Part shown: positions 1-64,000 of the stretch, piece by piece | Position numbering within the stretch: position 1 is the first letter of the stretch | Layout of the letters: each line of letters opens with the position of its first letter | DNA from: an uncultured Oscillospiraceae bacterium | GTDB taxonomy: Bacteria > Bacillota > Clostridia > Oscillospirales > Oscillospiraceae | Reading direction: 5' to 3' | Length of the DNA stretch: 64,000 nt | Assembly (NCBI GenBank): GCA_944385415.1 | Contig: CALWXC010000011.1 | Span: forward strand, 1-64,000 | Made by a program: the position numbers and the translations under genes | The notes under the pieces: model-generated | Told to the model about the DNA's origin: nothing | Databases searched by the model: none | The model's input: the letters and a program-made list of their open reading frames with translations, nothing else

Positions 1-175
1 CGGTTCTGGTTTCGGTATTCATAGTCTGATGGTCCTCCTTCATGTGATAGTAGTCGGTGATGAGCTGGGTCATGTACGCGCTCAGGGTCTGGCCAGACGC
101 TTCCTGCTCCTGCCGGACACGGCTGTGCAGGCTGATGGGGATCTGAGCGCAGAGATTGCGTTTTTCTTCTGACAT
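1..175 (-). CDS. Small putative ribbon-helix-helix-like ICE protein (3' end cut by window)
   Basis: The first 58 codons are present, beginning with ATG at 175-173 behind a GGAGG ribosome site. The N-terminus reads MSEEKRNLCAQIPISLHSRV and is followed by a short amphipathic stretch with LSAYMTQLITDYY. A strand-like IPISLH segment followed by helices suggests a ribbon-helix-helix or small mobilisation-accessory fold, but this is a guess from pattern only. It is the last gene in the window on the downstream side of the split methyltransferase, separated by about 150 bases in which I see no other gene. The C-terminus cannot be read. Confidence 0.5.
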   Translation of the reverse strand, partial: MSEEKRNLCAQIPISLHSRVRQEQEASGQTLSAYMTQLITDYYHMKEDHQTMNTETRT

Positions 176-323
176 GGTGGGTCCTCCTTTTCTGCCGGCA
201 ACGCAACTATATCAAGGGTTTGGACAGAAATCCATTCACAGAAACCAACAAAGAGATGTCGCAAAAATCAAGCGCAATGGACAAGCCCCGCCGCGCTCTT
301 CCCGGCAGCCATCTTATGACGGG

Positions 324-1802
324 TCAGGCAGGATCGCGGCAGCCTGCGGCAATGGCGATGCCCCGCATGACGAACTCCACACAGGGGATGGCCACGCTGT
401 TGCCAAGGGCCCGATACCGGGCGGAGTCTGAGGCACCGGGGAGGGCTGTCCAGCCGTCCGGGAACCCCTGGAGCCGCTCACACTCCAGCGGGGTGAGGCG
501 GCGGATCAGTCGCGGATGCTCTACCACCAATTTATCTTGCCCAACATACTGACTGTTGGGCCCTTTTCGGTCACTACTGGTGAGCGCCCCTACAGTTTTC
601 TGATAAACTAAATCTGTGGCATCCTTGTGCTGCCGTGCGCTCTCCGTAGAGGCCATATTACTGAGTGCGAACTTGTCCACCCGCTGGCGGGAAAAGACCG
701 CGTAGTGATCCGTGGCGGTCAGGGTATAGGCGATGTCCTCCTGGTATCCGATCCCGTTGCCGCCGTTTTGGGGCTGGCGGTCAATGGCGTTGCCTGTGAT
801 ACAGAAGGTCTCCGCCGCTTCCTGCTCCACCAGAGGCAGATTGTTCCCGCCGGTGCCCGCACGGGCGGACAGGGTGGGCGCCACAGGGTGCGGCCCGGTG
901 TACCGGGCGTCGATGCCGTGGTTTTCATATAATTTTGGGCGAAACATCGTATCGACTACCAATGGATGATTCAAGAAACTTGTTGAAATCGTGGGGGAAC
1001 ACTTCACGGGCCCCCGATATCGGGTGTCCTGACCGTGGGCGTCAAAGACAAGAGGCTGGTGCCCGTGCTCCTGCGCCCGGAGCGTTCCTGTGACGTCCTT
1101 GGAGCAGTCCATGACGCTGCCGCCCTGGTCGTTGAGGCAGAGGACTGAGGGCATACAATTTCCGCTGGCGCTCCCCTTCAGGGTGGGTGCCACGGTTTCA
1201 GAATATCCGATGCTGCCGGCGCTGGCCCCGGCCCCGGCGGAGAAACCGGCCACAAAGGTCTGCTGCTTCATACCCGGCTGGGCGCCGAGAGCGCCGGCCA
1301 CATCATGGAGATCCCGCACCTCGTCCCTTTGGTTTGCGGCAAACGCGATGGGAATTGCCTGTTCTGGAACATCCCGAGCCGGGCTGGGCAATCCAGCCTG
1401 TGCCCGCAGCGCCGTCTCCAGCTGCGGCGGCAGTTCCTTGCCCCGTTCCTCCGCCCGCCGCAGGATGCCCCGGCAGGCCGCAGCGGACAGGTAGTATTTA
1501 TGACCTGGATCTGTCTCCAGGATCTCAGACAAGGAGCTGCGGACCGGCTCCCGGGGGGCCGGTCCGGTGTTCAGCGGCGGCTCCCCCTCCCGATAGGGGG
1601 AGCGGAGTTCCCAGTAGGGATTGCCAAACAGATCCACATGGCCGGGAGAAAGATCTAAATACAGATATGGGATAGAGACGAGCTGTGACACAGACTTTGA
1701 TGGAACTTTTCGCCTCTGTGGTTTCACAGGCTGCTCCATCGATCCCAACCCGTCCATTTCAAACAGGGCCAGCTGGCCGCTGGTTTCCCGAACGTCACTC
1801 AT
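324..1802 (-). CDS. DNA cytosine-5 methyltransferase, target-recognition/C-terminal subunit (split gene, beta half)
   Basis: This 492-residue protein holds the C-terminal part of a C5 cytosine methyltransferase. Conserved motifs IX and X are at the end: RRLTPLECERLQGFPDGW near residue 435 and ALGNSVAIP near 465. It lacks the SAM-binding motif I and the catalytic PCQ, which are in the upstream gene; its ATG overlaps that gene's stop (ATGA). The long middle region, where the target recognition domain lies, contains about seven repeats of a short pattern built on TL or AL followed by A/S and then a PLV-like end, for example APTLSAR, TGTLRAQ, AYTLTAT and GALTSS. Split C5 enzymes such as M.AquI work as a two-chain complex. 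The pair probably methylates element DNA to escape host restriction (inference). Confidence 0.82.
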   Translation of the reverse strand: MSDVRETSGQLALFEMDGLGSMEQPVKPQRRKVPSKSVSQLVSIPYLYLDLSPGHVDLFGNPYWELRSPYREGEPPLNTGPAPREPVRSSLSEILETDPGHKYYLSAAACRGILRRAEERGKELPPQLETALRAQAGLPSPARDVPEQAIPIAFAANQRDEVRDLHDVAGALGAQPGMKQQTFVAGFSAGAGASAGSIGYSETVAPTLKGSASGNCMPSVLCLNDQGGSVMDCSKDVTGTLRAQEHGHQPLVFDAHGQDTRYRGPVKCSPTISTSFLNHPLVVDTMFRPKLYENHGIDARYTGPHPVAPTLSARAGTGGNNLPLVEQEAAETFCITGNAIDRQPQNGGNGIGYQEDIAYTLTATDHYAVFSRQRVDKFALSNMASTESARQHKDATDLVYQKTVGALTSSDRKGPNSQYVGQDKLVVEHPRLIRRLTPLECERLQGFPDGWTALPGASDSARYRALGNSVAIPCVEFVMRGIAIAAGCRDPA

Positions 1803-2629
1803 CTCAAGGTCAACTCCTCCTTTTTCTGCCTTTGGTTTGTCTTCTTTGGGGCGTTCAGGAGACCGAACAGGATCTTCGGCGCGGTGTCCCCCGCAAAATC
1901 GGCAATCAGATAAATACGCCTGCGCCGCTGAGCGACACCCCAATATTGGGCATCCAGGCAGCGCCAGGCCAGGGAAAAGGAGCCGCCCACCCGGATCTCG
2001 CCCGCGTCATGCCAGGTATAGGGGAACGGGCGGGGCACTGACCCGCCGCCGCAGTGGATGCGCAGGATCTCCTCCAGCACGATGCGGAAATCCTCCCCTT
2101 TGGGCGCTCCGCTGCTGAAGGCGCCAGGCACGTTCTCCCATGCCATGTACCGGGGGCGGATGTCGGTTCCCGTGCGGCCGCGCTCCCGCTCCGCTGTCCG
2201 CATCTCCTTGATGATGCGGATCTGCTCCATAAAAAGGCCGGAGCGGGCGCCGGATAATCCGGCCCTCGCCCCAGCAACTGAGAGATCCTGACACGGGCTG
2301 CCCCCGCAGATGATATCCACGGGGAACAGAAGCTTTCCATTTAGTTTCGTAATGTCTCCCATGTGGGCCATGCTTGGGAAACGGCGCCTTGTCACTTCCA
2401 TCGGGAACGCCTCGATCTCGCTGGCCCAAATCGTCTGGATGCCGTATCTGGCGGCCCCGAGGGGAAAGCCTCCGATGCCGTCAAACAGGCTTCCCATGGT
2501 CAGCGTCGTCGCAAGCTCCACATCGCTCTTTTCCGTGCAGGCACGAAAACTCGCTCGTTCCGCTGCTCCTCCTCTCCCCACGCGACCCGTTTCACTGGGC
2601 TCGCGCGGGGGCCCCATCACATTACTCAT
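1799..2629 (-). CDS. DNA cytosine-5 methyltransferase, catalytic subunit (split gene, alpha half)
   Basis: This 276-residue protein carries C5 methyltransferase motif I (SLFDGIGGFPLGA, from residue 47), motif IV with the catalytic cysteine (GGSPCQDLS, Cys113), motif VI (ENVPG, 165-169) and motif VIII (QRRRRIYL, from 234). Motifs IX-X and the target recognition domain are missing and are supplied by the next gene, which it overlaps by four bases (ATGA). Its own start overlaps the stop of the VirB6-like gene in the same way. The first 44 residues match no part of the enzyme family and coincide with a strong DNA hairpin. A start at Met45 (2497) would give a canonical N-terminus but lacks a clear ribosome site. 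Confidence 0.85.
   Translation of the reverse strand: MSNVMGPPREPSETGRVGRGGAAERASFRACTEKSDVELATTLTMGSLFDGIGGFPLGAARYGIQTIWASEIEAFPMEVTRRRFPSMAHMGDITKLNGKLLFPVDIICGGSPCQDLSVAGARAGLSGARSGLFMEQIRIIKEMRTAERERGRTGTDIRPRYMAWENVPGAFSSGAPKGEDFRIVLEEILRIHCGGGSVPRPFPYTWHDAGEIRVGGSFSLAWRCLDAQYWGVAQRRRRIYLIADFAGDTAPKILFGLLNAPKKTNQRQKKEELTLR
2576..2610 (-). other. Strong hairpin in the 5' part of the methyltransferase gene
   Basis: On the plus strand CCCCACGCGACCC at 2576-2588 pairs with GGGCTCGCGCGGGG at 2597-2610 across an 8-base loop (GTTTCACT). A smaller CGTGC/GCACG hairpin lies nearby at 2535-2546. The segment is translated as a proline/arginine-rich extension unrelated to the methyltransferase fold. 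The structure therefore may be the functional element, for example in translation control or DNA processing. The role is unknown. Confidence 0.55.
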
Positions 2630-3513
2630 TTTCTTGCCACCGCCTGCACGATAGTCCGGGTGGTGTTGACGGCAGCCTGGGCGGTATAAACGGCGGACAT
2701 GATGTTGGCGCGGGTGGTGGTGTCCAGGCCGAAGGTGCCGGCGATTCGGGGCACCTCATTGGCGGAGAGCATCAGGCCGAGGCCCAGCAGGGCGTGGTCC
2801 TTGAATACCATCAGGCCAGCCACCAGAATGGTGGACTGGAGGAAGGCGGTGAGGCACAGGCCGATGACCTGCTTGATCCACTGGACAAAGCCGTCCGTGT
2901 AGCCCCTGGGGATAGAGAACATATAGAGGCTCCCCACGGCGATCTGGATGAGCAGGATGCCGCCCCGCTTGAGGTTGCTGAAAAACACCTTGATCACCGC
3001 GTAGGCCATGAGGATGATGCAGAAGAGGATCATAATGGGGCTGGTGATGACGCCCAGGCCGAAGCCCCCCGCGGCGCCGGTCATCTCCGTGATGCTCTCC
3101 ACCCCGTTGAGATCCTCGATGATCTGCTGCCCCACTGTCCCAATGTTGGTCCCAAAGCCGGTGAGCCCGGAGGCGAAGGTCCCCTGCAGGGTCACCGACA
3201 GGGAGTAGAGCCGCACCGGGACGGTGGTAAAGAGACAGACGGACAGAAAGCCCTTCAGGATATTCAGGGCAGTATCTTTAATATTGGCCCGGCCGGTGGT
3301 GTATTCGATGCCGCACTCGAAGACGCACACCACCAGGCTGACCCCGAACAGGGCCCAGCCCAGCTGGGAGAAAAACAGGACGATGGCCTGCACCCAGTCC
3401 AAGTCGAACAGCTCCACGCCCATGTTGCCCATCTCAGCAAAAAAGTTTCCCAGAAAGCCCACCACCTGGCCGTAGAACCAATCGATCAGGTTGTCCATGA
3501 CGGTGGAGGCCAC
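2626..3513 (-). CDS. VirB6/TrbL-like conjugal transfer membrane protein
   Basis: The protein is about 295 residues with five or more long hydrophobic segments, for example around residues 40-65, 80-100, 150-185 and 205-245. The pattern is that of the polytopic VirB6/TrbL channel component found in Gram-positive ICE type IV secretion systems. It lies between the small membrane protein genes and the methyltransferase pair, and its stop overlaps the methyltransferase start. The start is uncertain: the GTG at 3513 is the first usual start codon in the frame, but the coding frame runs up to 3537 just after the previous gene's stop, and a rarer start (ATC or CTG) a few codons upstream would sit better relative to GGTGAGG. 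Confidence 0.8.
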   Translation of the reverse strand: MASTVMDNLIDWFYGQVVGFLGNFFAEMGNMGVELFDLDWVQAIVLFFSQLGWALFGVSLVVCVFECGIEYTTGRANIKDTALNILKGFLSVCLFTTVPVRLYSLSVTLQGTFASGLTGFGTNIGTVGQQIIEDLNGVESITEMTGAAGGFGLGVITSPIMILFCIILMAYAVIKVFFSNLKRGGILLIQIAVGSLYMFSIPRGYTDGFVQWIKQVIGLCLTAFLQSTILVAGLMVFKDHALLGLGLMLSANEVPRIAGTFGLDTTTRANIMSAVYTAQAAVNTTRTIVQAVARK

Positions 3514-3537
3514 AAAATCCAGGATAAAGATAAGACC

Positions 3538-3996
3538 TCACCCCATTTCCATACCGTGCTCTTGTGGGGGCGGATCAGGCATACCCAGGTCTCCAAAATC
3601 TTTGTTTTTATTTTGGAAAAGCCATAAGAGCGCCTCGGATTCTTGTTCCTCCTCCGGCGTATATTCGCAGAAAGGTTCCTCGCCTCCGTGCTCGATCAGG
3701 TGATTCGCAATTTCGGGAATTTCCCATCCATCCGCTATCAGCCTGGCCGCACCCCGGAGTTCGAACGGGTTGAAGGTATAGAGATCCGCATAGTTAAAGA
3801 GATCCGTTGCAACAATCTCACCAAGATCCCGTTTAACCAGGGCCAAATCCACATACAGAGAATCATAAAAAGTGGAACGTCCCATTGTCCCCTCGACTTC
3901 CGGATCTTCTGCCAACCGAGCATAGCACTCCAAGGAAGACTCAGATACCTGTGGCAGCAGCGTGCGAACGCGGGAATCAAATTCTTCTCTCGGCAT
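3538..3996 (-). CDS. ICE protein of unknown function with Met/Gly C-terminal tail
   Basis: I do not recognise this 152-residue acidic, soluble protein. It starts at the ATG at 3996, seven bases after an AAGGAGG site, and sits between the DUF3852 gene and the VirB6-like gene, so it is probably co-expressed with the secretion apparatus. The middle contains the helix-rich stretches LFNYADLYTFNPFELRGAA and IPEIANHLIEHGGEE. The last residues are QEHGMEMG, which match the Met/Gly tail of seven cargo proteins located 10-19 kb upstream. It has no signal peptide or membrane segment. It could be a cytoplasmic accessory factor of the transfer machinery or a translocated cargo protein. Confidence 0.7.
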   Translation of the reverse strand: MPREEFDSRVRTLLPQVSESSLECYARLAEDPEVEGTMGRSTFYDSLYVDLALVKRDLGEIVATDLFNYADLYTFNPFELRGAARLIADGWEIPEIANHLIEHGGEEPFCEYTPEEEQESEALLWLFQNKNKDFGDLGMPDPPPQEHGMEMG

Positions 3997-4007
3997 GGCG
4001 TCCTCCT

Positions 4008-4343
4008 TTAAATTCCAATGATGCCCCAGATGTAGTTGGGGGCCAGCAGGACGAAGACCAGGCAGACGAAGAGGATGACCGGCCCCGCCCATTCGAACTG
4101 GCCATGCTTCCGATAATCAAAGTACGCCATGGCGAGTTTGGCAAAGAAGGCGATGGCCAGCACCATGCTCAGGGCGGGAAAGACCACATTGTCCACCACA
4201 GTCTTGATCTGGCCGGAGGCGTCCGTCCAGGTCTGCTCCACCGCGCCGGCCACATCCCCGCCCGCGGCGAAAGCGGGCACGCAGAGGCACATGGCCAGGG
4301 TGAGAACCACGAGGAACATCTGAAAAATACGTTTCCGTTTCAT
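4008..4343 (-). CDS. DUF3852-like small membrane protein of the conjugation machinery
   Basis: The protein has 111 residues: a signal peptide (MKRKRIFQMFLVVLTLAMCL, then a cleavage region ending AFAAGG), a short extracellular helix and two transmembrane segments near residues 48-75 and 85-108. This layout (leader, two hydrophobic helices, small size) resembles the VirB2/TrbC pilin-like or Maff2/DUF3852 proteins that accompany VirB6-like genes in clostridial ICEs. A TAGGAGG ribosome site lies upstream of the ATG at 4343. The adhesin gene ends 78 bases upstream, with a hairpin in between, so this may be the first gene of the transfer operon. Assignment to DUF3852 is from memory of the family. 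Confidence 0.72.
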   Translation of the reverse strand: MKRKRIFQMFLVVLTLAMCLCVPAFAAGGDVAGAVEQTWTDASGQIKTVVDNVVFPALSMVLAIAFFAKLAMAYFDYRKHGQFEWAGPVILFVCLVFVLLAPNYIWGIIGI

Positions 4344-4373
4344 GTTCGTTTTCCTCCTATTAAAAGAATGGAG

Positions 4374-4393
4374 GGCCGCCCTGCGGGGCGGCC
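4374..4393 (-). terminator. Hairpin between adhesin and DUF3852 gene
   Basis: GGCCGCCC at 4374-4381 pairs with GGGCGGCC at 4386-4393. It follows the adhesin stop codon in the direction of transcription. There is no long T run directly after the stem, so termination may be partial. Confidence 0.55.
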
Positions 4394-4420
4394 TTCTGGA
4401 TCAAATGAAATGGGTGCTGC

Positions 4421-7400
4421 TTAGTAGCCGGTGCGGGGCAGGGGCTCGGCGGGCTTATAGACCCGGGTCACCCAGCGGGAGGTGGCCATGATCCACTGGC
4501 CGTCGTAGACGCCTCCTACATCCGCCTGATTGACGAACTGGGTCCCTCCGGTGAGCCAGGAGACCACATTGCAGGTCACCTGCGGGGCCTCCACCTGCCG
4601 GAAGTTGGCGGGAACCACGCCAAACACCACCATAAACTCGGTGATGACCTCGTTGGAGGCCAGCCCCAGGGCGGCGGGAGAAGCATCCAGCACATAGTTC
4701 TGCTGAGTGCTCAGGTTGTCGTACATGGTCCGGTAATTGGGGTTCAGGTTGGTCTTGTAGACCACCTTATAATTGCCCGGTACGTTGTAGGTGCCGGTGA
4801 CGATCTTGTCCAGCCGCACCGCCTGGGTGGGCAGGGTGTCCCTCCAGTAGAAGGATGTGAGGCTGGTGGTGGAGTTGTTGCCGATACCGCTGAAATCGTA
4901 GCGGATCTGCTGTCCGGGCATGACCTCCACATAGCCGGTCTTCTTGATGCTGACGTTGGTATACAGGGATTTGTTGGTCATGGCTGCCCTGACGATCTGG
5001 CCGGCGTACTCGATCTCCACCTCGATGGGGGTCTGGTCCAGGCCGTAAAAATCCGCGGCCTTGGATTCCACGATTTTGTACCGGCCCAAAGGCAGAGGCC
5101 GGGAGGAGGCCACGCCGTTCTTGTCTGTCCGGATGGTATTCACCAGATTGCCGGTGCGGGCGTTGTAGATCTCGAACTCGGTGTTGGGGATGGGCGTCCC
5201 GGCGGGCCAGCCGTTCATGGAGTTGTAGTCCGCAGAGGTCTTGGTCACCTGGATCTGGCCGGTGATGGCGGTGTTCTCCCAGGTGATCTCCGTGGTGGTA
5301 CCGTCCGTGACGTAGACGGTCTTAAGCTGCTCATCCACGATGTAGCCCTCATTCTCCAGTTCCCGCAGATAGTAACGGCCGGAGCCGGGCAGGTCGTTGA
5401 TGTAGACATAGCCCCGGTCATCGCTGGTGTACTGGCCGATGGGATTCTTGCTGCTGTCGTAGAGGAGGAAGGTCACGCCATAGATGCCCTCCCGGGTATC
5501 CGCGTCGATCTTGTGGATCAGGATGCCGCTGAACGCCTTGTTGGTCACCGTCAGGGAGACGGTCTTGCCGCCCTCCACCTCGAAGTAGTGAGGCGTGGGA
5601 TCTACCTGGAAGCCCTCCGCGGCCACAGTCTCCACGGCGTAGTAGGCGCCGTCCTCCAGGGAGACAAAGACCCGGCCATCATATCCGGTGGTCACGGTGT
5701 CGATGAGCTCATCGTCCACCTTGCGGATCTCGAAGGTGGTGTTGGGGATGCGCTCCGTCCGGTCCGCCTCGTTGACCTTGATGATCTCCACGCCGCCGAT
5801 GGGGTCGTTATAGAACGTCAGGGTCTGAGTGTCCTCGGGATTGACCTGGACGGTCTGCGTCTGGGTGGCCGGGTCGATGGTATACCCCTCGATGGTCTTG
5901 GTCTCCTTGACCACGATGGTGCCGGTGACGCCAGAAATGCGGATCTCACCGTTCTGGTCGGTGGTGTAGAGGCCCAGACTGGACAGGTGGCCGTTGGCGT
6001 CATCCACATAGCCGCCGTCCGCGTAGGTCAGCTCAAACTCCACCCCGGCCAAGGGTTCCTTTGTCACAGAGTCCAGCTTGCGGATCACCAGGGTGCCCTT
6101 GGCCTCGTTGTAGAAACGCAGCGTCTGCACTTCTCCCGCCTTGATCTCGATAGATTTCGGGGCGCCGTCCAGGACATACCCCTCCACCGTCTTGATCTCC
6201 CGGGCGGTGACAGTGGTGCCGGGCTCCAGATCGTTGATGACGATGCGGCCCGCCTCATCAGTGATATACTCGCCGTTGGAGGGGCCGACTACAGCGCCGG
6301 AGCTGTCGGTCACCAGGAAGGTCACGCCCTCCAGCGGAGTGGTGGTGCCCTCGATATACTTTTCAATGACCAGGGTGGTGCTGGGAGTGTTGGTGAAGTA
6401 GAGGGTCTGGGTGTCGTTGGGATTGACCTGGACGGTCTGGGTCTGATGGGCCGGGTCGATGGAGTAGCCGGGGATAGTCTCCACCTCCGTCACCACCAGC
6501 GTACCCACCACCCCGTCGATCTGGATCAGGCCGTTCTGGTCGGTCTTGTAGATGCCATTGCTGGAGATGTAGCCGTTTTCGTCCGGCACATACTCACCGG
6601 TGCTGGTGGTCACTTTGAACGTGACCCCCTCCAGCGGCTCGCCGGTCAAACTGTCCCGTTTATCAATAATGAGGGAGCCGGCCTTGGAGTTGGTAATGAC
6701 TACCGTTTGGGTGTCGCCATTTTCTCCAATGACCACATTGGTGGAGGGGGCGTCCATCACATAGCCGGAGGGGCTCCGGAGCTCCGAAATGACGTATGCG
6801 CCCGGAGCCAAGTTGGTGATGTGGATCTCACCTGCGGAATCGGTGGTGAAAATGCCGTTCTGAGTGAGGGTAGAATCGCCAATGACCCCGTCCAGTCCCA
6901 CCTCACAGCCTGCCGCCGTAGTCACGCGGAACTCCGCGCCGGCAAGGGGCTGCCCGGTGGCGCTGTCCCGCTTCTGGATGATCAGCTCCCCCTTGGGCTG
7001 GTTCTTGAAGGTCAGGCTGACGGTTCGCCCCTCTTTGATCTGCACCGTCTGGGACTGCGTGTCGATGATATAGCCCGGCGGTGCGGACACCTCAGTGACG
7101 ATGACGCTCTTGCCGGGGGACAGTCCCTCGATGCGGATCTCACCGTTTTCATCGGTTCTGAAAATGCCGTTGCTGTCGCCGATGAGGGTGCCGTCGGCAT
7201 ACACGATTTTGAACTCCGCGTTGGGCAGGGTCACGCTGGGGTTGGTGGCGCAGACCTTGCGGATCAGAAGGATGCCGTCCGGCATATTTTCGAACCGCAC
7301 GGTGATGACCGACTGCTCCCTGCTGTCGGCCAGATAGACGGTCTCGGAGGACTGGATGATGCTGTACCCGTCCGCCGGGTCTACCTCCTCCAGAATGTAG

Positions 7401-10006
7401 GTGCCCGGCTCCAGGCCAGTCCAGATGGCTGTCCCGTTTTTCCCGGTCACTTTCTGCCCAATCACGGTGCCTCCTGTGCCCGAGGTGCCGCCCAGGCAGC
7501 GCAGCTGGAACGTGGCGCCAGGCAGGGCCTCGCCGGTGACGGAATCATACTTCTCGACAATGATGGCGTTGAGCGGCACATTTTCAAATTGCACCGTCTT
7601 GCTCTCTCCGCCGTGGAGGATGACCTTCTGGGTGGTGGGTTCCTTCATCTGAAATCCAGGGGCGGGCTCCACCTCCGTGATGGTGAACTCGCCGGGATAC
7701 AGACGCTGGCCCTGCTCGTGGAGGCGGATCTCGCCATTGGCGTCGGTGACGATCTCACCGAAATCATAGGAATCCGGCGCGTCGGCAGCCTCGCCGTTGG
7801 AGGTGTAGGTCACATGGAAACGGGCCCCCTCTACCGGAGCGCCGGCGACAGAGTCCACCTTATAAATGGTCAGCTCTGGGGCCCTGTGGTTTTCAAAGAC
7901 CAGCTTTTTCTCATCCCCTGCATTCAGGGAGATGGTCTGCACCCGGTCAGCGTCCTTATCGGGGAGATAGTAAGGTGCCGGGACGGACAGCTCCGTGATT
8001 TGATAGGTGCCTGGCTGCACCCGCAGGGTGACGGTGCCGTCCTGTCCGGTGGTTACGTCGTGCTGATAGTCTCCGTCGATTGCCTCGATGCGGAACACAG
8101 TGCCGGGGATGGGGGTGGAGTCCGCCGCGTCCACCTTGGCGATGGTGAGCTGGGGCTGCTTGAGGTTGTCGAAGATGAGCTGCCGGTCATCGCCGGGGCC
8201 AAGCCAGATGGTCTGGGTCGGCTCCGCCGCCACCACATAGGGGTCCGGAACAGAGATCTCTGTCACCTCGTAGCTGTCAACGGGGAGGCCGGTCAGCGTT
8301 GCGGTGCCGTCCGGACCGGTGGTCACGTCGGTGTGGTAGCCGTGGTGGATACCCTTTACCTCAAACACCGCGCCGGGGACCACCTCTCCGGTCTGTCCAT
8401 CCCGTTTCAGAATGGTGAGGTTGGGGAGCTTGTGGTCCACAGCGGTGACAGAGATCGTGCCTCCGCCGTCAATGTCCGCCTGATCCACATGGACGATGAC
8501 CGGATCTGTGAGCCGGGCGAACGGCTCCGGAACCGAGACCTCCACGAAGGCATACAGGCCCTCAGTGATGCCGGTGACGGTAATGATCCCGGAGGCGTCT
8601 GTGGAATCCGAGCCGATGACCTGTCCGTCCTTCAGGATGTTGAACACGGCGCCCTCGATGGGGTTATCCGAGTCATCCACCTTCCGCAGTTCGATCTTGA
8701 CCTTGGCATCGTTTTCAAAAACCAGATCGACATCGTGTTTGCCATCCCAGTAAAACTCCTGACGCACCTTGTCGGGATCGCTGCTGGTGGTGTAGCCGGT
8801 GGGCGGAGTGACCTCCGTCGCCACAAACGATCCGATGGGCATGGTATCCCAGGGCACGTCCTCCAGGTATCCCCCCGCGCCGGTGGTGTAGGTGCCCGTG
8901 AAGTTGTTGTCCACGCCGCTAATCTGGATAACCGCGCCGGCCAGACCCTTGGTGGGATCATCGGCATCCACCTTTCGGATGGAGCCCTCGCTGGTGATCT
9001 CCGGCGTATCCGTAAAGGTCACAATGACAGTCTTGCCATTCTCATTGGGCAGGACCACATACTGGGGGCCGGCGTTGTCGATCCGGTACCCCTCCGGGGC
9101 CTCCAGTTCTGTGACGGAATAGGTGTTTGCGTCCAGGGGGGAGAGGGTATAGGTCCCGTCCGCTCCGGTCACGACCTCTCTGGAGTAGGTGCCGTTGGCG
9201 TTCTGGATGAGGAACCGGGTGCCGGGCAGCCCCTTGCTGGGGTTGGTGGCGTCCACCTTCTTTACGGTCAGTTCATACTGCTCATGGGTGACGGTGAGGT
9301 TTCCGATGATGATGCCCTGGACATCATAGGCCGGATGCTGTGTGGTGCCGGGGCCGGCATAGGTGTACTCATACACCTCGCAATCGCCCCAGACGCCCTG
9401 AGCGCCCAGGTCCAGGATGTACTGCACACGATCCCGGAGGGAGGTCCCGTCCACGACGTCATCGATGCTGGTGTAGTTGGTGTGCTGCAGGTTGTTGTAG
9501 ACATACATCAATTCCTCAGCACAGGCCGCCACAGGATCTGAGAAGAGATTTTCCTGATAGCGCCAGATCACCGCCTGCACCCAGGCGTTCATGATCCAGG
9601 TGTAGTCACTGCTCCAGACCTCGTCCACCCCCAGGGCGTGGGCCCGGTCTGTGAAGATCCCGCGGCTGTGGGCGTAATAATATGCCATCATGGTCTTGAC
9701 GGTGGGGTCGCTGATGGGCTGGGGGTCATTCCACTCGTGCCCTTCCAGCGACCACCCCATGCCGCCCCCGTGGTCGGCACAGAAGCCTGTGACGGTGTCG
9801 CCGTTGTAGTCGAATTTCATCTGGTGCAGATAGCAGGTATCAAGCGCCGCGGACTCGTAATAGACACCGTTGTGGGTACAGTCCTCCATCACGATGGTGT
9901 CCGGGCTGGCGGCCAGGGCCGCGGTGGGGAGCAGGCCCAGGACACACAGCAATGTCAGAAACATGGAAACAACTCGGTTTCTCAGGGAATGCTTTTGTTT
10001 TTTCAT
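4421..10006 (-). CDS. Giant thioester/SpaA-repeat surface adhesin ending in LPRTGY
   Basis: This 1861-residue secreted protein starts at the ATG at 10006 (GGAAAG upstream) with a signal peptide ending near residue 32 (TAALAA). Residues 40-235 resemble a thioester domain: Cys76 in TGFCADH and Gln144 in WVQAVIW are the likely bond partners. From about residue 240 there are some 15 SpaA/Cna-B-like prealbumin domains of 85-105 residues, each beginning with a K-x-D pattern (for example IIVEKYDS, LVIRKLDS) and containing TE near the end, as expected for intramolecular isopeptide bonds. The last ~170 residues form a different beta-rich domain. The protein stops directly after LPRTGY. A canonical sortase substrate would have a hydrophobic segment and positive tail after this motif, and both are absent. 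It probably mediates attachment between cells during conjugation or to host surfaces (inference). Confidence 0.88.
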   Translation of the reverse strand: MKKQKHSLRNRVVSMFLTLLCVLGLLPTAALAASPDTIVMEDCTHNGVYYESAALDTCYLHQMKFDYNGDTVTGFCADHGGGMGWSLEGHEWNDPQPISDPTVKTMMAYYYAHSRGIFTDRAHALGVDEVWSSDYTWIMNAWVQAVIWRYQENLFSDPVAACAEELMYVYNNLQHTNYTSIDDVVDGTSLRDRVQYILDLGAQGVWGDCEVYEYTYAGPGTTQHPAYDVQGIIIGNLTVTHEQYELTVKKVDATNPSKGLPGTRFLIQNANGTYSREVVTGADGTYTLSPLDANTYSVTELEAPEGYRIDNAGPQYVVLPNENGKTVIVTFTDTPEITSEGSIRKVDADDPTKGLAGAVIQISGVDNNFTGTYTTGAGGYLEDVPWDTMPIGSFVATEVTPPTGYTTSSDPDKVRQEFYWDGKHDVDLVFENDAKVKIELRKVDDSDNPIEGAVFNILKDGQVIGSDSTDASGIITVTGITEGLYAFVEVSVPEPFARLTDPVIVHVDQADIDGGGTISVTAVDHKLPNLTILKRDGQTGEVVPGAVFEVKGIHHGYHTDVTTGPDGTATLTGLPVDSYEVTEISVPDPYVVAAEPTQTIWLGPGDDRQLIFDNLKQPQLTIAKVDAADSTPIPGTVFRIEAIDGDYQHDVTTGQDGTVTLRVQPGTYQITELSVPAPYYLPDKDADRVQTISLNAGDEKKLVFENHRAPELTIYKVDSVAGAPVEGARFHVTYTSNGEAADAPDSYDFGEIVTDANGEIRLHEQGQRLYPGEFTITEVEPAPGFQMKEPTTQKVILHGGESKTVQFENVPLNAIIVEKYDSVTGEALPGATFQLRCLGGTSGTGGTVIGQKVTGKNGTAIWTGLEPGTYILEEVDPADGYSIIQSSETVYLADSREQSVITVRFENMPDGILLIRKVCATNPSVTLPNAEFKIVYADGTLIGDSNGIFRTDENGEIRIEGLSPGKSVIVTEVSAPPGYIIDTQSQTVQIKEGRTVSLTFKNQPKGELIIQKRDSATGQPLAGAEFRVTTAAGCEVGLDGVIGDSTLTQNGIFTTDSAGEIHITNLAPGAYVISELRSPSGYVMDAPSTNVVIGENGDTQTVVITNSKAGSLIIDKRDSLTGEPLEGVTFKVTTSTGEYVPDENGYISSNGIYKTDQNGLIQIDGVVGTLVVTEVETIPGYSIDPAHQTQTVQVNPNDTQTLYFTNTPSTTLVIEKYIEGTTTPLEGVTFLVTDSSGAVVGPSNGEYITDEAGRIVINDLEPGTTVTAREIKTVEGYVLDGAPKSIEIKAGEVQTLRFYNEAKGTLVIRKLDSVTKEPLAGVEFELTYADGGYVDDANGHLSSLGLYTTDQNGEIRISGVTGTIVVKETKTIEGYTIDPATQTQTVQVNPEDTQTLTFYNDPIGGVEIIKVNEADRTERIPNTTFEIRKVDDELIDTVTTGYDGRVFVSLEDGAYYAVETVAAEGFQVDPTPHYFEVEGGKTVSLTVTNKAFSGILIHKIDADTREGIYGVTFLLYDSSKNPIGQYTSDDRGYVYINDLPGSGRYYLRELENEGYIVDEQLKTVYVTDGTTTEITWENTAITGQIQVTKTSADYNSMNGWPAGTPIPNTEFEIYNARTGNLVNTIRTDKNGVASSRPLPLGRYKIVESKAADFYGLDQTPIEVEIEYAGQIVRAAMTNKSLYTNVSIKKTGYVEVMPGQQIRYDFSGIGNNSTTSLTSFYWRDTLPTQAVRLDKIVTGTYNVPGNYKVVYKTNLNPNYRTMYDNLSTQQNYVLDASPAALGLASNEVITEFMVVFGVVPANFRQVEAPQVTCNVVSWLTGGTQFVNQADVGGVYDGQWIMATSRWVTRVYKPAEPLPRTGY

Positions 10007-10213
10007 GCTCTTTCCTTTCCTCGAAATGGGGAAAGGCCGAAAGGGGCCGGCGAAACGCAAACAGGCTGCGGGGCGCCGGTCCCTACGGCCTGTTCCGTTT
10101 TCGATCCTTCGGATTTGATGGTTTCTCCCGCGGTTGCCTCGGGAGAGCGGTTCGCGCTCTGGAATGGAGCGGCTTATACCATGGGCATCACCTCTGTTTC
10201 TTCTGGATTTCGG
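10007..10213 (-). promoter_or_regulatory. Structured leader/intergenic region upstream of the adhesin
   Basis: About 200 bases precede the adhesin start. The region holds a CTCCCG/CGGGAG hairpin near 10120-10143 and a larger GC-rich pairing CAGGC...GCCTG around 10060-10091. I see no open reading frame with a ribosome site and no convincing -35/-10 pair. It could be a long structured 5' leader controlling the large adhesin. Confidence 0.35.
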
Positions 10214-10253
10214 GCAAAAAAAGGGCGGCCCCTCCTGTTTGGAAGGGGCCGCG
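10214..10253 (-). terminator. Rho-independent terminator after the CAP-domain gene
   Basis: GCGGCCCCTCC at 10225-10235 pairs with GGAAGGGGCCGC at 10241-10252. Read on the minus strand the stem is followed by seven T. It ends the CAP-domain gene transcript and separates it from the adhesin. Confidence 0.85.
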
Positions 10254-10268
10254 CCGCCGGTACAGCGG

Positions 10269-10958
10269 TCATCCGTAGGGGTTGTGGGTGGTGGGGTCGC
10301 CCAGGAGCAGGCAGCAGTAGGTGACGCCCTGCTCCACCGTGACCCCCACGCCCAGGCTGTCCGCGTCCGGGTCCAGCATGGCTTGGAGATGGCCGGGGGA
10401 GTTTACCCAGTTCTCCACTGCCTGCTGGGGGATATCCGGGGTTGCGGCTCCGGTGAAGACTGTGAGGTTGGAGCGGAATCCGAAGGGGTAGCCTGCCCCT
10501 GCCACCGCCTCGCACTCCTCCCGGTTGTGGTGCCAGGTGTATTTCCTTCCGGTGAGCTCCTGGGCGGCGGCCATCAGCCGCTGGTCGATGGCCAGTTCCG
10601 ACAGTCCATACTCCTGCCGCACCCCGTTGACCAATGCGGCAATGTCCTGACGTGCCTGCTCCAGAGCAGGCGGCTGTTCCGGGGCGCGGCCGGTATAGGG
10701 CGCGCCGCTCTCGATCCGCACCGCCCCGTCCCAGTAGACATTGAAGTCCAGGGCCTGGCCCACATCCGCCAGTTTCACATAGTTATTGCCGTTGATGAGA
10801 TACGCCTCCAGCTGGATCTGCTCCCCGTCCAGATAGAACTGGTGGGTGCTGCGGACCGCTGTCAGGATCTCCTCCGCCGCGTGCGCCGCGGGACCGGCCA
10901 GGGCCATGCCCAGGACAATGCACGCCGCGGCCATCAGGACATTTTTCTTTCTGCTCAT
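10269..10958 (-). CDS. Secreted CAP/SCP-domain protein
   Basis: The 229-residue protein has a signal peptide (MSRKKNVLMAAACIVLGMAL, cleavage near AHAAEE). A short segment follows that resembles the copper-amine-oxidase-like N-terminal domain (YLINGNNYVKLADVGQALDF), common in clostridial surface proteins. Residues 100-229 are a CAP (SCP/PR-1) domain: LVNGVRQEYGLSEL, HHNREECEAVAGAG and NWVNSPGHLQAML. These correspond to the family's NxxR start, the E-N-like motif and the W-x-x-SPGH signature. Such domains are extracellular and of largely unknown function in bacteria. It is flanked by its own terminator and lies between the toxin-antitoxin pair and the adhesin. Confidence 0.82.
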   Translation of the reverse strand: MSRKKNVLMAAACIVLGMALAGPAAHAAEEILTAVRSTHQFYLDGEQIQLEAYLINGNNYVKLADVGQALDFNVYWDGAVRIESGAPYTGRAPEQPPALEQARQDIAALVNGVRQEYGLSELAIDQRLMAAAQELTGRKYTWHHNREECEAVAGAGYPFGFRSNLTVFTGAATPDIPQQAVENWVNSPGHLQAMLDPDADSLGVGVTVEQGVTYCCLLLGDPTTHNPYG

Positions 10959-11094
10959 GACTTTGCTCCTCCTTTATAAAATTGTGATTGCTTTCCGCAA
11001 ACACACAATACCCAGGAAGGGAGCAAAAGTCGAGAAAAAGATTGCCGGTAAAACGGAGAAAAAAGCGTGGAGCAATTGTCGGACACACAAAAGA

Positions 11095-11121
11095 GGGCCG
11101 CTCCCATAAGGGAACGGCCCT
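11095..11121 (-). terminator. Terminator after the toxin-antitoxin pair
   Basis: AGGGCCG on the lower-coordinate side pairs with CGGCCCT on the higher side, extended by CTCCC/GGGAA in the loop arms. On the minus strand the stem is followed by TCTTTTG. It lies directly downstream of the toxin stop at 11134. Confidence 0.75.
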
Positions 11122-11133
11122 CCTGCGGAGAGA

Positions 11134-11445
11134 TTACTTGAATAGGCTTGGGTAATCCGTTTTCCCGTTGACAATGCGATAGATATAGACCGTGTCGCCA
11201 ATGACCCGGTAAACCGCAATGTAGGTTTTTGTCAGCACCAATTTGCGGTATTCCTGTCTGGCCAGAACCGGATCTGGATGAAGCGGTCCGGCGTAGGGGT
11301 GCTCACCGAGTATCCCGATATGCTCCATGATCTCATCGACGGCTTTTTCGGCGGATACAGGGCCAACCTCCCGCAGGTAGAAATCCGAGATCCGGTCGAT
11401 GTCCAGCCATGACGCCTGGAGAAATTCAATTTTCGCTTTGGGCAT
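11134..11445 (-). CDS. ParE/RelE-family toxin
   Basis: This 103-residue basic protein has the compact alpha-beta pattern of ParE/RelE toxins: ASWLDIDRISDFYLRE at residues 11-26, IGILGEHPYAGPLHPD in the middle, then EYRKLVLTKTYIAVYRVIGDTVYIYRIV. It overlaps the upstream antitoxin gene by 20 bases, the usual toxin-antitoxin arrangement. ParE members poison gyrase and RelE members cleave mRNA at the ribosome; the sequence alone does not decide which applies. Its likely role is to stabilise the ICE in its host. Confidence 0.85.
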   Translation of the reverse strand: MPKAKIEFLQASWLDIDRISDFYLREVGPVSAEKAVDEIMEHIGILGEHPYAGPLHPDPVLARQEYRKLVLTKTYIAVYRVIGDTVYIYRIVNGKTDYPSLFK

Positions 11446-11704
11446 GGTGGAACTTCTCCTTTACCATCGCTTGGATCTGCTCCATGGAATACGTTGGGGC
11501 GCCGGAGAGACGGGAGAACTCGGCCTCCAGAATACTGGCCCGGTGCGCCAGCATCTTCTCACGTTCTTCAAACGCCTCGATGCTGAGGACGACCAAGTCC
11601 GCCTCGCCCTTATTGGTGATAAAAACGGGTTCCCCAGAGGCGTGGGCCAACTCTGAAATTTTGGGATACTCGTTTCGCAGCGCGGTCGACGCTTTGATCT
11701 GCAT
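11426..11704 (-). CDS. Phd/YefM-family antitoxin
   Basis: The 92-residue protein starts at the ATG at 11704 behind AAGGAGGTGCTGCT. Its N-terminal half, MQIKASTALRNEYPKISELA followed by EPVFITNKGEADLVVLSIEA, is the DNA-binding Phd/YefM fold. The C-terminal half is the toxin-binding tail. The gene overlaps the ParE-like toxin gene. An inverted repeat just upstream of the start is a good operator candidate for autoregulation. Confidence 0.87.
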   Translation of the reverse strand: MQIKASTALRNEYPKISELAHASGEPVFITNKGEADLVVLSIEAFEEREKMLAHRASILEAEFSRLSGAPTYSMEQIQAMVKEKFHHAQSEN

Positions 11705-11721
11705 AGCAGCACCTCCTTGAT

Positions 11722-11756
11722 TTTCTATCAATACTATATCATAAATATGATAGAAA
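11722..11756. promoter_or_regulatory. Inverted-repeat operator upstream of the antitoxin gene
   Basis: TTTCTATCA at 11722-11730 is repeated in inverse orientation as TGATAGAAA at 11748-11756. A nested TATCAT/ATGATA pair lies inside. It is 18 bases upstream of the antitoxin start codon, where Phd/YefM antitoxins normally bind. Confidence 0.65.
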
Positions 11757-11826
11757 CGCAAGATTATTCCGCCGTGCATTTATTGGGCCGCCGCTTTGAT
11801 GCACCAGGGAAAACGAAGCAGATCGA

Positions 11827-12636
11827 CTAAATTTCCACTGCCTTCACGCACCAGCGGTACTCCCGCTGGTTCATGACGCAGGTGTAGAGGGTGATCATAT
11901 TCTCCGCTGTGGCGGCAAGGCCGCCCCGGTCTGTCTCCAACACCTTGGACACGGACACCACCTCATAGGTGCGGGTGCCCAGCTTGGTGGTCAGAGAGAT
12001 CTCATCGCCCAGTTCCAGGGTGTGAATCTTGCCAAAGTGGTTGTTGACGCCCCGGTTGTGGCCGGCGAAGGCCACGTTGCCGTCCCAGATGGAGGTGTCC
12101 TCGAAGTGTCCCGCGCCCCTGGCCAGCGTTTTGCTGTCCGTACCCTCATAGACCTTCACGGTGAGGCCAATGGACGGGATCTTCAGCGTCCCCAGATATC
12201 CGCCGGCGTAGTAGAGATCGCTGGTCACCTCAGTGTAGCCTGTGGTGGGAACAGAGGTCGAAGGGGCGGCAGAGGTATTCACGGCAGGGATCGTGCTGCC
12301 GGGGACGAAGACGGGGGCGGCTGTGCCGTTGACCGCCGCGCCGGTAGCGGGCATGGAGCCGGGAGCCAGATTGGGGGTGAGGGGCGTCCCGGTGTTCAGA
12401 GTGTCGGCGCTGGCGGTGCCGAACCCGGGCGGGATGAGGGCAGCGTTTTTGCTCACATCCTCATTCTTTCTGGCCCCGCCGTCCGCGGTGGCCACCGGCT
12501 CGAAGGATGTGGGGACACCATAGTCCGGATCGCCGGGGGCATCGATGGTATAGGTGAGCGGCCCGGCTGCGCTGGCCGGAACGGTCAGGGCAGCGGTCAG
12601 GCACATCAGGCAGAGAAACGCGCATAATTTTTTCAT
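11827..12636 (-). CDS. Secreted sortase (class D-like) with internal PxTG motifs
   Basis: The 269-residue protein has a signal peptide (residues 1-24, ending PASAAG), a Pro/Thr/Ala-rich linker (about 40-135) and a sortase domain (about 140-269). The catalytic triad is visible: His193 in AFAGHNRG, Cys253 in TLYTCVM and Arg261 in REYRW. The linker contains two LPxTG-like motifs, MPATG at 95-99 and VPTTGY at 129-134. The second ends with the same TGY as the adhesin terminus LPRTGY. No transmembrane segment other than the signal peptide is seen, so it is either held by an uncleaved leader or released or anchored by other means. Its start overlaps the stop of the membrane protein gene (ATGA), so the two are translationally coupled. 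The likely substrate is the neighbouring adhesin. Confidence 0.85.
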   Translation of the reverse strand: MKKLCAFLCLMCLTAALTVPASAAGPLTYTIDAPGDPDYGVPTSFEPVATADGGARKNEDVSKNAALIPPGFGTASADTLNTGTPLTPNLAPGSMPATGAAVNGTAAPVFVPGSTIPAVNTSAAPSTSVPTTGYTEVTSDLYYAGGYLGTLKIPSIGLTVKVYEGTDSKTLARGAGHFEDTSIWDGNVAFAGHNRGVNNHFGKIHTLELGDEISLTTKLGTRTYEVVSVSKVLETDRGGLAATAENMITLYTCVMNQREYRWCVKAVEI

Positions 12637-13562
12637 TCAGTTTCCTCCTCGTCCTGTTCATGTTTCCGCTTATAGAGCAGGCATCCGCCGATGACACCGC
12701 CGGCGGCGAATACCACTCCCAGGGGTACCAAAATATAAGCCCAGTTGAACTGGGCGGGCTTGGCCTCATCGGGAGAGGCCTCCGGGACAACAGGCTCCAG
12801 CGGCGTGCCCTCAAAAATAGCCACATAGCGGGTCTTGTTCAGGGCGATCCGGCTGACGGTCCCGGTGTAGTCCGCCGTGACGGTGTAGCCGGTGACATAG
12901 CTGCTGGTGGCGCTGCCGGTGTAGGTGGCCACCGCCGTAAAGCGGTCCCCCAGGTTGTAGCCGTCCATGCTGGCGGTGTTGTCGGTCTGCCACTGGATAT
13001 TCTGGAGGGTCAGGGTGCGGCCATCCTCCTCAATGGTCTTGGGGATGTTGGCGGTGTCCTGGCTGGCCAGATTGGGATAGCTCCGGGTGGCGGAGACCTC
13101 GCGGGTGGAACTGCCGTACCCGGCCACCTCCACCTGAACCGTGTCCAGCTGGAGGGTCAGGATACCGGAGAGCCCATCCTCGGTGATGAATTCCTTCTCC
13201 TGTGGGAGCAGGGCCAATACAGATTCCATGTCCTTGCTTTTGCTCTGGAGGGAGACGGTCTCCGTGTGGGGACGGCTCTCATTCTCCGGGAGCTCCTGCT
13301 TGAGCAGATCCGTCAGGGTGTAGTGGAAACCGTCCTGTTCAAAATCTGACCGGGGGATACCGGCGGGATCGTCCTCCGGGGACAGGTCATAATATTTGCG
13401 GATCTCTGTGCCGTCCTCACTCTGGGAGACGGATGTGGGGTAGCAGACCTCCGAGGCCGCGGATGGCTGGGAAATCACAACAGACTCCGCCGCCAGAGCG
13501 GAGGGGGCCAGCGCCATGGTCAGGCACAGGACCGCGGCGCAGAGGGCGAGTTTTCGTCTCAT
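12633..13562 (-). CDS. Membrane-anchored extracellular protein coupled to sortase
   Basis: The 309-residue protein has a cleavable signal peptide (MRRKLALCAAVLCLTMALAP, then SALAAE), an extracellular beta-rich region with repeated threonine/serine strands, one transmembrane helix at about 275-295 (YILVPLGVVFAAGGVIGG) and a short cytosolic tail KRKHEQDEEETE. It overlaps the sortase start by four bases, which suggests a fixed stoichiometry. Genes of this type often accompany ICE sortases, but I know of no defined function. It might be the membrane scaffold for the secreted sortase. Confidence 0.75.
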   Translation of the reverse strand: MRRKLALCAAVLCLTMALAPSALAAESVVISQPSAASEVCYPTSVSQSEDGTEIRKYYDLSPEDDPAGIPRSDFEQDGFHYTLTDLLKQELPENESRPHTETVSLQSKSKDMESVLALLPQEKEFITEDGLSGILTLQLDTVQVEVAGYGSSTREVSATRSYPNLASQDTANIPKTIEEDGRTLTLQNIQWQTDNTASMDGYNLGDRFTAVATYTGSATSSYVTGYTVTADYTGTVSRIALNKTRYVAIFEGTPLEPVVPEASPDEAKPAQFNWAYILVPLGVVFAAGGVIGGCLLYKRKHEQDEEETE

Positions 13563-13579
13563 GATGGTTTTCTCCTTCC

Positions 13580-13948
13580 TTACATACTCATGCCGCCCAT
13601 TTCAGGGCCAGCCTGCTCCGGGGACTCGTTCTGACGCTGGCTGGGCCCCTGCTCCAGCTCCATCCGGTAGGCGTCCAGCACGGCCCGGTCGAAAGCCTGT
13701 TTGAACTCCGGCGTGCAGGGAAAGCAGATGTCCCGGTACTCGCCCCGCACCTGGCGGCTGGGCATGGAGACGAAGGGGCCGTTTTTCCCCTCCCTCACCT
13801 GGACGCCCCGGACGGCAAAGCAGCCGTTGAGATTGACCGAGGCGTCCGCCAGGATGGGGCCCTTTGCGCTTGGACGATAGATCTTCACATGGATCTGCAT
13901 GGGCAGCTGCTCATAGTTGGGGGGCTGACGGTCGTTGTTCTGTCTCAT
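13580..13948 (-). CDS. SpoVG-like protein with Met/Gly C-terminal tail
   Basis: Residues 17-95 of this 122-residue protein match the SpoVG fold: MQIHVKIYRPSAKG, then GCFAVRGVQVREGKNGPFVS, MPSRQVRGEYRDICFPCTPE and an AVLDAY helix. SpoVG proteins bind nucleic acids and affect septation or gene expression. Copies on ICEs and plasmids are frequent but poorly understood. After the domain comes a polar linker (QRQNESPEQAG) and the tail PEMGGMSM, shared in type with other ICE proteins here. The start overlaps the upstream gene by four bases. Ordinary chromosomal SpoVG proteins lack this tail. Confidence 0.85.
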   Translation of the reverse strand: MRQNNDRQPPNYEQLPMQIHVKIYRPSAKGPILADASVNLNGCFAVRGVQVREGKNGPFVSMPSRQVRGEYRDICFPCTPEFKQAFDRAVLDAYRMELEQGPSQRQNESPEQAGPEMGGMSM

Positions 13949-14586
13949 CGTTCACTTTTCCTTTCACTCATGTATTTCTGCGTGTGGAGGGCCAGCAGGT
14001 CATACGCCCAGGGCTCTACCTCCAGGGAAAGGTAGGCGCCCTGCTCGTTGATCCCATCGGCTCGATATTTCAGCACCAGGGGCATGGGGTCAGCCTTGCG
14101 GTGCAGGATACCGGGGGATACCCAGCCGGTTCCGGCCACATAGACCTGGTGGATGGCGGACTGGGCTTCGCCGGACAGGTTCAGCCACAAAAAATTCCCC
14201 TGGAGTTCCTGGGGGAGCCCCTCCGGGGCTGGGAGCGGCTCGACCACATTGCCTTTGACGCGATAGCGCAGGGCCAGGGAAGCGATACAGGCTTCGGCGG
14301 CTTTGGCCGCCTCCGGCTCCTGGGCCCACAGGGGAAACTGCCGGTAGTCCGAGGCCAGCACGTCCTCGCCCTCGCAATCATCCGGGAGCAGGGGCAGACA
14401 CTTCACCAACTCCAGGACGTGGACGCCATCCGTGAGTCCCAGCGCCCGGATACCCGCGGCGGGCAGGGTACAGTAATGGGTCATGGCCTCCTCCAGAGTA
14501 GAGAACTGCTCCATCCCCCGGCCTTTCTGCAGAGGGTGCTTGGACAGCCGGCGCAGGTCATCGATGGTGTAATAGGAAATATTCAT
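13945..14586 (-). CDS. YodL-like domain ICE protein
   Basis: The 213-residue soluble protein shares a segment (about 28-100: STLEEAMTHYCTLPAAGIR, VLELVKCLPLLPDD, DYRQFPLW) with the C-terminal part of the 452-residue protein at 20449-21804. That pattern is typical of YodL/DUF4316-type proteins of clostridial ICEs. The function is unknown; some related ICE proteins are thought to act against host defence. It ends MSERKSER and so lacks the Met/Gly tail. Its stop overlaps the SpoVG-like start. Confidence 0.65.
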   Translation of the reverse strand: MNISYYTIDDLRRLSKHPLQKGRGMEQFSTLEEAMTHYCTLPAAGIRALGLTDGVHVLELVKCLPLLPDDCEGEDVLASDYRQFPLWAQEPEAAKAAEACIASLALRYRVKGNVVEPLPAPEGLPQELQGNFLWLNLSGEAQSAIHQVYVAGTGWVSPGILHRKADPMPLVLKYRADGINEQGAYLSLEVEPWAYDLLALHTQKYMSERKSER

Positions 14587-14600
14587 CTCTGCGGATCACC

Positions 14601-15341
14601 TCATTCCATCGTCATCCCGCCCATTGCGGGGGCGTCGCTGTTTTGCTCCTGGCCCTTCAGTTCCATCAGTTTTTCCTTCGCCCAGTCCGGCAGGAACTCC
14701 TCCTTCAGCACGCCGGTAAAATCCGTCCGGTTCCAGCGGGTCATCTCCCCGTCCCCCAGACAGGTGCAGCGGATGGAACGGCCAATGGCGGTGGGACTGC
14801 ATCCAAAGCCGTCATGGGCGTACCAGAGTTGATTCTGGGGCGACCAGCAGGACTCCTTCAGGGTGTCCGGGGAGAGCACCAGCACCTTCCCCTCGTAGTC
14901 CAGGGTGGAAAAAGAGTTCGGTTCGCATTGGTCAGGGCCAAACAGTTCCAGTCTGTCATACGCCTCCCGCACCTGGCTGACGAATGCGTCCAGGCTGGCG
15001 CCGGCGGTATCCACGGTAAAATAGCGGTTGTGGACACCGTCATCCGGGATAAAGGCGCTTTTCTGCCACTGGCGGTTCTCCTCGCTGAGATACCGATCAT
15101 CCCCTGCGTCCCGGAGTGTGCTGGCCAGGACGAAGAGGGTACGCCGGAAGCCCCAGCGGTCCAGAATGCTCCGGGACGCCTCGGGACGCAGGGAGCCGTC
15201 CGTGCCGCTGTAGGTACGGATGGCCCCCTCGATGTCTCTGGCGCAGGACACATTGGCTTGAAAACTCGCCTGCCAGAGCGATGATTCTCCCAGTCTGCGG
15301 GCATCCGCCTGGGAGTAGGGATAGAGGTAGGTTTTATTCAT
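14601..15341 (-). CDS. DUF3849-domain ICE protein with Met/Gly tail
   Basis: This 246-residue protein starts at the ATG at 15341, overlapping the previous gene by eight bases. Residues 5-110 match DUF3849: YLYPYSQADARRLGE, then SFQANVSCARDIEGAIRTYS, AYD-like helices and FVLASTLRDA. The second half has no family I can name. It ends with AKEKLMELKGQEQN followed by DAPAMGGMTME, one of the clearest copies of the shared tail. It is part of the tightly packed cargo operon and has no signal peptide. Confidence 0.75.
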   Translation of the reverse strand: MNKTYLYPYSQADARRLGESSLWQASFQANVSCARDIEGAIRTYSGTDGSLRPEASRSILDRWGFRRTLFVLASTLRDAGDDRYLSEENRQWQKSAFIPDDGVHNRYFTVDTAGASLDAFVSQVREAYDRLELFGPDQCEPNSFSTLDYEGKVLVLSPDTLKESCWSPQNQLWYAHDGFGCSPTAIGRSIRCTCLGDGEMTRWNRTDFTGVLKEEFLPDWAKEKLMELKGQEQNSDAPAMGGMTME

Positions 15342-15702
15342 CCTCTGCCTCCTCTTGAAGCAGGAGCATTCGCAGGCCGTCCAGATCCGCACCACAGCCC
15401 ATCAGATTCTCAATGACATCCTCATCAAACTCATCCAGAGGATCTTTGCATCCCTCCGGGCAGCTGAGGGCCTTATAGCTGGCTTCCGTCAGCTGCTTCA
15501 CCAGATCGACGGACATCTGCTCCAGGTGGGAGACCATCTTCATGGCCTCACGGGTGGACATCTCTCCCCGGCTCAGCAGGATAGTGCCCTCGCCAACATC
15601 CAGGAGCAGTCCATCCGCGTCAGCCAACTTGGACATTTGCAGGGCAACATAGGGAATCATCTGAATCTTGTTGCTGGGGTCGCGGTGTACATAGAATTTC
15701 AT
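15334..15702 (-). CDS. Small ICE protein of unknown function
   Basis: This is a 122-residue acidic protein. It begins MKFYVHRDPSNKIQMIPYVA, a strand-rich start that the small ORF 80 bases upstream resembles. A helix follows (TREAMKMVSHLEQMSVDLVK), then an acidic end LLQEEAEDE. It contains two cysteines, in SCPEGC. It has a good ribosome site (GGAGGAAAACGACT) before the ATG at 15702, and its stop overlaps the DUF3849 gene start. I do not recognise a domain. Confidence 0.7.
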   Translation of the reverse strand: MKFYVHRDPSNKIQMIPYVALQMSKLADADGLLLDVGEGTILLSRGEMSTREAMKMVSHLEQMSVDLVKQLTEASYKALSCPEGCKDPLDEFDEDVIENLMGCGADLDGLRMLLLQEEAEDE

Positions 15703-15780
15703 AGTCGTTTTCCTCCAAAATAAAATGTTTGAGCCGTAATCGGCTCGTGGATCAGTTTGGTATGAGGGAATCTTCCCCGT

Positions 15781-15951
15781 CTACATGATGTGCGAAAATT
15801 CATGATACTCAGTGAGTATCATGCCGCCATAAAATATCCGCTGCCTGTGTGGAAGGTTCGCTCCTCCACCTCCGCAAGGCAGAGAGCTGGAGGGCATCGT
15901 CAGGGTCTTGTCCTCTGGATTGTGGTAGAGTTTAAAGTGCATAGGTTTCAT
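15781..15951 (-). CDS. Small ORF (56 aa), possible degenerate paralogue of the downstream gene
   Basis: The ORF starts at the ATG at 15951 behind AAAGGAGAATTTG and overlaps the end of the adenine methylase gene by 20 bases, so a translation start here is likely. The first ~20 residues (MHFKLYHNPEDKTLTMPSSS) resemble the start of the 122-residue protein encoded at 15334-15702 (FYVHRDPSNKIQMIPYVAL). The remainder (GGGGANLPHRQRIFYGGMIL) does not. It is either a real micro-protein or the truncated remnant of a tandem duplicate. Confidence 0.45.
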   Translation of the reverse strand: MKPMHFKLYHNPEDKTLTMPSSSLPCGGGGANLPHRQRIFYGGMILTEYHEFSHIM

Positions 15952-16774
15952 CAAATTCTCCTTTCTGAAAATCAAACAGATTGATTTGTGTTGTGGCATG
16001 GGCCCGCTCAGCCATGTCATAGTTGGCGATGAGCAACTCAGAGAACTGGCAGTTTGGGTCATACCGCTGCCGGATGTTGTTCAGCCGGGTCACCGGCTCG
16101 ATCTGGATGCCGGGGGCATCGTACAGCCCTCGGATGAAGGCGTCGTCGTTGTAGGACAGCAGGAACTTGCCTTCCATGGACAGCAGAGCGTCCCGCAGGC
16201 GGATGTGGTCCCGTTCCGTGAAGCCGTCCTCACCGATGTTCTGGTAATACCCCTCTGTGGCGTGGTAGGGCGGGTCGCAATAGAAGAAGGTCACTGGGCG
16301 GTCATAGTGCCGGATCAGCGTTCCGAAGTCCTGGTTCTCCACCACCACATCAGCCAGCCGTCGGTGGGCCTGCTCAATGAGCGGGAAGTTGCTCCACATA
16401 TCGTGGGGCTGGCTGGCAAAACTGGTGAGAGCGGCGGCGTAGCTTTGGCGGATGATCTGGTAGAACCACGCCGCCCGCTGAATATCGGTAGTGCGCTTGC
16501 GGCGCAGGGCCAGCCGCGCCCGGTCGAAGTCCTCTCTGGAATTGAGAACATATTTCAGGGCGTTGATCAACAGATCCGGCTTATCCCGCACACAGCGGTA
16601 CAGGTTGGCGAGGAGTCCGTTGTAGTCGTTGTAAACTTCAAAATCATTGCCGGGGGCTTTATGGAACAGCACCCAGCCTCCGCCGCCAAACACCTCCACA
16701 TACCGCTCATAGAACAGAGGAAATCGTTTGACCACCTCCTCCCGCAGTGCTTTCTTCCCGCCCACCCAGCTCAT
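15932..16774 (-). CDS. D12-class DNA adenine-N6 methyltransferase
   Basis: The 280-residue enzyme has the family's N-terminal SAM motif (SWVGGKKALREEVVKRFP), the FGGGG motif and the catalytic DPPY (YCDPPYHATEGYY, about residue 165-180). D12/Dam-type enzymes methylate adenine, commonly in GATC-like sites. On an ICE this probably protects transferred DNA or marks it for regulation. The ATG at 16774 lies directly at the first motif and lacks a well-placed ribosome site. The frame continues upstream through CTGAACAGTTTC, and AGGTGA lies seven bases before that CTG, so a CTG start at 16786 is plausible. The gene overlaps the next small ORF. Confidence 0.9.
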   Translation of the reverse strand: MSWVGGKKALREEVVKRFPLFYERYVEVFGGGGWVLFHKAPGNDFEVYNDYNGLLANLYRCVRDKPDLLINALKYVLNSREDFDRARLALRRKRTTDIQRAAWFYQIIRQSYAAALTSFASQPHDMWSNFPLIEQAHRRLADVVVENQDFGTLIRHYDRPVTFFYCDPPYHATEGYYQNIGEDGFTERDHIRLRDALLSMEGKFLLSYNDDAFIRGLYDAPGIQIEPVTRLNNIRQRYDPNCQFSELLIANYDMAERAHATTQINLFDFQKGEFDETYAL

Positions 16775-16782
16775 GAAACTGT

Positions 16783-17094
16783 TCAGGGGGCATCACCTGC
16801 CTCACCAAAGCTGTCCAGCGACTGCTCCAGCCCCCGGATCGCGGCCTCCAGTCCGCTGGCCATCTTCTGTAGCTGACGAATGGTGGCGTAGACCTCACCG
16901 GCGGTCTGCGCATAGAAGTAACCGCTTCGGTCGCTGGCAATAGGAATTCCTTTCCGTCGCAGACGATTGACGATCTTCCGCAAGTCTGTCCCGCTGACGC
17001 CCAACGTCTGTTCCAGTTCCATGCTGCCTGCACGGTAGGCTCGCCCTGGACAGGCTCCTTTCAGGTAGGTCAGCAATTTATTTTCTCGGTTCAT
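16783..17094 (-). CDS. Small helix-turn-helix protein
   Basis: This 103-residue protein has a winged-helix/HTH pattern in its first half: LEQTLGVSGTDLRKIVNRLR as the helix-turn-helix and GIPIASDRSGYFYAQTAGEV as the wing. Its C-terminal half is a helical segment (IRQLQKMASGLEAAIRGLEQ), perhaps for dimerisation. An AAGGGTGA ribosome site precedes the ATG at 17094. It sits directly upstream of the adenine methylase gene and may regulate the cargo operon. Start and end fit tightly with the neighbours. Confidence 0.72.
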   Translation of the reverse strand: MNRENKLLTYLKGACPGRAYRAGSMELEQTLGVSGTDLRKIVNRLRRKGIPIASDRSGYFYAQTAGEVYATIRQLQKMASGLEAAIRGLEQSLDSFGEAGDAP

Positions 17095-17136
17095 TTTTCA
17101 CCCTTTCCGGGGCCTGCTTTCCCGAAAAAGGGCATA

Positions 17137-17176
17137 AAAAAAGAGGGGCCGTCTGCCCTCTCGGGAAAACGGCCTC
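17137..17176 (-). terminator. Terminator/hairpin upstream of the HTH gene
   Basis: AGAGGGGCCGT pairs imperfectly with ACGGCCTCT across a loop that holds the smaller CCCTC/GAGGG-like pairing. On the minus strand the stem is followed by seven T. It ends the gene at 17199-18266 and implies a separate start of transcription for the HTH-methylase group. Confidence 0.75.
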
Positions 17177-17198
17177 TGTTAAAATTGATTTGATAGGT

Positions 17199-18266
17199 TT
17201 ACTGCATGGTCAGCCCCATCTCCGGTGCGGGCGCGGAGCGTTCACAGTGAAACTCCCGCTCATTGCGGCGGATGTACCCGGTTTCGGCGGCGTTGAGGAG
17301 ATAGCCCTGCCGCTCCAGCTGGGCCTCCCCGTATGCCCGCAGGTCGATGCCTCCCTGGAGGACCGGGTCCCGGAATACTGTCTCTCCCTGTTTTTGCAGC
17401 ACCTCCTCTCCAAACCGCGCCGCATCCTGGGCCGGGCAGTAGTCGTAGCAGTTCAGATTCGCCGCGATGTCCAGCGCCAGTTTTAGGTCGTGGCAGTGTT
17501 CATATTCCAGCGCGGCCCGGAACTTCTCCAGAAAGCGCGGCGCCCCCTGGCCCTGCTCCTGGAGGACATACCCCAGGTCGTTGCCGTCGTAGATCAGGTC
17601 AGCCAGGTCCTGGTATTCATCCAGGCCGATGGACAACTCCGGAAGGGAGCACCGCGCATCCAGGAGACTGCACTCCTGGATGTTTTGCACCTTCAGTTCC
17701 CGCAGGGCCAGCCGGATCTCGTCCATCCGCCCCTCCTCGTCGATGGTGCTGTCCGGCAGGCACAGCCACACACCCCCCGGCACAGCGGGGGAGGCCAGCT
17801 TCAGCCGCAGGCTCCAGTCCGTATCCGGCAGCGTGTCCAGGTTCGTGCCGTCATAGACCTGCCGGGGCTCCCGGCCGGGCAGCACCACGAAGCAGTCCCC
17901 CACGAAGATCCCCAGGTGGCTGTCCTCATAGTTCCAGCCGATCTGCTCCAGATTGGCGTAGGGGATGAGTTCCGACCGGCCAGCCTCATACCGGAGGTAA
18001 AATTCCCCCAGCTGCTCGTAGCTTCCCGCCGGGCAAATCACCTCATAGTCCGGGAGGGACAGCAGGAGGTTGACGGCGTCCTTTGCCGCCTCCGGGGTCA
18101 ACTTCCGGACTGCCAGCTCCAGCTCGTCCCCGTTTTTTCCGGAAAGCTCCTTCAGCTGGCCAGTGGAGATCACGGCGGCCGCCAGTTGAGCCTGTTCCTT
18201 CACCGACAGCGCCTCCAGCCGGTCCAAAAGCCACTGCTGCTCCAAGTTTTTCTTCTGTGCCTCCAT
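17199..18266 (-). CDS. ICE cargo protein (antirestriction/DUF-type, unknown) with Met/Gly tail
   Basis: The 355-residue soluble protein has no family I can name with confidence. It has leucine-rich helices at residues 10-75, a beta-rich centre (EQLGEFYLRYEAGRS, EQIGWNYEDSHLG) and a C-terminal part with DIAANLNCYDYCPAQDAARF and LRAYGEAQLERQGYLL. Segments of the form YxY-x-R/H-G/F appear also in the proteins at 18266-19465 and 21889-23091, suggesting distant paralogy, perhaps to ArdA-like or YodL-like modules. It ends PAPEMGLTMQ, a variant of the shared tail. Its ATG overlaps the upstream stop by one base (TAATG). Confidence 0.65.
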   Translation of the reverse strand: MEAQKKNLEQQWLLDRLEALSVKEQAQLAAAVISTGQLKELSGKNGDELELAVRKLTPEAAKDAVNLLLSLPDYEVICPAGSYEQLGEFYLRYEAGRSELIPYANLEQIGWNYEDSHLGIFVGDCFVVLPGREPRQVYDGTNLDTLPDTDWSLRLKLASPAVPGGVWLCLPDSTIDEEGRMDEIRLALRELKVQNIQECSLLDARCSLPELSIGLDEYQDLADLIYDGNDLGYVLQEQGQGAPRFLEKFRAALEYEHCHDLKLALDIAANLNCYDYCPAQDAARFGEEVLQKQGETVFRDPVLQGGIDLRAYGEAQLERQGYLLNAAETGYIRRNEREFHCERSAPAPEMGLTMQ

Positions 18267-19465
18267 TATGTCATCTCCATCCCGCCCCAGACAGGGGCTT
18301 CATTTTGTTTCTTCTGGATGACTGGCATCTGCCCGCCATCCTTCCGGCGGATCAGGCCGTAATCCGTCTGGACGCTGTTGTTTTTCTCCATCATCTCCCT
18401 GCCGTAGGCGTACAGATTCAGATGGGACGCCACTGCCTGAGCATCCGATTTCGGGAGTATCAATGTCAGCTCCGCCCTGGCCTGGTCCTCAGGGGTGGAG
18501 ATTTCCGGAGCAAGGATATATTGGTCCAGCTGATTCCTCAGCTCCAACGCCTGGGAGATCTCTGTACAGCTTGTGGCGGACAGAACCGCCCTGTACAGCG
18601 CCAGTTCCGAATGGTTCAGCTTTTCCAGCTCGGACGCCAGGGCTTCCACCGCAGAAAAATCAGAGGAGTTCTCGATGAGACCCGCCAGCTCTGGAGTCTT
18701 GCAGTCCAAGCATCTCCATCTACGCTCCACCGAATAGGGATCATTAAGCACTTTCAGGATCTCCATTGACGCCCTTCGATGCAGAGGCATCTCCACACGC
18801 AGCGGGGGTACATCCGGGGCATAGTCTGTGATGCGGGACAGTTCCAACAAAACTGTGTATTGGGGCGCCTGCGGGATCTCATTTAGTTCCGGAGCGGTAT
18901 TCAAATCGCTGTTCTGAACCACATAGCCGCTGTCCGTAAACACACCGCCCTCGCCCTGCTGACACCGGCGGCCGATGAGCTCAAAGTCCAGCAGTTCAAA
19001 CACCGAGTCCGGCAGATTCTCAATTTCCGGGACAAACCCGTTTTCCGCGTAGAATCTCCCTAATTGGGAGGGGTTCCTTGCTTCCCGCACAACGTGGCAA
19101 CAGTCCACGCTTGCCGCCAGGTCCCGGAGCCGCTGGAGTGAGATGGCCCCCTTTCCTTTGGCCTCATCCATGCACAGCAGACCTTGAAAGGCGATCCGCT
19201 GAGTATCCGACATCTCTGAGAGCCGTGCCGCCAGATCGTTCAGTTCCATCAGACTAAGCGGGTCGGCGGACAGATAGGGCTCCAACTCCTCGCAGTCATA
19301 GTAGGTTTCGATCTCCAGAGAGAAGTCGTCACCATCCTGATGCCGCACTTTGTCCAACGCGTCCAACAGAGCCCAAGGTCGGGCCGGCAGGTCCAGTTCG
19401 GTATATAAGGTTTCCCCCGCGTCATTCGTTTTGGCCAGGCAGACTTGGAAGACCTTCTCAGCCAA
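18266..19465 (-). CDS. ICE cargo protein of unknown function with Met/Gly tail
   Basis: This is a 399-residue acidic, soluble protein. Its N-terminus is strand-rich (FQVCLAKTNDAGETLYTELD). The middle has helices with the phrase SLQRLRDLAASVDCCHVVRE and a central beta region. The C-terminus contains ASHLNLYAYGREMMEKN, reminiscent of the paralogous neighbours. The last residues are APVWGGMEMT. The gene overlaps the following and preceding genes by one and eight bases. No signal peptide, membrane segment or enzyme motif is visible. Confidence 0.65.
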   Translation of the reverse strand: MAEKVFQVCLAKTNDAGETLYTELDLPARPWALLDALDKVRHQDGDDFSLEIETYYDCEELEPYLSADPLSLMELNDLAARLSEMSDTQRIAFQGLLCMDEAKGKGAISLQRLRDLAASVDCCHVVREARNPSQLGRFYAENGFVPEIENLPDSVFELLDFELIGRRCQQGEGGVFTDSGYVVQNSDLNTAPELNEIPQAPQYTVLLELSRITDYAPDVPPLRVEMPLHRRASMEILKVLNDPYSVERRWRCLDCKTPELAGLIENSSDFSAVEALASELEKLNHSELALYRAVLSATSCTEISQALELRNQLDQYILAPEISTPEDQARAELTLILPKSDAQAVASHLNLYAYGREMMEKNNSVQTDYGLIRRKDGGQMPVIQKKQNEAPVWGGMEMT

Positions 19466-20447
19466 ACGTCATCCCTCCCGTCTGTTCTTCTCTCTGGATT
19501 TCGTAATTGCTGGGGTCTGCTCCCGGCACATCCCAGCCCGCCATGCTCCCGATCTCCATGGCCTGGCGCTGGGCGGGGGTGACGCCCCGCCGCGCGTTCA
19601 ACTCGTCTGCCAGCTCTACATTCCGCTCCTTATCTCCGGTGTCCCAATCGGAGGGGTAGTAACCGCTTTCTCCCCGCTTAATGCAGATGAGCTGGCCGGT
19701 GGTCATCAGGGTGGAGAAACACAGTTCCGGCAGGCCGTCTGCGATTTTAGGTGCAAATCGCTCCTGCTCCGTCTGGATGCTCCAGCTGTCATCTGCGTTC
19801 CACAGATGGACGTACAGTTCTCCGCCGTCCACCTGGATCTCACGCTGCTCAAATCCCTCGCCCCAGCCGTCCGATGCCTGGCCGGAGAGGAAGTCTTTTA
19901 GGGTGGACAGTTCCTCCGGGGAGAGTTCTCCGATGATCCGGCACTCTGCCACGCCCCAGAGTTGTCCGCCGCGCTCCTCCGCGGTGAACTCCGCGGATCG
20001 CACTTTGGCATTCAGGCTGTCCTGCCCATGGTACCAGTGCATCAGCCCCCGCTCACGCTCCTCCGGCATCCGTTCTTTTATGAGAGCGCCCATGATCTGA
20101 TTTTCGTATTCCAGCAGCGTCCGGCCGTCCCATTCCTCGCCGGTCTCATCTACATCGCCCCACTCGTTTCGCGGGTAGAAATCCGCGGTCAGGGGCATAT
20201 AGAGCTTCAGCAGTGTGGGTTCCGGGGGCTGGATGGAAAAACGGTCCTCTCCAATCACCAGGGCAAGCCCCCTGCCGTTATCCCAGTTGATGTGGAAGTG
20301 TCCGGCGTCATCAATATAGTCCAGGGTCCCCATGGAACCTTCCGGAATGGGCTGGGGATCGTCCGCCATTTCGATCAGCCGAATCCGGCTGCCCTTGGGG
20401 TACTGTTCCCGCATGAACTCCAGCCACTCTCTTGGTACTTCTCGCAC
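19458..20447 (-). CDS. DUF4314-domain ICE protein with Met/Gly tail
   Basis: The 329-residue protein begins at a GTG (20447), eight bases after GGAGG. Residues 12-75 match DUF4314: QYPKGSRIRLIEMADDPQPI, then GTLDYIDDAGHFHINWDNGR, a small SH3-like beta-barrel. The remaining 250 residues form an additional region I cannot assign, including GELSPEELSTLKDFLSGQ. The end is EEQTGGMTFG. DUF4314 proteins are common on clostridial ICEs and normally shorter, so this is an extended version. Confidence 0.78.
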   Translation of the reverse strand: MREVPREWLEFMREQYPKGSRIRLIEMADDPQPIPEGSMGTLDYIDDAGHFHINWDNGRGLALVIGEDRFSIQPPEPTLLKLYMPLTADFYPRNEWGDVDETGEEWDGRTLLEYENQIMGALIKERMPEERERGLMHWYHGQDSLNAKVRSAEFTAEERGGQLWGVAECRIIGELSPEELSTLKDFLSGQASDGWGEGFEQREIQVDGGELYVHLWNADDSWSIQTEQERFAPKIADGLPELCFSTLMTTGQLICIKRGESGYYPSDWDTGDKERNVELADELNARRGVTPAQRQAMEIGSMAGWDVPGADPSNYEIQREEQTGGMTFG

Positions 20448-20448
20448 A

Positions 20449-21804
20449 CTACATTCCTCCCAATGTCAAATTTTCCTGTGGCTCCATCTGCCCCAGCTCC
20501 TGCTGGAGCGTCTCCACCGCGCCGGTGACCACCGGATCATCCCGGAAACTCTCCAGTTTGCGGTAGTCATCAAAGAACTGCTGTTCTCCGTCCAGGCATC
20601 GCACCAGATCCACGGCGGCGATGCCGTCTTTTGTAACCCCGATGCGTTTCTCCGCCCGGTCGCTGTCCTGATAGACTTGGATGGCCTCCTCCAAGGTCAG
20701 GTTCCGGTGGATATGCTCCTTCCGGGTATTGCAGTCGGTGAGTACGAACCAGGCGTAGGTATGGGGTCTTCCAGGATCGGCAGCGTCCCGCAGGGCCTGC
20801 TTTCCGGCCTCAGTCAGCCCGTAGTTGCAGGCCCGGCGGGGATTCTCCTCCCCGGCGAAGTCCAGCAGGATGTCATCCACCGCCTTTTTCACATCCGGAT
20901 CGTCTGTCAGGGTCTCATGCCGGAAGCCGGTGGTGTTCCGGTAGGGCAGTTCCTCCCGGATAGTCTGGAGATACTGCTGGGGGTCTGTAAACTCCTGCCG
21001 CTCCCCGCTGGCGTAGGTCACCCGGCCCACCAGCTTATTTTGCCTGGCCAGCTCCTGCTGGCGCAGATCGTAGCAGTACAGGTATCCCTGATAGTCTCCA
21101 GGCCGCGGGGTACACCGCAGGCAGAAGCGGTAGTTTTCCGTCTCTCCGATGTACCCATAGCTCCGCCCGTCCTCTGTAATGGCCCCGCCATTGTGACCGC
21201 AAAATTTTTGCATGGATGGCAGATCCTTCAGTGGACCGTCCTTCCGCATGGCCTCCACAAATTGCTGCAGGGCCTCCTTGAATTCCGGCGTATTGAATTG
21301 ATCCCCGTTGTGGGGCCACCAGGTAGAACAGAAATCTTTTCCGCCGGAACCAAAATCCAGCCGGAGATGGCCCACTGTGCCAAGCTCCAGATCCTGTTCC
21401 CCGCTGGGGTGGGAATAGAAAAGGCCCGCCTCCTCACGGGAAGCGGGCCGAATTTCGCAGGTCATCGGAAAGGGATACTCCAGCGCGTTAGCGTGACAGT
21501 ATTCCAAAAGTGTCATACTCTCCCCAAACAAGAGGAATTGACCATTCACTCTGCGGGATATGGTAGACTCACGTTTCAGAGGGACGGGGGAGAGGACAGA
21601 ACCGATCCGATTGACATAGGAACGGTCCTGTAAAGCAACTGCTCTCCCGGCGTCGCGTATTGTTCCACGGATATCATATCGGTACCAGGTGCTTGGGACA
21701 TCCTCCGCGGGGATCTTCATGGGTGTGAACAGCACCTCCCGTCCAAACAGCACAGCAGACCGCATGGGGTCTATTCTAATATTGATTGTTTGATCTCTAC
21801 GCAT
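20449..21804 (-). CDS. LPD28/YodL-like two-domain ICE protein with Met/Gly tail
   Basis: The 451-residue protein is read from the ATG at 21804 (GGAGGTGTGAGT before it). The N-terminus (AVLFGREVLFTPMKI, then WYRYDIRG) resembles the large-polyvalent-protein-associated domain LPD28. The centre has a Cys/His-containing stretch (STWWPHNGDQF, FCGHNGGA). The end (about 375-440) has a YodL-like segment (LTLEEAIQVYQDSD, VDLVRCLDGEQQFFDDYRKL) shared with the protein at 13945-14586. The final residues are ENLTLGGM, a shortened form of the tail. LPD domains occur on proteins delivered by phages and conjugative elements, which fits a transferred cargo role (inference). Confidence 0.7.
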   Translation of the reverse strand: MRRDQTINIRIDPMRSAVLFGREVLFTPMKIPAEDVPSTWYRYDIRGTIRDAGRAVALQDRSYVNRIGSVLSPVPLKRESTISRRVNGQFLLFGESMTLLEYCHANALEYPFPMTCEIRPASREEAGLFYSHPSGEQDLELGTVGHLRLDFGSGGKDFCSTWWPHNGDQFNTPEFKEALQQFVEAMRKDGPLKDLPSMQKFCGHNGGAITEDGRSYGYIGETENYRFCLRCTPRPGDYQGYLYCYDLRQQELARQNKLVGRVTYASGERQEFTDPQQYLQTIREELPYRNTTGFRHETLTDDPDVKKAVDDILLDFAGEENPRRACNYGLTEAGKQALRDAADPGRPHTYAWFVLTDCNTRKEHIHRNLTLEEAIQVYQDSDRAEKRIGVTKDGIAAVDLVRCLDGEQQFFDDYRKLESFRDDPVVTGAVETLQQELGQMEPQENLTLGGM

Positions 21805-21888
21805 ACTCACACCTCCATTTCGTTTTCAACAACACTACCACACACTTTTTGAGAAGTCCACTGAAACATTCAGCTGCTCTTTTCTGCA

Positions 21889-23091
21889 TCAGCCGAGCCC
21901 TCCCATCTCCATCCCTTCCGCCTGCTCCTTCTGGTACTGCTCCGCGGGATCTCCCTGTATCAGCTCATCCAATGTCAATGTCCCGTGATAGGCGATATAG
22001 CCGGGTTCAGTAAAGCGCCCCTGTTCCTCCTGGATACGCTGCCGGCCGTACTTCTCATAGTCATAAAAGGCGTCCAGCTCGCTGTCGTAGTCAAAGCGGC
22101 CGGACTGCTGGATCATGTGCCGCCCATATTCCTCCGGGGTATGGACGTCAGGCACAAAGTCAAAGAGATCCAGGTTCTCGGCCAGCCGGCGCAGCTGCGC
22201 GGAGTCCTCCGGCGCGGCGATGGCCGCTGCCGCTTCCAGCTTGCTCCACTCCTGCCGGGAGAGGCCGGAGCAGGCGCGGCACAGGCGGTTGAGGTCAAAC
22301 ACGCTCTCCTGGTCTTTACTCAGGATGGGACGGAGTGACTGGGGAAATTCGCAGGATTGGATCGTGAGCTGTGCGAAATCCTCGCTCTCGAATCCGCTAC
22401 GGAAAATCAGCCGCTCCATCTGGCGCTCCGGCATGGGCAGAGAGAGAAAAACTGTCTGGCGGGCGTCGTGGACCGAGGTGAGGGACACATCCATCAGGCT
22501 GCCGCTGTACTTGTAGTCCGGGAAATGGCAGCCATCGTAAAGCTGCTCCAACTGCATCCCATTGTCATAGACCACACCGTAGGGGGTGATCTGACCGGAT
22601 GTGTCGTTGAGGATCAGATCCAGGGCCGTCCTGTGGGCGTCCAGCTGCTCCAGTTCCTCCATAGAGGCACAGCCGCCGTGGAGATTCATGTAGTGCTCCC
22701 GTCCGATCTGCTCCAGGTCGGAGAAGTCGGTGATCACCGTGGCCTGCTGGCAGCAGAAGGTCAGGTTGATGAGGTCTGTCATATCGGAAGTCCCCAGTCT
22801 ATACGCCATCCCCTGGAACTGGGCCAGCTCGCTGTCCGTGAAACTGTCCAGACGCTTGACGAGGTAGTCCAGCTCATCCACATTGACCTTTGTTTCCTCC
22901 AGGCGCTTGAGGATGGGGCACGGGCCCTGGATCTCCTCCACCGTGCAGTCCCTGGCCAGCGGGTCCCCGATGTCCAGGGATTCCAGCATCCCGATGGTGC
23001 TGTCGTACTGGTCCGGCGGGATGGGGAAGGGGATGGTGACCAGGCCGTATTCCAGGTGGTTTGCGTTATAGAGTGCTGCTCGGATCTTCAT
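21889..23091 (-). CDS. ICE cargo protein of unknown function with Met/Gly tail
   Basis: The start is taken at the ATG at 23091, six bases after AAGGAGG, giving 400 residues. It begins MKIRAALYNANHLEYGLVTI, has helical repeats in the first half (LKRLEETKVNVDELDYLVKR, TDLINLTFCCQQATVIT) and SDLEQIGREHYMNLHGG, which parallels EQIGWNYEDSHLG in the 17199 protein. The C-terminal part has DYEKYGRQRIQEEQGRF and EPGYIAYHG. The tail is AEGMEMGGLG. It overlaps the upstream Cys-rich gene by 26 bases. A relationship to antirestriction-type proteins is possible but not shown. Confidence 0.65.
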   Translation of the reverse strand: MKIRAALYNANHLEYGLVTIPFPIPPDQYDSTIGMLESLDIGDPLARDCTVEEIQGPCPILKRLEETKVNVDELDYLVKRLDSFTDSELAQFQGMAYRLGTSDMTDLINLTFCCQQATVITDFSDLEQIGREHYMNLHGGCASMEELEQLDAHRTALDLILNDTSGQITPYGVVYDNGMQLEQLYDGCHFPDYKYSGSLMDVSLTSVHDARQTVFLSLPMPERQMERLIFRSGFESEDFAQLTIQSCEFPQSLRPILSKDQESVFDLNRLCRACSGLSRQEWSKLEAAAAIAAPEDSAQLRRLAENLDLFDFVPDVHTPEEYGRHMIQQSGRFDYDSELDAFYDYEKYGRQRIQEEQGRFTEPGYIAYHGTLTLDELIQGDPAEQYQKEQAEGMEMGGLG

Positions 23092-23347
23092 GGGCGCCCT
23101 CCTTTTCATTCAATTGTTTTACTCTGGTTCTCATGCAGTCCTCCCCGCTGCCCCAGCAGAGAAACCCGTGGGCGGGGTAGGGGCAGCCCTCACAGCGGGA
23201 AAACCGGTGACAGACCGGCTTCTGGGGCGGGTCCGGGGGGCAGGTGGGTGCAGCCATAGCCCGCACCCGGCGCAGGATGGAGACTGCCTGCATCCGTTCT
23301 ACCGCGGCAGCATGGGGCAGGCAGTGATATTCCCTTTTTCTGATCAT
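23066..23347 (-). CDS. Small cysteine-rich ICE protein
   Basis: This 93-residue protein has a GAGGAG site before the ATG at 23347. It is basic at the N-terminus (MIRKREYHCLPHAAAVERMQ) and has a cysteine cluster RCEGCPYPAHGFLCWGSGED plus a following C, which could bind a metal ion. A similar Cys-x-x-Cys-Pro-Tyr pattern is, to my memory, recurrent in clostridial ICEs, without known function. It reads into the start of the next gene. Confidence 0.6.
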   Translation of the reverse strand: MIRKREYHCLPHAAAVERMQAVSILRRVRAMAAPTCPPDPPQKPVCHRFSRCEGCPYPAHGFLCWGSGEDCMRTRVKQLNEKEGAHEDPSSTL

Positions 23348-23371
23348 GACAGGATTCTCCTCTCAAAACGC

Positions 23372-23412
23372 AAAAAAGGGGCCGTATTCTGCGCTTGGCA
23401 AAATACGGCCCC
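23372..23412 (-). terminator. Terminator after the first ICE cargo gene
   Basis: GGGGCCGTATT at 23378-23388 pairs perfectly with AATACGGCCCC at 23402-23412. On the minus strand it is followed by six T. It separates the 23432-24094 gene from the rest of the cargo operon. Confidence 0.88.
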
Positions 23413-23431
23413 ACTTGGTTCAGCGTTGGAT

Positions 23432-24094
23432 TTACAAATTCATTTGTGGTTCCTGGCTCTGTGTCTGCTCCAGTCTGCACTGCAGATCCGGGACGATGTA
23501 CTCGATCCTCGTCCTGGCGGTTTGGATCGTTTTCAACTGCTTCTCCTCCGGTTCCGGCCCCTCCTCCAGCAGATAATCCGTTGCCCGGTACAACTCTGTG
23601 AGTTCCTCTGGGGTGAAGAACTGTGCATTGGAGATGAGGCCGGAGCGGACAGCGAAGTCCCGCTTTGCGCTCTGAAAATCTTCCTCATAGTAGTGGCCGT
23701 GGCTGACGCCGATGTGGTCATAGTCCCATGTCCAGGTGACAAACTGGTACCCCTGGCCGTTTTCCCGTTCCTGCCCCGCCAGCACCGCACCGCCGAAATC
23801 CGCAAGCAGATGGAATTTCTCCTGCAGGCCGGACGCACGGAGCAGCGGCGTATGTTCCATGGCCTCCACATATCCATATACCTCGTCTGCTGTTACAGCC
23901 ACCTGATGGTACAGTTCGCTGGCCTCCTCATTCTTGCTCCCCGCAGGCAGCAGAAAGACATCGCTGGCAGGTGATACATAGAGGATCGGCTGGCCGTGGA
24001 GGGATACCTCCAGCCGTCGGTCCTCTTTGATGGCGGATTGGATTCCGTCCATGCTTAACCGCCGTGACAGTTCAGTCAGATATTTGTTTTTCAT
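23432..24094 (-). CDS. Conserved ICE protein of unknown function
   Basis: This 220-residue protein starts at the ATG at 24094 (GGAGGTAT before GTGATG). It contains MKNKYLTELSRRLSMDGIQS, a helix-rich core LQEKFHLLADFGGAVLAG, and the motif FVTWTWDYDHIGVSHGHYYE with several histidines and aromatic residues, then FAVRSGLISNAQFFTPEEL. I recall proteins of this pattern from many gut-clostridial ICEs, without an assigned role. It is the gene nearest the right edge of the element and has its own terminator. A likely -10 (TACAAT) lies about 25 bases upstream. It ends EPQMNL, only weakly like the shared tail. Confidence 0.7.
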   Translation of the reverse strand: MKNKYLTELSRRLSMDGIQSAIKEDRRLEVSLHGQPILYVSPASDVFLLPAGSKNEEASELYHQVAVTADEVYGYVEAMEHTPLLRASGLQEKFHLLADFGGAVLAGQERENGQGYQFVTWTWDYDHIGVSHGHYYEEDFQSAKRDFAVRSGLISNAQFFTPEELTELYRATDYLLEEGPEPEEKQLKTIQTARTRIEYIVPDLQCRLEQTQSQEPQMNL

Positions 24095-24140
24095 CACATA
24101 CCTCCAAATCTGTACTTATTGTAAAACGGTGTAGGAATAA

Positions 24141-24169
24141 AAAAAGCTCGTGCATCATCTGCACGAGCC
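24141..24169 (-). terminator. Terminator between tRNA-Ala and the ICE
   Basis: GCTCGTGCA at 24147-24155 pairs with TGCACGAGC at 24161-24169. On the minus strand the stem is followed by TTTTTTTATT. It would stop transcription entering the ICE from the tRNA side. Confidence 0.85.
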
Positions 24170-24208
24170 TTTGAATTGGGTGTTCGCCCTCATTTTTTAG
24201 TTTAGTAT

Positions 24209-24250
24209 AAAACAATGACTCACACATTTGGTTGTGTGAGTCATTGTTTT
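24209..24250. terminator. 18-bp hairpin directly after tRNA-Ala
   Basis: The 18-base arms at 24209-24226 and 24233-24250 are exact inverted repeats (core CAATGACTCACACA) with the 6-base loop TTTGGT and A/T ends on both sides. It begins one base after the CCA end of the tRNA. It can end the tRNA transcript, and it also marks the presumed ICE/chromosome junction. Confidence 0.85.
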
Positions 24251-24447
<197 letters not shown>

Positions 24448-24475
24448 TCTATTGTGCACTCCTGAGTGCTCTAGC

Positions 24476-24504
24476 ATTATATCTCATTCCTCACCCTTTG
24501 TCAA
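24476..24504 (-). promoter_or_regulatory. Sigma-A promoter of the tRNA-Ala transcript
   Basis: On the minus strand TTGACA (24504-24499) and TATAAT (24481-24476) are separated by exactly 17 bases. This is a full-consensus promoter, placed so that the transcript begins near 24468, 25 bases before the tRNA fragment. Confidence 0.92.
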
Positions 24505-24643
24505 CTATTTTTCAAATATTACCGCAAGAATTTTTCACGCCGCCGGAAGGCGTCCGGGAAACACACAACACGGTCCGACACGATAGTATGGAATGTATGG
24601 TACAACCACTGACCACATTTCCTCTATAAAGGCGTTTTCCCAT

Positions 24644-26332
24644 ATGCTGCAATCCATTAAAAATCTCTCCATCCGACGCAAATTGAAGCTGGCGTTCGGT
24701 ACCATCATTCTATTCTGTACCGTGGCGGCACTTCTGGGCGCTTTGGGTATCGGCACCGTTTTCACCCACAGCCGCACCCTGTACACCGATTACGGCCAGG
24801 CCCAGGGGGCCGCCAACCGGATTCTGGCCGTTTTCAAACAGAATGAACTGCTCACCGGTTCCCTGCTGCTCAACCGGGACCCCCAGGGGCAGCAACAGCT
24901 GCTCACCGCGCTGACCGCCAACCGCACCGATCTTCTGGACCGTCTGGAAACCGGAGACGCCGCCGGTTATTTTGACCATCTGGACCCCGGCGATCTGCTG
25001 GAACTGGAGTCCCTGCTGGACACCTATTTTGCCGCCCAGGCCGAAGTGGTGGAGATAGTGGAAGACGGCAGCGCCGATGACGCCGTGAGCCGGTTTACCC
25101 AAGAGCTTCTGGTAGCGGGCGAAGCCGTGAACGGCATGGTCCAACAGATCATTGCCGCCCAGGAGCTGGCCGGGCAGGAAATGCTGAACCGTCTCGGCGC
25201 CACCACCTCCCAGGTCATGATTCTGCTGGGCGGATTCGCCCTGTTCGCCCTGATCTACTCCCTGGTGGTTACCATCCGCATGTCCGCCTCCATCGGCCAA
25301 TCGGTCCAGGGGTTGATGGACGGCATGGAAAGCCTTCGTTCCGGCGTTCTCAGCACCCGGATTCCCGTGCGCAGCCTGGACGATCTGGGCCGCATTTCCC
25401 AAAAATTCAACGAGACCTGTGAAGCGCTGGACACCTGTGTATCCCATGTGAACGCCACCATGGAACAGGTGGCCGCCGGCCGTCTGGTCTACGATGACAC
25501 CACCGTGTTCCAGGGGGATTTCCTCACCATGCAGCAGTCCATTGTCCGCATGATTGAACAGGAAAACCAGTTGATTCGCCTGGTGCAGTCCACCACTGAG
25601 CAGGTTTCCTCTGCCGCCGGACAGGTCTCCGCCGCCGCGCAGAATTTGGCCCAGGGCGCCACAGAACAGGCCAGCAGCGTGGAGGAGCTGTCTGCCGCCG
25701 TGTCCGATTTCTCCACCCGGATGACCGCCGCCGTGGAGGATGCCGCCGCCACCAGCCGCAAGGCCGGGGAAGCCGGGGAACTGACGGAACAGACCAATGA
25801 GAAAATGGACCAGATGCTGGAGGCTATGGCCCAGATTTACGCCGCGTCTCAGGAGATGGGCCGGGTGGTCCAGTCCATTGAAAACATCGCGTTCCAGACC
25901 AATCTGCTGGCCCTCAACGCCGCCGTGGAAGCCGCCCGGGCCGGCAGTTCCGGCAAGGGCTTTGCCGTCATTGCCGACACGGTGCGCCATCTGGCCATCA
26001 AGAGCAGCGAAGAGGCCAAGGAGACGGCCCGGCTGCTCCAGAGCACCCAGAGCGCCGTGGATTTGGGCCGGGAGCTGGCCGCCGACGCCGCCGGTCTGCT
26101 CCGGGACACCGCGGGGGCGGCCGAAGAATCCGCCGCCAGCACGGCCCGGGTTCTGTCGGCCTTGACGGAACAGACCGCCGCCCTGGAGCAGATCGACAGC
26201 GGTTTGGAACAGATCAGCGCCGTCATCCAAAACAACTCCGCCTCCTCTCAGGAGAGCGCCGCCGCCAGCCAGGAGCTCCACGCCCAGGCCTCCGAGCTGG
26301 AACGCCATGTCCGCGTCTTCTCCCTGGACTGA
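24644..26332 (+). CDS. Methyl-accepting chemotaxis protein
   Basis: This 562-residue chemoreceptor has a basic N-terminus (SIRRKLKL), a first transmembrane helix (about 17-40), a sensory region of about 150 residues with predicted helices, a second transmembrane helix (about 195-220, [18 protein letters not shown]), a HAMP region and a long cytoplasmic signalling coiled coil. The highly conserved hairpin tip that binds CheA/CheW is present ([20 protein letters not shown]). The start is set at the ATG at 24644, because the upstream part of the frame has no membrane-protein character. It begins a block of signalling genes and likely feeds a chemotaxis pathway encoded elsewhere, as no CheA is in the window. 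Confidence 0.92.
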
Positions 26333-26439
26333 CGCCCTCCGTTTTCCCCGGCCGCTGGCCATTGCCGGTCTGCGGCCGGGGATGGAGCCCGTTCCATTTA
26401 AACCGTAAAATTATTTCCCTAAAACCATTGGGGAAATCT

Positions 26440-26465
26440 TAACCTTTTGCAAATTGAGACGATAT
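26440..26465 (+). promoter_or_regulatory. Putative sigma-D (flagellar/chemotaxis) promoter
   Basis: TAAC at 26440-26443 is followed after 14 bases by GACGATAT (26458-26465), close to the sigma-D/FliA consensus TAAA-N15-GCCGATAT. The same place also contains TATAAT (26463-26468), so a sigma-A promoter cannot be excluded. It lies 87 bases before the fapA-like gene. Confidence 0.5.
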
Positions 26466-26551
26466 AATAGTAGATAAGAATACAAATTCGCATTTCCCAG
26501 CCGCAGCGGTCCCCAAAGGCCCTGCGGACCGCAACAAAGAGGTGATCGGCA

Positions 26552-28183
26552 TTGTGTTTTCGGGACACCCTTTCGGCACAGAATTCCCATGACGCCCCCA
26601 TTTCCGGACGGGCTCCTGAGCTGCCGCAGTCCCCTCCTTTCATCACCTTTTCCGCCGGGCAGGCCCTATGGAAGCTCTACCAGCTCTGGCGGGGCGGCGA
26701 TGACGCGCCGCTGCGTCTGAGTCTTCTGTCCGGCGAGGACCCATGCAACGCCCTGTTGGGCGACACTCTGCCCCGGGAGCACCAGCGGCTTCAGCTGCTG
26801 CTCAACGACGCGGCCCAAGCTCGGCTGGAAGCCCTGAACACTTCGCCGGACGCTCTGGACGAACGGGCCCTGGTCTTTCTGACCCGGAATGAGCTGGTGG
26901 CGTGGCTGTTTCTGTTCCCCGCCGTGGGACAGGGCCGGGCGCTGACCAATGGCCGGTTGCAGCAGGCGCTGCTGCGGCATAATATCACCACCGGTATCCG
27001 GTGGGACACCCTGCGGCAGCTTCCCACGCTGCCCCAACGCCATTTCCGCATGGTGCCCATCGCGGTGGGCACGGCGCCCATCCCCGGCCGGGACGGCCGC
27101 ATCACAGACCATTTCCCCCGCTCCATCGGCGCGGAGGTCCAGGTGGATGTTCTGGCCCATGAGGACTATGAATCCCTGCATTTGGTGCGGGATATCGAAG
27201 AAAACGACGTGATCTGCGACATCTTTCCGGCCACCAAGGGCACGCCGGGCCTCACCGTCACCGGCCGGGCCCTGGACGCCCCCGACGGCCACACGGTCAC
27301 CGTACCCCAGGGCCGCAACACCTGCCTGTCCGAGGACGGGCTGCATCTGGTGGCCGCCTGCCGGGGTCATGTGGTCTTCTCCGGCCGCAGCTTCCATGTG
27401 AAGCCGGTGCTGGAGCTTCAGGACCCGCCCGTCTCTCCTCAGCAGGTGGTCAAGTTTCTGGGTGATATCCACATCCACGGCGATTTGCCCGACGGCGCTT
27501 CCGTCTACGCTATCGGCACCGTGCAGGTGGATGGCGCTGTGGGCGCCTGTACCATTGAGGCCGGTGAAAATATCATTCTGTCCAGCGGCGCCCAGGGTGT
27601 AAACCGTGCCAGTCTCCGGGCCCAGCGGTCCGTCTATGCCAAATACCTCGACCACTGCACCGTCTACGCCCGGGAAAGCGTCCAGGCTGACTGCATCATC
27701 CGCTGTGAGATTTACAGCAACGATATGGTGCGGGTCCGCACGGGACTGGGCGCCATCATCGGCGGCACCGTCCGGGCCACCCGGGAAGTCTCCGCCACCA
27801 TGGTGGGGTCCCAGGCCCACCGGCCCACCCAGATTTTTCTGGGCGGCCAGCCCTGTGAAGAGGCCGAGCGGGCGCAGGTGCTGCAGGAGATTGAGGACGC
27901 CGACCAGACCATTGCGGAACTGAGCCGCCGGACCGATGAAGAAGCCGTCCGGCAGCTGCCCAAGCTGAAGCTGCACCAGGGTGTGGCCAAGCTGAAGCTG
28001 GAAAAGTTCGACCGGGAGCTGGAAGCCGCGGCCAAAGCTCTGGAGGCGGAGGACTGCCGCCTGCTCTGCGACACCGCCTACCCCGGCACCGTCGTTACCA
28101 TTCGCCACAGGGAAATTCCTGTGGACCAGATCACCCATCCCTGTGCCATCGGTGCCGCCGGCGGCCATGTGGGTTGGCTGTAA
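26552..28183 (+). CDS. FapA/DUF342-family protein
   Basis: This 543-residue protein probably starts at TTG (26552) after AGAGGTGATCGGCA. The middle and C-terminal part (about 170-540) is DUF342/FapA: an N-terminal beta region with DIEENDVICDIFPATKGTPG and TVTGRALDAPDG, then a polymer-like parallel beta-helix (GDIHIHGDLPDGASVYAIGT, VDGAVGACTIEAGENI, IIGGTVRATREVSATMVGS), followed by a coiled coil. FapA proteins are described as flagellar-assembly or polar-localisation factors in several bacteria. Here the gene precedes the CheX-like and CheY genes, which supports a link to motility or surface signalling. Confidence 0.85.
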   Translation: MCFRDTLSAQNSHDAPISGRAPELPQSPPFITFSAGQALWKLYQLWRGGDDAPLRLSLLSGEDPCNALLGDTLPREHQRLQLLLNDAAQARLEALNTSPDALDERALVFLTRNELVAWLFLFPAVGQGRALTNGRLQQALLRHNITTGIRWDTLRQLPTLPQRHFRMVPIAVGTAPIPGRDGRITDHFPRSIGAEVQVDVLAHEDYESLHLVRDIEENDVICDIFPATKGTPGLTVTGRALDAPDGHTVTVPQGRNTCLSEDGLHLVAACRGHVVFSGRSFHVKPVLELQDPPVSPQQVVKFLGDIHIHGDLPDGASVYAIGTVQVDGAVGACTIEAGENIILSSGAQGVNRASLRAQRSVYAKYLDHCTVYARESVQADCIIRCEIYSNDMVRVRTGLGAIIGGTVRATREVSATMVGSQAHRPTQIFLGGQPCEEAERAQVLQEIEDADQTIAELSRRTDEEAVRQLPKLKLHQGVAKLKLEKFDRELEAAAKALEAEDCRLLCDTAYPGTVVTIRHREIPVDQITHPCAIGAAGGHVGWL

Positions 28184-28204
28184 ATTTTTAGAGGAGGGTT
28201 GCTA

Positions 28205-28687
28205 ATGACAACGCAACAGCTCAAGGAATTGCAGGAGATCATTCATCAGTGTATGCAGGACACCACCATTCGCTTCGCAGGCATCGATCTGCTGCAGGAA
28301 GAGACCGCTCTTTCCGATAACGTCTGTACGGTGCATACCACCCTGGAAGGCGGATGCAACGCCACGTTGGTACTATGCGCCGACACCGCGCTGCTGACAC
28401 GGCTGGCCCGGATCATCATGTGTTCGGATCAGGTGACAGAGCAGGATGTGCAGGACGTGGCCATTGAGTATTTCAATGTGGTCTGCGGGCGCATCGCCGC
28501 CGGACTCTATCAATCCACCCGGATTTCGTCCCGGTTCACACCGCCCCGGTTCCGTACCGGCGCCTACGTTCCCGAAACGCCGCAATCCGGCAGCTGTGTG
28601 CTGGGCTACAGCAGCGGCAGCAACGAGAACGCCCAACTGATGTTCCTGGGCCTTCTCACTCCCGAAGACCAGGCCTGTCGGGCCTGA
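28205..28687 (+). CDS. CheX-like chemotaxis phosphatase-type protein
   Basis: This 160-residue protein has the CheC/CheX/FliY alpha-beta pattern: a beta-rich start (VCTVHTTLEGGCNATLVLCA), and the helix QDVQDVAIEYFNVVCGRIAA, which resembles the family's E-x2-N signature (here E and N in EYFNVVCG). GAGGAGG precedes the ATG at 28205. CheX-like proteins remove phosphate from CheY-P. The CheY gene follows 79 bases downstream. It lies 21 bases after the FapA gene and is probably in the same operon. Confidence 0.8.
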   Translation: MTTQQLKELQEIIHQCMQDTTIRFAGIDLLQEETALSDNVCTVHTTLEGGCNATLVLCADTALLTRLARIIMCSDQVTEQDVQDVAIEYFNVVCGRIAAGLYQSTRISSRFTPPRFRTGAYVPETPQSGSCVLGYSSGSNENAQLMFLGLLTPEDQACRA

Positions 28688-28766
28688 CGACCGACCCAAC
28701 GGACCGGCCTGGCCGGTACATGCGCCCGCAGACGTGCTGCGGACAGAATAAAGGAGCGAGCAATCA

Positions 28767-29141
28767 ATGTCGAAAAAAATCATGGTGGTAGATGATTCCA
28801 GAATCGCCCAGTTGCAGTTACAAAAGATCATTTCCAATACAGAGTACGAAGTGGCGGCCTGCTGCCAGAGCGCCGAGGAGGCCCTGGCGGCCTATGACAA
28901 AGTCCTTCCCGATCTGGTGACCATGGACATCGTCATGCCCGGCATGGACGGCCTCGACGCGGCCCGGCTGCTGCTGGAGACCCACCCGGACGCCAAAATC
29001 CTCATGATCTCTTCCCTGGCCTACGATGACACCATTGACGAGGCCAAGCGCATCGGCGCCTTGGGCTTTGTTTACAAGCCCTTTGATCAGGAGCAGGTCC
29101 TTTCCGCCATGGAGCAGGCCTTTGCTCCCACAGCCCTCTGA
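28767..29141 (+). CDS. cheY: CheY-like single-domain response regulator
   Basis: The 124-residue receiver domain has the acidic pair Asp9/Asp10 (MVVDDSRIAQ), the phosphorylation site Asp54 (TMDIVMPGMDG), the Ser82/Ser83 switch position (MISSLAYDD) and Lys104 (FVYKPF). There is no output domain. AAAGGAG lies upstream of the ATG. The preceding CheX-like gene and the chemoreceptor support a chemotaxis role. A terminator follows at 29162. Confidence 0.9.
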   Translation: MSKKIMVVDDSRIAQLQLQKIISNTEYEVAACCQSAEEALAAYDKVLPDLVTMDIVMPGMDGLDAARLLLETHPDAKILMISSLAYDDTIDEAKRIGALGFVYKPFDQEQVLSAMEQAFAPTAL

Positions 29142-29161
29142 CACACTCCGCCACCCTGTTT

Positions 29162-29210
29162 CCCCACCGGGCTGGGCCCTTCCGCGTCCCGCCCGGTGGG
29201 TCGTTTTTTC
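29162..29210 (+). terminator. Terminator after cheY
   Basis: CCCACCGGGC pairs with GCCCGGTGGG across a 17-base loop, followed by TCGTTTTTT. It closes the fapA-cheX-cheY transcript. Confidence 0.85.
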
Positions 29211-29213
29211 CCC

Positions 29214-29241
29214 TTGCATCGGGATAATTTTATGATAAAAT
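29214..29241 (+). promoter_or_regulatory. Promoter of the Na+-symporter gene
   Basis: TTGCAT at 29214-29219 and TAAAAT at 29236-29241 are separated by 16 bases, a fair sigma-A match located 57 bases before the symporter start. Confidence 0.6.
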
Positions 29242-29297
29242 AAACATAGTATTCCCCTCGGATATAACCATTTACTGTAAGAAAGGAACTATTTCCG

Positions 29298-30626
29298 ATG
29301 GCACACAGCAAAAAGCGCGACGCCTGGGGCTCCAAATGGGGGTTCATTCTGGCCTGCATTGGCTCCGCCGTGGGCATGGGCAACATCTGGCTGTTTCCGG
29401 CCCGTCTCTCCGCCTACGGAGGCGCGACCTTTTTAATTCCCTACCTGATCTTTGTGGTCATCATCGGGTCCACCGGTGTCATCGGTGAAATGGCCTTTGG
29501 ACGGGCTGCCCGCTCCGGGCCCATCGACGCCTTTGGTCTGGCCACCCGGCAGCGCTTCGGCTCGGAAAAGCCTGGCAAGCTCCTGGGTCTCCTGCCGGTG
29601 CTGGGCTCTCTGGCGCTGGCCATCGGCTATTCGGTGGTGGTGGGCTGGATTTTCAAATACCTGTTCAGCGCCCTGACCGGCAGCTTCTCCGGTATGGCCA
29701 GCGTGGAGGAGTACGCCGCCTTTTTCAACGGCGCCGCCGCCTCCAACGGCCTGTGGCAGATGGTGGGATTGGTGCTGACCATGGTGATTCTGGCCCTGGG
29801 CGTGGGCCGCGGCATCGAAAAAGCCAATAAAATCATGATGCCCCTGTTTTATGTGCTGTTCATCGGTCTGGCCGTCTATATTTTCACCCGCCCCGGCGCG
29901 GCGGCGGCCTACCGGTATATCTTTGTCCTGGACCCCAAGGGACTGGCCGATCCGCTGGTGTGGGTCTACGCGTTGGGTCAGGCGTTTTTCTCCCTGTCGG
30001 TGGCCGGCAATGGAACGCTGATCTACGGCTCCTACCTGAGCCAGGACGCCAATATTCCCAGCGACGCCAAGGCTGTGGCCTTCTTTGACACCTGCGCCGC
30101 CATGCTGGCGGCCCTGGTCATCATCCCGGCCATGGCCGTCACGGGCCGGAACCTCAGCGAGGGCGGACCGGGCCTGCTGTTTATCTATCTGCCCAACGTC
30201 CTGCGGGAGATTCCCGGCGGCACGGTGCTGCTGATGCTGTTCTTCCTGGCCGTGGTCTTTGCGGCCATGACCTCTCTCATCAACCTGTTTGAATCGCCCA
30301 TTGCCACCTTGCAGGAGCTGTTCCGCCTGGGACGGCCCGCCGCTGTGGCAGTGGTGGGCGTCGTGGGCGCCGTGGTCAGTTTGCTCATCGCCCCCATCGT
30401 CTCCCCCTGGATGGACGTCTGCTCCATCTATATCTGCCCCCTGGGAGCCCTGCTGGCCGGTGTCTGCTTCTTCTGGCTCTGCCGGAAAGACTATGTGCTG
30501 GAGCAGGTGAATCTGGCCCGTTCCAAACCGCTGGGCGGCTGGTTTTATCCCCTGGCAAAGTACGGCTTCTGCGGCGTGACGCTGCTGGTGCTGGTGCTTG
30601 GAATTGCCTTGGGCGGCATCGGCTGA
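29298..30626 (+). CDS. Neurotransmitter:sodium symporter (NSS/SNF) family transporter
   Basis: The 442-residue membrane protein has about eleven hydrophobic segments. It begins with the family's first helix and Na+-site signature (GFILACIGSAVGMGNIWLFP). Other typical parts are PYLIFVVIIGSTGVIGEMAF in helix 2 and the helix-6-like region QAFFSLSVAGNGTLIYGSYL. Bacterial members such as LeuT and MhsT import amino acids with sodium; the substrate here cannot be told. AAAGGAACTATTTCCG precedes the ATG. The 11-helix length (about 440 residues) is normal for bacterial homologues. Confidence 0.92.
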   Translation: MAHSKKRDAWGSKWGFILACIGSAVGMGNIWLFPARLSAYGGATFLIPYLIFVVIIGSTGVIGEMAFGRAARSGPIDAFGLATRQRFGSEKPGKLLGLLPVLGSLALAIGYSVVVGWIFKYLFSALTGSFSGMASVEEYAAFFNGAAASNGLWQMVGLVLTMVILALGVGRGIEKANKIMMPLFYVLFIGLAVYIFTRPGAAAAYRYIFVLDPKGLADPLVWVYALGQAFFSLSVAGNGTLIYGSYLSQDANIPSDAKAVAFFDTCAAMLAALVIIPAMAVTGRNLSEGGPGLLFIYLPNVLREIPGGTVLLMLFFLAVVFAAMTSLINLFESPIATLQELFRLGRPAAVAVVGVVGAVVSLLIAPIVSPWMDVCSIYICPLGALLAGVCFFWLCRKDYVLEQVNLARSKPLGGWFYPLAKYGFCGVTLLVLVLGIALGGIG

Positions 30627-30663
30627 ACGCCGTGTCCCCTGCATATAAAAAGAAAGGACATGG

Positions 30664-31317
30664 ATGGTTATGGAACAAAATCAACTCACCCAATATGTGG
30701 GCAGCACCTGTCTGGTGTACAACGACACCAGCGAACTTCTCTTCTCCGGTGAAGTCGCATCGTACAGCAATACCCTTCGCGTCAATGTCATATACGACGC
30801 CGACACCTGCTGTCCCTACTGGACGCTGAAACCGGCCAGCAAAATTTATCTGCGGCTTCAGGATGAGCAGGATTCCAAACAGTTTATCATGCTGCATGGC
30901 ATGGTGGTCAACGCCACAAACGATCATTTCTTTATGCTGCCCCAGTTTATCACCTACAAGTCCAACGAACGGGAATACTTCCGGCAGTCCGTCCAGCTGC
31001 AAACCACCGTTTCTTTCCACAACGGCCAGCCGGTGCAGCACGATGGCACGATCGTGGATATCAGCGCCGGCGGTCTGTGTCTGCACAGTATGATGAACTA
31101 TCAGATTGGTGACTCCATTCAAATTGTTGGACAGCAGCTCCACTTCAGCGGCCCTGCCCACGATCTGGATTGTGTTGTGGTGCGGAAAACCCCGCAGCGC
31201 AACGCCATGCAGCCAAACGTTTACGGCTGCAGCTTCCGCTATCTGGACGAAGGCCACCTGGAACGGCTGTTCAGCGATATTTTTGTGCTGCAATGTTCCA
31301 AAATCCATACCAATTGA
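30664..31317 (+). CDS. PilZ-domain c-di-GMP-binding protein (YcgR-like)
   Basis: This 217-residue protein has an N-terminal YcgN-like beta region (residues 1-95) and a C-terminal PilZ domain. The c-di-GMP motifs are present: NEREYFRQSV (the RxxxR position, here R-x-x-x-R) near residue 100 and DISAGGLCLHS (D/N-x-S-x-x-G) near 137. YcgR-type proteins slow flagellar rotation or regulate surface polysaccharides. It follows the symporter by 37 bases and is closed by a strong terminator. Confidence 0.85.
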   Translation: MVMEQNQLTQYVGSTCLVYNDTSELLFSGEVASYSNTLRVNVIYDADTCCPYWTLKPASKIYLRLQDEQDSKQFIMLHGMVVNATNDHFFMLPQFITYKSNEREYFRQSVQLQTTVSFHNGQPVQHDGTIVDISAGGLCLHSMMNYQIGDSIQIVGQQLHFSGPAHDLDCVVVRKTPQRNAMQPNVYGCSFRYLDEGHLERLFSDIFVLQCSKIHTN

Positions 31318-31349
31318 GTACGATAACCGGAAACACCGGCGGTTTTACA

Positions 31350-31394
31350 AAGGAGCCGCGCCGGAGGCAACAGCCTCCGGCGCGGCTCCTTTTG
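31350..31394. terminator. Bidirectional terminator between PilZ and ferredoxin genes
   Basis: The 17-base arms at 31352-31368 and 31373-31389 (GGAGCCGCGCCGGAGGC and its complement) are exact inverted repeats with the loop AACA, followed by TTTTGAT. The two flanking genes are convergent. Confidence 0.93.
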
Positions 31395-31417
31395 ATATGG
31401 CTTAATGGCTGCTGTTC

Positions 31418-32104
31418 TTACAAAATACGGCCATCGGTGGAAATGGTGACCACATGGCAGGCCATGGCCTTGCCGCTGCGCTCCAGCGCCGTGCGGACCG
31501 CCCGCTCCAAACCACCGCAGCAGGGCACCTCCATGCGGGCCACAGTGACGGTGCGGATGTCGTTGGCCCGGAAGATGGCTTCCAGCTTTTCCTCGTACTG
31601 CACCGCGTCCAGCTTGGGACAGCCCACCAGCACAATTTTGCCTTTCAGGAGCTTCTCGTGGAAGGCCCCATAGGCAAAGGCCGTGCAATCGGCAGCCACC
31701 AGCAGGTCACAGCCGTCAAAATACGGGGCGTGGATGGGGGCCAGCTGAATCTGCACCGGCCACTGGCGCAGTCGGGAGGGCTGCTCCCCCGCCGGGGCCG
31801 GAGCCTCATCCCGCTGGAAAGCCATGGCCCGGCTGCCGGGGCATCCGCCCCCATGGTGGTGCTGCTTCCGGGCCTTTTCGGCCAAGACCGCCGCCTCGTC
31901 ATAGGCCGGGGCCTCCCGCTCCTCAAAGGTGATGGCCCCGGTGGGACAGGCGGGCAGACAGTCGCCCAGACCGTCGCAGTAGTGTTCCCGGGTCAGCCGG
32001 GCCTTGCCATCCACCAGTTCGATGGCCCCTTCATGGCATGCGGTCACGCAGGCCCCGCAGCCGTTGCAGGCTGTCGCATCAATGTGTATAATTTTACGGA
32101 TCAT
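31418..32104 (-). CDS. 4Fe-4S ferredoxin-type protein with C-terminal partner domain
   Basis: The 228-residue protein has two 4Fe-4S motifs in the first 60 residues (CNGCGACVTACHEGA and CDGLGDCLPACPTGA). A histidine/glycine-rich link (ARKQHHHGGGCPGSR) and a domain of about 130 residues with further cysteines (VGCPKLDAV, EVPCCGGLERAV) follow. The second part resembles iron-sulphur domains found in anaerobe oxidoreductases, but I cannot name it. GGAGGCAACGGCAA precedes the ATG. The gene is divergent from the Crp/Fnr gene, with 83 bases between, so the two are probably co-regulated. Such pairs often act in nitrosative or oxidative stress in clostridia (inference). Confidence 0.85.
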   Translation of the reverse strand: MIRKIIHIDATACNGCGACVTACHEGAIELVDGKARLTREHYCDGLGDCLPACPTGAITFEEREAPAYDEAAVLAEKARKQHHHGGGCPGSRAMAFQRDEAPAPAGEQPSRLRQWPVQIQLAPIHAPYFDGCDLLVAADCTAFAYGAFHEKLLKGKIVLVGCPKLDAVQYEEKLEAIFRANDIRTVTVARMEVPCCGGLERAVRTALERSGKAMACHVVTISTDGRIL

Positions 32105-32162
32105 TTGCCGTTGCCTCCTTGACTTTATAGGGGAATTGTATCATAATATGGTTGCATGTTCT

Positions 32163-32176
32163 GTTGTATTTCCAAC
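32163..32176. promoter_or_regulatory. Candidate Crp/Fnr-family operator between fdx and crp genes
   Basis: GTTGTATTTCCAAC is a palindrome of the form GTTG-N6-CAAC. A close relative, GTTTGAAATCCAAC, lies at 32872-32885 before the flavodiiron gene. Both positions would suit control by the regulator encoded between them. The link is inferred from similarity of two sites only. Confidence 0.4.
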
Positions 32177-32187
32177 GATAAGGAGCG

Positions 32188-32847
32188 ATGGAATTGGAAC
32201 CGCGAATTCTGGCCGCCTCTCCCCTGTTTGCCGGCGTGGACCCGGAGGACATCGGCAAAATGCTGTCGTGTCTGTCCATCCACCAACGCACCTATGAGCG
32301 GGAGGCCTATATCTGCACCGCCGAAGAACCGCCCAGGGAATTGGGCGTGGTCATCCGGGGCAGCGTCAATCTAATTAAGGAAGATTACTGGGGCAACCGG
32401 GCCATCATCACCAAAATCGGCGCCGGGGGCATCTTTGGGGAAGCCTGTTCCTGCATCGACGTTCCCTCCATGCCTGTCAGCGTGGTGGCGGCGGAACGGA
32501 GTGAAATTCTGTTCCTCAACTACCGGAAAGTCACCACCACCTGTCCCAACGCCTGTCCGTTCCACGCGGCGCTGATCCAGAATATGCTGTCCCTCATTGC
32601 CCGGAAAAACCTGATGCTCACCAACAAAATCTCCCATCTGGTCAAGCGGACCACCAGAGAAAAACTCCTGTCCTATTTTTCCGAGCAGGCGTCCCAGAGC
32701 GGCGGCAGCAGCTTTACCATTCCCTACAACCGCCAGGAGCTGGCCGACTACCTCAGTGTGGACCGCAGCGCCATGTCCACGGAGCTAGGCAAGCTGCGCA
32801 AGGAGGGCTTGCTGGAATTCCACAAAAACCAGTTTACCTTATTATAA
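32188..32847 (+). CDS. Crp/Fnr-family transcriptional regulator
   Basis: The 219-residue protein has a cyclic-nucleotide-binding-like beta barrel (residues 15-125, LGVVIRGSVNLIKEDYWGNR, GGIFGEACSCIDVP) and a C-terminal winged helix-turn-helix (about 165-215, YNRQELADYLSVDRSAMSTE). The cysteines Cys90-Cys92 region (ACSC) and CPNACPF near 117-123 could hold a redox-active or Fe-S site, but this is only suggested by spacing. It has divergent ferredoxin and downstream flavodiiron neighbours, so it probably senses oxygen, NO or redox state. Confidence 0.9.
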   Translation: MELEPRILAASPLFAGVDPEDIGKMLSCLSIHQRTYEREAYICTAEEPPRELGVVIRGSVNLIKEDYWGNRAIITKIGAGGIFGEACSCIDVPSMPVSVVAAERSEILFLNYRKVTTTCPNACPFHAALIQNMLSLIARKNLMLTNKISHLVKRTTREKLLSYFSEQASQSGGSSFTIPYNRQELADYLSVDRSAMSTELGKLRKEGLLEFHKNQFTLL

Positions 32848-32871
32848 AAAAGCTAAAATTTTTTCCAATTT

Positions 32872-32885
32872 GTTTGAAATCCAAC
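32872..32885. promoter_or_regulatory. Candidate operator upstream of the flavodiiron gene
   Basis: GTTTGAAATCCAAC resembles the GTTG-N6-CAAC site before the Crp/Fnr gene. It is part of a longer imperfect palindrome TTGTTTG-N8-CAGACAA (32870-32891). It lies about 60 bases before the flavodiiron start. Confidence 0.4.
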
Positions 32886-32946
32886 AGACAATTTTAGGAA
32901 TCAATGTTATTATATTGTAGAAATTATGAAGGAGGCAATCTGATCC

Positions 32947-34788
32947 ATGTATTGTGTGAAGAAATTACAGGAAGATCTCTACTGGGTAGGCGCCAGCGAC
33001 CGCCGTCTGGCCCTGTTTGAAAATATTTACCCCATTTCCCGCGGCGTGTCCTACAACGCCTATGTGGTGCTGGACGAAAAGACCGTGCTGATGGACACGG
33101 TGGACCACTCCGTCAGCAGCCAGTTCTTTGAGAACCTGGAGCATGTGCTGAACGGCCGTCCCCTGGACTATCTGGTGGTCAACCACATGGAGCCCGACCA
33201 CTGCGCCACCGTAGAGGAAGTCGTCCGCCGCTACTCCGGCGTCACCGTCGTGGGCAACGCCAAGACCATGCCCATGCTGCGGAACTTCTTCACCTTTGAT
33301 GTGGACGGTCATTCCCTGGTGGTCAAGGAGTTTGACACCCTCTGCACCGGCAAGCACACCTTCACCTTTGTTATGGCGCCCATGGTCCACTGGCCCGAGG
33401 CCATGGTGACCTATGATGTCACCACCAAGACCCTGTTCTCCGCCGACGCTTTCGGCACCTTCGGCGCCCTCAATGGCAACATCTTTGCCGACGAGGTCAA
33501 CTTCGAAACCGAGTGGCTGGACGACATGCGCCGCTACTTTACCAATATCGTCGGCAAGTACGGCACCCAGGTCCAGGCATTGCTGAAGAAGGCCGCCACC
33601 ATTGAAATTGAGATGATCTGCCCCCTGCACGGCCCCGTGTGGCGCAAGAACATCGGCTGGTTCATCGACAAGTACCAGCACTGGAGCCGTTATCAGCCCG
33701 AGGAAACCGCCGTCATGATCGCCTATGGCTCCGTCTACGGCAACACCGAGAACGCCGCCACCATTCTGGCCAACGAGCTGGCTGACCGCGGCATCCGCAA
33801 CGTGGTCATGTACGATGTGTCCGTGACCCATCCCTCCGTCATCGTGGCCGAGGCTTTCCGCTGCAGCCACTTGGTCTTCGCCTCCACCACCTACAACGCC
33901 AACATTTTCGCCAACATGGAGACGGTTCTCACCGATCTGCAGCACCACAACCTGCAAAACCGCGTGGTGGGCATCATCCAGAATGGTTCCTGGGCTCCCA
34001 CCTCCGGCCAGCTGATGCGCGAGTGCATCTCCTCTATGAAGAACATGACCATTCTGGACGCCCAGGTGGACATCCTGTCCTCCGTCAAGGACGCCCAGCG
34101 GCAGCAGCTGGTGGCCCTGGCCGACGCCATCGCCGATTCCATGCCCAAGCCCGTGGTCATCGATCACAGCCAGCAGATTGAGCCCAACGCCATGTTCAAG
34201 CTGAGCTATGGCCTCTTCGTCCTGACCACCAAGGACGGCGACAAGGATAACGGCTGCATCATCAACACTGTCACCCAGCTGACCGATGTGAAGAAGCGCG
34301 TTACCATCGCTGTCAACAAGGCCAATCTGAGCCACGACACCATCCTCAAGACCGGCGTGTTCAACGTGTCTGTCCTGACCCAGGAGGCTCCTTTCTCCCT
34401 GTTCCAGCGCTTTGGTTTCCACAGCGGCCGCGATACCGACAAGTTCGAGGGCTTCGCCTGCACCGAGCGCAGCGAGAACGGTCTGGTGTATCTGAACAAG
34501 TACGCCAACTCCTTCCTGTCCTGCAAGGTCACCGAGACCTATGACTACGACACCCACACCCTGTTTGTAGCCGATGTGACCGAGGCCCGTGTGCTGAACA
34601 ACGAGCCCTCCATCACCTACGCCTACTACTTCGACAACACCAAGCCGAAGCCTCAGCCTGCCGATCCCGAGCAGAAGGGCTGGGTCTGCAAGATCTGCGG
34701 CTATGTCTACGAGGGCGAGGATATCCCCGCCGACTTCATCTGCCCCCTGTGCAAGCACGGTGTGGCTGATTTTGAGAAAATCGGTTAA
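32947..34788 (+). CDS. Flavodiiron protein fused to flavin reductase and rubredoxin
   Basis: The 613-residue protein has four parts. The first is a metallo-beta-lactamase diiron domain with ligands in NHMEPDHC (His80, Glu82, Asp84, His85) and later VHWPEA, SADAFG and CPLHGP. The second is a flavodoxin domain from about 255 (MIAYGSVYGNTENAA). The third is a flavin-reductase-like domain from about 415 (FKLSYGLFVLTTKDG). The fourth is a C-terminal rubredoxin (VCKICGYVYEGEDIP and CPLCKHG). Flavodiiron proteins reduce O2 and/or NO to harmless products; the fused domains supply electrons. Normal core enzymes have about 400 residues, so this is an extended, self-contained version typical of anaerobes. 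GAAGGAGG precedes the ATG. Confidence 0.95.
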   Translation: MYCVKKLQEDLYWVGASDRRLALFENIYPISRGVSYNAYVVLDEKTVLMDTVDHSVSSQFFENLEHVLNGRPLDYLVVNHMEPDHCATVEEVVRRYSGVTVVGNAKTMPMLRNFFTFDVDGHSLVVKEFDTLCTGKHTFTFVMAPMVHWPEAMVTYDVTTKTLFSADAFGTFGALNGNIFADEVNFETEWLDDMRRYFTNIVGKYGTQVQALLKKAATIEIEMICPLHGPVWRKNIGWFIDKYQHWSRYQPEETAVMIAYGSVYGNTENAATILANELADRGIRNVVMYDVSVTHPSVIVAEAFRCSHLVFASTTYNANIFANMETVLTDLQHHNLQNRVVGIIQNGSWAPTSGQLMRECISSMKNMTILDAQVDILSSVKDAQRQQLVALADAIADSMPKPVVIDHSQQIEPNAMFKLSYGLFVLTTKDGDKDNGCIINTVTQLTDVKKRVTIAVNKANLSHDTILKTGVFNVSVLTQEAPFSLFQRFGFHSGRDTDKFEGFACTERSENGLVYLNKYANSFLSCKVTETYDYDTHTLFVADVTEARVLNNEPSITYAYYFDNTKPKPQPADPEQKGWVCKICGYVYEGEDIPADFICPLCKHGVADFEKIG

Positions 34789-34828
34789 ACTACCTACATA
34801 ACTCTAAAGTTTTAAGGAGGAATTTCCC

Positions 34829-34990
34829 ATGGCTAAGTATGTTTGCGACGTTTGCGGTTATGTCTATGACGAGGCTGCCGGCGATCCCGACAACGGCATT
34901 GCCCCCGGTACCGCCTGGGCCGACGTACCCGAGGATTTCGAGTGCCCCCTGTGCGGCGTAGGCAAGGACCAGTTCTCCGAGGAAGCCTGA
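34829..34990 (+). CDS. Rubredoxin
   Basis: This is a 53-residue rubredoxin. The iron is bound by Cys6 and Cys9 ([12 protein letters not shown]) and by Cys39 and Cys42 ([11 protein letters not shown]), the normal rubredoxin spacing, with the conserved DPDNGI and PGTAW between. AAGGAGG lies eight bases before the ATG. It follows the flavodiiron gene by 40 bases and precedes a strong terminator, so the two form an operon. It probably carries electrons to the flavodiiron protein or related reductases. Confidence 0.96.
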
Positions 34991-35022
34991 TCTCTGCCGC
35001 TTCATAGCAACCGGTACAAAGC

Positions 35023-35061
35023 TGCCGGGTACAGTCCCATGGGACTGTACCCGGCAATTTT
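35023..35061. terminator. Terminator after the rubredoxin gene
   Basis: TGCCGGGTACAGTCCC at 35023-35038 is the exact inverse of GGGACTGTACCCGGCA at 35041-35056, followed by ATTTTTCTT. It can also serve the converging lipoprotein gene. Confidence 0.93.
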
Positions 35062-35063
35062 TC

Positions 35064-35627
35064 TTATGTGAACAGAAACGCCGCGCCAATCAGTGCCGTG
35101 ACCAAGCCGCCCATGGCTTCCACCTGCAATGCCACATCGGTGGGCTCTGCGTTCTCATACCGCCATCCATAGTGCAGCTGCCACATCTTGCGCGGAAATG
35201 CCAGATGGACAATACCCAGCAGAAGCAGGAACCCGCCCAGGACCGGGTGGGAGTCGGACCGGTCGCGCTCCAACCGTTGGTTCAGCTGCAAAATGTCCCA
35301 CACTTCCTCTCCCGAAATGTACTTGTCCGGGTCGTAATCCTCGCTCCATCCTCCATAGCCGACCCTGTCTCCCCGGCTCCACTGATAGGTGGACCCGTCG
35401 GGATATATGACCTCCAACTCCACCTGGCCCCCATGTCCTTTCACGGAAAAGCTGCACACCGCACCATCCACCGTGATGGTTTGTTCCGTATGATTCACCG
35501 TATAAACTTTTCCGTCACACTCTATATTGTAGACTGCGGCGTCCTCCTCTTTGCCGCAGGCCGTCAGAACCGTCAGCAGCAGCGCCAGCAGCAATAGGAA
35601 GCGGCACAAACTCCGTGTTTTCTCCAT
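35064..35627 (-). CDS. Lipoprotein with two C-terminal membrane helices
   Basis: The 187-residue protein is read from the ATG at 35627, nine bases after AAGGAG. It has a lipoprotein signal ending LTVLTAC (Cys near residue 24), an extracellular beta-rich domain, then two hydrophobic helices (VLGGFLLLLGIVHLAFP and GGLVTALIGAAFLF) separated by a loop with NAEPTDVALQVEAM. This last part resembles DUF6199-type proteins. A lipid anchor together with two membrane helices is unusual. The function is unknown, and it stands alone between a terminator and the oxidoreductase gene. Confidence 0.7.
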   Translation of the reverse strand: MEKTRSLCRFLLLLALLLTVLTACGKEEDAAVYNIECDGKVYTVNHTEQTITVDGAVCSFSVKGHGGQVELEVIYPDGSTYQWSRGDRVGYGGWSEDYDPDKYISGEEVWDILQLNQRLERDRSDSHPVLGGFLLLLGIVHLAFPRKMWQLHYGWRYENAEPTDVALQVEAMGGLVTALIGAAFLFT

Positions 35628-35685
35628 AGTCCATCGCTCCTTTTCCATACAGCCGATACAGAAAACAGGCATTTCGGGCAGCGTA

Positions 35686-36636
35686 TCACCTCCAGTTTCG
35701 GTAGATCTCCTCGATGGCCTCCATGGCGGCCACACTCAGCTCCTCTGTCACCACGGGGCTGGTGATCCGGTTTTCCGACAGACACTCCTGCACATGGCGC
35801 ACCTCGTAGACCAATTCGTGGTCACAGGGAAATTCCAGCGTCTCCGGTTCCCTGCCGTCGGCGTGAATGGTCAGGGTACGGGCTTTCCAGTAGAGGGGCA
35901 GCTCCATAAAGCCCCGTTCCCCATAAAACCGCGCCCCATCCTGGAGCATGGCCTTTGTACTGTTGGCTGCTGTGAACAGGACGCCGTTTTCCATACGGCC
36001 CGCCAGCATATACTGGCACTCGCCGCCCTCCGGCGACGGGGTCCAGACGCCGCTGCACGTCTCCAGCGGGCCGAAGAGCCACAGCAGCAGTTCCATAACA
36101 TAGATGCCGCTGGACAGCAGGGTACCGCCGCCGTCGGCCCGACGGAACATCCAGCCGTTGTAATCGGGGGAAAAGGAGTGGCGGAACTCCGCCAGATGGA
36201 TTTTTCCCACGTCGCCCCGCTCCACCCGCTCTTTCAGCGCCAGGACGGCAGGCAGAAACAGCATTTTCTGGGCTTCCATCAGGAGCAGGCCCCGCTGCCG
36301 GGCCAAAGCAAACAGTTCCCGCGTCTGCCGGGACGAGGTGGTGCAGGGCTTTTCACACAGAACATGCTTTCCGGCCAGCAGAGCCGCTTTAGCCCATTGG
36401 TAATGCTGGCCGTTGACAGTGGACAGATACACCACGTCCACATTGGGGTCCCCCAACAGCTGGTCATGGCTGCCGTAGGCTGTGGGAATGTTCCATTCCG
36501 CCGCCTTTGCCCGTGCCTTTTCCAGGGACCGGGAGGACAATGCCACCACTTCCCCGCCGCCCGCCGCCCGGACGGCGGCCACAAACCGGGGCGCAATGGA
36601 CGAGGTACTGAGGAGACCGTATCGAATGGGTTTCAC
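35686..36636 (-). CDS. Gfo/Idh/MocA-family NAD(P)-dependent oxidoreductase
   Basis: The 316-residue enzyme starts at GTG (36636), eight bases after GGAGG. It has an N-terminal Rossmann fold (IRYGLLSTSSIAPRFVAAVR; the usual GxGxxA is here STSSIA), the catalytic-lysine motif HVLCEKPCTTS (EKP, about residue 90) and the C-terminal alpha-beta substrate domain. Members oxidise or reduce sugars, inositols or dihydrodiols; the substrate cannot be predicted. It is a single gene with a terminator upstream. Confidence 0.87.
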   Translation of the reverse strand: MKPIRYGLLSTSSIAPRFVAAVRAAGGGEVVALSSRSLEKARAKAAEWNIPTAYGSHDQLLGDPNVDVVYLSTVNGQHYQWAKAALLAGKHVLCEKPCTTSSRQTRELFALARQRGLLLMEAQKMLFLPAVLALKERVERGDVGKIHLAEFRHSFSPDYNGWMFRRADGGGTLLSSGIYVMELLLWLFGPLETCSGVWTPSPEGGECQYMLAGRMENGVLFTAANSTKAMLQDGARFYGERGFMELPLYWKARTLTIHADGREPETLEFPCDHELVYEVRHVQECLSENRITSPVVTEELSVAAMEAIEEIYRNWR

Positions 36637-36658
36637 AGAAAAACCTCCTTCTGCCAAA

Positions 36659-36684
36659 AAATCCGGGCTTTCGCCCGGATTTTT
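36659..36684. terminator. Terminator between aspartate aminotransferase and oxidoreductase genes
   Basis: ATCCGGGC at 36661-36668 pairs with GCCCGGAT at 36673-36680, with A6 before and T5 after, so it works on both strands. Here it ends the aminotransferase transcript. Confidence 0.9.
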
Positions 36685-36694
36685 ATGGATGTTC

Positions 36695-37972
36695 TTATTT
36701 GCCCATGAGCTTTTCCAGCGCGGCCATACGGACACAGACGCAGAAAACCTCCATGGCGGCCTCCAGTTCGGCCACCGGGGGCAGGGACGGCGCAATGCGG
36801 ATGTTGGAATCCTGGGGGTCCTTGCCATAGGGGTAGGTGGCGCCGGCGCCGGTCATGACCACGCCCGCCTCCTTGCACAGGGCCAGGGCCCGCTTGGCGG
36901 TGCCGGGCATGGTGTCGTAGCTGACAAAGTAACCGCCCTTGGGACGGCACCAGCTGCCGATGCCCAGGGGAGCAATCTCCCGATCCAGCATATCCACCAC
37001 GGCGTCGAACTTGGGCTTCATGATGGCGGCGTGCTTCTTCATCAGCTCCAGGGTGTGGGCCTTGTCCTTGAGGTAGCGGACGTGGCGCAGCTGGTTAACC
37101 TTGTCATAGCTGATGACCTGAACCGTCAGCAGCTTCTGCATATAGGCCATATTGGCCTCGGAGGTGGCGAAGACGGCCACGCCCGCGCCGGGCAGCGTCA
37201 CCTTGGAGGTGGAGGCGAACTCAAAGACCATATCGGGGTTACCAGCCTCGCGGCACACGGTGAGAATGTCCCGGAACGGTACAAAATCGCCGTCAAACTC
37301 ATGGATGCAGTAGGCGTTGTCCCACATGATGGTGAAATCCGGAGCAGCAGGCTTCAGGGCGGCCAAACGGTCAATGACGGCGTCGGAATAGGTGATGCCC
37401 TGGGGGTTGGAATACTTGGGCACACACCAGATGCCCTTGACCGCCGGGTCCTTGACGGCTTCTTCCACGGCGTCCATGTCGGGGCCTTCCTCGGTCATGG
37501 GAATGGTAATCAGCTCCATGCCAAAGGACTCGGTGACCTTGAAGTGGCGGTCATAGCCGGGGGACGGACACAGGAACTTGACCACATCCTCCTTACACCA
37601 GGGGCGTTCACTGTGGAGCAGGCCGTGGGTGAATGCCTTGGAAATCACATCATACATGAGGTTCAGGCTGGCGTTGCCGCCGGCAAAGACCTCCGAGGGC
37701 TTACAGCCCAGAATCTCCGCAAAGAGGGCGCGGCAGGCGGGCACACCGGCCAGCTCACCGTAGTTACGGACGTCCATACCGTCTGCCACGCAATCCTCCG
37801 GCGTGGAGAGGACGGTCAGAATATCGCTGACCAGGTCCAGCTGCGCCTTGCCGGGCTTACCGCGGGACATGTCCAGCTTGAGGTTTTTGGCCTTGGCCGC
37901 CTCAAAGGCAGCGGTAACAACGTCGTATTCCTGTTGCAGCTGGGCTGCGGTCAGAGTTGCATATGCAGTCAT
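36695..37972 (-). CDS. Aspartate aminotransferase, type Ic
   Basis: This 425-residue PLP enzyme is of the type Ic aspartate aminotransferase kind (PF12897-like). It has the opening LTAAQLQQEYDVVTAAFEAA, the phrase LDMSRGKP, VRNYGELAGVPACRALFAEI and the PLP-binding lysine Lys257 (FASTSKVTLPGAG), plus GGYFVSYDTMPGTAK near the C-terminus. It interconverts aspartate and 2-oxoglutarate with oxaloacetate and glutamate. A consensus-like promoter lies directly upstream (38011-38039) and a terminator directly after it. Confidence 0.87.
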   Translation of the reverse strand: MTAYATLTAAQLQQEYDVVTAAFEAAKAKNLKLDMSRGKPGKAQLDLVSDILTVLSTPEDCVADGMDVRNYGELAGVPACRALFAEILGCKPSEVFAGGNASLNLMYDVISKAFTHGLLHSERPWCKEDVVKFLCPSPGYDRHFKVTESFGMELITIPMTEEGPDMDAVEEAVKDPAVKGIWCVPKYSNPQGITYSDAVIDRLAALKPAAPDFTIMWDNAYCIHEFDGDFVPFRDILTVCREAGNPDMVFEFASTSKVTLPGAGVAVFATSEANMAYMQKLLTVQVISYDKVNQLRHVRYLKDKAHTLELMKKHAAIMKPKFDAVVDMLDREIAPLGIGSWCRPKGGYFVSYDTMPGTAKRALALCKEAGVVMTGAGATYPYGKDPQDSNIRIAPSLPPVAELEAAMEVFCVCVRMAALEKLMGK

Positions 37973-38010
37973 GGTATGACCCCTTTCAATCTATTTGTAC
38001 TTATATCAGT

Positions 38011-38039
38011 ATTCTACTGTCCGTATGGGATAAAGTCAA
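38011..38039 (-). promoter_or_regulatory. Sigma-A promoter of the aspartate aminotransferase gene
   Basis: On the minus strand TTGACT (38039-38034) and TAGAAT (38016-38011) are 17 bases apart, 38 bases before the start codon. Confidence 0.8.
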
Positions 38040-38068
38040 ACGGCATTTTACTTTACTTTTTGCAAGAT

Positions 38069-38097
38069 TTGCGGTATTTTCTTGTATAGAATATAAC
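38069..38097 (+). promoter_or_regulatory. Putative promoter of the amidohydrolase gene
   Basis: TTGCGG at 38069-38074 and TATAAC at 38092-38097 have a 17-base spacer. It is divergent from the aminotransferase promoter. Confidence 0.6.
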
Positions 38098-38171
38098 ACA
38101 GTCCATCATTGAAGTACATCAAAATACAATTGTCTATCACACATAGACTATCAAAAAAGGAGGCATCGGAC

Positions 38172-39035
38172 ATGCTGGGAGACTGTCACATCCACCTGGC
38201 ATTGGACGGGTATGATTACAAGGCGGCGTTGGGCCGCCACCGGGAGGCCGTGGATGACGAACCCATCCACGCAGCCCTGGTCCGGTATCGGGAATTAGGC
38301 GTTACCTTTCTGCGAGACGGCGGCGACAAATTTGGCGTCAGCCGCCGGGCCAAGGAGTTGGCGCCCCAATACGGCATCGATTACCGCAGCCCCATCTTCC
38401 CCATCCACCGAAAGGGCCGTTACGGCGGTTTTATCGGTCGGGGCTACGATGATCTCACAGAGTACCGGCAGCTGGTGGCGGAAGCCAAGGCCCAGGGGGC
38501 CGATTTCATCAAACTGATGCTATCGGGTATCATGGATTTTTCCCACTTCGGCGTCATTTCCGACGATCCCTTGCCGCCGTCGGAGGTCCACGATCTGGTG
38601 GCCATTGCCCACGATGCGGGCTTTCCCGTCATGGCCCATGTCAACGGCGCGGACCGCATGGCGGCGGCCCTGGACGCGGGCATTGACTCTCTGGAGCACG
38701 GCGGCTATGCCAATGACGAGGTTTTGCACCAGCTGGCGGAATCCAAAACTGTCTGGGTGCCCACGCTGGTGACCATCGCCAATCTCCGGGGGGCGGGCCG
38801 GTTCCCCGAAGAGGATGTCCAGCGGTTGACGCGGCTCCATATGGACAATATTGCCGTGGCCCATCGTTATGGAGCGGTCATTGCCTTGGGCAGCGACGCC
38901 GGGGCCTGGCGGGTCCCCCACGGCAGCGGCACCGCCGATGAGCTGGCCCTGCTGACGGAGGTGCTGGGACCGGACGCCACAGAACTTTTACAAATTGGTG
39001 AAAAAATTCTCTGCCAGCGGTTTTCCTTTTGTTGA
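38172..39035 (+). CDS. Amidohydrolase-family metal-dependent hydrolase
   Basis: The 287-residue enzyme starts at the ATG at 38172 after GGAGGCATCGGAC. It has the N-terminal metal site CHIHLA, a later Lys in DFIKLML, His in VMAHVNGADR and LEHGGYAND, and the Asp in ALGSDAGAW, all typical of the amidohydrolase TIM barrel. It is shorter than many members (about 380-400) because the flanking beta-sandwich domain is missing. The substrate is unknown; the closest character is that of imidazolonepropionase/prolidase-like enzymes. Confidence 0.82.
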   Translation: MLGDCHIHLALDGYDYKAALGRHREAVDDEPIHAALVRYRELGVTFLRDGGDKFGVSRRAKELAPQYGIDYRSPIFPIHRKGRYGGFIGRGYDDLTEYRQLVAEAKAQGADFIKLMLSGIMDFSHFGVISDDPLPPSEVHDLVAIAHDAGFPVMAHVNGADRMAAALDAGIDSLEHGGYANDEVLHQLAESKTVWVPTLVTIANLRGAGRFPEEDVQRLTRLHMDNIAVAHRYGAVIALGSDAGAWRVPHGSGTADELALLTEVLGPDATELLQIGEKILCQRFSFC

Positions 39036-39075
39036 GGATGCATTATAATAGAGGTGCAGGAAAGGAGGAAACTCT

Positions 39076-40686
39076 ATGAAACTGACCTTTTACGGCGCGG
39101 CGCGAGCCGTCACCGGCAGCTGCCACTGCATCACCTGCAACGGCCGCAAGATTCTCATTGACTGCGGCTTGCAGCAAGGTAAAGATGAATGGGATAACAG
39201 CAACAGTGAGTTGGAATTTGTACCAAGTCTCATCGACGATGTCATTGTCACCCACGCCCATATTGACCATACGGGCCGCCTGCCTCTGCTGGTGAAGCAG
39301 GGCTTCCGGGGCCGGATCTTCTGCACCCGTGTCACCGGGGAACTGCTGGACATCATGCTCCGCGATTCGGCCCACATCCAGGAAAGCGACGCCAACTGGA
39401 AAAACCAGAAGGGCCGCCGTTCCGGCGCAGCTCCGGTGGAGCCCCTGTACACCCTCCAGGACGTCATGGAGACGCTGGAACTGATTGTCCCCTGTGAATA
39501 TGGCCGGGAGGTCCGCATTGACGACCAGATTCACGCCCGGTTCACCGACGCGGGCCATCTGCTGGGCTCCGCCGCCATCGAGCTGTGGCTGACGGAGAAC
39601 GGTTCCTCCCGCAAGGTGGTGTTCACCGGCGACCTGGGCAACACCGATCAGCCCATTATCCGGGACCCCCAGCCCATTTACGACGCGGACTATCTCGTCA
39701 CGGAAAGTACCTATGGCAACCGGGAACACGATGCACAGGAGGATTACACAGCCCGTCTGGCCCAGATCATCGACGAAACCCTGGGCAACGGCGGCAATGT
39801 AGTGATTCCGTCCTTTGCCGTGGGCCGCACACAGGAACTGCTCTACAAAATCCGGGAGATGAAAGAGCAGAACATGGTTAAGAGCGTGCCCCACTTTGAA
39901 GTGGTGGTGGACAGTCCCCTGGCCAATGAGGCCACCCGCATTTATTCCGGCGACCTGCGGGGCTATCTGGACGAGGAGGCACTGGCCACCATTCGGGAAC
40001 GGGATCTGTTCACCTTCCCCGGCCTGCGGCTGATTCCCGGCGTGGAGGAGTCCCGTGCCCTGAACACGGACCCCACGCCCCGGGTCATCATCTCCGCCGC
40101 CGGTATGTGCGACGCGGGCCGGGTCCGGCACCACCTGAAACACAACCTGTGGCGGCGGGAGTGCGCGGTGGTCTTCGTGGGCTACCAGGCCGAGGGTACC
40201 CTGGGCCGTTCCCTGCTGGACGGGGTCAAGCACGTCAAGCTCTTCGGCGAGGAAATCGAGGTCAACGCCAATATCTATGTGCTCCACGGCCTGTCCTCCC
40301 ACGCCGACCGCTCCCATCTGCTGGCCTGGGCGCAGAACTTTAACCCGGCTCCCCGCCATACCTTTGTGGTCCACGGACAGGACGAGGTGACGGAGGAATA
40401 CGCCCAACTGTTGACAGACAACCATATTCCGGCCCATGCGCCTCTGCCCGGCGAGGTCTATGACCTGCTGGAGAATCGGGTGGTGGAAGCCGGTACGGCC
40501 CGGGTACGGCCCACGGCCACGGTCAAGACCAAACCCGTGCAGCCCGCTTCCCCGGCCTATCGCCGTTTGGAACAGATGGCCAAGGAACTGCTGCTGGCAG
40601 TCGAACACAACCGGGGCGGCTCCAACAAGGATTTGGGCAAGTTTGCCGATCAGATCAAATCCCTTATCGACAAGTGGGACAGATAA
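39076..40686 (+). CDS. Metallo-beta-lactamase/beta-CASP RNA nuclease
   Basis: The 536-residue protein has the MBL motif HAHIDHTG (about residues 60-67), the histidine in AGHLLGS and the aspartate in GDLGNTD. It also has the beta-CASP additions: VGRTQELLYKI, ISAAGMCDAGRVRHHLKHNL and LHGLSSHADRSHLL. These define the RNA-processing branch (CPSF73/Ysh1-like). A C-terminal extension of about 80 residues is not part of the fold. It probably cleaves RNA in the cytoplasm. AAAGGAGGAAACTCT precedes the ATG. It follows the amidohydrolase gene by 40 bases. Confidence 0.93.
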   Translation: MKLTFYGAARAVTGSCHCITCNGRKILIDCGLQQGKDEWDNSNSELEFVPSLIDDVIVTHAHIDHTGRLPLLVKQGFRGRIFCTRVTGELLDIMLRDSAHIQESDANWKNQKGRRSGAAPVEPLYTLQDVMETLELIVPCEYGREVRIDDQIHARFTDAGHLLGSAAIELWLTENGSSRKVVFTGDLGNTDQPIIRDPQPIYDADYLVTESTYGNREHDAQEDYTARLAQIIDETLGNGGNVVIPSFAVGRTQELLYKIREMKEQNMVKSVPHFEVVVDSPLANEATRIYSGDLRGYLDEEALATIRERDLFTFPGLRLIPGVEESRALNTDPTPRVIISAAGMCDAGRVRHHLKHNLWRRECAVVFVGYQAEGTLGRSLLDGVKHVKLFGEEIEVNANIYVLHGLSSHADRSHLLAWAQNFNPAPRHTFVVHGQDEVTEEYAQLLTDNHIPAHAPLPGEVYDLLENRVVEAGTARVRPTATVKTKPVQPASPAYRRLEQMAKELLLAVEHNRGGSNKDLGKFADQIKSLIDKWDR

Positions 40687-40715
40687 GCCGTCTCAGATTC
40701 TGGTATCAAACGTGC

Positions 40716-40762
40716 AAAAAGTATCGGGAATCGTCTTTCCGGCGATTCCCGATACTTTTTGC
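40716..40762. terminator. Terminator after the beta-CASP nuclease gene
   Basis: AAAAAGTATCGGGAATCG at 40716-40733 pairs exactly with CGATTCCCGATACTTTTT at 40743-40760. A and T runs at the ends allow use on both strands; the next gene is convergent. Confidence 0.93.
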
Positions 40763-40800
40763 TATGCAATGAAAGCGTGCGCCGCACCATGGCCGGCTGC

Positions 40801-41046
40801 TTACTTTTTGACGTCAAAAATCCCTATGATCTTGTTGCAGTGCTCGCAATAATATGCATTGGGGATTTTTGTCTGGCCAAAAACCATGTCGCTCACATTG
40901 CTGTGTCCGATGGACTTTCCGCCTTCATAGATTAATTTGCGGAGCCCCTTTTTTTGAAACTCCCGGCGCGGCACCCACATAACTGTAATGCCACTTGCCA
41001 CAATGCCTCCTGGCTGCATCTCTGCGCCGCATACTATACATTTCAT
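40801..41046 (-). CDS. DUF6487-like small zinc-ribbon protein
   Basis: The 81-residue protein starts at the ATG at 41046 after GAGGATCGTTGCT. Two CxxC pairs (KCIVCGAEM at the start and YYCEHCNKI near the end) would bind one zinc ion. The middle contains VPRREFQKKGLRKL. The pattern is that of small PF20097/DUF6487 proteins, often described only as hypothetical. It stands alone between two terminators. Confidence 0.72.
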   Translation of the reverse strand: MKCIVCGAEMQPGGIVASGITVMWVPRREFQKKGLRKLIYEGGKSIGHSNVSDMVFGQTKIPNAYYCEHCNKIIGIFDVKK

Positions 41047-41155
41047 AGCAACGATCCTCGTCCCTCGTTTCACAGCAGTCATTTAATCAAATATCTATTT
41101 ATCTCGCCATTATAGCAGTTTGCGACGCACCTGTAAAGGGCCTCCGTGGCATAGA

Positions 41156-41196
41156 AACCCCCACCATTTCCCAGGAGGAAACAATGGGGGTTTCAA
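41156..41196 (-). terminator. Terminator after metQ
   Basis: AAACCCCCA at the lower side pairs with TGGGGGTTT at the upper side, with further imperfect pairing around a CTCCTGGGA loop. It lies just beyond the metQ stop. Confidence 0.7.
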
Positions 41197-41202
41197 TGTC
41201 TT

Positions 41203-42009
41203 TTAGAATACCGGGACCACGGCGCCGCCGTAGGTCTCCTCGATGAAGGCGCGGGTCTCGTCGGAGGTCAGGCACTCAATCAGCGCCTTGACGGCCTCGT
41301 TGTCCTCGTTGCCCTCCTTGACCACCAGCACGTTGGCATAGGTCTGAGCGCCCTCGGAATCGGCGCCCTCCGAAGCCAGGGCATCGGTGGCAGGGTTCAG
41401 ACCGGCGTCCATGGCAAAGTTGGAGTTGATGACGTTGAGATCAAACTCCTCCACGGTCTTGGGCAGCATGGCGGCTTCCAGCTCGGTGAACTCCAGGTTC
41501 TTGGGGTTGGAGGTGATGTCCTTGGGTGTGGCGTTGAGACCGGCGGCGGGGTCGATCTCAATGAGACCCTGGGCAGCCAGCAGCTGCAGGGCGCGGGCCT
41601 CGTTGGTCACGTCGTTGGGCACGGCCACGGTGCCGCCGTCGGGCACTTCCTCAATGGAAGCGGACTTGCCGGGATAGATGCCCATGGGCTCATAGTGGAT
41701 CTTGGCCACGCTGACCAGATGGGTGCCGTTGTCCGCGTTGAACTGCTCCAGGTAGGGGGTGTGCTGGAAGAAGTTGGCGTCTTCCTCGCCGTCCTCTACG
41801 GCGGTGTTGGGGATGATATAGTCACTGTACTCGGTGACTTCCAGGGTGTAGCCCTTCTCTTTCATCATATCTTTGCAGGCGTTGAGAATTTCGGCGTGGG
41901 GCACGGCGGTGGCAGCCACCTTCAAGGTGGTGTCGTCCTTCTTGGCGCCGCAGGCGCCCAGGGTTGCCACCAGACCGACGGCCAGCAGCGTTGCGATCAG
42001 CTTTTTCAT
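41203..42009 (-). CDS. metQ: MetQ: methionine ABC transporter substrate-binding lipoprotein
   Basis: The 268-residue lipoprotein has the signal MKKLIATLLAVGLVATLGAC, with Cys20 as the lipid attachment site. The NlpA/MetQ fold follows: LKVAATAVPHAEILNACKDM, DANFFQHTPYLEQFN, MGIYPGKSASIEEVPDG and VINSNFAMDAGLNP. It captures methionine outside the membrane for MetNI. It is the third gene of metN-metI-metQ, controlled by an upstream T-box. Confidence 0.95.
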   Translation of the reverse strand: MKKLIATLLAVGLVATLGACGAKKDDTTLKVAATAVPHAEILNACKDMMKEKGYTLEVTEYSDYIIPNTAVEDGEEDANFFQHTPYLEQFNADNGTHLVSVAKIHYEPMGIYPGKSASIEEVPDGGTVAVPNDVTNEARALQLLAAQGLIEIDPAAGLNATPKDITSNPKNLEFTELEAAMLPKTVEEFDLNVINSNFAMDAGLNPATDALASEGADSEGAQTYANVLVVKEGNEDNEAVKALIECLTSDETRAFIEETYGGAVVPVF

Positions 42010-42031
42010 TTTCAGGTTCCTCCTTTAATTT

Positions 42032-42700
42032 TCAGCGAAGTCTCTTATCCAGCTTTCTGGAAAGCCAGCTGAACAGCGATTGTACGACCTGGACCATGAC
42101 GATGATCAAAAGCACCGTGGTCAGCAAAACCGGGGGTACGCTGCGGACATAACCGTACCGCACAGCCAGGTCACCCAGTCCCCCCGCGCCAACCGTACCG
42201 GCAATGGTCGTATAGGCGATGATGGTGACAATGGAAATGGACGCGCCCAAAATCAGGGAAGGCCGGGCCTCGGGTAAATAAACCTTGCGGACAATCTGCC
42301 ATATGGACGCACCCATGGATTGGGCCGCTTCCACCACACCGCCGTCCACTTCCGACAGGGACGACTCCACCATCCGGGCGATAAAGGGGGCGGCGGAGAT
42401 CACCAGGGGCGGAATGGCACCGCGAACGCCGATTTTCGTACCCACAAGAAATTTTGTGAAATCCAGCAGCAAAATCATCAGGATAATAAAGGGAATGGAA
42501 CGGCCGATGTTGATGATCCAGCCCACAATGCGATTGCACCAGGGACGTTCCCAGATGCCGCCGGGGCGGGTGACAATCAGCAGCACGCCCAGGGGCAAGC
42601 CGATAATATAGGCAAAGATGGTGGAAGCCACCACCATGATGGTGGTATCCCGGAGACCTTCCAGAATCAGTCCGCCGTATTCATTCCAAAATTCAGCCAT
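42032..42700 (-). CDS. metI: MetI: methionine ABC transporter permease
   Basis: The 222-residue membrane protein has five hydrophobic segments and the permease EAA-like loop (VVEAAQSMGASIWQIVRKVY, then LPEARPSLILGAS). That loop contacts the ATPase. It overlaps metN by eight bases and is followed by metQ after 22 bases. The length is normal for MetI. Confidence 0.95.
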   Translation of the reverse strand: MAEFWNEYGGLILEGLRDTTIMVVASTIFAYIIGLPLGVLLIVTRPGGIWERPWCNRIVGWIINIGRSIPFIILMILLLDFTKFLVGTKIGVRGAIPPLVISAAPFIARMVESSLSEVDGGVVEAAQSMGASIWQIVRKVYLPEARPSLILGASISIVTIIAYTTIAGTVGAGGLGDLAVRYGYVRSVPPVLLTTVLLIIVMVQVVQSLFSWLSRKLDKRLR

Positions 42701-43706
42701 GGTCCGGCACCTCCTCCATGGTCACGTTGGGTTGGGATTGAATATAGTTTACTGCCTTGGCGGCTTCTGCGGGGTCCTGGGGCAGACCCAGCAGCATAGT
42801 ACCGAAGGCCTTGCCGTCGATGTTGCGGGTATCCGCGCCGAGAATATTGACCTTCACGCCGCAGTCGATGGCCAGGGACGCAATGAGGGGCTCATACGAG
42901 GAACCACCATTGAACGCGATGCGGATGACGCGGGATTCCCGCAGGGCTTCCAGCTTGACGCCGCCGGGATACACCAGCTGGCGGCCGATTTCCGACTGAG
43001 GATTGGCGAAGATCTCCGCCACCTCCCCCTGTTCGGCCACCACACCACCGCTGAGGATGGCCACCCGGTGGCAAATGCGCTCCACCACTTTCATCTCATG
43101 GGTGATAATGACCACAGTGACGCCCAGCTTCTGGTTCAGGTCCTTGAGCAGCTCCAGAATGGACAACGTCGTGGTGGGGTCCAGGGCCGAGGTGGCCTCG
43201 TCGCACAGCAGTACCTTGGGGTCTGTGGCCAAGGCTCTGGCAATGGCAATGCGCTGTTTCTGGCCGCCGGACATCTGGGCCGGGTAGGCATTTTCCCGGT
43301 CACCCAGCCCCACCACTTCCAGCAGCTCCCGGGCCTTCTTCCGGGCCTGTGCCTTGGGCACGCCCGTCAGCTCCAGGGGAAAACAGATATTGTCCAAGGC
43401 CGTCCGCTGCATCAGCAGATTAAATCCCTGAAAGATCATGCCGATGGACTGGCGTGCCTTGCGCAGCTGCCGGTCCGTGAGCTGGGTCAGCTCCTGGCCG
43501 TCCACCACCACGCTGCCGGCAGTGGGCCGCTCCAGCAGATTCATGCAGCGGACCAGCGTACTTTTACCGGCGCCGGACAGGCCGATGATGCCGAAAATCT
43601 CTCCTTTTTGAATGTTCAGTGAAATGTGCTCCAGGGCGTGGACGGCGTCCGCCCCCTGGCCGAAGGTCTTGGTCAGGTCTCGAATCTGAATGATCGGTTC
43701 TGCCAT
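42693..43706 (-). CDS. metN: MetN: methionine ABC transporter ATP-binding protein
   Basis: The 337-residue ATPase starts at the ATG at 43706 after GGAAAGGAGCGG. It has Walker A (GLSGAGKSTL), the signature MSGGQKQRIAIARAL, Walker B (VLLCDEATSALDP) and the switch His (VVIITHEM). The last ~90 residues form the NIL regulatory domain of MetN (YPGGVKLEALRESRVIRIAF), which binds methionine to inhibit transport. It is the first gene of the operon after the T-box. Confidence 0.95.
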   Translation of the reverse strand: MAEPIIQIRDLTKTFGQGADAVHALEHISLNIQKGEIFGIIGLSGAGKSTLVRCMNLLERPTAGSVVVDGQELTQLTDRQLRKARQSIGMIFQGFNLLMQRTALDNICFPLELTGVPKAQARKKARELLEVVGLGDRENAYPAQMSGGQKQRIAIARALATDPKVLLCDEATSALDPTTTLSILELLKDLNQKLGVTVVIITHEMKVVERICHRVAILSGGVVAEQGEVAEIFANPQSEIGRQLVYPGGVKLEALRESRVIRIAFNGGSSYEPLIASLAIDCGVKVNILGADTRNIDGKAFGTMLLGLPQDPAEAAKAVNYIQSQPNVTMEEVPDHG

Positions 43707-43748
43707 GGACCAACCGCTCCTTTCCTTGTCAAACTGTCGTATGGGCAT

Positions 43749-44020
43749 AAAAAAACGCCCCTGATCTTCGATCAAGGACGACAGACTACTCCACCGTGGT
43801 ACCACCTTGGTTCGCCGCTGCCTCACGGAAACGGCCTTACAGCGTACTGACATACGCCTGCGCGATGACGGGCGCTCCCGTCGCAGCCTATACCATAGCG
43901 GTAGTCGGTGCGCAGCTCCGGAACCATGTTCAGCACAGCGTGCCGTGCCCCCTCTCACCTGCCAGGGCTCTCTTGGACGGTCGGTTTGGCTTACTCTTTC
44001 CTTCATTGCCTTTCAGCTAT
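43749..44020 (-). ncRNA. T-box leader controlling metNIQ
   Basis: Read on the minus strand, the region starts with AATGAAGGAAAGAGTA, has a stem I region with AGGTGAGAGG and a possible methionine specifier ATG in GAACATGGTT (43925-43927), and reaches the T-box sequence AAGGTGGTACCACGG (about 43797-43811). It ends in a terminator (CGTCCTTGATC pairs with GATCAGGGGCG, then seven T at 43749-43755). Uncharged tRNA binding should prevent the terminator and allow metNIQ expression. The methionine assignment follows from the genes controlled and the ATG position, not from a folded model. Confidence 0.92.
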
Positions 44021-44143
44021 GAAATTGGTAGTCATAGTATACGACACCGACCGGACGCCGTCAACGGTTATTTTCCATGAAAGCCACAATTTTTTCAGAA
44101 AACCTTCGGCTACTCCGCACAAACCGGCCCCGAATTTCTCCCA

Positions 44144-44172
44144 TTGACAACCATACCCCCATGGTTTACAAT
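44144..44172 (+). promoter_or_regulatory. Sigma-A promoter of ilvE
   Basis: TTGACA (44144-44149) and TACAAT (44167-44172) are separated by 17 bases. The transcript has a leader of about 160 bases, with a GC-rich hairpin CCGGCGGCCC/GGGCCCCGG near 44301-44334 just before the ribosome site. Confidence 0.9.
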
Positions 44173-44339
44173 AGGAAAAATACTTCAATGCTAAAATTCG
44201 GTAAAGCAATCCACGACGGGTCCCGACGGCTTCGGCTTGACCTGGCCTGCAAAAAGGACTAAAATAAGAGGAGTATTGAAGATACCGAAAGAAAGAATGA
44301 ACCGGCGGCCCCATGGGCCCCGGCGGAAAGGAAGACACC

Positions 44340-45413
44340 ATGAGCAACATCAAAATTACCAGAACGACGACTCCCAAGGCAAAGCCCGATCAGAACCATC
44401 TGGGCTTCGGCAAATACTATACCGACCACATGCTGCGCATCGACTACACCGCCGGTATCGGCTGGCATGACGCCCGCATTGAGCCCTTCGGCAATCTGGA
44501 GATTCATCCGGCCGCCGTGGTGCTCCACTACGGCACCGAGATTTTTGAGGGCCTCAAGGCCTACCGCCGCCCCGACGGCAAGGTGCAGATGTTCCGCCCC
44601 ATGGAGAACATTCGCCGCATGAACAACTCCGCCCGCCGCATGTGCCTGCCCACCATGGACGAGGATCTGGCATTGGAGAGCCTGCTGCTCTTTGTGGAGC
44701 TGGAAGAGGATTGGGTCCCCTCCGCCCCCGGTACCTCCCTGTATCTGCGGCCCTTTATGATCGCCACGGAGCCCAATCTGGCGGTCCATACGGCCAAGGA
44801 GATATCCTATCTGGTCATCGCCTCTCCTGTGGCCAGCTATTTCCCCGAGGGCCTCAAGCCTGTCAAGATCATGATTGAGGACGAGGACGTCCGCGCTGTC
44901 CGCGGCGGCACCGGCGAGGCCAAGTGCGGCGGCAACTACGCGGCGGCCACCCGTGCCGGCGACCGGGCCGAGACCAAGGGCTATTCTCAGGTTCTGTGGC
45001 TGGACGGCGTCGAGCGGAAGTACATCGAGGAAGTGGGCGCCATGAACGTCATGTTCAAGATTGGCGACGAAATCGTGACTCCCAAGCTCACCGGCTCCAT
45101 TCTGCCGGGCATCACCCGCAAGAGCGCCATTGAGCTGCTGGCCAGCCAGGGCATCACCGTGTCCGAGCGTCTCCTGAGCGTGGACGAGCTCATCGGCGCA
45201 GCCAAGGACGGCACATTGGACGAGGCCTGGGGCATCGGCACCGCCGCCATCATCTCCCCCATCGGCGTTCTGGGTTATCAGGGTGTGGATTACACCATCC
45301 ACAACGGCGAAATTGGCCCCTTCGCCCAGAAGCTGTATGACGATCTCTCTGGCATCCAGTGGGGCAAGACCGAGGACCCCTTCGGCTGGACCTTCCCCAT
45401 CGACCAGCAGTAA
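44340..45413 (+). CDS. ilvE: Branched-chain amino acid aminotransferase
   Basis: The 357-residue PLP enzyme of fold type IV starts at the ATG at 44340 after GGAAAGGAAG. It has YGTEIFEGLKAYRRPDG, the PLP-binding lysine Lys195 (TGEAKCGGNYA), LWLDGVERKYIEEVG and GSILPGITRKSAIELL. It performs the last transamination in leucine, isoleucine and valine synthesis, or the first step of their breakdown. The length is standard for IlvE of the eukaryote-like BCAT group (about 340-360). Confidence 0.95.
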   Translation: MSNIKITRTTTPKAKPDQNHLGFGKYYTDHMLRIDYTAGIGWHDARIEPFGNLEIHPAAVVLHYGTEIFEGLKAYRRPDGKVQMFRPMENIRRMNNSARRMCLPTMDEDLALESLLLFVELEEDWVPSAPGTSLYLRPFMIATEPNLAVHTAKEISYLVIASPVASYFPEGLKPVKIMIEDEDVRAVRGGTGEAKCGGNYAAATRAGDRAETKGYSQVLWLDGVERKYIEEVGAMNVMFKIGDEIVTPKLTGSILPGITRKSAIELLASQGITVSERLLSVDELIGAAKDGTLDEAWGIGTAAIISPIGVLGYQGVDYTIHNGEIGPFAQKLYDDLSGIQWGKTEDPFGWTFPIDQQ

Positions 45414-45427
45414 CATTACATAGCAGC

Positions 45428-45460
45428 AACGCCGCGTTGTCATAAGACAACGCGGCGTTG
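45428..45460. terminator. Hairpin between converging ilvE and RNA methyltransferase genes
   Basis: CAACGCCGCGTTGTC at 45428-45442 and GACAACGCGGCGTTG at 45446-45460 are exact inverted repeats with a 3-base loop. No clear T run follows, so it may work as a weak terminator for both genes. Confidence 0.7.
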
Positions 45461-45473
45461 CTGTTGTATCCGT

Positions 45474-46292
45474 TTATCTGGCCCGCAGCTCCCAAAAGGC
45501 CACGGACCCAGCAGCGGCCACATTGAGGGAATCCACGCCGTGCTGCATGGGGATGCAGGCCGTGTACTCACAGGCAGCAATGGTGTCATGGGCCAGGCCG
45601 TCCCCCTCGGTACCCAGAACAATGGCCAGCTTGTCCTGTTCTTTCAGAATCGGGGCATCAATGGACAAGGCCCGGTCATCCAGCGCCATAGCCACGGTGG
45701 CAAAGCCCAACTGGTGGAGGCGGGACAGACCCGGCTCCGGCCAGCCCATCTCCAGGCGGGTCCAGGGAATCTGAAACACGGTACCCATGCTGACCCGGAC
45801 AGCCCGCCGGTTCAGCGGGTCACAGCAGGTGGGGCTTAACAGGATACCGTCCATACCCAGAGCCGCCGCCGCCCGGAATAACGCGCCCACATTGGTGGTG
45901 TCCACAATGCCCTCCAGCACTGCCAGCCGCCGGGCCCCGTTGCAGACCTCCTCCACAGTGGGCTGGGGTTTTCGGCCCATGGCACAGAGAACGCCCCGTG
46001 TCAGGGCATAGCCCGTCAGCGACGCCAGGACCTCCCGCGCCCCGGTATAGACCGGAATATCCCCGCAGCGGTCGATGATGGCCCGTCCCTGGCCCTCCAG
46101 ATGGCGGTGCTCCATCAGCAGCGCTTTCGGCTCGTAGCCCGCGTCCAGAGCCGTACCGATGACCTTGGGGCTCTCCGCGATCAACAGCCCCCGTTCCGGC
46201 TCCAGCCGGTTCCGCAGCTGGGCCTCTGTCAGCCGGGTAAAGGCCGCCAGTTCCGGAATGTTGATATCGGTTACTTCGATGATTTGGGCCAT
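45474..46292 (-). CDS. TrmH/SpoU-family RNA 2'-O-methyltransferase
   Basis: The 272-residue protein starts at the ATG at 46292. It has an N-terminal substrate-binding part (RNRLEPERGLLIAESPKVIG) and the C-terminal SPOUT knot domain with the motifs ILEG-like VLEGIVDTTNVGALFRAAAA (N-x-G-x-x-x-R), AIVLGTEGDGL and IPMQHGVDSLNVAAAG. The trefoil-knot residues bind S-adenosylmethionine. It probably methylates a ribose in rRNA or tRNA; the target is not known. The length fits RlmB/TrmH-like members. Confidence 0.9.
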   Translation of the reverse strand: MAQIIEVTDINIPELAAFTRLTEAQLRNRLEPERGLLIAESPKVIGTALDAGYEPKALLMEHRHLEGQGRAIIDRCGDIPVYTGAREVLASLTGYALTRGVLCAMGRKPQPTVEEVCNGARRLAVLEGIVDTTNVGALFRAAAALGMDGILLSPTCCDPLNRRAVRVSMGTVFQIPWTRLEMGWPEPGLSRLHQLGFATVAMALDDRALSIDAPILKEQDKLAIVLGTEGDGLAHDTIAACEYTACIPMQHGVDSLNVAAAGSVAFWELRAR

Positions 46293-46400
46293 ATGTGCGC
46301 ACCCTCTCCTGTGAATTTCTCCCTTGATGATAGCAAAGGCCGCTTTTTCTGTCAACGTCCCTTCTGTCCCCACTGCGGAAAGCGGATTCTGGATTGACGG

Positions 46401-46982
46401 TTACACATTGGCCCGCACGACTTTACAGGGATTGCCAACGGCAATGACATTGTCCGGAATATCCTTTGTGACCACGCTGCCCGCTCCAATGACCACATTG
46501 TTCCCGATTTTCACACCGGGCAGCAGGATTGCGCCGCCAATCCATACGTTGTTGCCAATATGGACGGGCGCCGTCCGCGTTTTACAAAATTCAAAGGTTC
46601 CATCTGGTTTTGGTTCGCCAAACCGTTCCGATGCGTTGGTGGGATGAAATGCAGTATAGATCTGCACATTGGGCCCAATCAGGGCGTTGTCCCCGATGAC
46701 AATTGCATTGTCATCCAGAAAGGTACAGTTCATGTTGACTTCACAGTTATTGCCAAAGTAGATGTTATTTCCATAATCTACATAAAAGGGCGGAGTAATC
46801 CATAAGTTTTTCCCCCGTCCTCCCAGCAGTTGGTCCAAAACCCGCTCTTTGCCCTCCAGGTCCTCCGATTGCAGCCCATTGTACTGCAAAATCAAATTTT
46901 TTGCCTTGTGCCATTGGGTCAGCAACTCCTGGTCTCCACAGTCGTACAGCTCTCCTGCCAGCATTTTTTCTCGTTCTGTCAT
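46401..46982 (-). CDS. Maltose/galactoside O-acetyltransferase-like hexapeptide protein
   Basis: The 193-residue protein begins MTEREKMLAGELYDCGDQEL, the typical Mac/Lac-acetyltransferase N-terminal domain. A left-handed beta helix with hexapeptide repeats follows (NNIYFGNNCEVNMNCTFLDD, IGDNALIGPNVQIYTAFHP, VWIGGAILLPGVKIGNNVVI). The catalytic histidine is in TAFHPTNA. These enzymes acetylate sugars with acetyl-CoA, possibly for detoxification or surface sugars. The start at 46982 is chosen because the nearer upstream ATG has no room for a ribosome site. Confidence 0.9.
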   Translation of the reverse strand: MTEREKMLAGELYDCGDQELLTQWHKAKNLILQYNGLQSEDLEGKERVLDQLLGGRGKNLWITPPFYVDYGNNIYFGNNCEVNMNCTFLDDNAIVIGDNALIGPNVQIYTAFHPTNASERFGEPKPDGTFEFCKTRTAPVHIGNNVWIGGAILLPGVKIGNNVVIGAGSVVTKDIPDNVIAVGNPCKVVRANV

Positions 46983-47080
46983 ATGGGATTGCATTCCTTT
47001 CTGTTTGATTTTTCCGATGGGATGGAAGTCTCTCCACACGTCGGACCCCATCCCCATGGGAGAAGTCCATGCCAATATAC

Positions 47081-47112
47081 AAAAACGGAGCGCCGGGGCG
47101 CTCCGTTTTTGC
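47081..47112. terminator. Terminator between SLH-protein gene and acetyltransferase gene
   Basis: AAAAACGGAGCGCC pairs with GGCGCTCCGTTTTT, loop GG. The ends are A- and T-rich on both strands. It lies downstream of the SLH gene stop at 47156. Confidence 0.9.
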
Positions 47113-47155
47113 CCCCTGTGAGGGGATGTATCTTGGGGAGTGAGGGAAGCAGAAG

Positions 47156-49417
47156 TTACTCGACCACTACCACGCGGACCTTGCCGCCTTCGTTGGCGTT
47201 GCGGTCATAGTAGACCGTCAGGCGCTCGGCAAAGGCTCTGGCCGTCTCCAGGTCCTCCAGCCATTGGCCGGTGGTGCTGTTGTAGCACTGGACCTTGTCG
47301 GAGACCCGCAGCTCCTGGTCGCCCAGAGTCACATACGTCTTGCCGTCGCGTTCGGTAAAGTCGCTGCGGTGTACATTGGCTTTCGTCTTCAGGGGGACTG
47401 TGGCCATGGCGCTGGTACCGTCTCCGCTGAACGCAACGCCGCCCCAGCCGGTGCCCGGCACAGTGACCGCACCCACAGCCGACTTGGTGCCCTCGCTGTT
47501 AGTCAGGACCACCTTGACACCCACAGTGACATCGTCCTGGTCGCCATAGCTGACTTTGCCGTAGGTGTAGCCGTCGCCGGTCACATCGTTGAGGACCAGC
47601 ACGTCAATGCGGCCGCTGGCGTTGCGGTAGGCATACGTAATCTTATTGTTGGGCACGGTGGATACCGCCAGATCATCCAGAGAGACCTCCACCAGCTGGC
47701 CGCCGCTGGCCTGGTCGTAAATCCGGCAGCTGGTACTCAGAGACAGGGTCCCCACCTTGCCGGATGCCACATCCAGAGAGCCGCTCACATTGGAGCTGGT
47801 CACCGGGGAGACATAGACGCTGAACAGGTCCTTGGAGCTGACGGTCACCAGCTGGCCCTGCTGGGCCGCCGTATTGGACGCCTTGCTCTTAATGGTGAGG
47901 CCGCTCAGCAGCTTCACTTCCACGTCTCCGCCATCCGCTTTTTCCAGGATGCCCACATTGCTGCTTTCCACTTCGCTGGCGCTGCGGACACCGGCCACAC
48001 GGCCGTCGGCCGTCAGCAGCAGCGTCACACGGTCGCCCAGTTTGAACTTGGCCATATCCCGCTGAGCCTGGGTCATCAGTTCAAAGGTCATACCCAGCAT
48101 GGTCACCTTGACCGGGCTCTTTTCGTTGGGCTCCACGTTGTCATAGGTGCCCGTCAGCTTGGCGCTGGACACCTGGAGCACCCGGGCCGTGGCATCATAA
48201 ATGCCCACGTCGAACTCCTGAATGTCCGCTACCGTGGCCGGGTTGCCGTCCCGATAAATCTTGTAATTGACAGCGCCGTTGAGGAGGGCGCCGAAGGGGT
48301 TGCCGCCGTTGGACAGGCTCTTGGCAATCATAACCGTATCCGACGATGCGCCCATGCTGTAATAGGCCGATTCAATCTTGCCGGTGTCGTTGTAGTACAC
48401 CGTCAGGACGCTGCCGCCCCGCAGGTCCATCCACAGCTTTTCGTAGGTGGTGCTCTCGTTGGGCGTATAAACCGGAGTGGTGGGGTCGATGGTGTAACGG
48501 TGGCCCGTGTCGTCGGTAAACCACGCCGCCTCGGCCTTATCCACAGATACGGTCTTCTGGGTGCCCTGGGGCAGGAAGGTCAGAACCGCGTTATCCTGGC
48601 TCCGCAGCAGCAGCATACCGCGCTGGCCCACCAGCTCGGCAGGCGCCGACGCGCCGTTGGCCAGCTTGTAAACACTGCCGTCACTGGTGACCAGACCGCC
48701 GGTAGAGCCGTCCTCCAGCTTGCCGTTGTTGCCGGTGAGGATGACGCCGGTCTTGGGGGTGCCCAGCTTCTGATAGTAGGGCGAGCCGTCCTTGGTCTTG
48801 GCAAACAGCGCCTGATAGAACATGGTCGCCGCCTGGGCGCGGGTCAGACTGCTGTTGGCGTTGAGGCCGGTGAGACCGTCGGTAACGCCCAGCTTGGCCG
48901 CCAGCTGCAAATAACCCGTGGGCCAGTTCATACCGGCATCGGTGTCGGAATAGCCCAGGACGCGCATGAGAATGGTGACGGCCTCGGCATAGGTAATGGC
49001 GCGGTCCGGCTGGAAGGTGCCGTCGGCCATGCCGCGGATCAGCTTGACGCCGCCGGTGGTCTCGCCGTCTTCACCAGCAGAGCCGCCCACGTCCACGGAA
49101 ACAGCCAGATTGATATAGCCTCTGGCCCAGTGATTGGATTTCACATCGGGGAAAATGGTCCGGTTGCGGTACAGGGGCTCTTCATTTTCCCGGCCCAGGA
49201 GCACCACCGCCATTTTACAGAACTGGGCGCGGCTCAGGGTGCCGTTGGGGGAAAAGGTGCTGGCCGACGTACCGCCGATGACGCCCAGCATTTGCAGGAC
49301 GGACACCTGCTTCTGAAGCTGGCTGTCCTGGATGTCCGTAAAGGCCGCCGAGGCGGGCAGCACCATGGAAAGCACCAGCGCCACGCTCAGCAGCAGGGAA
49401 AGAAATTTTTTCTTCAT
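47156..49417 (-). CDS. S-layer homology (SLH) domain surface protein
   Basis: The 753-residue protein has a signal peptide (MKKKFLSLLLSVALVLSMVL, cleavage near ASAAFT) and three N-terminal SLH repeats (residues about 25-80, 88-160, 165-215), with TFSPNGTLSRAQFCKMAVVL, GMADGTFQPDRAITYAEAVT and LNANSSLTRAQAATMFYQAL. SLH domains hold proteins to pyruvylated cell-wall polymer. The long rest is beta-rich, Gly/Ser/Thr/Asp-rich and without a domain I recognise. It starts 15 bases after the end of the exporter permease gene, with AAGGAGG, so it is very probably co-transcribed with the exporter. Confidence 0.9.
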   Translation of the reverse strand: MKKKFLSLLLSVALVLSMVLPASAAFTDIQDSQLQKQVSVLQMLGVIGGTSASTFSPNGTLSRAQFCKMAVVLLGRENEEPLYRNRTIFPDVKSNHWARGYINLAVSVDVGGSAGEDGETTGGVKLIRGMADGTFQPDRAITYAEAVTILMRVLGYSDTDAGMNWPTGYLQLAAKLGVTDGLTGLNANSSLTRAQAATMFYQALFAKTKDGSPYYQKLGTPKTGVILTGNNGKLEDGSTGGLVTSDGSVYKLANGASAPAELVGQRGMLLLRSQDNAVLTFLPQGTQKTVSVDKAEAAWFTDDTGHRYTIDPTTPVYTPNESTTYEKLWMDLRGGSVLTVYYNDTGKIESAYYSMGASSDTVMIAKSLSNGGNPFGALLNGAVNYKIYRDGNPATVADIQEFDVGIYDATARVLQVSSAKLTGTYDNVEPNEKSPVKVTMLGMTFELMTQAQRDMAKFKLGDRVTLLLTADGRVAGVRSASEVESSNVGILEKADGGDVEVKLLSGLTIKSKASNTAAQQGQLVTVSSKDLFSVYVSPVTSSNVSGSLDVASGKVGTLSLSTSCRIYDQASGGQLVEVSLDDLAVSTVPNNKITYAYRNASGRIDVLVLNDVTGDGYTYGKVSYGDQDDVTVGVKVVLTNSEGTKSAVGAVTVPGTGWGGVAFSGDGTSAMATVPLKTKANVHRSDFTERDGKTYVTLGDQELRVSDKVQCYNSTTGQWLEDLETARAFAERLTVYYDRNANEGGKVRVVVVE

Positions 49418-49432
49418 CGTATCACTCCTCCT

Positions 49433-50656
49433 TTAATCGGCTCGCAGCGCTTCCACCGGCTGCAATCCCGACGCCTTGACGGCGGGGTACATGCCGAAGC
49501 CCACGCCCATGAGCACCGAGAACGCCACCGCGCCCAACGTCATCGGCAGACTCGGCAGCAGGAACATTTTCATCAGCAATTTACCGGCTATGACTGTTCC
49601 CAGGAAGCCGATCACCACGCCCAGAAAGCCGCCCACGCCGCACAGAACGCAGGCTTCTATGAGGAATTGGGTGATAATCGACCGGCGGCTGCCGCCGATT
49701 GCCTTACGAATACCGATTTCCCGTGTTCGTTCTGTCACGGTCACCAGCATGATGTTCATGATGCCGATGCCGCCGACCAGCAGGGAGATACCGGCGATTC
49801 CGCCCAGCACCAAACTCATCATGGTATTCTGCTTGTTGCTCTCCTGCTGCCAGGTGTCGGGAGAATTCACGTAGAAATAGCCGTTGTTCTGGTTGATCTT
49901 GCCGGACAGGAAACCGTTGATCTGGGTGATGGCCATGGTGACGGATTCCGAGTTCTTGGCCTTGACCGTAAAATCCGAAAACGAGCTGTACCCTCTGCTG
50001 AGGAACCGGCTGGTGGAATACGGGATGACGCCGACATAGTTGAGATAATCATAGGATGTGGCCATCTCGCTGTTGCTGTCGCCGCCGATGGGGGCATAGA
50101 CGCCGACAACTTTAAAGTACTGGGAGTCCAGGGACACGTACTTGCCAATGGGATTCTGTGCCTGGAACAGATATTCCTTCAGCTTGCTGCCCAGAACGAT
50201 AACCTTATTGTACCGCTTGATATCCAGATAGGACAGGTCCCGTCCCTGGGCCAGCTTGTAGTTATTACAGATGGAAAACTGATCGCTGCCCAGATAGATG
50301 TTGGGGCTGCCCATATTCTGATTGTTCTGGGTGTTGGCGGACATATATTTGACGGAATTGACATAGGCCATGCCGTTGGGCGTGACGCCGGAGACATAGT
50401 CCGACAGGCTCAGGCAGAATTTATAAATGTCCTCCGTCAGGTCCATGCCGTTATAGGTGGAGGCGCTGATGGTGATTTTGTTGGTGCCCTGGGCCTCGTA
50501 ATATTCCTTCATGGCCTTGTTCTGGCCCTGGACCACCGACACCATGATCATAACGGCGGCCACGCCGATGATGATGCCCAGCATGGTCAGAAAGGCCCGG
50601 CCCTTGTTGGACATCAGGGACTGCATGGACATTTTAAAGGATTGGCGCAGATTCAA
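49433..50656 (-). CDS. MacB-like ABC transporter permease
   Basis: The 407-residue protein begins at TTG (50656), seven bases after GAGGAGG, overlapping the ATPase stop (TTGA). It has a membrane helix (FLTMLGIIIGVAAVMIMVSV), a large extracellular MacB-PCD domain (residues ~45-270) and three C-terminal helices of FtsX type (AGISLLVGGIGIMNIMLVTV, with the motif ERTREIGIRKAIGGSRRSII). Such permeases work with an adaptor and an ATPase to push proteins or peptides out by mechanotransmission. The operon order is adaptor, ATPase, permease, SLH protein. Confidence 0.92.
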   Translation of the reverse strand: MNLRQSFKMSMQSLMSNKGRAFLTMLGIIIGVAAVMIMVSVVQGQNKAMKEYYEAQGTNKITISASTYNGMDLTEDIYKFCLSLSDYVSGVTPNGMAYVNSVKYMSANTQNNQNMGSPNIYLGSDQFSICNNYKLAQGRDLSYLDIKRYNKVIVLGSKLKEYLFQAQNPIGKYVSLDSQYFKVVGVYAPIGGDSNSEMATSYDYLNYVGVIPYSTSRFLSRGYSSFSDFTVKAKNSESVTMAITQINGFLSGKINQNNGYFYVNSPDTWQQESNKQNTMMSLVLGGIAGISLLVGGIGIMNIMLVTVTERTREIGIRKAIGGSRRSIITQFLIEACVLCGVGGFLGVVIGFLGTVIAGKLLMKMFLLPSLPMTLGAVAFSVLMGVGFGMYPAVKASGLQPVEALRAD

Positions 50657-51369
50657 AATACCGCCTCCTCTCGCGGGCAATCCTGGATGATGTTGCCATC
50701 GGAGATCTGGACAATGCGCCGGGCCGTCTTGGCAATTTTGATATCGTGGGTGATGAGGATGATGGTGGTCCCCACCTGCTTGTTCAGATCGTGGAGAATT
50801 TGCAGCACATGTTCACCGGTTTTGGAGTCCAGTGCACCGGTGGGTTCGTCGGCCATGATGATGGGCGCCTGGGTGGCGATGGCCCGGGCCACGGCGATCC
50901 GCTGCTGCTGGCCGCCGGAGAGCTGGGAGGGACGCCGGTCGTACCGGTCCTCCAGCCCTACCCGCTCCAACGCCTCCATGGCGATGTCCCGGCGCTTGTC
51001 ACCCCGGACGCCCTGGTAGATCAGGGGCAGCTCCACATTCTCCACGGCGTTGAGGCCGGGGATCAGGTTGTAGCCCTGGAAGATGAAGCCGATTTCCCGG
51101 TTGCGGATGCGGGAAAGCTCCTGGTCGGTCAGGGTGGTGACATCGTGGCCGTCCAAATAGTATTCGCCGTAGGTGGGCACGTCCAGGCAGCCGAGAATGT
51201 TCATCAGGGTGGACTTGCCGGAGCCGGACGCGCCAACGATGGCCACAAATTCTCCGCGGCCGATTTCCAGGGAGACGCCGTCCAGCGCCCGGACCTCGTT
51301 TTCCTCGTCCTCGTTATAGATTTTGTAGACCTCCTGTACGTCGATGAGTTTCGTTTCCATGGTCTCCAT
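50653..51369 (-). CDS. MacB-type ABC transporter ATP-binding protein
   Basis: The 238-residue ATPase has Walker A (GASGSGKSTL), the LolD/MacB-type signature LSGGQQQRIAVARAI, Walker B (IIMADEPTGALDS) and the switch His (ILITHDIKI). The start at 51369 is chosen because GAGGTGA lies five bases before that ATG; a GTG at 51378 is a less likely alternative. It overlaps the permease gene by four bases and follows the adaptor gene by 10 bases. Confidence 0.93.
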   Translation of the reverse strand: METMETKLIDVQEVYKIYNEDEENEVRALDGVSLEIGRGEFVAIVGASGSGKSTLMNILGCLDVPTYGEYYLDGHDVTTLTDQELSRIRNREIGFIFQGYNLIPGLNAVENVELPLIYQGVRGDKRRDIAMEALERVGLEDRYDRRPSQLSGGQQQRIAVARAIATQAPIIMADEPTGALDSKTGEHVLQILHDLNKQVGTTIILITHDIKIAKTARRIVQISDGNIIQDCPREEAVF

Positions 51370-51379
51370 GTCACTCACC

Positions 51380-53131
51380 TCATCCCACGGCGATGACGCC
51401 GCCGCTCATGCCGCCGCCCATATCCCAGGAGCTGCCTTCGTTGGTCATATACTGGATAAAGACGTTCTGGCCTTCCTCCAGGCCCTCCTTGATTTCCACG
51501 TTGGCCTGATCGGACAAACCGATGGTAACCGCCACGGCATAGTAGCCCTCCGGGACCTCCATGCCCAGCTCCGCCGGGTCCAGCGCGTTTTCCGTGGGCT
51601 CGCCTTCCACAAAGACGCAGGTACCCAGCTGGGTCTGCTTGACGGCCTGCAGCGGCACCAGCAAACAGTCGTCCGCCTGGGACGCCGTCATGCTGTACTC
51701 CACATACATACCGGGCCGCAGCTCCCCGTCGGGGTTCTCCACCTGGATGGTGGCCGGGAAATAGGAGGTACCGTTTTCGTTCTTGCCCTCCAGGCTGACG
51801 GAGGTCACGGTGCCGGTCACCGGTCTCTGCTCGCCGGTCATCATATCATACTGGATGATCTCGCAGGGCATACCCGCTTTGACGTAGGAGACGTTCATGC
51901 TGTCCACTTTGATCTCCACGGTCATGATGCTGGTATCCGCGATGGAGACCGCCGTGGTATCGGTGGGCACCGTCTGGCCCGCCTGCAATCCAACAGACAG
52001 GACCGTACCGGTGATGGGGGACACAGCATTGTACTTGGCCAGGGATTCCTGGGCCTTTTTCAGGTTCGCCTGAGCATCGGCCAGGGAGGTGCTGAGGGAC
52101 GCCATCTGATCATCGTTGTTGTCGCCCTTCATCTGCACCAGGACCGTACCAGACTGGACGGTGCTGTAGTTGACAAGATTCACCTTGATCAGCTCGCCGC
52201 CGGCCTTGGTGGTCAGGTCCACGGAACGGTTATATGTAAGGGTGCCGGGCTCATAGGCGAAAATCTCGCTGCCGTCGGAGGCCTTGAGGGACGCCGTGGC
52301 GCCCATGCCCTCGGTGAGGGTGCCGGGGTTCTTCATGGTGAAGATGACCTCGAACAGCTTGGAGCCCTCGGGGCTGATGCGCTGGACCTTATTGATGGTC
52401 TCCACGGTACCGGTGACGTTGGTCATGGTGGTGGGAATGGAGATGGTGGCCGTCTTGCCCACGGAAAACTCCTGCTCGTAGGCATAGCTGAAGTAGAGGG
52501 ACAGCTTCATGGTGTTGTCGTCCACCAGCTTGCCCAGCTTCTCACCGCTGGCAATCGTGTTGCCAACCTTCAAATCCGGGGCGTCAATGAGCTTGCCAGT
52601 AAAGGGCGCGGTAAAGGTCAGATCGGCATAGGACTTGTTCAGCGCGTCAATCTGCTTCTGATAGTCGTTGACGGTCTTCTGGGCGTCCTCCACAGCCTTC
52701 TGGGCCTCGGTGCTGTCCACCTTGTACAGGGGATCGCCCTCCTTAACCTGCTGGCCCTCCTGGACGTAGACCTCCTGGACCGTGCCGCCGGAGGACAGGG
52801 TCAGGGTGGCCGATTTCAGGGCCTTGGTCTCGCCGCTGCCGGTGACGCTGCTGCTGATAGAGCCGCGCATGACCGGCTGGCTCCAGACGGTCAGCTCTGG
52901 TTCCTTCTCCTTGAACAGCTGCATCATGCCAAAGGCGATACCGCCCACCACCGCCAATGCAATCACCGAAGTAATAATGCGCTTGCGGCGGATTTTCTTC
53001 CGCTTGAGCTTGGCCGCCGCCTCTCGCCGGGCCTTCTTTTCTTCCAGAACCCGCAGACGGTCGGCTTCCGCCGTGTCAATGGCCGGCGTTTCCTCCGGCC
53101 GCTTCTCCAACTTGACACCCTGATCCTCCAT
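51380..53131 (-). CDS. HlyD/MacA-like membrane-fusion adaptor protein
   Basis: The 583-residue protein has a long cytoplasmic basic stretch (KKARREAAAKLKRKKIRRKR), one transmembrane helix (about 51-70), then the MFP architecture. A biotinyl-lipoyl-like hybrid motif (VQEVYVQEGQQVKEGDPLYK), a short coiled coil (AQKAVEDAQKTVNDYQKQID) and beta-barrel domains follow. It connects the MacB-like permease to the outside. At 583 residues it is longer than Gram-negative MacA (~370), perhaps with a second beta-barrel unit. A consensus promoter lies 60 bases upstream. Confidence 0.92.
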   Translation of the reverse strand: MEDQGVKLEKRPEETPAIDTAEADRLRVLEEKKARREAAAKLKRKKIRRKRIITSVIALAVVGGIAFGMMQLFKEKEPELTVWSQPVMRGSISSSVTGSGETKALKSATLTLSSGGTVQEVYVQEGQQVKEGDPLYKVDSTEAQKAVEDAQKTVNDYQKQIDALNKSYADLTFTAPFTGKLIDAPDLKVGNTIASGEKLGKLVDDNTMKLSLYFSYAYEQEFSVGKTATISIPTTMTNVTGTVETINKVQRISPEGSKLFEVIFTMKNPGTLTEGMGATASLKASDGSEIFAYEPGTLTYNRSVDLTTKAGGELIKVNLVNYSTVQSGTVLVQMKGDNNDDQMASLSTSLADAQANLKKAQESLAKYNAVSPITGTVLSVGLQAGQTVPTDTTAVSIADTSIMTVEIKVDSMNVSYVKAGMPCEIIQYDMMTGEQRPVTGTVTSVSLEGKNENGTSYFPATIQVENPDGELRPGMYVEYSMTASQADDCLLVPLQAVKQTQLGTCVFVEGEPTENALDPAELGMEVPEGYYAVAVTIGLSDQANVEIKEGLEEGQNVFIQYMTNEGSSWDMGGGMSGGVIAVG

Positions 53132-53192
53132 GGGCGATTCCTCCTTAAATTGATTGAATGTAAATGAGTGTGTTAAATGTCTTAGTACAGAA

Positions 53193-53221
53193 AATATATC
53201 AATCTTTCCCAAGCTTGTCAA
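53193..53221 (-). promoter_or_regulatory. Sigma-A promoter of the adaptor-ATPase-permease-SLH operon
   Basis: On the minus strand TTGACA (53221-53216) and TATATT (53198-53193) are 17 bases apart. Start of transcription near 53186 gives a leader of about 55 bases. Confidence 0.9.
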
Positions 53222-53269
53222 TGGAGGCGCGAAAAATGCCAATTCCTTTTGTAGAATTTTAAAGGATTC

Positions 53270-54508
53270 TTAATCAATGACCGTGTCCAGTTCCAGGAAA
53301 AACACCGAACCGTCCTTGCCGCTCTCCCCGATGCCCCGGTAGACGGTCTCCCCGTCCGCCGTATAGGAAATCATCACATTGGTCATGACATCGGGCAGCA
53401 TGGCTGTCAGGCCCACGGCCTGCCCGTCCTCCAGGCGGTCGGCGGCGTAGCAGCAGCCGCCCCGGTACCAGGTGACGCCGTCGCTGCTGGTGACCCGCCA
53501 GATGCGGAAGTCCTCCAGCACGCCGTCGGTCCACAGGACCATCTCCGCGCCGGACGTATCGGCCTGGACGGTCTCCGTGGGGGCGGGCGCACCATCGTCA
53601 GCAGTCAGGGCAATCTGGGGCTCCCCTTGGCTGTCCGCTGCCGGGTCCGGTATCCACCGTTCGTCCAGCAATCCCGTCAGGGCCTCGTATGTCGCGGTAA
53701 ACTTCAGCGTTCCAGCGCTGTACGGAGCCAGCACACCGGGATTGGACAACAGCACCACGCCGTCCTCCGAAAAGTACCAGCAGCCGTCCTCCAGCAGCTG
53801 GGGTACCCACTGCTGGGCATCAGAAAAATACTGTTCCGGTGCCTGCTCCATCTGCTGTAAGACCTGCTCCTCCAGCTGCATGGAAAGGGCGTCGGCGTTG
53901 ATGGCCACGTCCGACAGGCTGAGCCGCTCCCCTGTCTCCGCGTCAAAGGCAAAGGCAGTGGTCATGGTAGTGCCGTGGGCGCCGCCGATGTTGTCGCTGG
54001 TGGTCCAGAGCAGATTGATGGTGCAGCCATCCAGACGTCCCAGGTCCAGGCTGTCAGTGGCACCATAGCCCTGGAAGGTGGTGTACTGCTCCACCATGGG
54101 CCGGTCCGACCGGGCTATTTCCGCGATTTGTTCCGCTTCGGTCTGCCGTTGGTCCGCCATCTGGTCCAGCACGGCCTGAATGGCCGATTGAGCCGCGTCC
54201 CGGCCCTCCACTGTCACGGTGGGCGCGGACAGACGCACCGTACACAGCAACGCACCGTCGTCATCGGTGACGTCGTACTGCTCTGTCTGTACCCGGACTG
54301 ACACGTTGGGCATCGTTTCCTCCATTTCTTTAGACGGAGTAACTGGTGGATTGGTGACAGAATTTTCGGAATTTTTTTCTATTGTTTCCGTCGATTCCTC
54401 TTTTTCCGTATCCACAATGCCGATGACGGGCTCCTGGTCGTCCCATTGGGTGCAGGCCGTCAGCAGCACCGCCGTCAGCGCCGCCAGGGCCAACAAGCTT
54501 CGTCTCAT
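53270..54508 (-). CDS. Lipoprotein with DUF3298/DUF4163-like domain
   Basis: The 412-residue lipoprotein has the signal MRRSLLALAALTAVLLTAC (Cys19), a Glu/Thr-rich linker (about 30-65) and a DUF4163/DUF3298-like (RsiV-type) region of about 70-290: ALLCTVRLSAPTVTVEG, GGAHGTTMTTAFAFDAETGE and DGVVLLSNPGVLAPYSAGTL. The C-terminal ~110 residues are an extra beta domain. Such domains occur in anti-sigma factor RsiV, where they bind lysozyme, and in lipoproteins. No anti-sigma part is present here. Its ligand is unknown. It is a single gene. Confidence 0.82.
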   Translation of the reverse strand: MRRSLLALAALTAVLLTACTQWDDQEPVIGIVDTEKEESTETIEKNSENSVTNPPVTPSKEMEETMPNVSVRVQTEQYDVTDDDGALLCTVRLSAPTVTVEGRDAAQSAIQAVLDQMADQRQTEAEQIAEIARSDRPMVEQYTTFQGYGATDSLDLGRLDGCTINLLWTTSDNIGGAHGTTMTTAFAFDAETGERLSLSDVAINADALSMQLEEQVLQQMEQAPEQYFSDAQQWVPQLLEDGCWYFSEDGVVLLSNPGVLAPYSAGTLKFTATYEALTGLLDERWIPDPAADSQGEPQIALTADDGAPAPTETVQADTSGAEMVLWTDGVLEDFRIWRVTSSDGVTWYRGGCCYAADRLEDGQAVGLTAMLPDVMTNVMISYTADGETVYRGIGESGKDGSVFFLELDTVID

Positions 54509-54639
54509 GGTCCCTACCTCCTTCTATGGGGTTTCTTCCCTTATCATACCATGGCTTTTATTTATGTCAACCTATAGCATTTTAACAGTTCGTATATTTT
54601 CCGGCTGAATCCGCCATAATATTTTATACAAAACGCCAA

Positions 54640-54668
54640 TGGTTTCCCGCTTTTTTTCACTTTATAAT
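54640..54668 (+). promoter_or_regulatory. Promoter of the glycine riboswitch-glyA transcript
   Basis: TATAAT at 54663-54668 is preceded 17 bases upstream by a weak -35 (TGGTTT at 54640-54645). The riboswitch begins about 30 bases downstream. The rest of the gap back to the lipoprotein gene holds nothing I recognise. Confidence 0.6.
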
Positions 54669-54696
54669 AGAAGTAATTCCATATGGCCCTGCGAAG

Positions 54697-54863
54697 TCTT
54701 TCAGGAAAGTGACCGTGCCGGTCTGCCGAAGGAGTCATACTCTCAGGAATCCCTCCGGGGATGGGACTGAAAGATCGAGGGAACTCTGGAGAATCTCCAA
54801 TGTGGAGTGCCGAAGGTGCAAGACGGCGTCAGCCGTCGAATCTCTCAGGCAAAAGGACAGAGT
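54697..54863 (+). ncRNA. Tandem glycine riboswitch upstream of glyA
   Basis: There are two aptamers. In the first, P1 is TCTTTCAG (54697-54704) with CTGAAAGA (54767-54774), and the conserved core has GCCGAAGGAG and CTCTCAGG. In the second, P1 is CTCTG/CAGAG (about 54784-54788 and 54858-54862), with the core GCCGAAGGTGCAA and CTCTCAGGCAAAAGGACAGA, the classic glycine motif. A terminator-like stem-loop with seven T (54925-54957) lies between the riboswitch and the gene. Glycine binding should change folding of this terminator. Confidence 0.93.
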
Positions 54864-54924
54864 ATCCGGTTGCACCCCCCTGTTATATTCTATTGGTGCA
54901 GTCGCTGCTTTGCATTTCACGTTG

Positions 54925-54957
54925 GTCGGCCCTCCGGGACCGGCTCTTTTTTTACTT
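54925..54957 (+). terminator. Expression-platform terminator of the glycine riboswitch
   Basis: GTCGGCCC pairs with GGG-A-CCGGC (one bulged base) over the loop TCC and is followed by TCTTTTTTT. It lies 27 bases before the glyA start, in the right place to be switched by the aptamers. Confidence 0.8.
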
Positions 54958-54983
54958 TTATGCAGAACAGGAGAATGAAACCC

Positions 54984-56237
54984 ATGAACAATGCAGCTGT
55001 GGAATCCATCGAATTTGTCCGTTCCTTCGACCCGGAAATTGCCGGTCTCATGGACGAGGAGCTGCGCCGCCAGCGGCGCAACATTGAGCTGATTGCATCG
55101 GAGAACATCACGTCTCAGGCGGTGCTGGCCGCCATGGGCAGCGTGCTGACCAACAAATACGCCGAGGGTCTGCCCGGCAAGCGGTACTATGGCGGCTGTG
55201 AGCATGTGGACGTACTGGAGCAGGTGGCCATTGACCGGGCCAAGGCGTTGTTCGGCGCGGAGTTTGCCAACGTGCAGCCCCATTCCGGCGCCCAGGCCAA
55301 TCTGGCCGTTTACGCGGCGCTGCTGCAGCCCGGCGACGCGGTGGTGGGCATGAGTCTGGAAAACGGCGGCCATCTGACCCACGGCAGCCCCGCCAACCTG
55401 TCCGGCAAGTACTTTGATTTCCACGCCTATGGCGTGGACCCGGCCACGGGCCGCATTGATTACGACGCTGTGGAGGATTTGGTGAAGCGGGTGCAGCCCA
55501 AACTGGTGGTGGCCGGCGCTTCCGCCTATCCCCGTGCGCTGGAGTTTGATAAATTCGCCGATATTGCCCATCGGCACGGCGCCCTTTTGATGGTGGATAT
55601 GGCCCATATCGCCGGTCTGGTGGCCGGCGGCGTCCACCAGAGCCCTGTCCCCTACGCCGATATCGTCACCACCACCACCCATAAGACGCTGCGCGGTCCC
55701 CGGGGCGGCCTGATTCTGGGCCGGGAGGAATTTGCCAAGAAGCTGAATTCCGGCGTGTTCCCCGGCACCCAGGGCGGCCCGCTGATGCACATTATCGCCG
55801 CCAAGGCCGTTTGTCTCAAAGAGGCCATGGCCCCGGAGTTCCGGGCCTACGCCGAAAAGATCGTGTCCAACGCCCAGGTTTTGGCCAAGGCGCTGCTGGA
55901 AAAGGGCTTTGATCTGGTGTCCGGCGGTACCGATAACCATTTGATGCTGGCGGACCTGCGGCCCCTCCATGTGACGGGCAAGGAGTTCCAGACCCGTCTG
56001 GACGATGTCCACATCACCGTCAACAAAAACGCCATCCCCAATGACCCGGAGAAGCCCACCGTCACCTCCGGCGTCCGCATCGGTACCCCTGCGGCCACCA
56101 CCCGCGGTCTGGGCGCGGAGGATATGAAGATCATCGCCGAGTGCATGTACAAAACGGCAGTGGATTACCCGGCAACCCGCGACGCGGTCCGGGCCGCTGT
56201 GGCCGAAATTTGTAAAAAGTATCCCTTGTACGAATAA
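54984..56237 (+). CDS. glyA: Serine hydroxymethyltransferase
   Basis: The 417-residue PLP enzyme has [59 protein letters not shown] and the PLP-lysine motif [14 protein letters not shown] (Lys234). It converts serine and tetrahydrofolate to glycine and methylene-tetrahydrofolate, or runs in reverse. The ATG at 54984 lies nine bases after GGAGA. The glycine riboswitch upstream shows control by glycine; more often this riboswitch controls glycine cleavage or transport. Confidence 0.97.
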
Positions 56238-56280
56238 TGAAAAGTTTTACTCGATTTTTTCAAAAAATTGCAGGGGTCCA

Positions 56281-56423
56281 GGGGGCAGAGCCCCCGGTCG
56301 CCCGCCGCAGCGGGCGAAATACCCGCTGGCCGCAGCCAGCGAAACACCCGCGCCGCGCACGGCGCGAAATCCCCAGTCGTCTAAAGCGCCATCCGCAGAT
56401 GGCGCAATCCCCCGGCGCAGCCG
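56281..56423 (+). repeat. Array of small hairpins with common CGCA loop and constant spacer
   Basis: After a GGGGGC/GCCCCC hairpin (56281-56295) come four stem-loops, each with the loop CGCA: GCCCGC/GCGGGC (56300-56315), GCTGGC/GCCAGC (56325-56340), GCGCCG/CGGCGC (56350-56365) and GCGCCATC/GATGGCGC (56386-56405). A degenerate CGGC-GCA-GCCG follows at 56413-56423. Spacers are GAAATACCC, GAAACACCC and GAAATCCCC. The stems differ but always pair perfectly, while loop and spacer stay the same. The function is unknown. The array directly follows glyA and precedes a terminator. Confidence 0.85.
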
Positions 56424-56425
56424 AA

Positions 56426-56470
56426 GGCCGCCGTCCCCACCCCAACGCTGGTGGCGGACGGCGGCCTTTT
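56426..56470 (+). terminator. Terminator downstream of glyA and the hairpin array
   Basis: GGCCGCCGTCC at 56426-56436 pairs with GGACGGCGGCC at 56456-56466, followed by TTTTGTG. Confidence 0.8.
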
Positions 56471-56483
56471 GTGTACCCCCACC

Positions 56484-56663
56484 GTAGGGCGCGGCATCCT
56501 TGACGCGCCCATATTGCATTACCATCCGGGGCCGTCAGGGATGCCGGCCCCTACGTTTCAGCAGAACTGCACACCGGCAGCGGGGGCAAGCCCCCGCCCT
56601 ACAGAGTGGAACCAATCGGTTTTCTACCGATCGTTCGTAGGGCGCGGCATCCCTGACGCGCCC
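56484..56663. repeat. Interspersed GTAGGGCGCGGCATCC-type palindromic repeats
   Basis: A 27-base unit starting GTAGGGCGCGGCATCC and ending TGACGCGCCC occurs at 56484-56510 and, with one difference, at 56637-56663. A related unit lies in opposite orientation at 56528-56554 (GGCCGTCAGGGATGCCGG then CCCCTAC), and a shorter one ending GCCCTAC at 56582-56602 has GGGGGC/GCCCCC arms. Each can form a hairpin. They look like intergenic interspersed repeats (REP/MITE-like). No gene is seen between 56238 and 56747. Confidence 0.75.
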
Positions 56664-56703
56664 GTGCCGCACCCCATCCAACGGACCAGACCCACACCAA
56701 ACG

Positions 56704-56733
56704 CGGGCGCACTGCCATCGGCAGCGCGCCCGC
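56704..56733 (-). terminator. Hairpin after the lipoprotein gene
   Basis: GCGGGCGC pairs with GCGCCCGC around a CTGCC/GGCAG inner loop stem. It lies 15 bases beyond the stop of the minus-strand lipoprotein gene. There is no strong T run. Confidence 0.5.
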
Positions 56734-56747
56734 GTGGTCTTGTTCCC

Positions 56748-58292
56748 TTATTTCTTGTACTGAGTTACACCGTTGGCATCCATCCAGGCTTTTTTGGATG
56801 CCATGAGCCGGTCCAGGCTTTCGTTGCGGCTGCCCCGGGTCTCCGTCAAATATGCCTGCATATCATAGAGGTCATTATACGTCAGATAGGGGTAATCGTT
56901 GCCGCCGAAATGGCCGTCGCTGTACACCGCATAGTGCAAACTGGAATCGGGCCGAATCCAACTCTGTTCCGTATCCACTACGGCCAGCAGCATCCGGTCT
57001 CCCAGGGCCGTCAGGTCCGGCCGGTTCAGCATAGCTCCCAGCCGGTACACCAGAATGTTCTGGGCAACCTGATGGTTCAGGGACGTATGGGTGGGCAAAT
57101 TGCCGTTGGGGTGATAGTAATCGTCCACCAGCAAGCCGCCGGAAGCCGTGGTGCGGCTGTGATTTTGCACATAGGCTGTAAAGAAATCACCGTAAATCTG
57201 CGCCGTCTCCCGGAACTGCGGGAACTCATACCGCTCCCAGGCGTCCAGGAACATCATCATCAAATCCGTATTAAACCGGGTGTCATAGAAGCCCGCACCG
57301 ATGCCGTAGTCCCCCAGGAGCCATTCGCTGCCCGCCGATGTGGCGAAGTAGCCGTACTCGTTCTGCCGCTGGGCCATAACGTCCATCATGCAGGGAGCCA
57401 GATCGTCGGCCAGACGGTTATAGGGCGCCATGGCCAGCATGCTGCGGCACAGGTAGGCGGCGCTCATCTGAAAATAGACATCGGGGCCCGTGGGAATATA
57501 GTTGCTGTAGGTGATCCAATAATAGCCATCGTAGCACCAGCGGCCATCGCCCAGATTGGTATAGGTGGCCCACAGGGACGGCACGCCCTTCTGGTCCCAA
57601 TCCACCAGCGCTTCTGGCGACTGGGCCAGCATGCACTCGGCCGTATTGCCGGTATTCAATGCCGGTGCCGTCAGCGTCAGAGTATAACCGCCCTGCTCCG
57701 CCGTCGTCAACACCACCGCGCCGATGCCAAGATTGCGGCGGCAATCGTTCTCTTTTTCCTCCCAGCCCTGGGGGATATAGGCCATAAAGGACCCTTCTTC
57801 GCCGCTGTCCACCATGAGCAGCGACGTCTGATACGTCCCCGGCGCCGCTGTAGTTTCCTGCCAGCCGCTGCCGTCGGCCTTGCACAGCCGCATAACACTG
57901 TCGCTTGGAATGGTGGTCGTATAGACCGCCGCCCCGGCGGTGGTGGGTCCCTGGGCCTCCAGCGACAGCAGCTCCACCGTGTCCCCGTTTTCCAACGCAT
58001 AGGTGCGGCGGGTCAGGGTTCCGACGGCCGCCGCCGTCTCCGTCACCTGGGCTTCCAGCGTCGGTTCCGGCTCCACTTCCACCGGCGGGGTGGTCTCCCC
58101 TTCCGTGCCCGGCGTAGTCTCCCCCGTTCCCGGCGTACTCTCCTCCGTTCCCGGTGCAGTCTCCTCCGTTCCTTGGGCTGTCTCTCCCGAGACCGGCGCG
58201 GAGGGGTCCGGGTCCGGGATCGGCAGCTGCTGACCACAGCCGCCCAGGATTTCGCACAGCGCGAGAATCATTGCAACCTTCTTCCAATACAT
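56748..58292 (-). CDS. Lipoprotein with probable alpha/alpha-barrel domain, in polysaccharide-modification cluster
   Basis: The 514-residue protein is read from the ATG at 58292 after GTGGGGA. It has a lipoprotein signal ending EILGGC, then a Thr/Glu/Pro linker with repeated PGTEE/PGTGE units, a beta-rich domain (about 90-230) and a C-terminal region rich in aromatic residues and helices (YITYSNYIPTGPDVYFQMSA, GYFATSAGSEWLLGDYGIGA, TSLNHQVAQNILVYRL). That part has the character of (alpha/alpha)6 barrels found in epimerases and glycoside hydrolases, but I cannot name the family. It stands beside a DHHW protein and an MBOAT enzyme, so a role in surface polysaccharide handling is likely. Confidence 0.7.
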   Translation of the reverse strand: MYWKKVAMILALCEILGGCGQQLPIPDPDPSAPVSGETAQGTEETAPGTEESTPGTGETTPGTEGETTPPVEVEPEPTLEAQVTETAAAVGTLTRRTYALENGDTVELLSLEAQGPTTAGAAVYTTTIPSDSVMRLCKADGSGWQETTAAPGTYQTSLLMVDSGEEGSFMAYIPQGWEEKENDCRRNLGIGAVVLTTAEQGGYTLTLTAPALNTGNTAECMLAQSPEALVDWDQKGVPSLWATYTNLGDGRWCYDGYYWITYSNYIPTGPDVYFQMSAAYLCRSMLAMAPYNRLADDLAPCMMDVMAQRQNEYGYFATSAGSEWLLGDYGIGAGFYDTRFNTDLMMMFLDAWERYEFPQFRETAQIYGDFFTAYVQNHSRTTASGGLLVDDYYHPNGNLPTHTSLNHQVAQNILVYRLGAMLNRPDLTALGDRMLLAVVDTEQSWIRPDSSLHYAVYSDGHFGGNDYPYLTYNDLYDMQAYLTETRGSRNESLDRLMASKKAWMDANGVTQYKK

Positions 58293-58398
58293 AACCATTC
58301 CCCACTTTCTCCATGGTGTTCCCTCGTTGCGTTGCCGCTCCATGGTATTCTGAGTCCATCATACCACGTTGCACGATGCCACGCAATCCCCCGGCGGC

Positions 58399-59616
58399 TT
58401 ATGACGTCAGATTGCCGTTGCCCTCGGTGACCAGATAGGAAAGATCGTCCCGGATACACAGGACAATGTCCGGCCGGTAGTCGTCAATATACTGGGGCAG
58501 CGACTTCTCCGTGTAGTAGCGCAGATCGATGGAGCGTATTTCCCCAAAGCTCATCCACGCCAGCGATTCAAAGGCATTGGTAAAGGAATCGCCCCAGATC
58601 AGCACCTTGGGCAGGTCCTCCCGGCCTGTGTCCAGAATGGTCTCCGCCTGATCGCCGCCCATGTAGGCCGTGTAGTAAACATACTGCCAGGTGGAATCGG
58701 GCAAATCAAAGACCTCCGCCTCCACTTCCTCCCCGTTGTCCATACGGGTAAAGGGCACCTCCATGGGCGATTCACAGACCCACAGGGGTTCCGTCACCGG
58801 CGACTGGCCGTAGAGCTTCCGGTTGTAGGTACCCAAATAGGGGTTGGGCAGGGCTGTAAAGGTGATCTGATCCTCCGTCACCACCGGGAAGTCCCAGCCC
58901 GCCGCCGTCAGACGGTCGCAGACGGTCAGATACGTCTCATAGGCCCCCAGCAGCGTATAATGGTGGTCCACAGTGGAATAGAGGTCCGTCAAATCCTCCC
59001 GCCCCTCCAGCAGGGGCTTCATCTCCAGAAACGGCACCTGTTCCGCCGCCATGGCCGACACAAAGGCGTCCCGCAGCGCTTGGCGGTACTCGCTGTTGGT
59101 GGTCTGCCAGTCTGGATAGCTGAATTCCAGGATGGACCGCTGTTCCGGTACGCCCACATAGAGGAACGTGCCGCCGTAATCCTCCACCTGGTCCCGCAGC
59201 GCCGCCAAGCCCTGGGCCATTTCCTGTGCTTCCGCGTCCAGGTCCCGGTCTTTGTAATCGGTGGCCGTCTGCTGGGGCAGCAGCGTCTCCTCGGTAATCA
59301 CCACGTCATTGACCGAAGCGCTGCGGCGCAGCATGGCGTACCGGGTATGGGCTTTCAGCCAGTAGTCCCGGCCATAGAACTGGTCGGAGAGGGCCGTCTC
59401 CCAACCGGCAAAATAGGAACCGTCCCAAAAGCCTTTGGCCGTCAGCTGGGGAAAGACCGCCATGGTGCGGTTTTCCCACACGGAATAGGACGCCGTCGGC
59501 GTCAGAGGGCCGCCGGGAATCTTGGAAATCAGCGTCAGCAGGGGCACCAGAAACAGAAACCCCACCACCGGGACAATCAAAAGCAGCTTGCGCAGTTTAT
59601 CTTTCACCGTCGGCAC
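58399..59616 (-). CDS. DHHW-family protein (AlgX/AlgJ-like acyltransferase partner)
   Basis: The 405-residue protein has an N-terminal membrane anchor (LLLIVPVVGFLFLVPLLTLI) and an extracellular SGNH-like domain. The family motif D-H-H is in STVDHHYTLLGAYETY (about residue 218), a possible nucleophile serine is in IWGDSFTNAFESL (about 343), and WENRTMAVFPQ is typical of the DHHW/AlgX start. Such proteins act with an MBOAT membrane enzyme to transfer acetyl groups to exported polysaccharide. The MBOAT gene precedes it by only five bases. Confidence 0.88.
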   Translation of the reverse strand: MPTVKDKLRKLLLIVPVVGFLFLVPLLTLISKIPGGPLTPTASYSVWENRTMAVFPQLTAKGFWDGSYFAGWETALSDQFYGRDYWLKAHTRYAMLRRSASVNDVVITEETLLPQQTATDYKDRDLDAEAQEMAQGLAALRDQVEDYGGTFLYVGVPEQRSILEFSYPDWQTTNSEYRQALRDAFVSAMAAEQVPFLEMKPLLEGREDLTDLYSTVDHHYTLLGAYETYLTVCDRLTAAGWDFPVVTEDQITFTALPNPYLGTYNRKLYGQSPVTEPLWVCESPMEVPFTRMDNGEEVEAEVFDLPDSTWQYVYYTAYMGGDQAETILDTGREDLPKVLIWGDSFTNAFESLAWMSFGEIRSIDLRYYTEKSLPQYIDDYRPDIVLCIRDDLSYLVTEGNGNLTS

Positions 59617-59621
59617 CTCCT

Positions 59622-61028
59622 TTAGAACCGGAAATAGATAAAGGGATTAAAGGACGAATTGGCCAGCGTCAGCAGGGACAGGCCGAAGAGCACCAGAAGC
59701 CACACCGTATAGGCCGTCTGGGCCCAGCCCCGGTCCTTCCAAGGGGCGACCAGTTTGGGCAGCAGGGGCGTGGCCGCCAGAACGGCACAGACCAGCTCCA
59801 GGCCATACTGCCGCAGAAACCAGATCAGATACGCGCCGTCTCCGCTCCCCGGCGTGCCGGCAAACATGGCGTGGAGATAGGCCCCGATGGCGTCCAGACT
59901 GGTGCAGTTGAAGATGACCCAGCCCAGCAGCACAAAGAACAGAGCGTACAGATGGCGCAGGACCGCGGGCAGCCGCTCCAGCACCTTGCCGAACACCAGC
60001 TTTTCAAAGATCAGCAGGGCCGCGAAATAGAGACCCCACAGGACGAAATTCCAGCTGGCGCCATGCCACAGGCCCGTCAGCGCCCACACAGCCACCAGAT
60101 TGACCAGCTGCCGGGCCTTGCCCTTGCGGTTGCCGCCCAAGGGAATATAGATGTAGTCCCGGAACCAGGTGGACAGGCTGATATGCCACCGCCGCCAGAA
60201 GTCCGTGATGGAATCGCAGAGGTAGGGATACCGGAAATTCTCCAGGAAGTGGAAGTCGAACATACGGCCCATGCCGATGGCCATATCCGAATAGCCGGAG
60301 AAATCATAGAGGATCTGCAAAGCGAAGCAGACAGCCCCCAGCCAGGCCAGCAGGGGCGAAAGGGCGTCGCCGCCCATGCCGAACAGTTCCGTTGCCACCT
60401 TGCCCAGGGGGTTGGCCAGAAGCATTTTTTTCGCCAGACCCACCAGAAACCGCTGCAAGCCCGCGTGGAAGTCGTCGAACCGCTCCTGCCGGGAGACGAT
60501 CTCCTGGGCCACAGTCTCATAGCGGACGATAGGGCCCGCCACCAGCTGGGGAAACAGCGACACGTACAATGCCACATACAGGGGGTTCCGCTGGGCCGGG
60601 ACAGTCCGGCGGTACACGTCCAGCACGTAGCTCATGGACTGGAAGGTGAAAAAGGAAATGCCGATGGGCATGATGACCTGGGGCACCGGCAGAGACAGAC
60701 CCACTAGCCCGTTGAGATTTTCCACGGCAAAGCCCGTATATTTATAGTAGCCCAGCACCGCCACCATGGCCGCCACTGCGATGCCCATGGCCCACCGCCG
60801 GGCCCGCTGGGTTTTGGTCCGCTCCATGGCCATGGCCGAAACATAGCTGACGGCTATGACGCCCAGCATCACAAAAATGCCCTTGGGCTCACCGTAGAGG
60901 TAGAAAAACAGGCTGAACAGCAGCAATACGCCGTTGCGGACGCTGCGCAGCCGCCGGGGGACCAGAAAATAACAGGCCAGCACCGCCGGAAAAAAGAGAA
61001 ACAAAAACACAAAACTGGAAAAGACCAC
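59622..61028 (-). CDS. MBOAT-family membrane O-acyltransferase (AlgI/PatA-like)
   Basis: The 468-residue membrane protein starts at GTG (61028), seven bases after GAGGAGG. It has about ten hydrophobic helices and the MBOAT signature regions PIGISFFTFQSMSYVLDVYR, QILYDFSGYSDMAIGMGRMF, DFWRRWHISLSTWFRDYIYI and ALTGLWHGASWNFVLWG with the catalytic histidine. It takes acyl groups across the membrane for modification of an exopolysaccharide or wall polymer. It forms an operon with the DHHW gene. Confidence 0.94.
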   Translation of the reverse strand: MVFSSFVFLFLFFPAVLACYFLVPRRLRSVRNGVLLLFSLFFYLYGEPKGIFVMLGVIAVSYVSAMAMERTKTQRARRWAMGIAVAAMVAVLGYYKYTGFAVENLNGLVGLSLPVPQVIMPIGISFFTFQSMSYVLDVYRRTVPAQRNPLYVALYVSLFPQLVAGPIVRYETVAQEIVSRQERFDDFHAGLQRFLVGLAKKMLLANPLGKVATELFGMGGDALSPLLAWLGAVCFALQILYDFSGYSDMAIGMGRMFDFHFLENFRYPYLCDSITDFWRRWHISLSTWFRDYIYIPLGGNRKGKARQLVNLVAVWALTGLWHGASWNFVLWGLYFAALLIFEKLVFGKVLERLPAVLRHLYALFFVLLGWVIFNCTSLDAIGAYLHAMFAGTPGSGDGAYLIWFLRQYGLELVCAVLAATPLLPKLVAPWKDRGWAQTAYTVWLLVLFGLSLLTLANSSFNPFIYFRF

Positions 61029-61270
61029 GAATACGCCTCCTCTTTGCCATATGATACACACTGATTTTATAGTTTATCAGATTTTTTTACAAATTTCCAC
61101 AGGAAAAACCGTCTCCGACGTGCCTCGACATTTTTTACAGAATTTTTGGTTTACATCTTTACTTTCTTTGTAAAACGTGATACAGCACAATAGAAATCGA
61201 TATAGAAATATTGATTTCAACTTTCCCAGCTGTGCTGGATCAAAAAGAATTGAAAAGGAATGAGAATACC

Positions 61271-61546
61271 ATGGCATCACTGTTAGAAACCATCATGCTG
61301 ATCTGCTTCGGTATGTCCTGGCCCATGAATGCCTACAAGGCCTACAAAGCCCGTACCGCAGCCAGCACCAGTCTGACCTTTATCCTGTTGATCCTCTTCG
61401 GCTACTTCTGCGGCGTCGGCGCCAAGCTGATCTCCGGCACCATCAACTATGTCCTGGTCATGTATTTTATCAACATCTGCACCGTCATGCTCAATCTGAT
61501 CATGTACTTCCGCAACAAGGCCATCGACAACCGCAAGGCCCAGTAA
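61271..61546 (+). CDS. SemiSWEET/PQ-loop-like small membrane protein
   Basis: The 91-residue protein has three hydrophobic helices (LLETIMLICFGMSWPMNAYK, STSLTFILLILFGYFCGVGA, YVLVMYFINICTVMLNLIMY), the 3-helix unit of SemiSWEET transporters. The family's PQ position in helix 1 reads SWP and is followed by AYKAYKAR. Such half-transporters dimerise to move sugars. The ATG at 61271 follows AAGGAATGAGAATACC. It is a single gene closed by a terminator. Confidence 0.8.
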   Translation: MASLLETIMLICFGMSWPMNAYKAYKARTAASTSLTFILLILFGYFCGVGAKLISGTINYVLVMYFINICTVMLNLIMYFRNKAIDNRKAQ

Positions 61547-61567
61547 GGCCCGCCGTCCCGCTTTTCA

Positions 61568-61611
61568 TATGCAGCCCGCCGGATTTTTGGAATGTCCGGC
61601 GGGTTTTTTTG
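61568..61611 (+). terminator. Terminator after the SemiSWEET-like gene
   Basis: GCCCGCCGGA pairs with TCCGGCGGGT across an 11-base loop, followed by TTTTTT. Confidence 0.9.
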
Positions 61612-61696
61612 CCGTTTTCCGGCCCCGCAACCAATAGTTGGTGGACAGCAACCGGGATTTATCGTATGCTGTACAGGACAACCGGAGGTGATGTCC

Positions 61697-62434
61697 ATGA
61701 CATTGGCAGAACGCATCAAGGCCCAGCGGGTGGCCAAAGGCTACTCCCAGGAGGAAGTGGCCGGGCGGCTGGGCGTCAGCCGACAGGCTGTGGCCAAATG
61801 GGAGAGCGGCCAGTCGGCTCCCAGTACGGAACATCTGTTCAAACTGGCGGAGGTCTTCGGTACCACGGTGGATTTGCTGCTGGTGGAGAACCCCTCGCCC
61901 CAGCCCGAACCGTCTCCCCGCTCCCCACAGTGGAAACGGAATCTATGGTGGGCCATGGGCACTGTGGGCGGCTATGTGCTGCTGTATCTCCTGTGGCGCA
62001 TGGTGGGCAGCGATTTGGAAAATACCAGCGTTTTGGGCTGGCTGCTGAACACCGAACCCGGGCAGCACAGCTATGTATATGGCTGGCTGATTCACAACCA
62101 CTTTTACTGGTACGCCATGGCCCTGTCGTTCCTGCCGTCCCTCTTTGGTAAGTATCGCGTTTCCCTGTGCACCTTCGGCGGCTTCTGTCTCGGTCTGCTG
62201 CTGGGGGAGCTGCTGGGGCCCAATCCCGCCGGAGCCGCCTGGGGCTACGGCCATTCCGGCTGGGCCATCTGGGGCGGCATCTTCCTGCTGTCCATAGTGG
62301 GCGGGGTACTGGCCCAGAAGTGGCGGCAGCCCTGGCGATCCCGCCGGATGCGCTGGTTGCTGCTGACCTGTCTGGCCGCAGCAGCCCTTTGGATTCTATT
62401 GGTACGGACTGCTTTCTTCCAGCCGCCCCAATAA
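61697..62434 (+). CDS. XRE-family HTH regulator with membrane domain
   Basis: The 245-residue protein starts at the ATG at 61697, eight bases after GGAGG. Residues 1-65 are a Cro/C1-type helix-turn-helix (YSQEEVAGRLGVSRQAVAKW, ESGQSAPSTEHLFKLAEVFG). A proline-rich link (PSPQPEPSPRSPQ) leads to about five transmembrane helices. Membrane-bound XRE proteins of this layout are common in Firmicutes and probably sense an envelope signal. No dedicated target gene is adjacent. Confidence 0.88.
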   Translation: MTLAERIKAQRVAKGYSQEEVAGRLGVSRQAVAKWESGQSAPSTEHLFKLAEVFGTTVDLLLVENPSPQPEPSPRSPQWKRNLWWAMGTVGGYVLLYLLWRMVGSDLENTSVLGWLLNTEPGQHSYVYGWLIHNHFYWYAMALSFLPSLFGKYRVSLCTFGGFCLGLLLGELLGPNPAGAAWGYGHSGWAIWGGIFLLSIVGGVLAQKWRQPWRSRRMRWLLLTCLAAAALWILLVRTAFFQPPQ

Positions 62435-62436
62435 CG

Positions 62437-62484
62437 AAAACGGGACGCCGTTCCTGCACGATGCAGAAACGGCGTCCCGTTGTT
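62437..62484. terminator. Bidirectional terminator between XRE and rpoD genes
   Basis: AACGGGACGCCGTT pairs with AACGGCGTCCCGTT around a CTGCA...TGCAG inner stem, with A/T ends on both sides. The two genes are convergent. Confidence 0.88.
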
Positions 62485-62495
62485 TTGAGATTGCC

Positions 62496-63629
62496 TCAGC
62501 AATAGAAATCCTTGATCTTCTTGGCGCGGCTGGGGTGGCGCAGCTTGCGGATGGCCTTGTTCTCAATCTGGCGGATTCGCTCGCGGGTGACGCCGAACAG
62601 CTGGCCCACCTCCTCCAGGGTGTGGGTCCGTCCGTCGTACATACCGAAGCGCATCCGCAGCACCGATGCTTCCCGCTCGGTGAGGGTCCCCAGGATTTCG
62701 CTGAGGGCCTCGGCCAACAGAGTGTTGGACGTGGCATCGGCGGGGCCGGGGGTGTTGTCATCCTCCACGAAGGAACCGATGGTCGTATCCTCCTCATCAC
62801 CCACCGGGGTGTCGAGAGACAGGGTATCGGCGGCGGTCCGGTTGGCCTCGATGATCTTCTCAATGGGCAAATTCAACTCGGCGGCGATTTCCTCCAGGGT
62901 GGGCTCGCGGCCCAGCTCCTGCACCAGCTTCCGGTTACAGCGGGTGGCCTTGTTGATGACCTCCACCATATGTACCGGCACACGAATGGTGCGGGCCTGG
63001 TCGGCAATGGCGCGGGTGATGGCCTGCCGAATCCACCAGGTGGCATAGGTGGAGAACTTGTTGCCCTTGGTATAGTCGAACTTATCCACGGCACGGATCA
63101 GGCCCGTGTTGCCCTCCTGGATCAGGTCCAGAATATGCAGACCGCGGCCGGAATACTTCTTGGCGATGGACACCACCAGACGCAGGTTGGCTTCGGTCAG
63201 CTTGTCCTTGGCGTACTTGTCGCCCTCGGAAACCCGCTTGGCCAGCTCAATCTCCTCGTCGGCCGTCAGCAGACGCACCTGTCCAATCTCCTTGAGGTAC
63301 ATGCGCACCGGGTCGTCCAGGTTGTACTCGGCGGCCAGCTCCACCGGGTCCACCAGATCCTCTTCGTCGTCCAGCAGATCAGGGCCCAGATCGTTGTCCA
63401 GATCCAAATCCAGTTCCAGCTCGGCGCCGACAATCTGAATGCCCATGGCGTCGAACTGCTCATAGACCTGCTCAATGCGCTCCACCGACAGGTCCAGCTT
63501 TTCCAGTTCGGACACCAGCTCCGTAGCCTGGATGGCCCCTTCCTTTTTGGCCTTGGCGATGAGCGCTTGAATGGCTGCCACGGCCTCCGTATTGTCCTTG
63601 GCTTTCATTTGATTCTTGGATTCTGCCAT
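62496..63629 (-). CDS. rpoD: RNA polymerase sigma factor RpoD (sigma-A)
   Basis: The 377-residue housekeeping sigma factor starts at the ATG at 63629 (AAAGGA seven bases before). Region 1.1 occupies the acidic N-terminus. Region 1.2 is [20 protein letters not shown], region 2 has [20 protein letters not shown] and [20 protein letters not shown], region 3 is the [20 protein letters not shown] part, and region 4.2 is [20 protein letters not shown]. It directs transcription of most genes and recognises the TTGACA/TATAAT promoters found in this window. No dnaG is upstream, unlike the common dnaG-rpoD arrangement. Confidence 0.97.
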
Positions 63630-63662
63630 ATTGCACATCCTTTATGAATTCGTTACATATGA

Positions 63663-63682
63663 AAAAGGGGGAAAATCCCCCC
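63663..63682 (-). promoter_or_regulatory. Terminator-like hairpin in the rpoD leader
   Basis: On the minus strand GGGGGA-TTT-TCCCCC is followed by TTTTTC, between the promoter and the start codon. It resembles an intrinsic terminator and might attenuate rpoD. Confidence 0.55.
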
Positions 63683-63700
63683 GGATTGCGTATCCAACCC

Positions 63701-63729
63701 ATTATATCTCTTTTTACCGCCGTTGACAA
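63701..63729 (-). promoter_or_regulatory. Sigma-A promoter of rpoD
   Basis: On the minus strand TTGTCA (63729-63724) and TATAAT (63706-63701) have a 17-base spacer, about 70 bases before the start codon. Confidence 0.9.
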
Positions 63730-63844
63730 TAGGTTTCGCCCATATTTTTTACGATTTTTTTACCATTTCCGCAAACTTTCGCCGGAAACGACGGGCCGGC
63801 GGCGCGGTCGGCGCCCCCGGCCCGGAAGTTCTCCCGAATTTGTC

Positions 63845-64000
63845 TTACAGAGACCGCTCCAAACGGGTCCGCACTGCGGCCAGGAACCCGTCGGACGTGA
63901 CCACATGGGCCTTGTCCTTCTCCCACAGGGCAGCCAGGTCCTTGGTCATAGTGCCGCCCTCGATGGTGTCGATGCAGGCTTTTTCCAGCTTGGCGGCAAA
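63845..64000 (-). CDS. icd: NADP-dependent isocitrate dehydrogenase, C-terminal end (cut by window)
   Basis: Only the last 51 codons are present. They read FAAKLEKACIDTIEGGTMTK, DLAALWEKDK, then VVTSDGFLAAVRTRLERSL and a TAA stop. The sequence matches the C-terminus of the eukaryote-like (type II) NADP isocitrate dehydrogenases, in which LExACxxTIExGxMTKDLA is characteristic. The enzyme makes 2-oxoglutarate and NADPH from isocitrate. The GC-rich inverted repeat CGGGCCGG/CCGGCCCG (about 63791-63824) just downstream may end the transcript. Confidence 0.85.
   Translation of the reverse strand, partial: FAAKLEKACIDTIEGGTMTKDLAALWEKDKAHVVTSDGFLAAVRTRLERSL

Follow-up and report, generated by a model that had tools for sequence, protein, structure and literature searches.

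Downstream of glyA, the window (the whole 64,000-nucleotide stretch of DNA that was analysed) carries a row of hairpins that is probably one member of a non-autonomous, composite repeat family of the BOX/BIME kind, interspersed at high copy number and tolerated at the 3' ends of genes. Short dispersed repeats make up a large share of bacterial intergenic DNA. The present family is apparently undescribed: there is no Rfam model for it and nothing was found in the literature searched. With about 100 or more copies per genome it bears on how non-autonomous repeat families spread and how their perfect pairing is kept up. Its small stem alphabet allows exchange, loss and duplication of hairpins to be read as letters, and turnover can thus be counted in a family without a known transposase.

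The copy downstream of glyA

The sequence-only reading had described four consecutive stem-loops, starting at 56281 within the 3' region of glyA and ahead of a terminator. The stop codon of glyA ends at 56237, which places the array outside the gene, and the repeat already begins at 56240. It comprises the following modules.

56240..56474, + strand: whole repeat element, downstream of glyA; 91 elements read in two genomes share this order of modules
56240..56271, + strand: head A, AAAAGTTTTACTCGA and an AT-rich hairpin at 56252-56270, based on sequence, fold and cross-genus pair changes
56273..56299, + strand: lead hairpin K, GGGGTCCAGGGGGC-AGA-GCCCCCGGTC; the genus has about four alleles of it
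56300..56324, + strand: unit 1, GCCCGC-CGCA-GCGGGC-GAAATACCC, based on sequence and the genome-wide unit pattern
56325..56349, + strand: unit 2, GCTGGC-CGCA-GCCAGC-GAAACACCC, same basis
56350..56374, + strand: unit 3, GCGCCG-CGCA-CGGCGC-GAAATCCCC, same basis
56375..56413, + strand: end module h with the hairpin GCGCCATC-CGCA-GATGGCGC at 56386-56405, the final array hairpin wherever present
56413..56423, + strand: small hairpin CGGC-GCA-GCCG, based on sequence
56424..56474, + strand: intrinsic terminator, stem 56424-56436 / 56456-56468 followed by TTTTGTG, based on inverted repeat, terminator scan and recurrence with the element

The three 25-bp units at 56300-56374 share loop and spacer while their paired stems differ, just as had been described. 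The fourth stem-loop is equally real and has the same CGCA loop but belongs to a separate end module, the flanks of which are unlike those of the units (AGTCGTCTAAA on the 5' side and AATCCCCC on the 3' side). The terminator at 56424-56468 indeed follows the array and recurs together with the element. The RNA of the 236-nt element has a predicted folding energy of -127.7 kcal/mol versus -92.5 +/- 4.5 kcal/mol in dinucleotide shuffles (z -7.9). Covariance model R1, which describes the core of the family (see below), matches at 56240-56324 with 84.8 bits, its sole match in the window. A search of the locus against Rfam at gathering and relaxed thresholds matched no family. The Clostridiales-2 RNA, which scored 15.2 against a required 58.6, was checked in 40 genomes, proved absent from the genome of origin and was dropped. 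Note that a glycine riboswitch aptamer (RF00504, 63 bits) is present upstream of glyA at 54776-54870 of the window.

Copies in the source genome and in related genomes

The repeat is dispersed about 100 times through the source genome (G000), a draft of an Avoscillospira-type member of the Oscillospiraceae. Scanning its 2.63 Mb for the unit pattern (loop, six free bases and GAAAYNCCC) yielded 180 exact matches versus 0 for a backward-read control; the arrangement is therefore not single-copy. The family is dispersed and of high copy number. Derivation from a REP array, one of the earlier suggestions, comes close in kind; nothing points to a retron, and no encoded machinery was seen at the locus. 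Each 25-bp unit consists of a 6-bp stem arm, CGCA, the complementary arm and GAAAYNCCC, and one to six units stand in tandem per array. The order of modules is fixed: head A or B, lead hairpin K, the units, end hairpin h (missing from some copies) and usually a terminator. Among the 91 elements read, 50 end in a terminator of the type found here and 18 in another hairpin, one element having both, and 24 have neither. The stems, which had been taken to be free in sequence, are drawn largely from a short list: six words supply 128 of the 149 exact units, and pairing is perfect in 131 of the 149.

Head B resembles, as judged by eye, head A with an insertion of about 165 nt that has inverted ends and lies inside the head loop. 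In the head-B copies (37 elements, e.g. C5:64715-64900 of the source genome) this insert appears MITE-like, and it occurs independently of the lead-hairpin allele. Across 194 elements, head type, the allele of the lead hairpin and the first word show no linkage to one another, which favours frequent exchange over amplification of a few master copies. Chimeric hairpins that combine the arms of two words are present but rare. The density of elements in the source genome is uneven, with 37 units per 100 kb on contig C7, 15 on C1 and 1.7 on C2, which may reflect replication position, gene content or the origin of the contigs. A local form without end hairpin and terminator occupies C7:1-36000 (loci L023 and L024); it includes several inverted copies in which the array ends 12-26 bp past the opposite gene's stop codon, and some copies share an extension ahead of the head.

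Gene calling relied on a simple script based on codon usage, and counts of placement are accordingly approximate. For 86 elements both neighbours were called; 41 of these lie between convergent genes, 43 between tandem genes and only 2 in divergent regions, which represent 21% of the intergenic length (p = 5e-7 for the avoidance of divergent regions). No element was found inside a called gene. Elements with head A follow a co-oriented upstream gene in 51 of 65 cases; the head starts at a median of 13 bp past the co-oriented stop codon and at 40 bp or less in 43 cases. From this position and from its structure, the element is probably transcribed as the 3' end of the upstream gene and terminates the transcript.

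The dense unit array was surveyed in 60 related genomes, and high unit counts were confined to one genus (373 in G004, 173 in G002 and 26 in G001, versus 0-8 elsewhere). A looser core of head, lead hairpin and one unit is distributed more widely: a DNA similarity search over 300 genomes of the family matched it in 11, and the covariance model found it in 20 out of 250 genomes of the family and in 11 out of 291 of the class, with at least 15-18 copies per genome in several of the genomes positive by the model. The core is thus patchy, often in high copy, across the Oscillospirales and sparse elsewhere in the Clostridia. In three of these genomes (G601, G058 and G462) it often occurs as inverted, outward-headed pairs at about 130-630 bp from start to start; orientation bias towards neighbouring genes is absent in these genomes, and divergent regions are still mostly avoided (2 of 47). 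No convincing open reading frame was seen in long copies of other genomes among the copies read. Phages and plasmids were searched and gave no matches; a single match to a viral contig was devoid of head and lead hairpin and was read as chance. G462 also harbours hairpins with the constant loop TGCAAGAGA and completely different 10-bp stems (GGAAAATCCC, GGGAACGCCC and GGGGAGGCTC; loci L234, L237 and L240), which represent another family with the same pattern of constant loop and variable stem.

Turnover and pairing of the hairpins

Comparison of the source genome with its sister species G004 (about 93% identical DNA) revealed several sites at which only one of the two has the element, the other having unrelated DNA or different repeats in its place. 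At five shared sites compared side by side the arrays differ in every case. Behind glyA, the source genome has GCCCGC-GCTGGC-GCGCCG, G004 has GCCCGC-GCCCCG-GCTGGC-aCCCGC-GCGCCG and G002 has GCCCGt-GCCCCG-GCTGGC-GCGCCG together with a different, exchanged lead-hairpin allele; the element is absent at this place from G001, G003, G005 and G006. In G004 and G002, the spacer that comes first in the source array stands behind the unit that the source lacks. The source array therefore has the form expected after deletion of 25 nt between two copies of GGGCGAAA, the direction of change being inferred. Clean empty sites or target duplications were not found between the sister species, which are 6-7% diverged and differ too much at the junctions for a target duplication to be read. 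Since neither these nor a transposase were found, the evidence for mobility is indirect.

The earlier interpretation had regarded covariation of the stems as a mark of selection on structure. The stems do covary, and those at homologous loci of the sister species are still paired save for one wobble and one outer mismatch. Within the genus, however, stems are copied as whole words, and the step from covariation to selection on structure fails inside this genome for this reason. Single-arm stem mutations comprise 13 C>T and 10 G>A changes, so that pair-preserving changes are not preferred, at low statistical power; 34 single-arm changes were left uncorrected, and three doubly changed stems still pair. 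We conclude that covariation within the genus results mainly from copying of whole hairpins rather than from numerous compensatory mutations that arose independently. This spectrum of mutations, at its low power, does not support selection acting on the RNA of single copies. Copying of cassettes can thus resemble compensatory evolution, and where units are copied within a genome, covariation by itself says little about selection on RNA. Across genera the situation is different. Two-sided changes were found at 11 of the 22 pairs of the core (4 of 8 pairs in the hairpin of head A), and 97.9% of cells were paired, versus at most 51% in slid controls; these counts, like model R1, derive from alignment A3, which was built from genome-read sequences only. 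Covariation at this distance, where the words differ more widely, argues for a structured element.

Pairing could also be a product of mutation rather than selection. Template switching between the arms during replication (quasipalindrome correction) would generate and repair stems; it is an established mechanism and a non-selective source of patterns that mimic compensatory change (PMC8794818). It would be in agreement with the preserved pairing of the doubly changed stems and with the constant-loop, different-stem hairpins of other genomes. We nevertheless consider it very improbable as an explanation of the family, because orthologous sites change by whole words from a fixed list along with the spacer and the prefix of the lead hairpin, a pattern that arm-to-arm copying leaves unexplained, and because the single-arm changes stayed uncorrected.

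In the assemblies, neighbouring units avoid the same word. Only 2 of 288 adjacent pairs (218 arrays, 506 units) are identical, as compared to 62 expected from shuffles and 59 from shuffles that preserve the length of the array and the position in it; none of the 5000 and 3000 shuffles, respectively, was as low as the observed value. Near-identical neighbours are depleted as well (11 versus 23 expected), identical words two units apart are mildly depleted (17 versus 26), and neighbours of the types GCCCGC and GCCCGT slightly so (11 versus 15.7). Three accounts fit this avoidance: rapid loss of perfect direct repeats by slippage, selection for independent folding, and collapse of repeats in short-read assemblies. 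Near-perfect tandem repeats with a period of 18-60 number just 3 in about 2 Mb of draft genomes. As the drafts hold so few perfect tandem repeats anywhere, assembly collapse is conceivable for identical pairs and could partly produce their avoidance; it offers no explanation for the scarcity of near-identical neighbours or for that of identical words at a distance of two units.

That neighbours are seldom identical or nearly so would also be expected of a host-selected family of functional RNAs in 3' untranslated regions, in which the hairpins act as stable blocks or as binding sites for a protein (loop CGCA, spacer GAAA) and the stems of neighbouring units differ to fold independently. The position 3' of genes with fixed polarity, the strong folding, the constancy of loop and spacer and the cross-genus covariation speak for such a function. 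We regard it as unlikely all the same: pair-preserving mutations are not in excess, presence varies between sister species, including the absence behind glyA in the four genomes named above, and GCCCGC/GCCCGT neighbours, which are capable of cross-pairing, are barely depleted.

Origin of the copies and relation to known repeats

For the tolerated interspersed repeat that we favour, the following scheme is proposed. New copies would arise by recombination or in a manner resembling transposition, and would persist at places where neither promoters nor genes are broken. Transcripts reading through from the upstream gene would then form a series of hairpins, each folding on its own, and end at the terminator of the element. 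Arrays would shed units through slippage between the repeated GGGCGAAA, words and lead hairpins would be swapped with other copies, and identical neighbours would be removed as unstable perfect direct repeats. To the host the element would for the most part be selfish DNA that is tolerated; its effect at the 3' end would be generic (termination, protection against 3' exonucleases) and not that of a specific regulator. It appears quite unlikely to us that hairpins are installed and replaced as cassettes in Clostridia by a dedicated or replication-coupled copying process, beyond ordinary recombination and slippage, in which the constant loop and spacer form a docking sequence, the stem is the exchangeable word and neighbours are kept different.

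A second repeat is found close to the array. GTAG-tagged palindromes with the constant loop GGCATCCYTGAC and stems GCGC or GGCC are located at 56483-56510, 56527-56555 and 56636-56664 of the window and also at C2:75884-76123 of the source genome (locus L031); there are dozens per genome, and they also flank, or sit inside, an open reading frame for a Y1 (IS200-like) transposase. Together these resemble a clostridial REP/RAYT system; Clostridia are not among the groups listed for GTAG repeats (PMC3733652). It is highly improbable that the array itself is a REP/BIME array mobilised by this RAYT-like enzyme. The genome has one Y1 transposase gene and the GTAG palindromes often adjoin the arrays, but no GTAG or CGTC tag stands beside the stems of the units, and the palindromes around the transposase gene, which differ from the units in stem and loop, form a repeat of their own.

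The closest parallel in mechanism is the BOX element of Streptococcus pneumoniae, a boxA-boxBn-boxC composite with separately folding inner modules, over-representation between convergent genes, a strain-variable number of modules and no encoded transposase (PMC3049150). These traits have counterparts in our repeat, which has a constant 5' module, variable tandem inner modules and a constant 3' module (order head-K-u(1-6)-h). The likeness is one of mechanism and not of membership, as host and lengths differ. The sequence is different as well: the inner units measure 25 bp and exchange stems out of a small lexicon, the same word seldom stands twice in succession, a 3' terminator is usual and no inverted ends were seen in the Avoscillospira copies. 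The latter copies also differ from MITEs with structured terminal inverted repeats in bearing a head at the 5' end only. The outward-headed inverted pairs of the core in the three other genomes, with no long open reading frame prominent in the copies read from them, may be comparable to MITEs. REP elements and BIMEs are GTAG- or CGTC-tagged palindromes that form mosaic clusters mostly downstream of genes; their stems vary around conserved loops, and heterodimers are preferred over homodimers without a clear explanation (PMC3733652). The present family is likewise extragenic and chiefly found in convergent or tandem regions. Unlike REPs it has GAAAYNCCC flanking its units instead of an unpaired GTAG or CGTC tag, and unlike BIMEs it arranges direct head-to-tail units between a constant head and a constant tail. 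The rarity of identical neighbours has a parallel in the preference of REPs for heterodimers, which is likewise unexplained.
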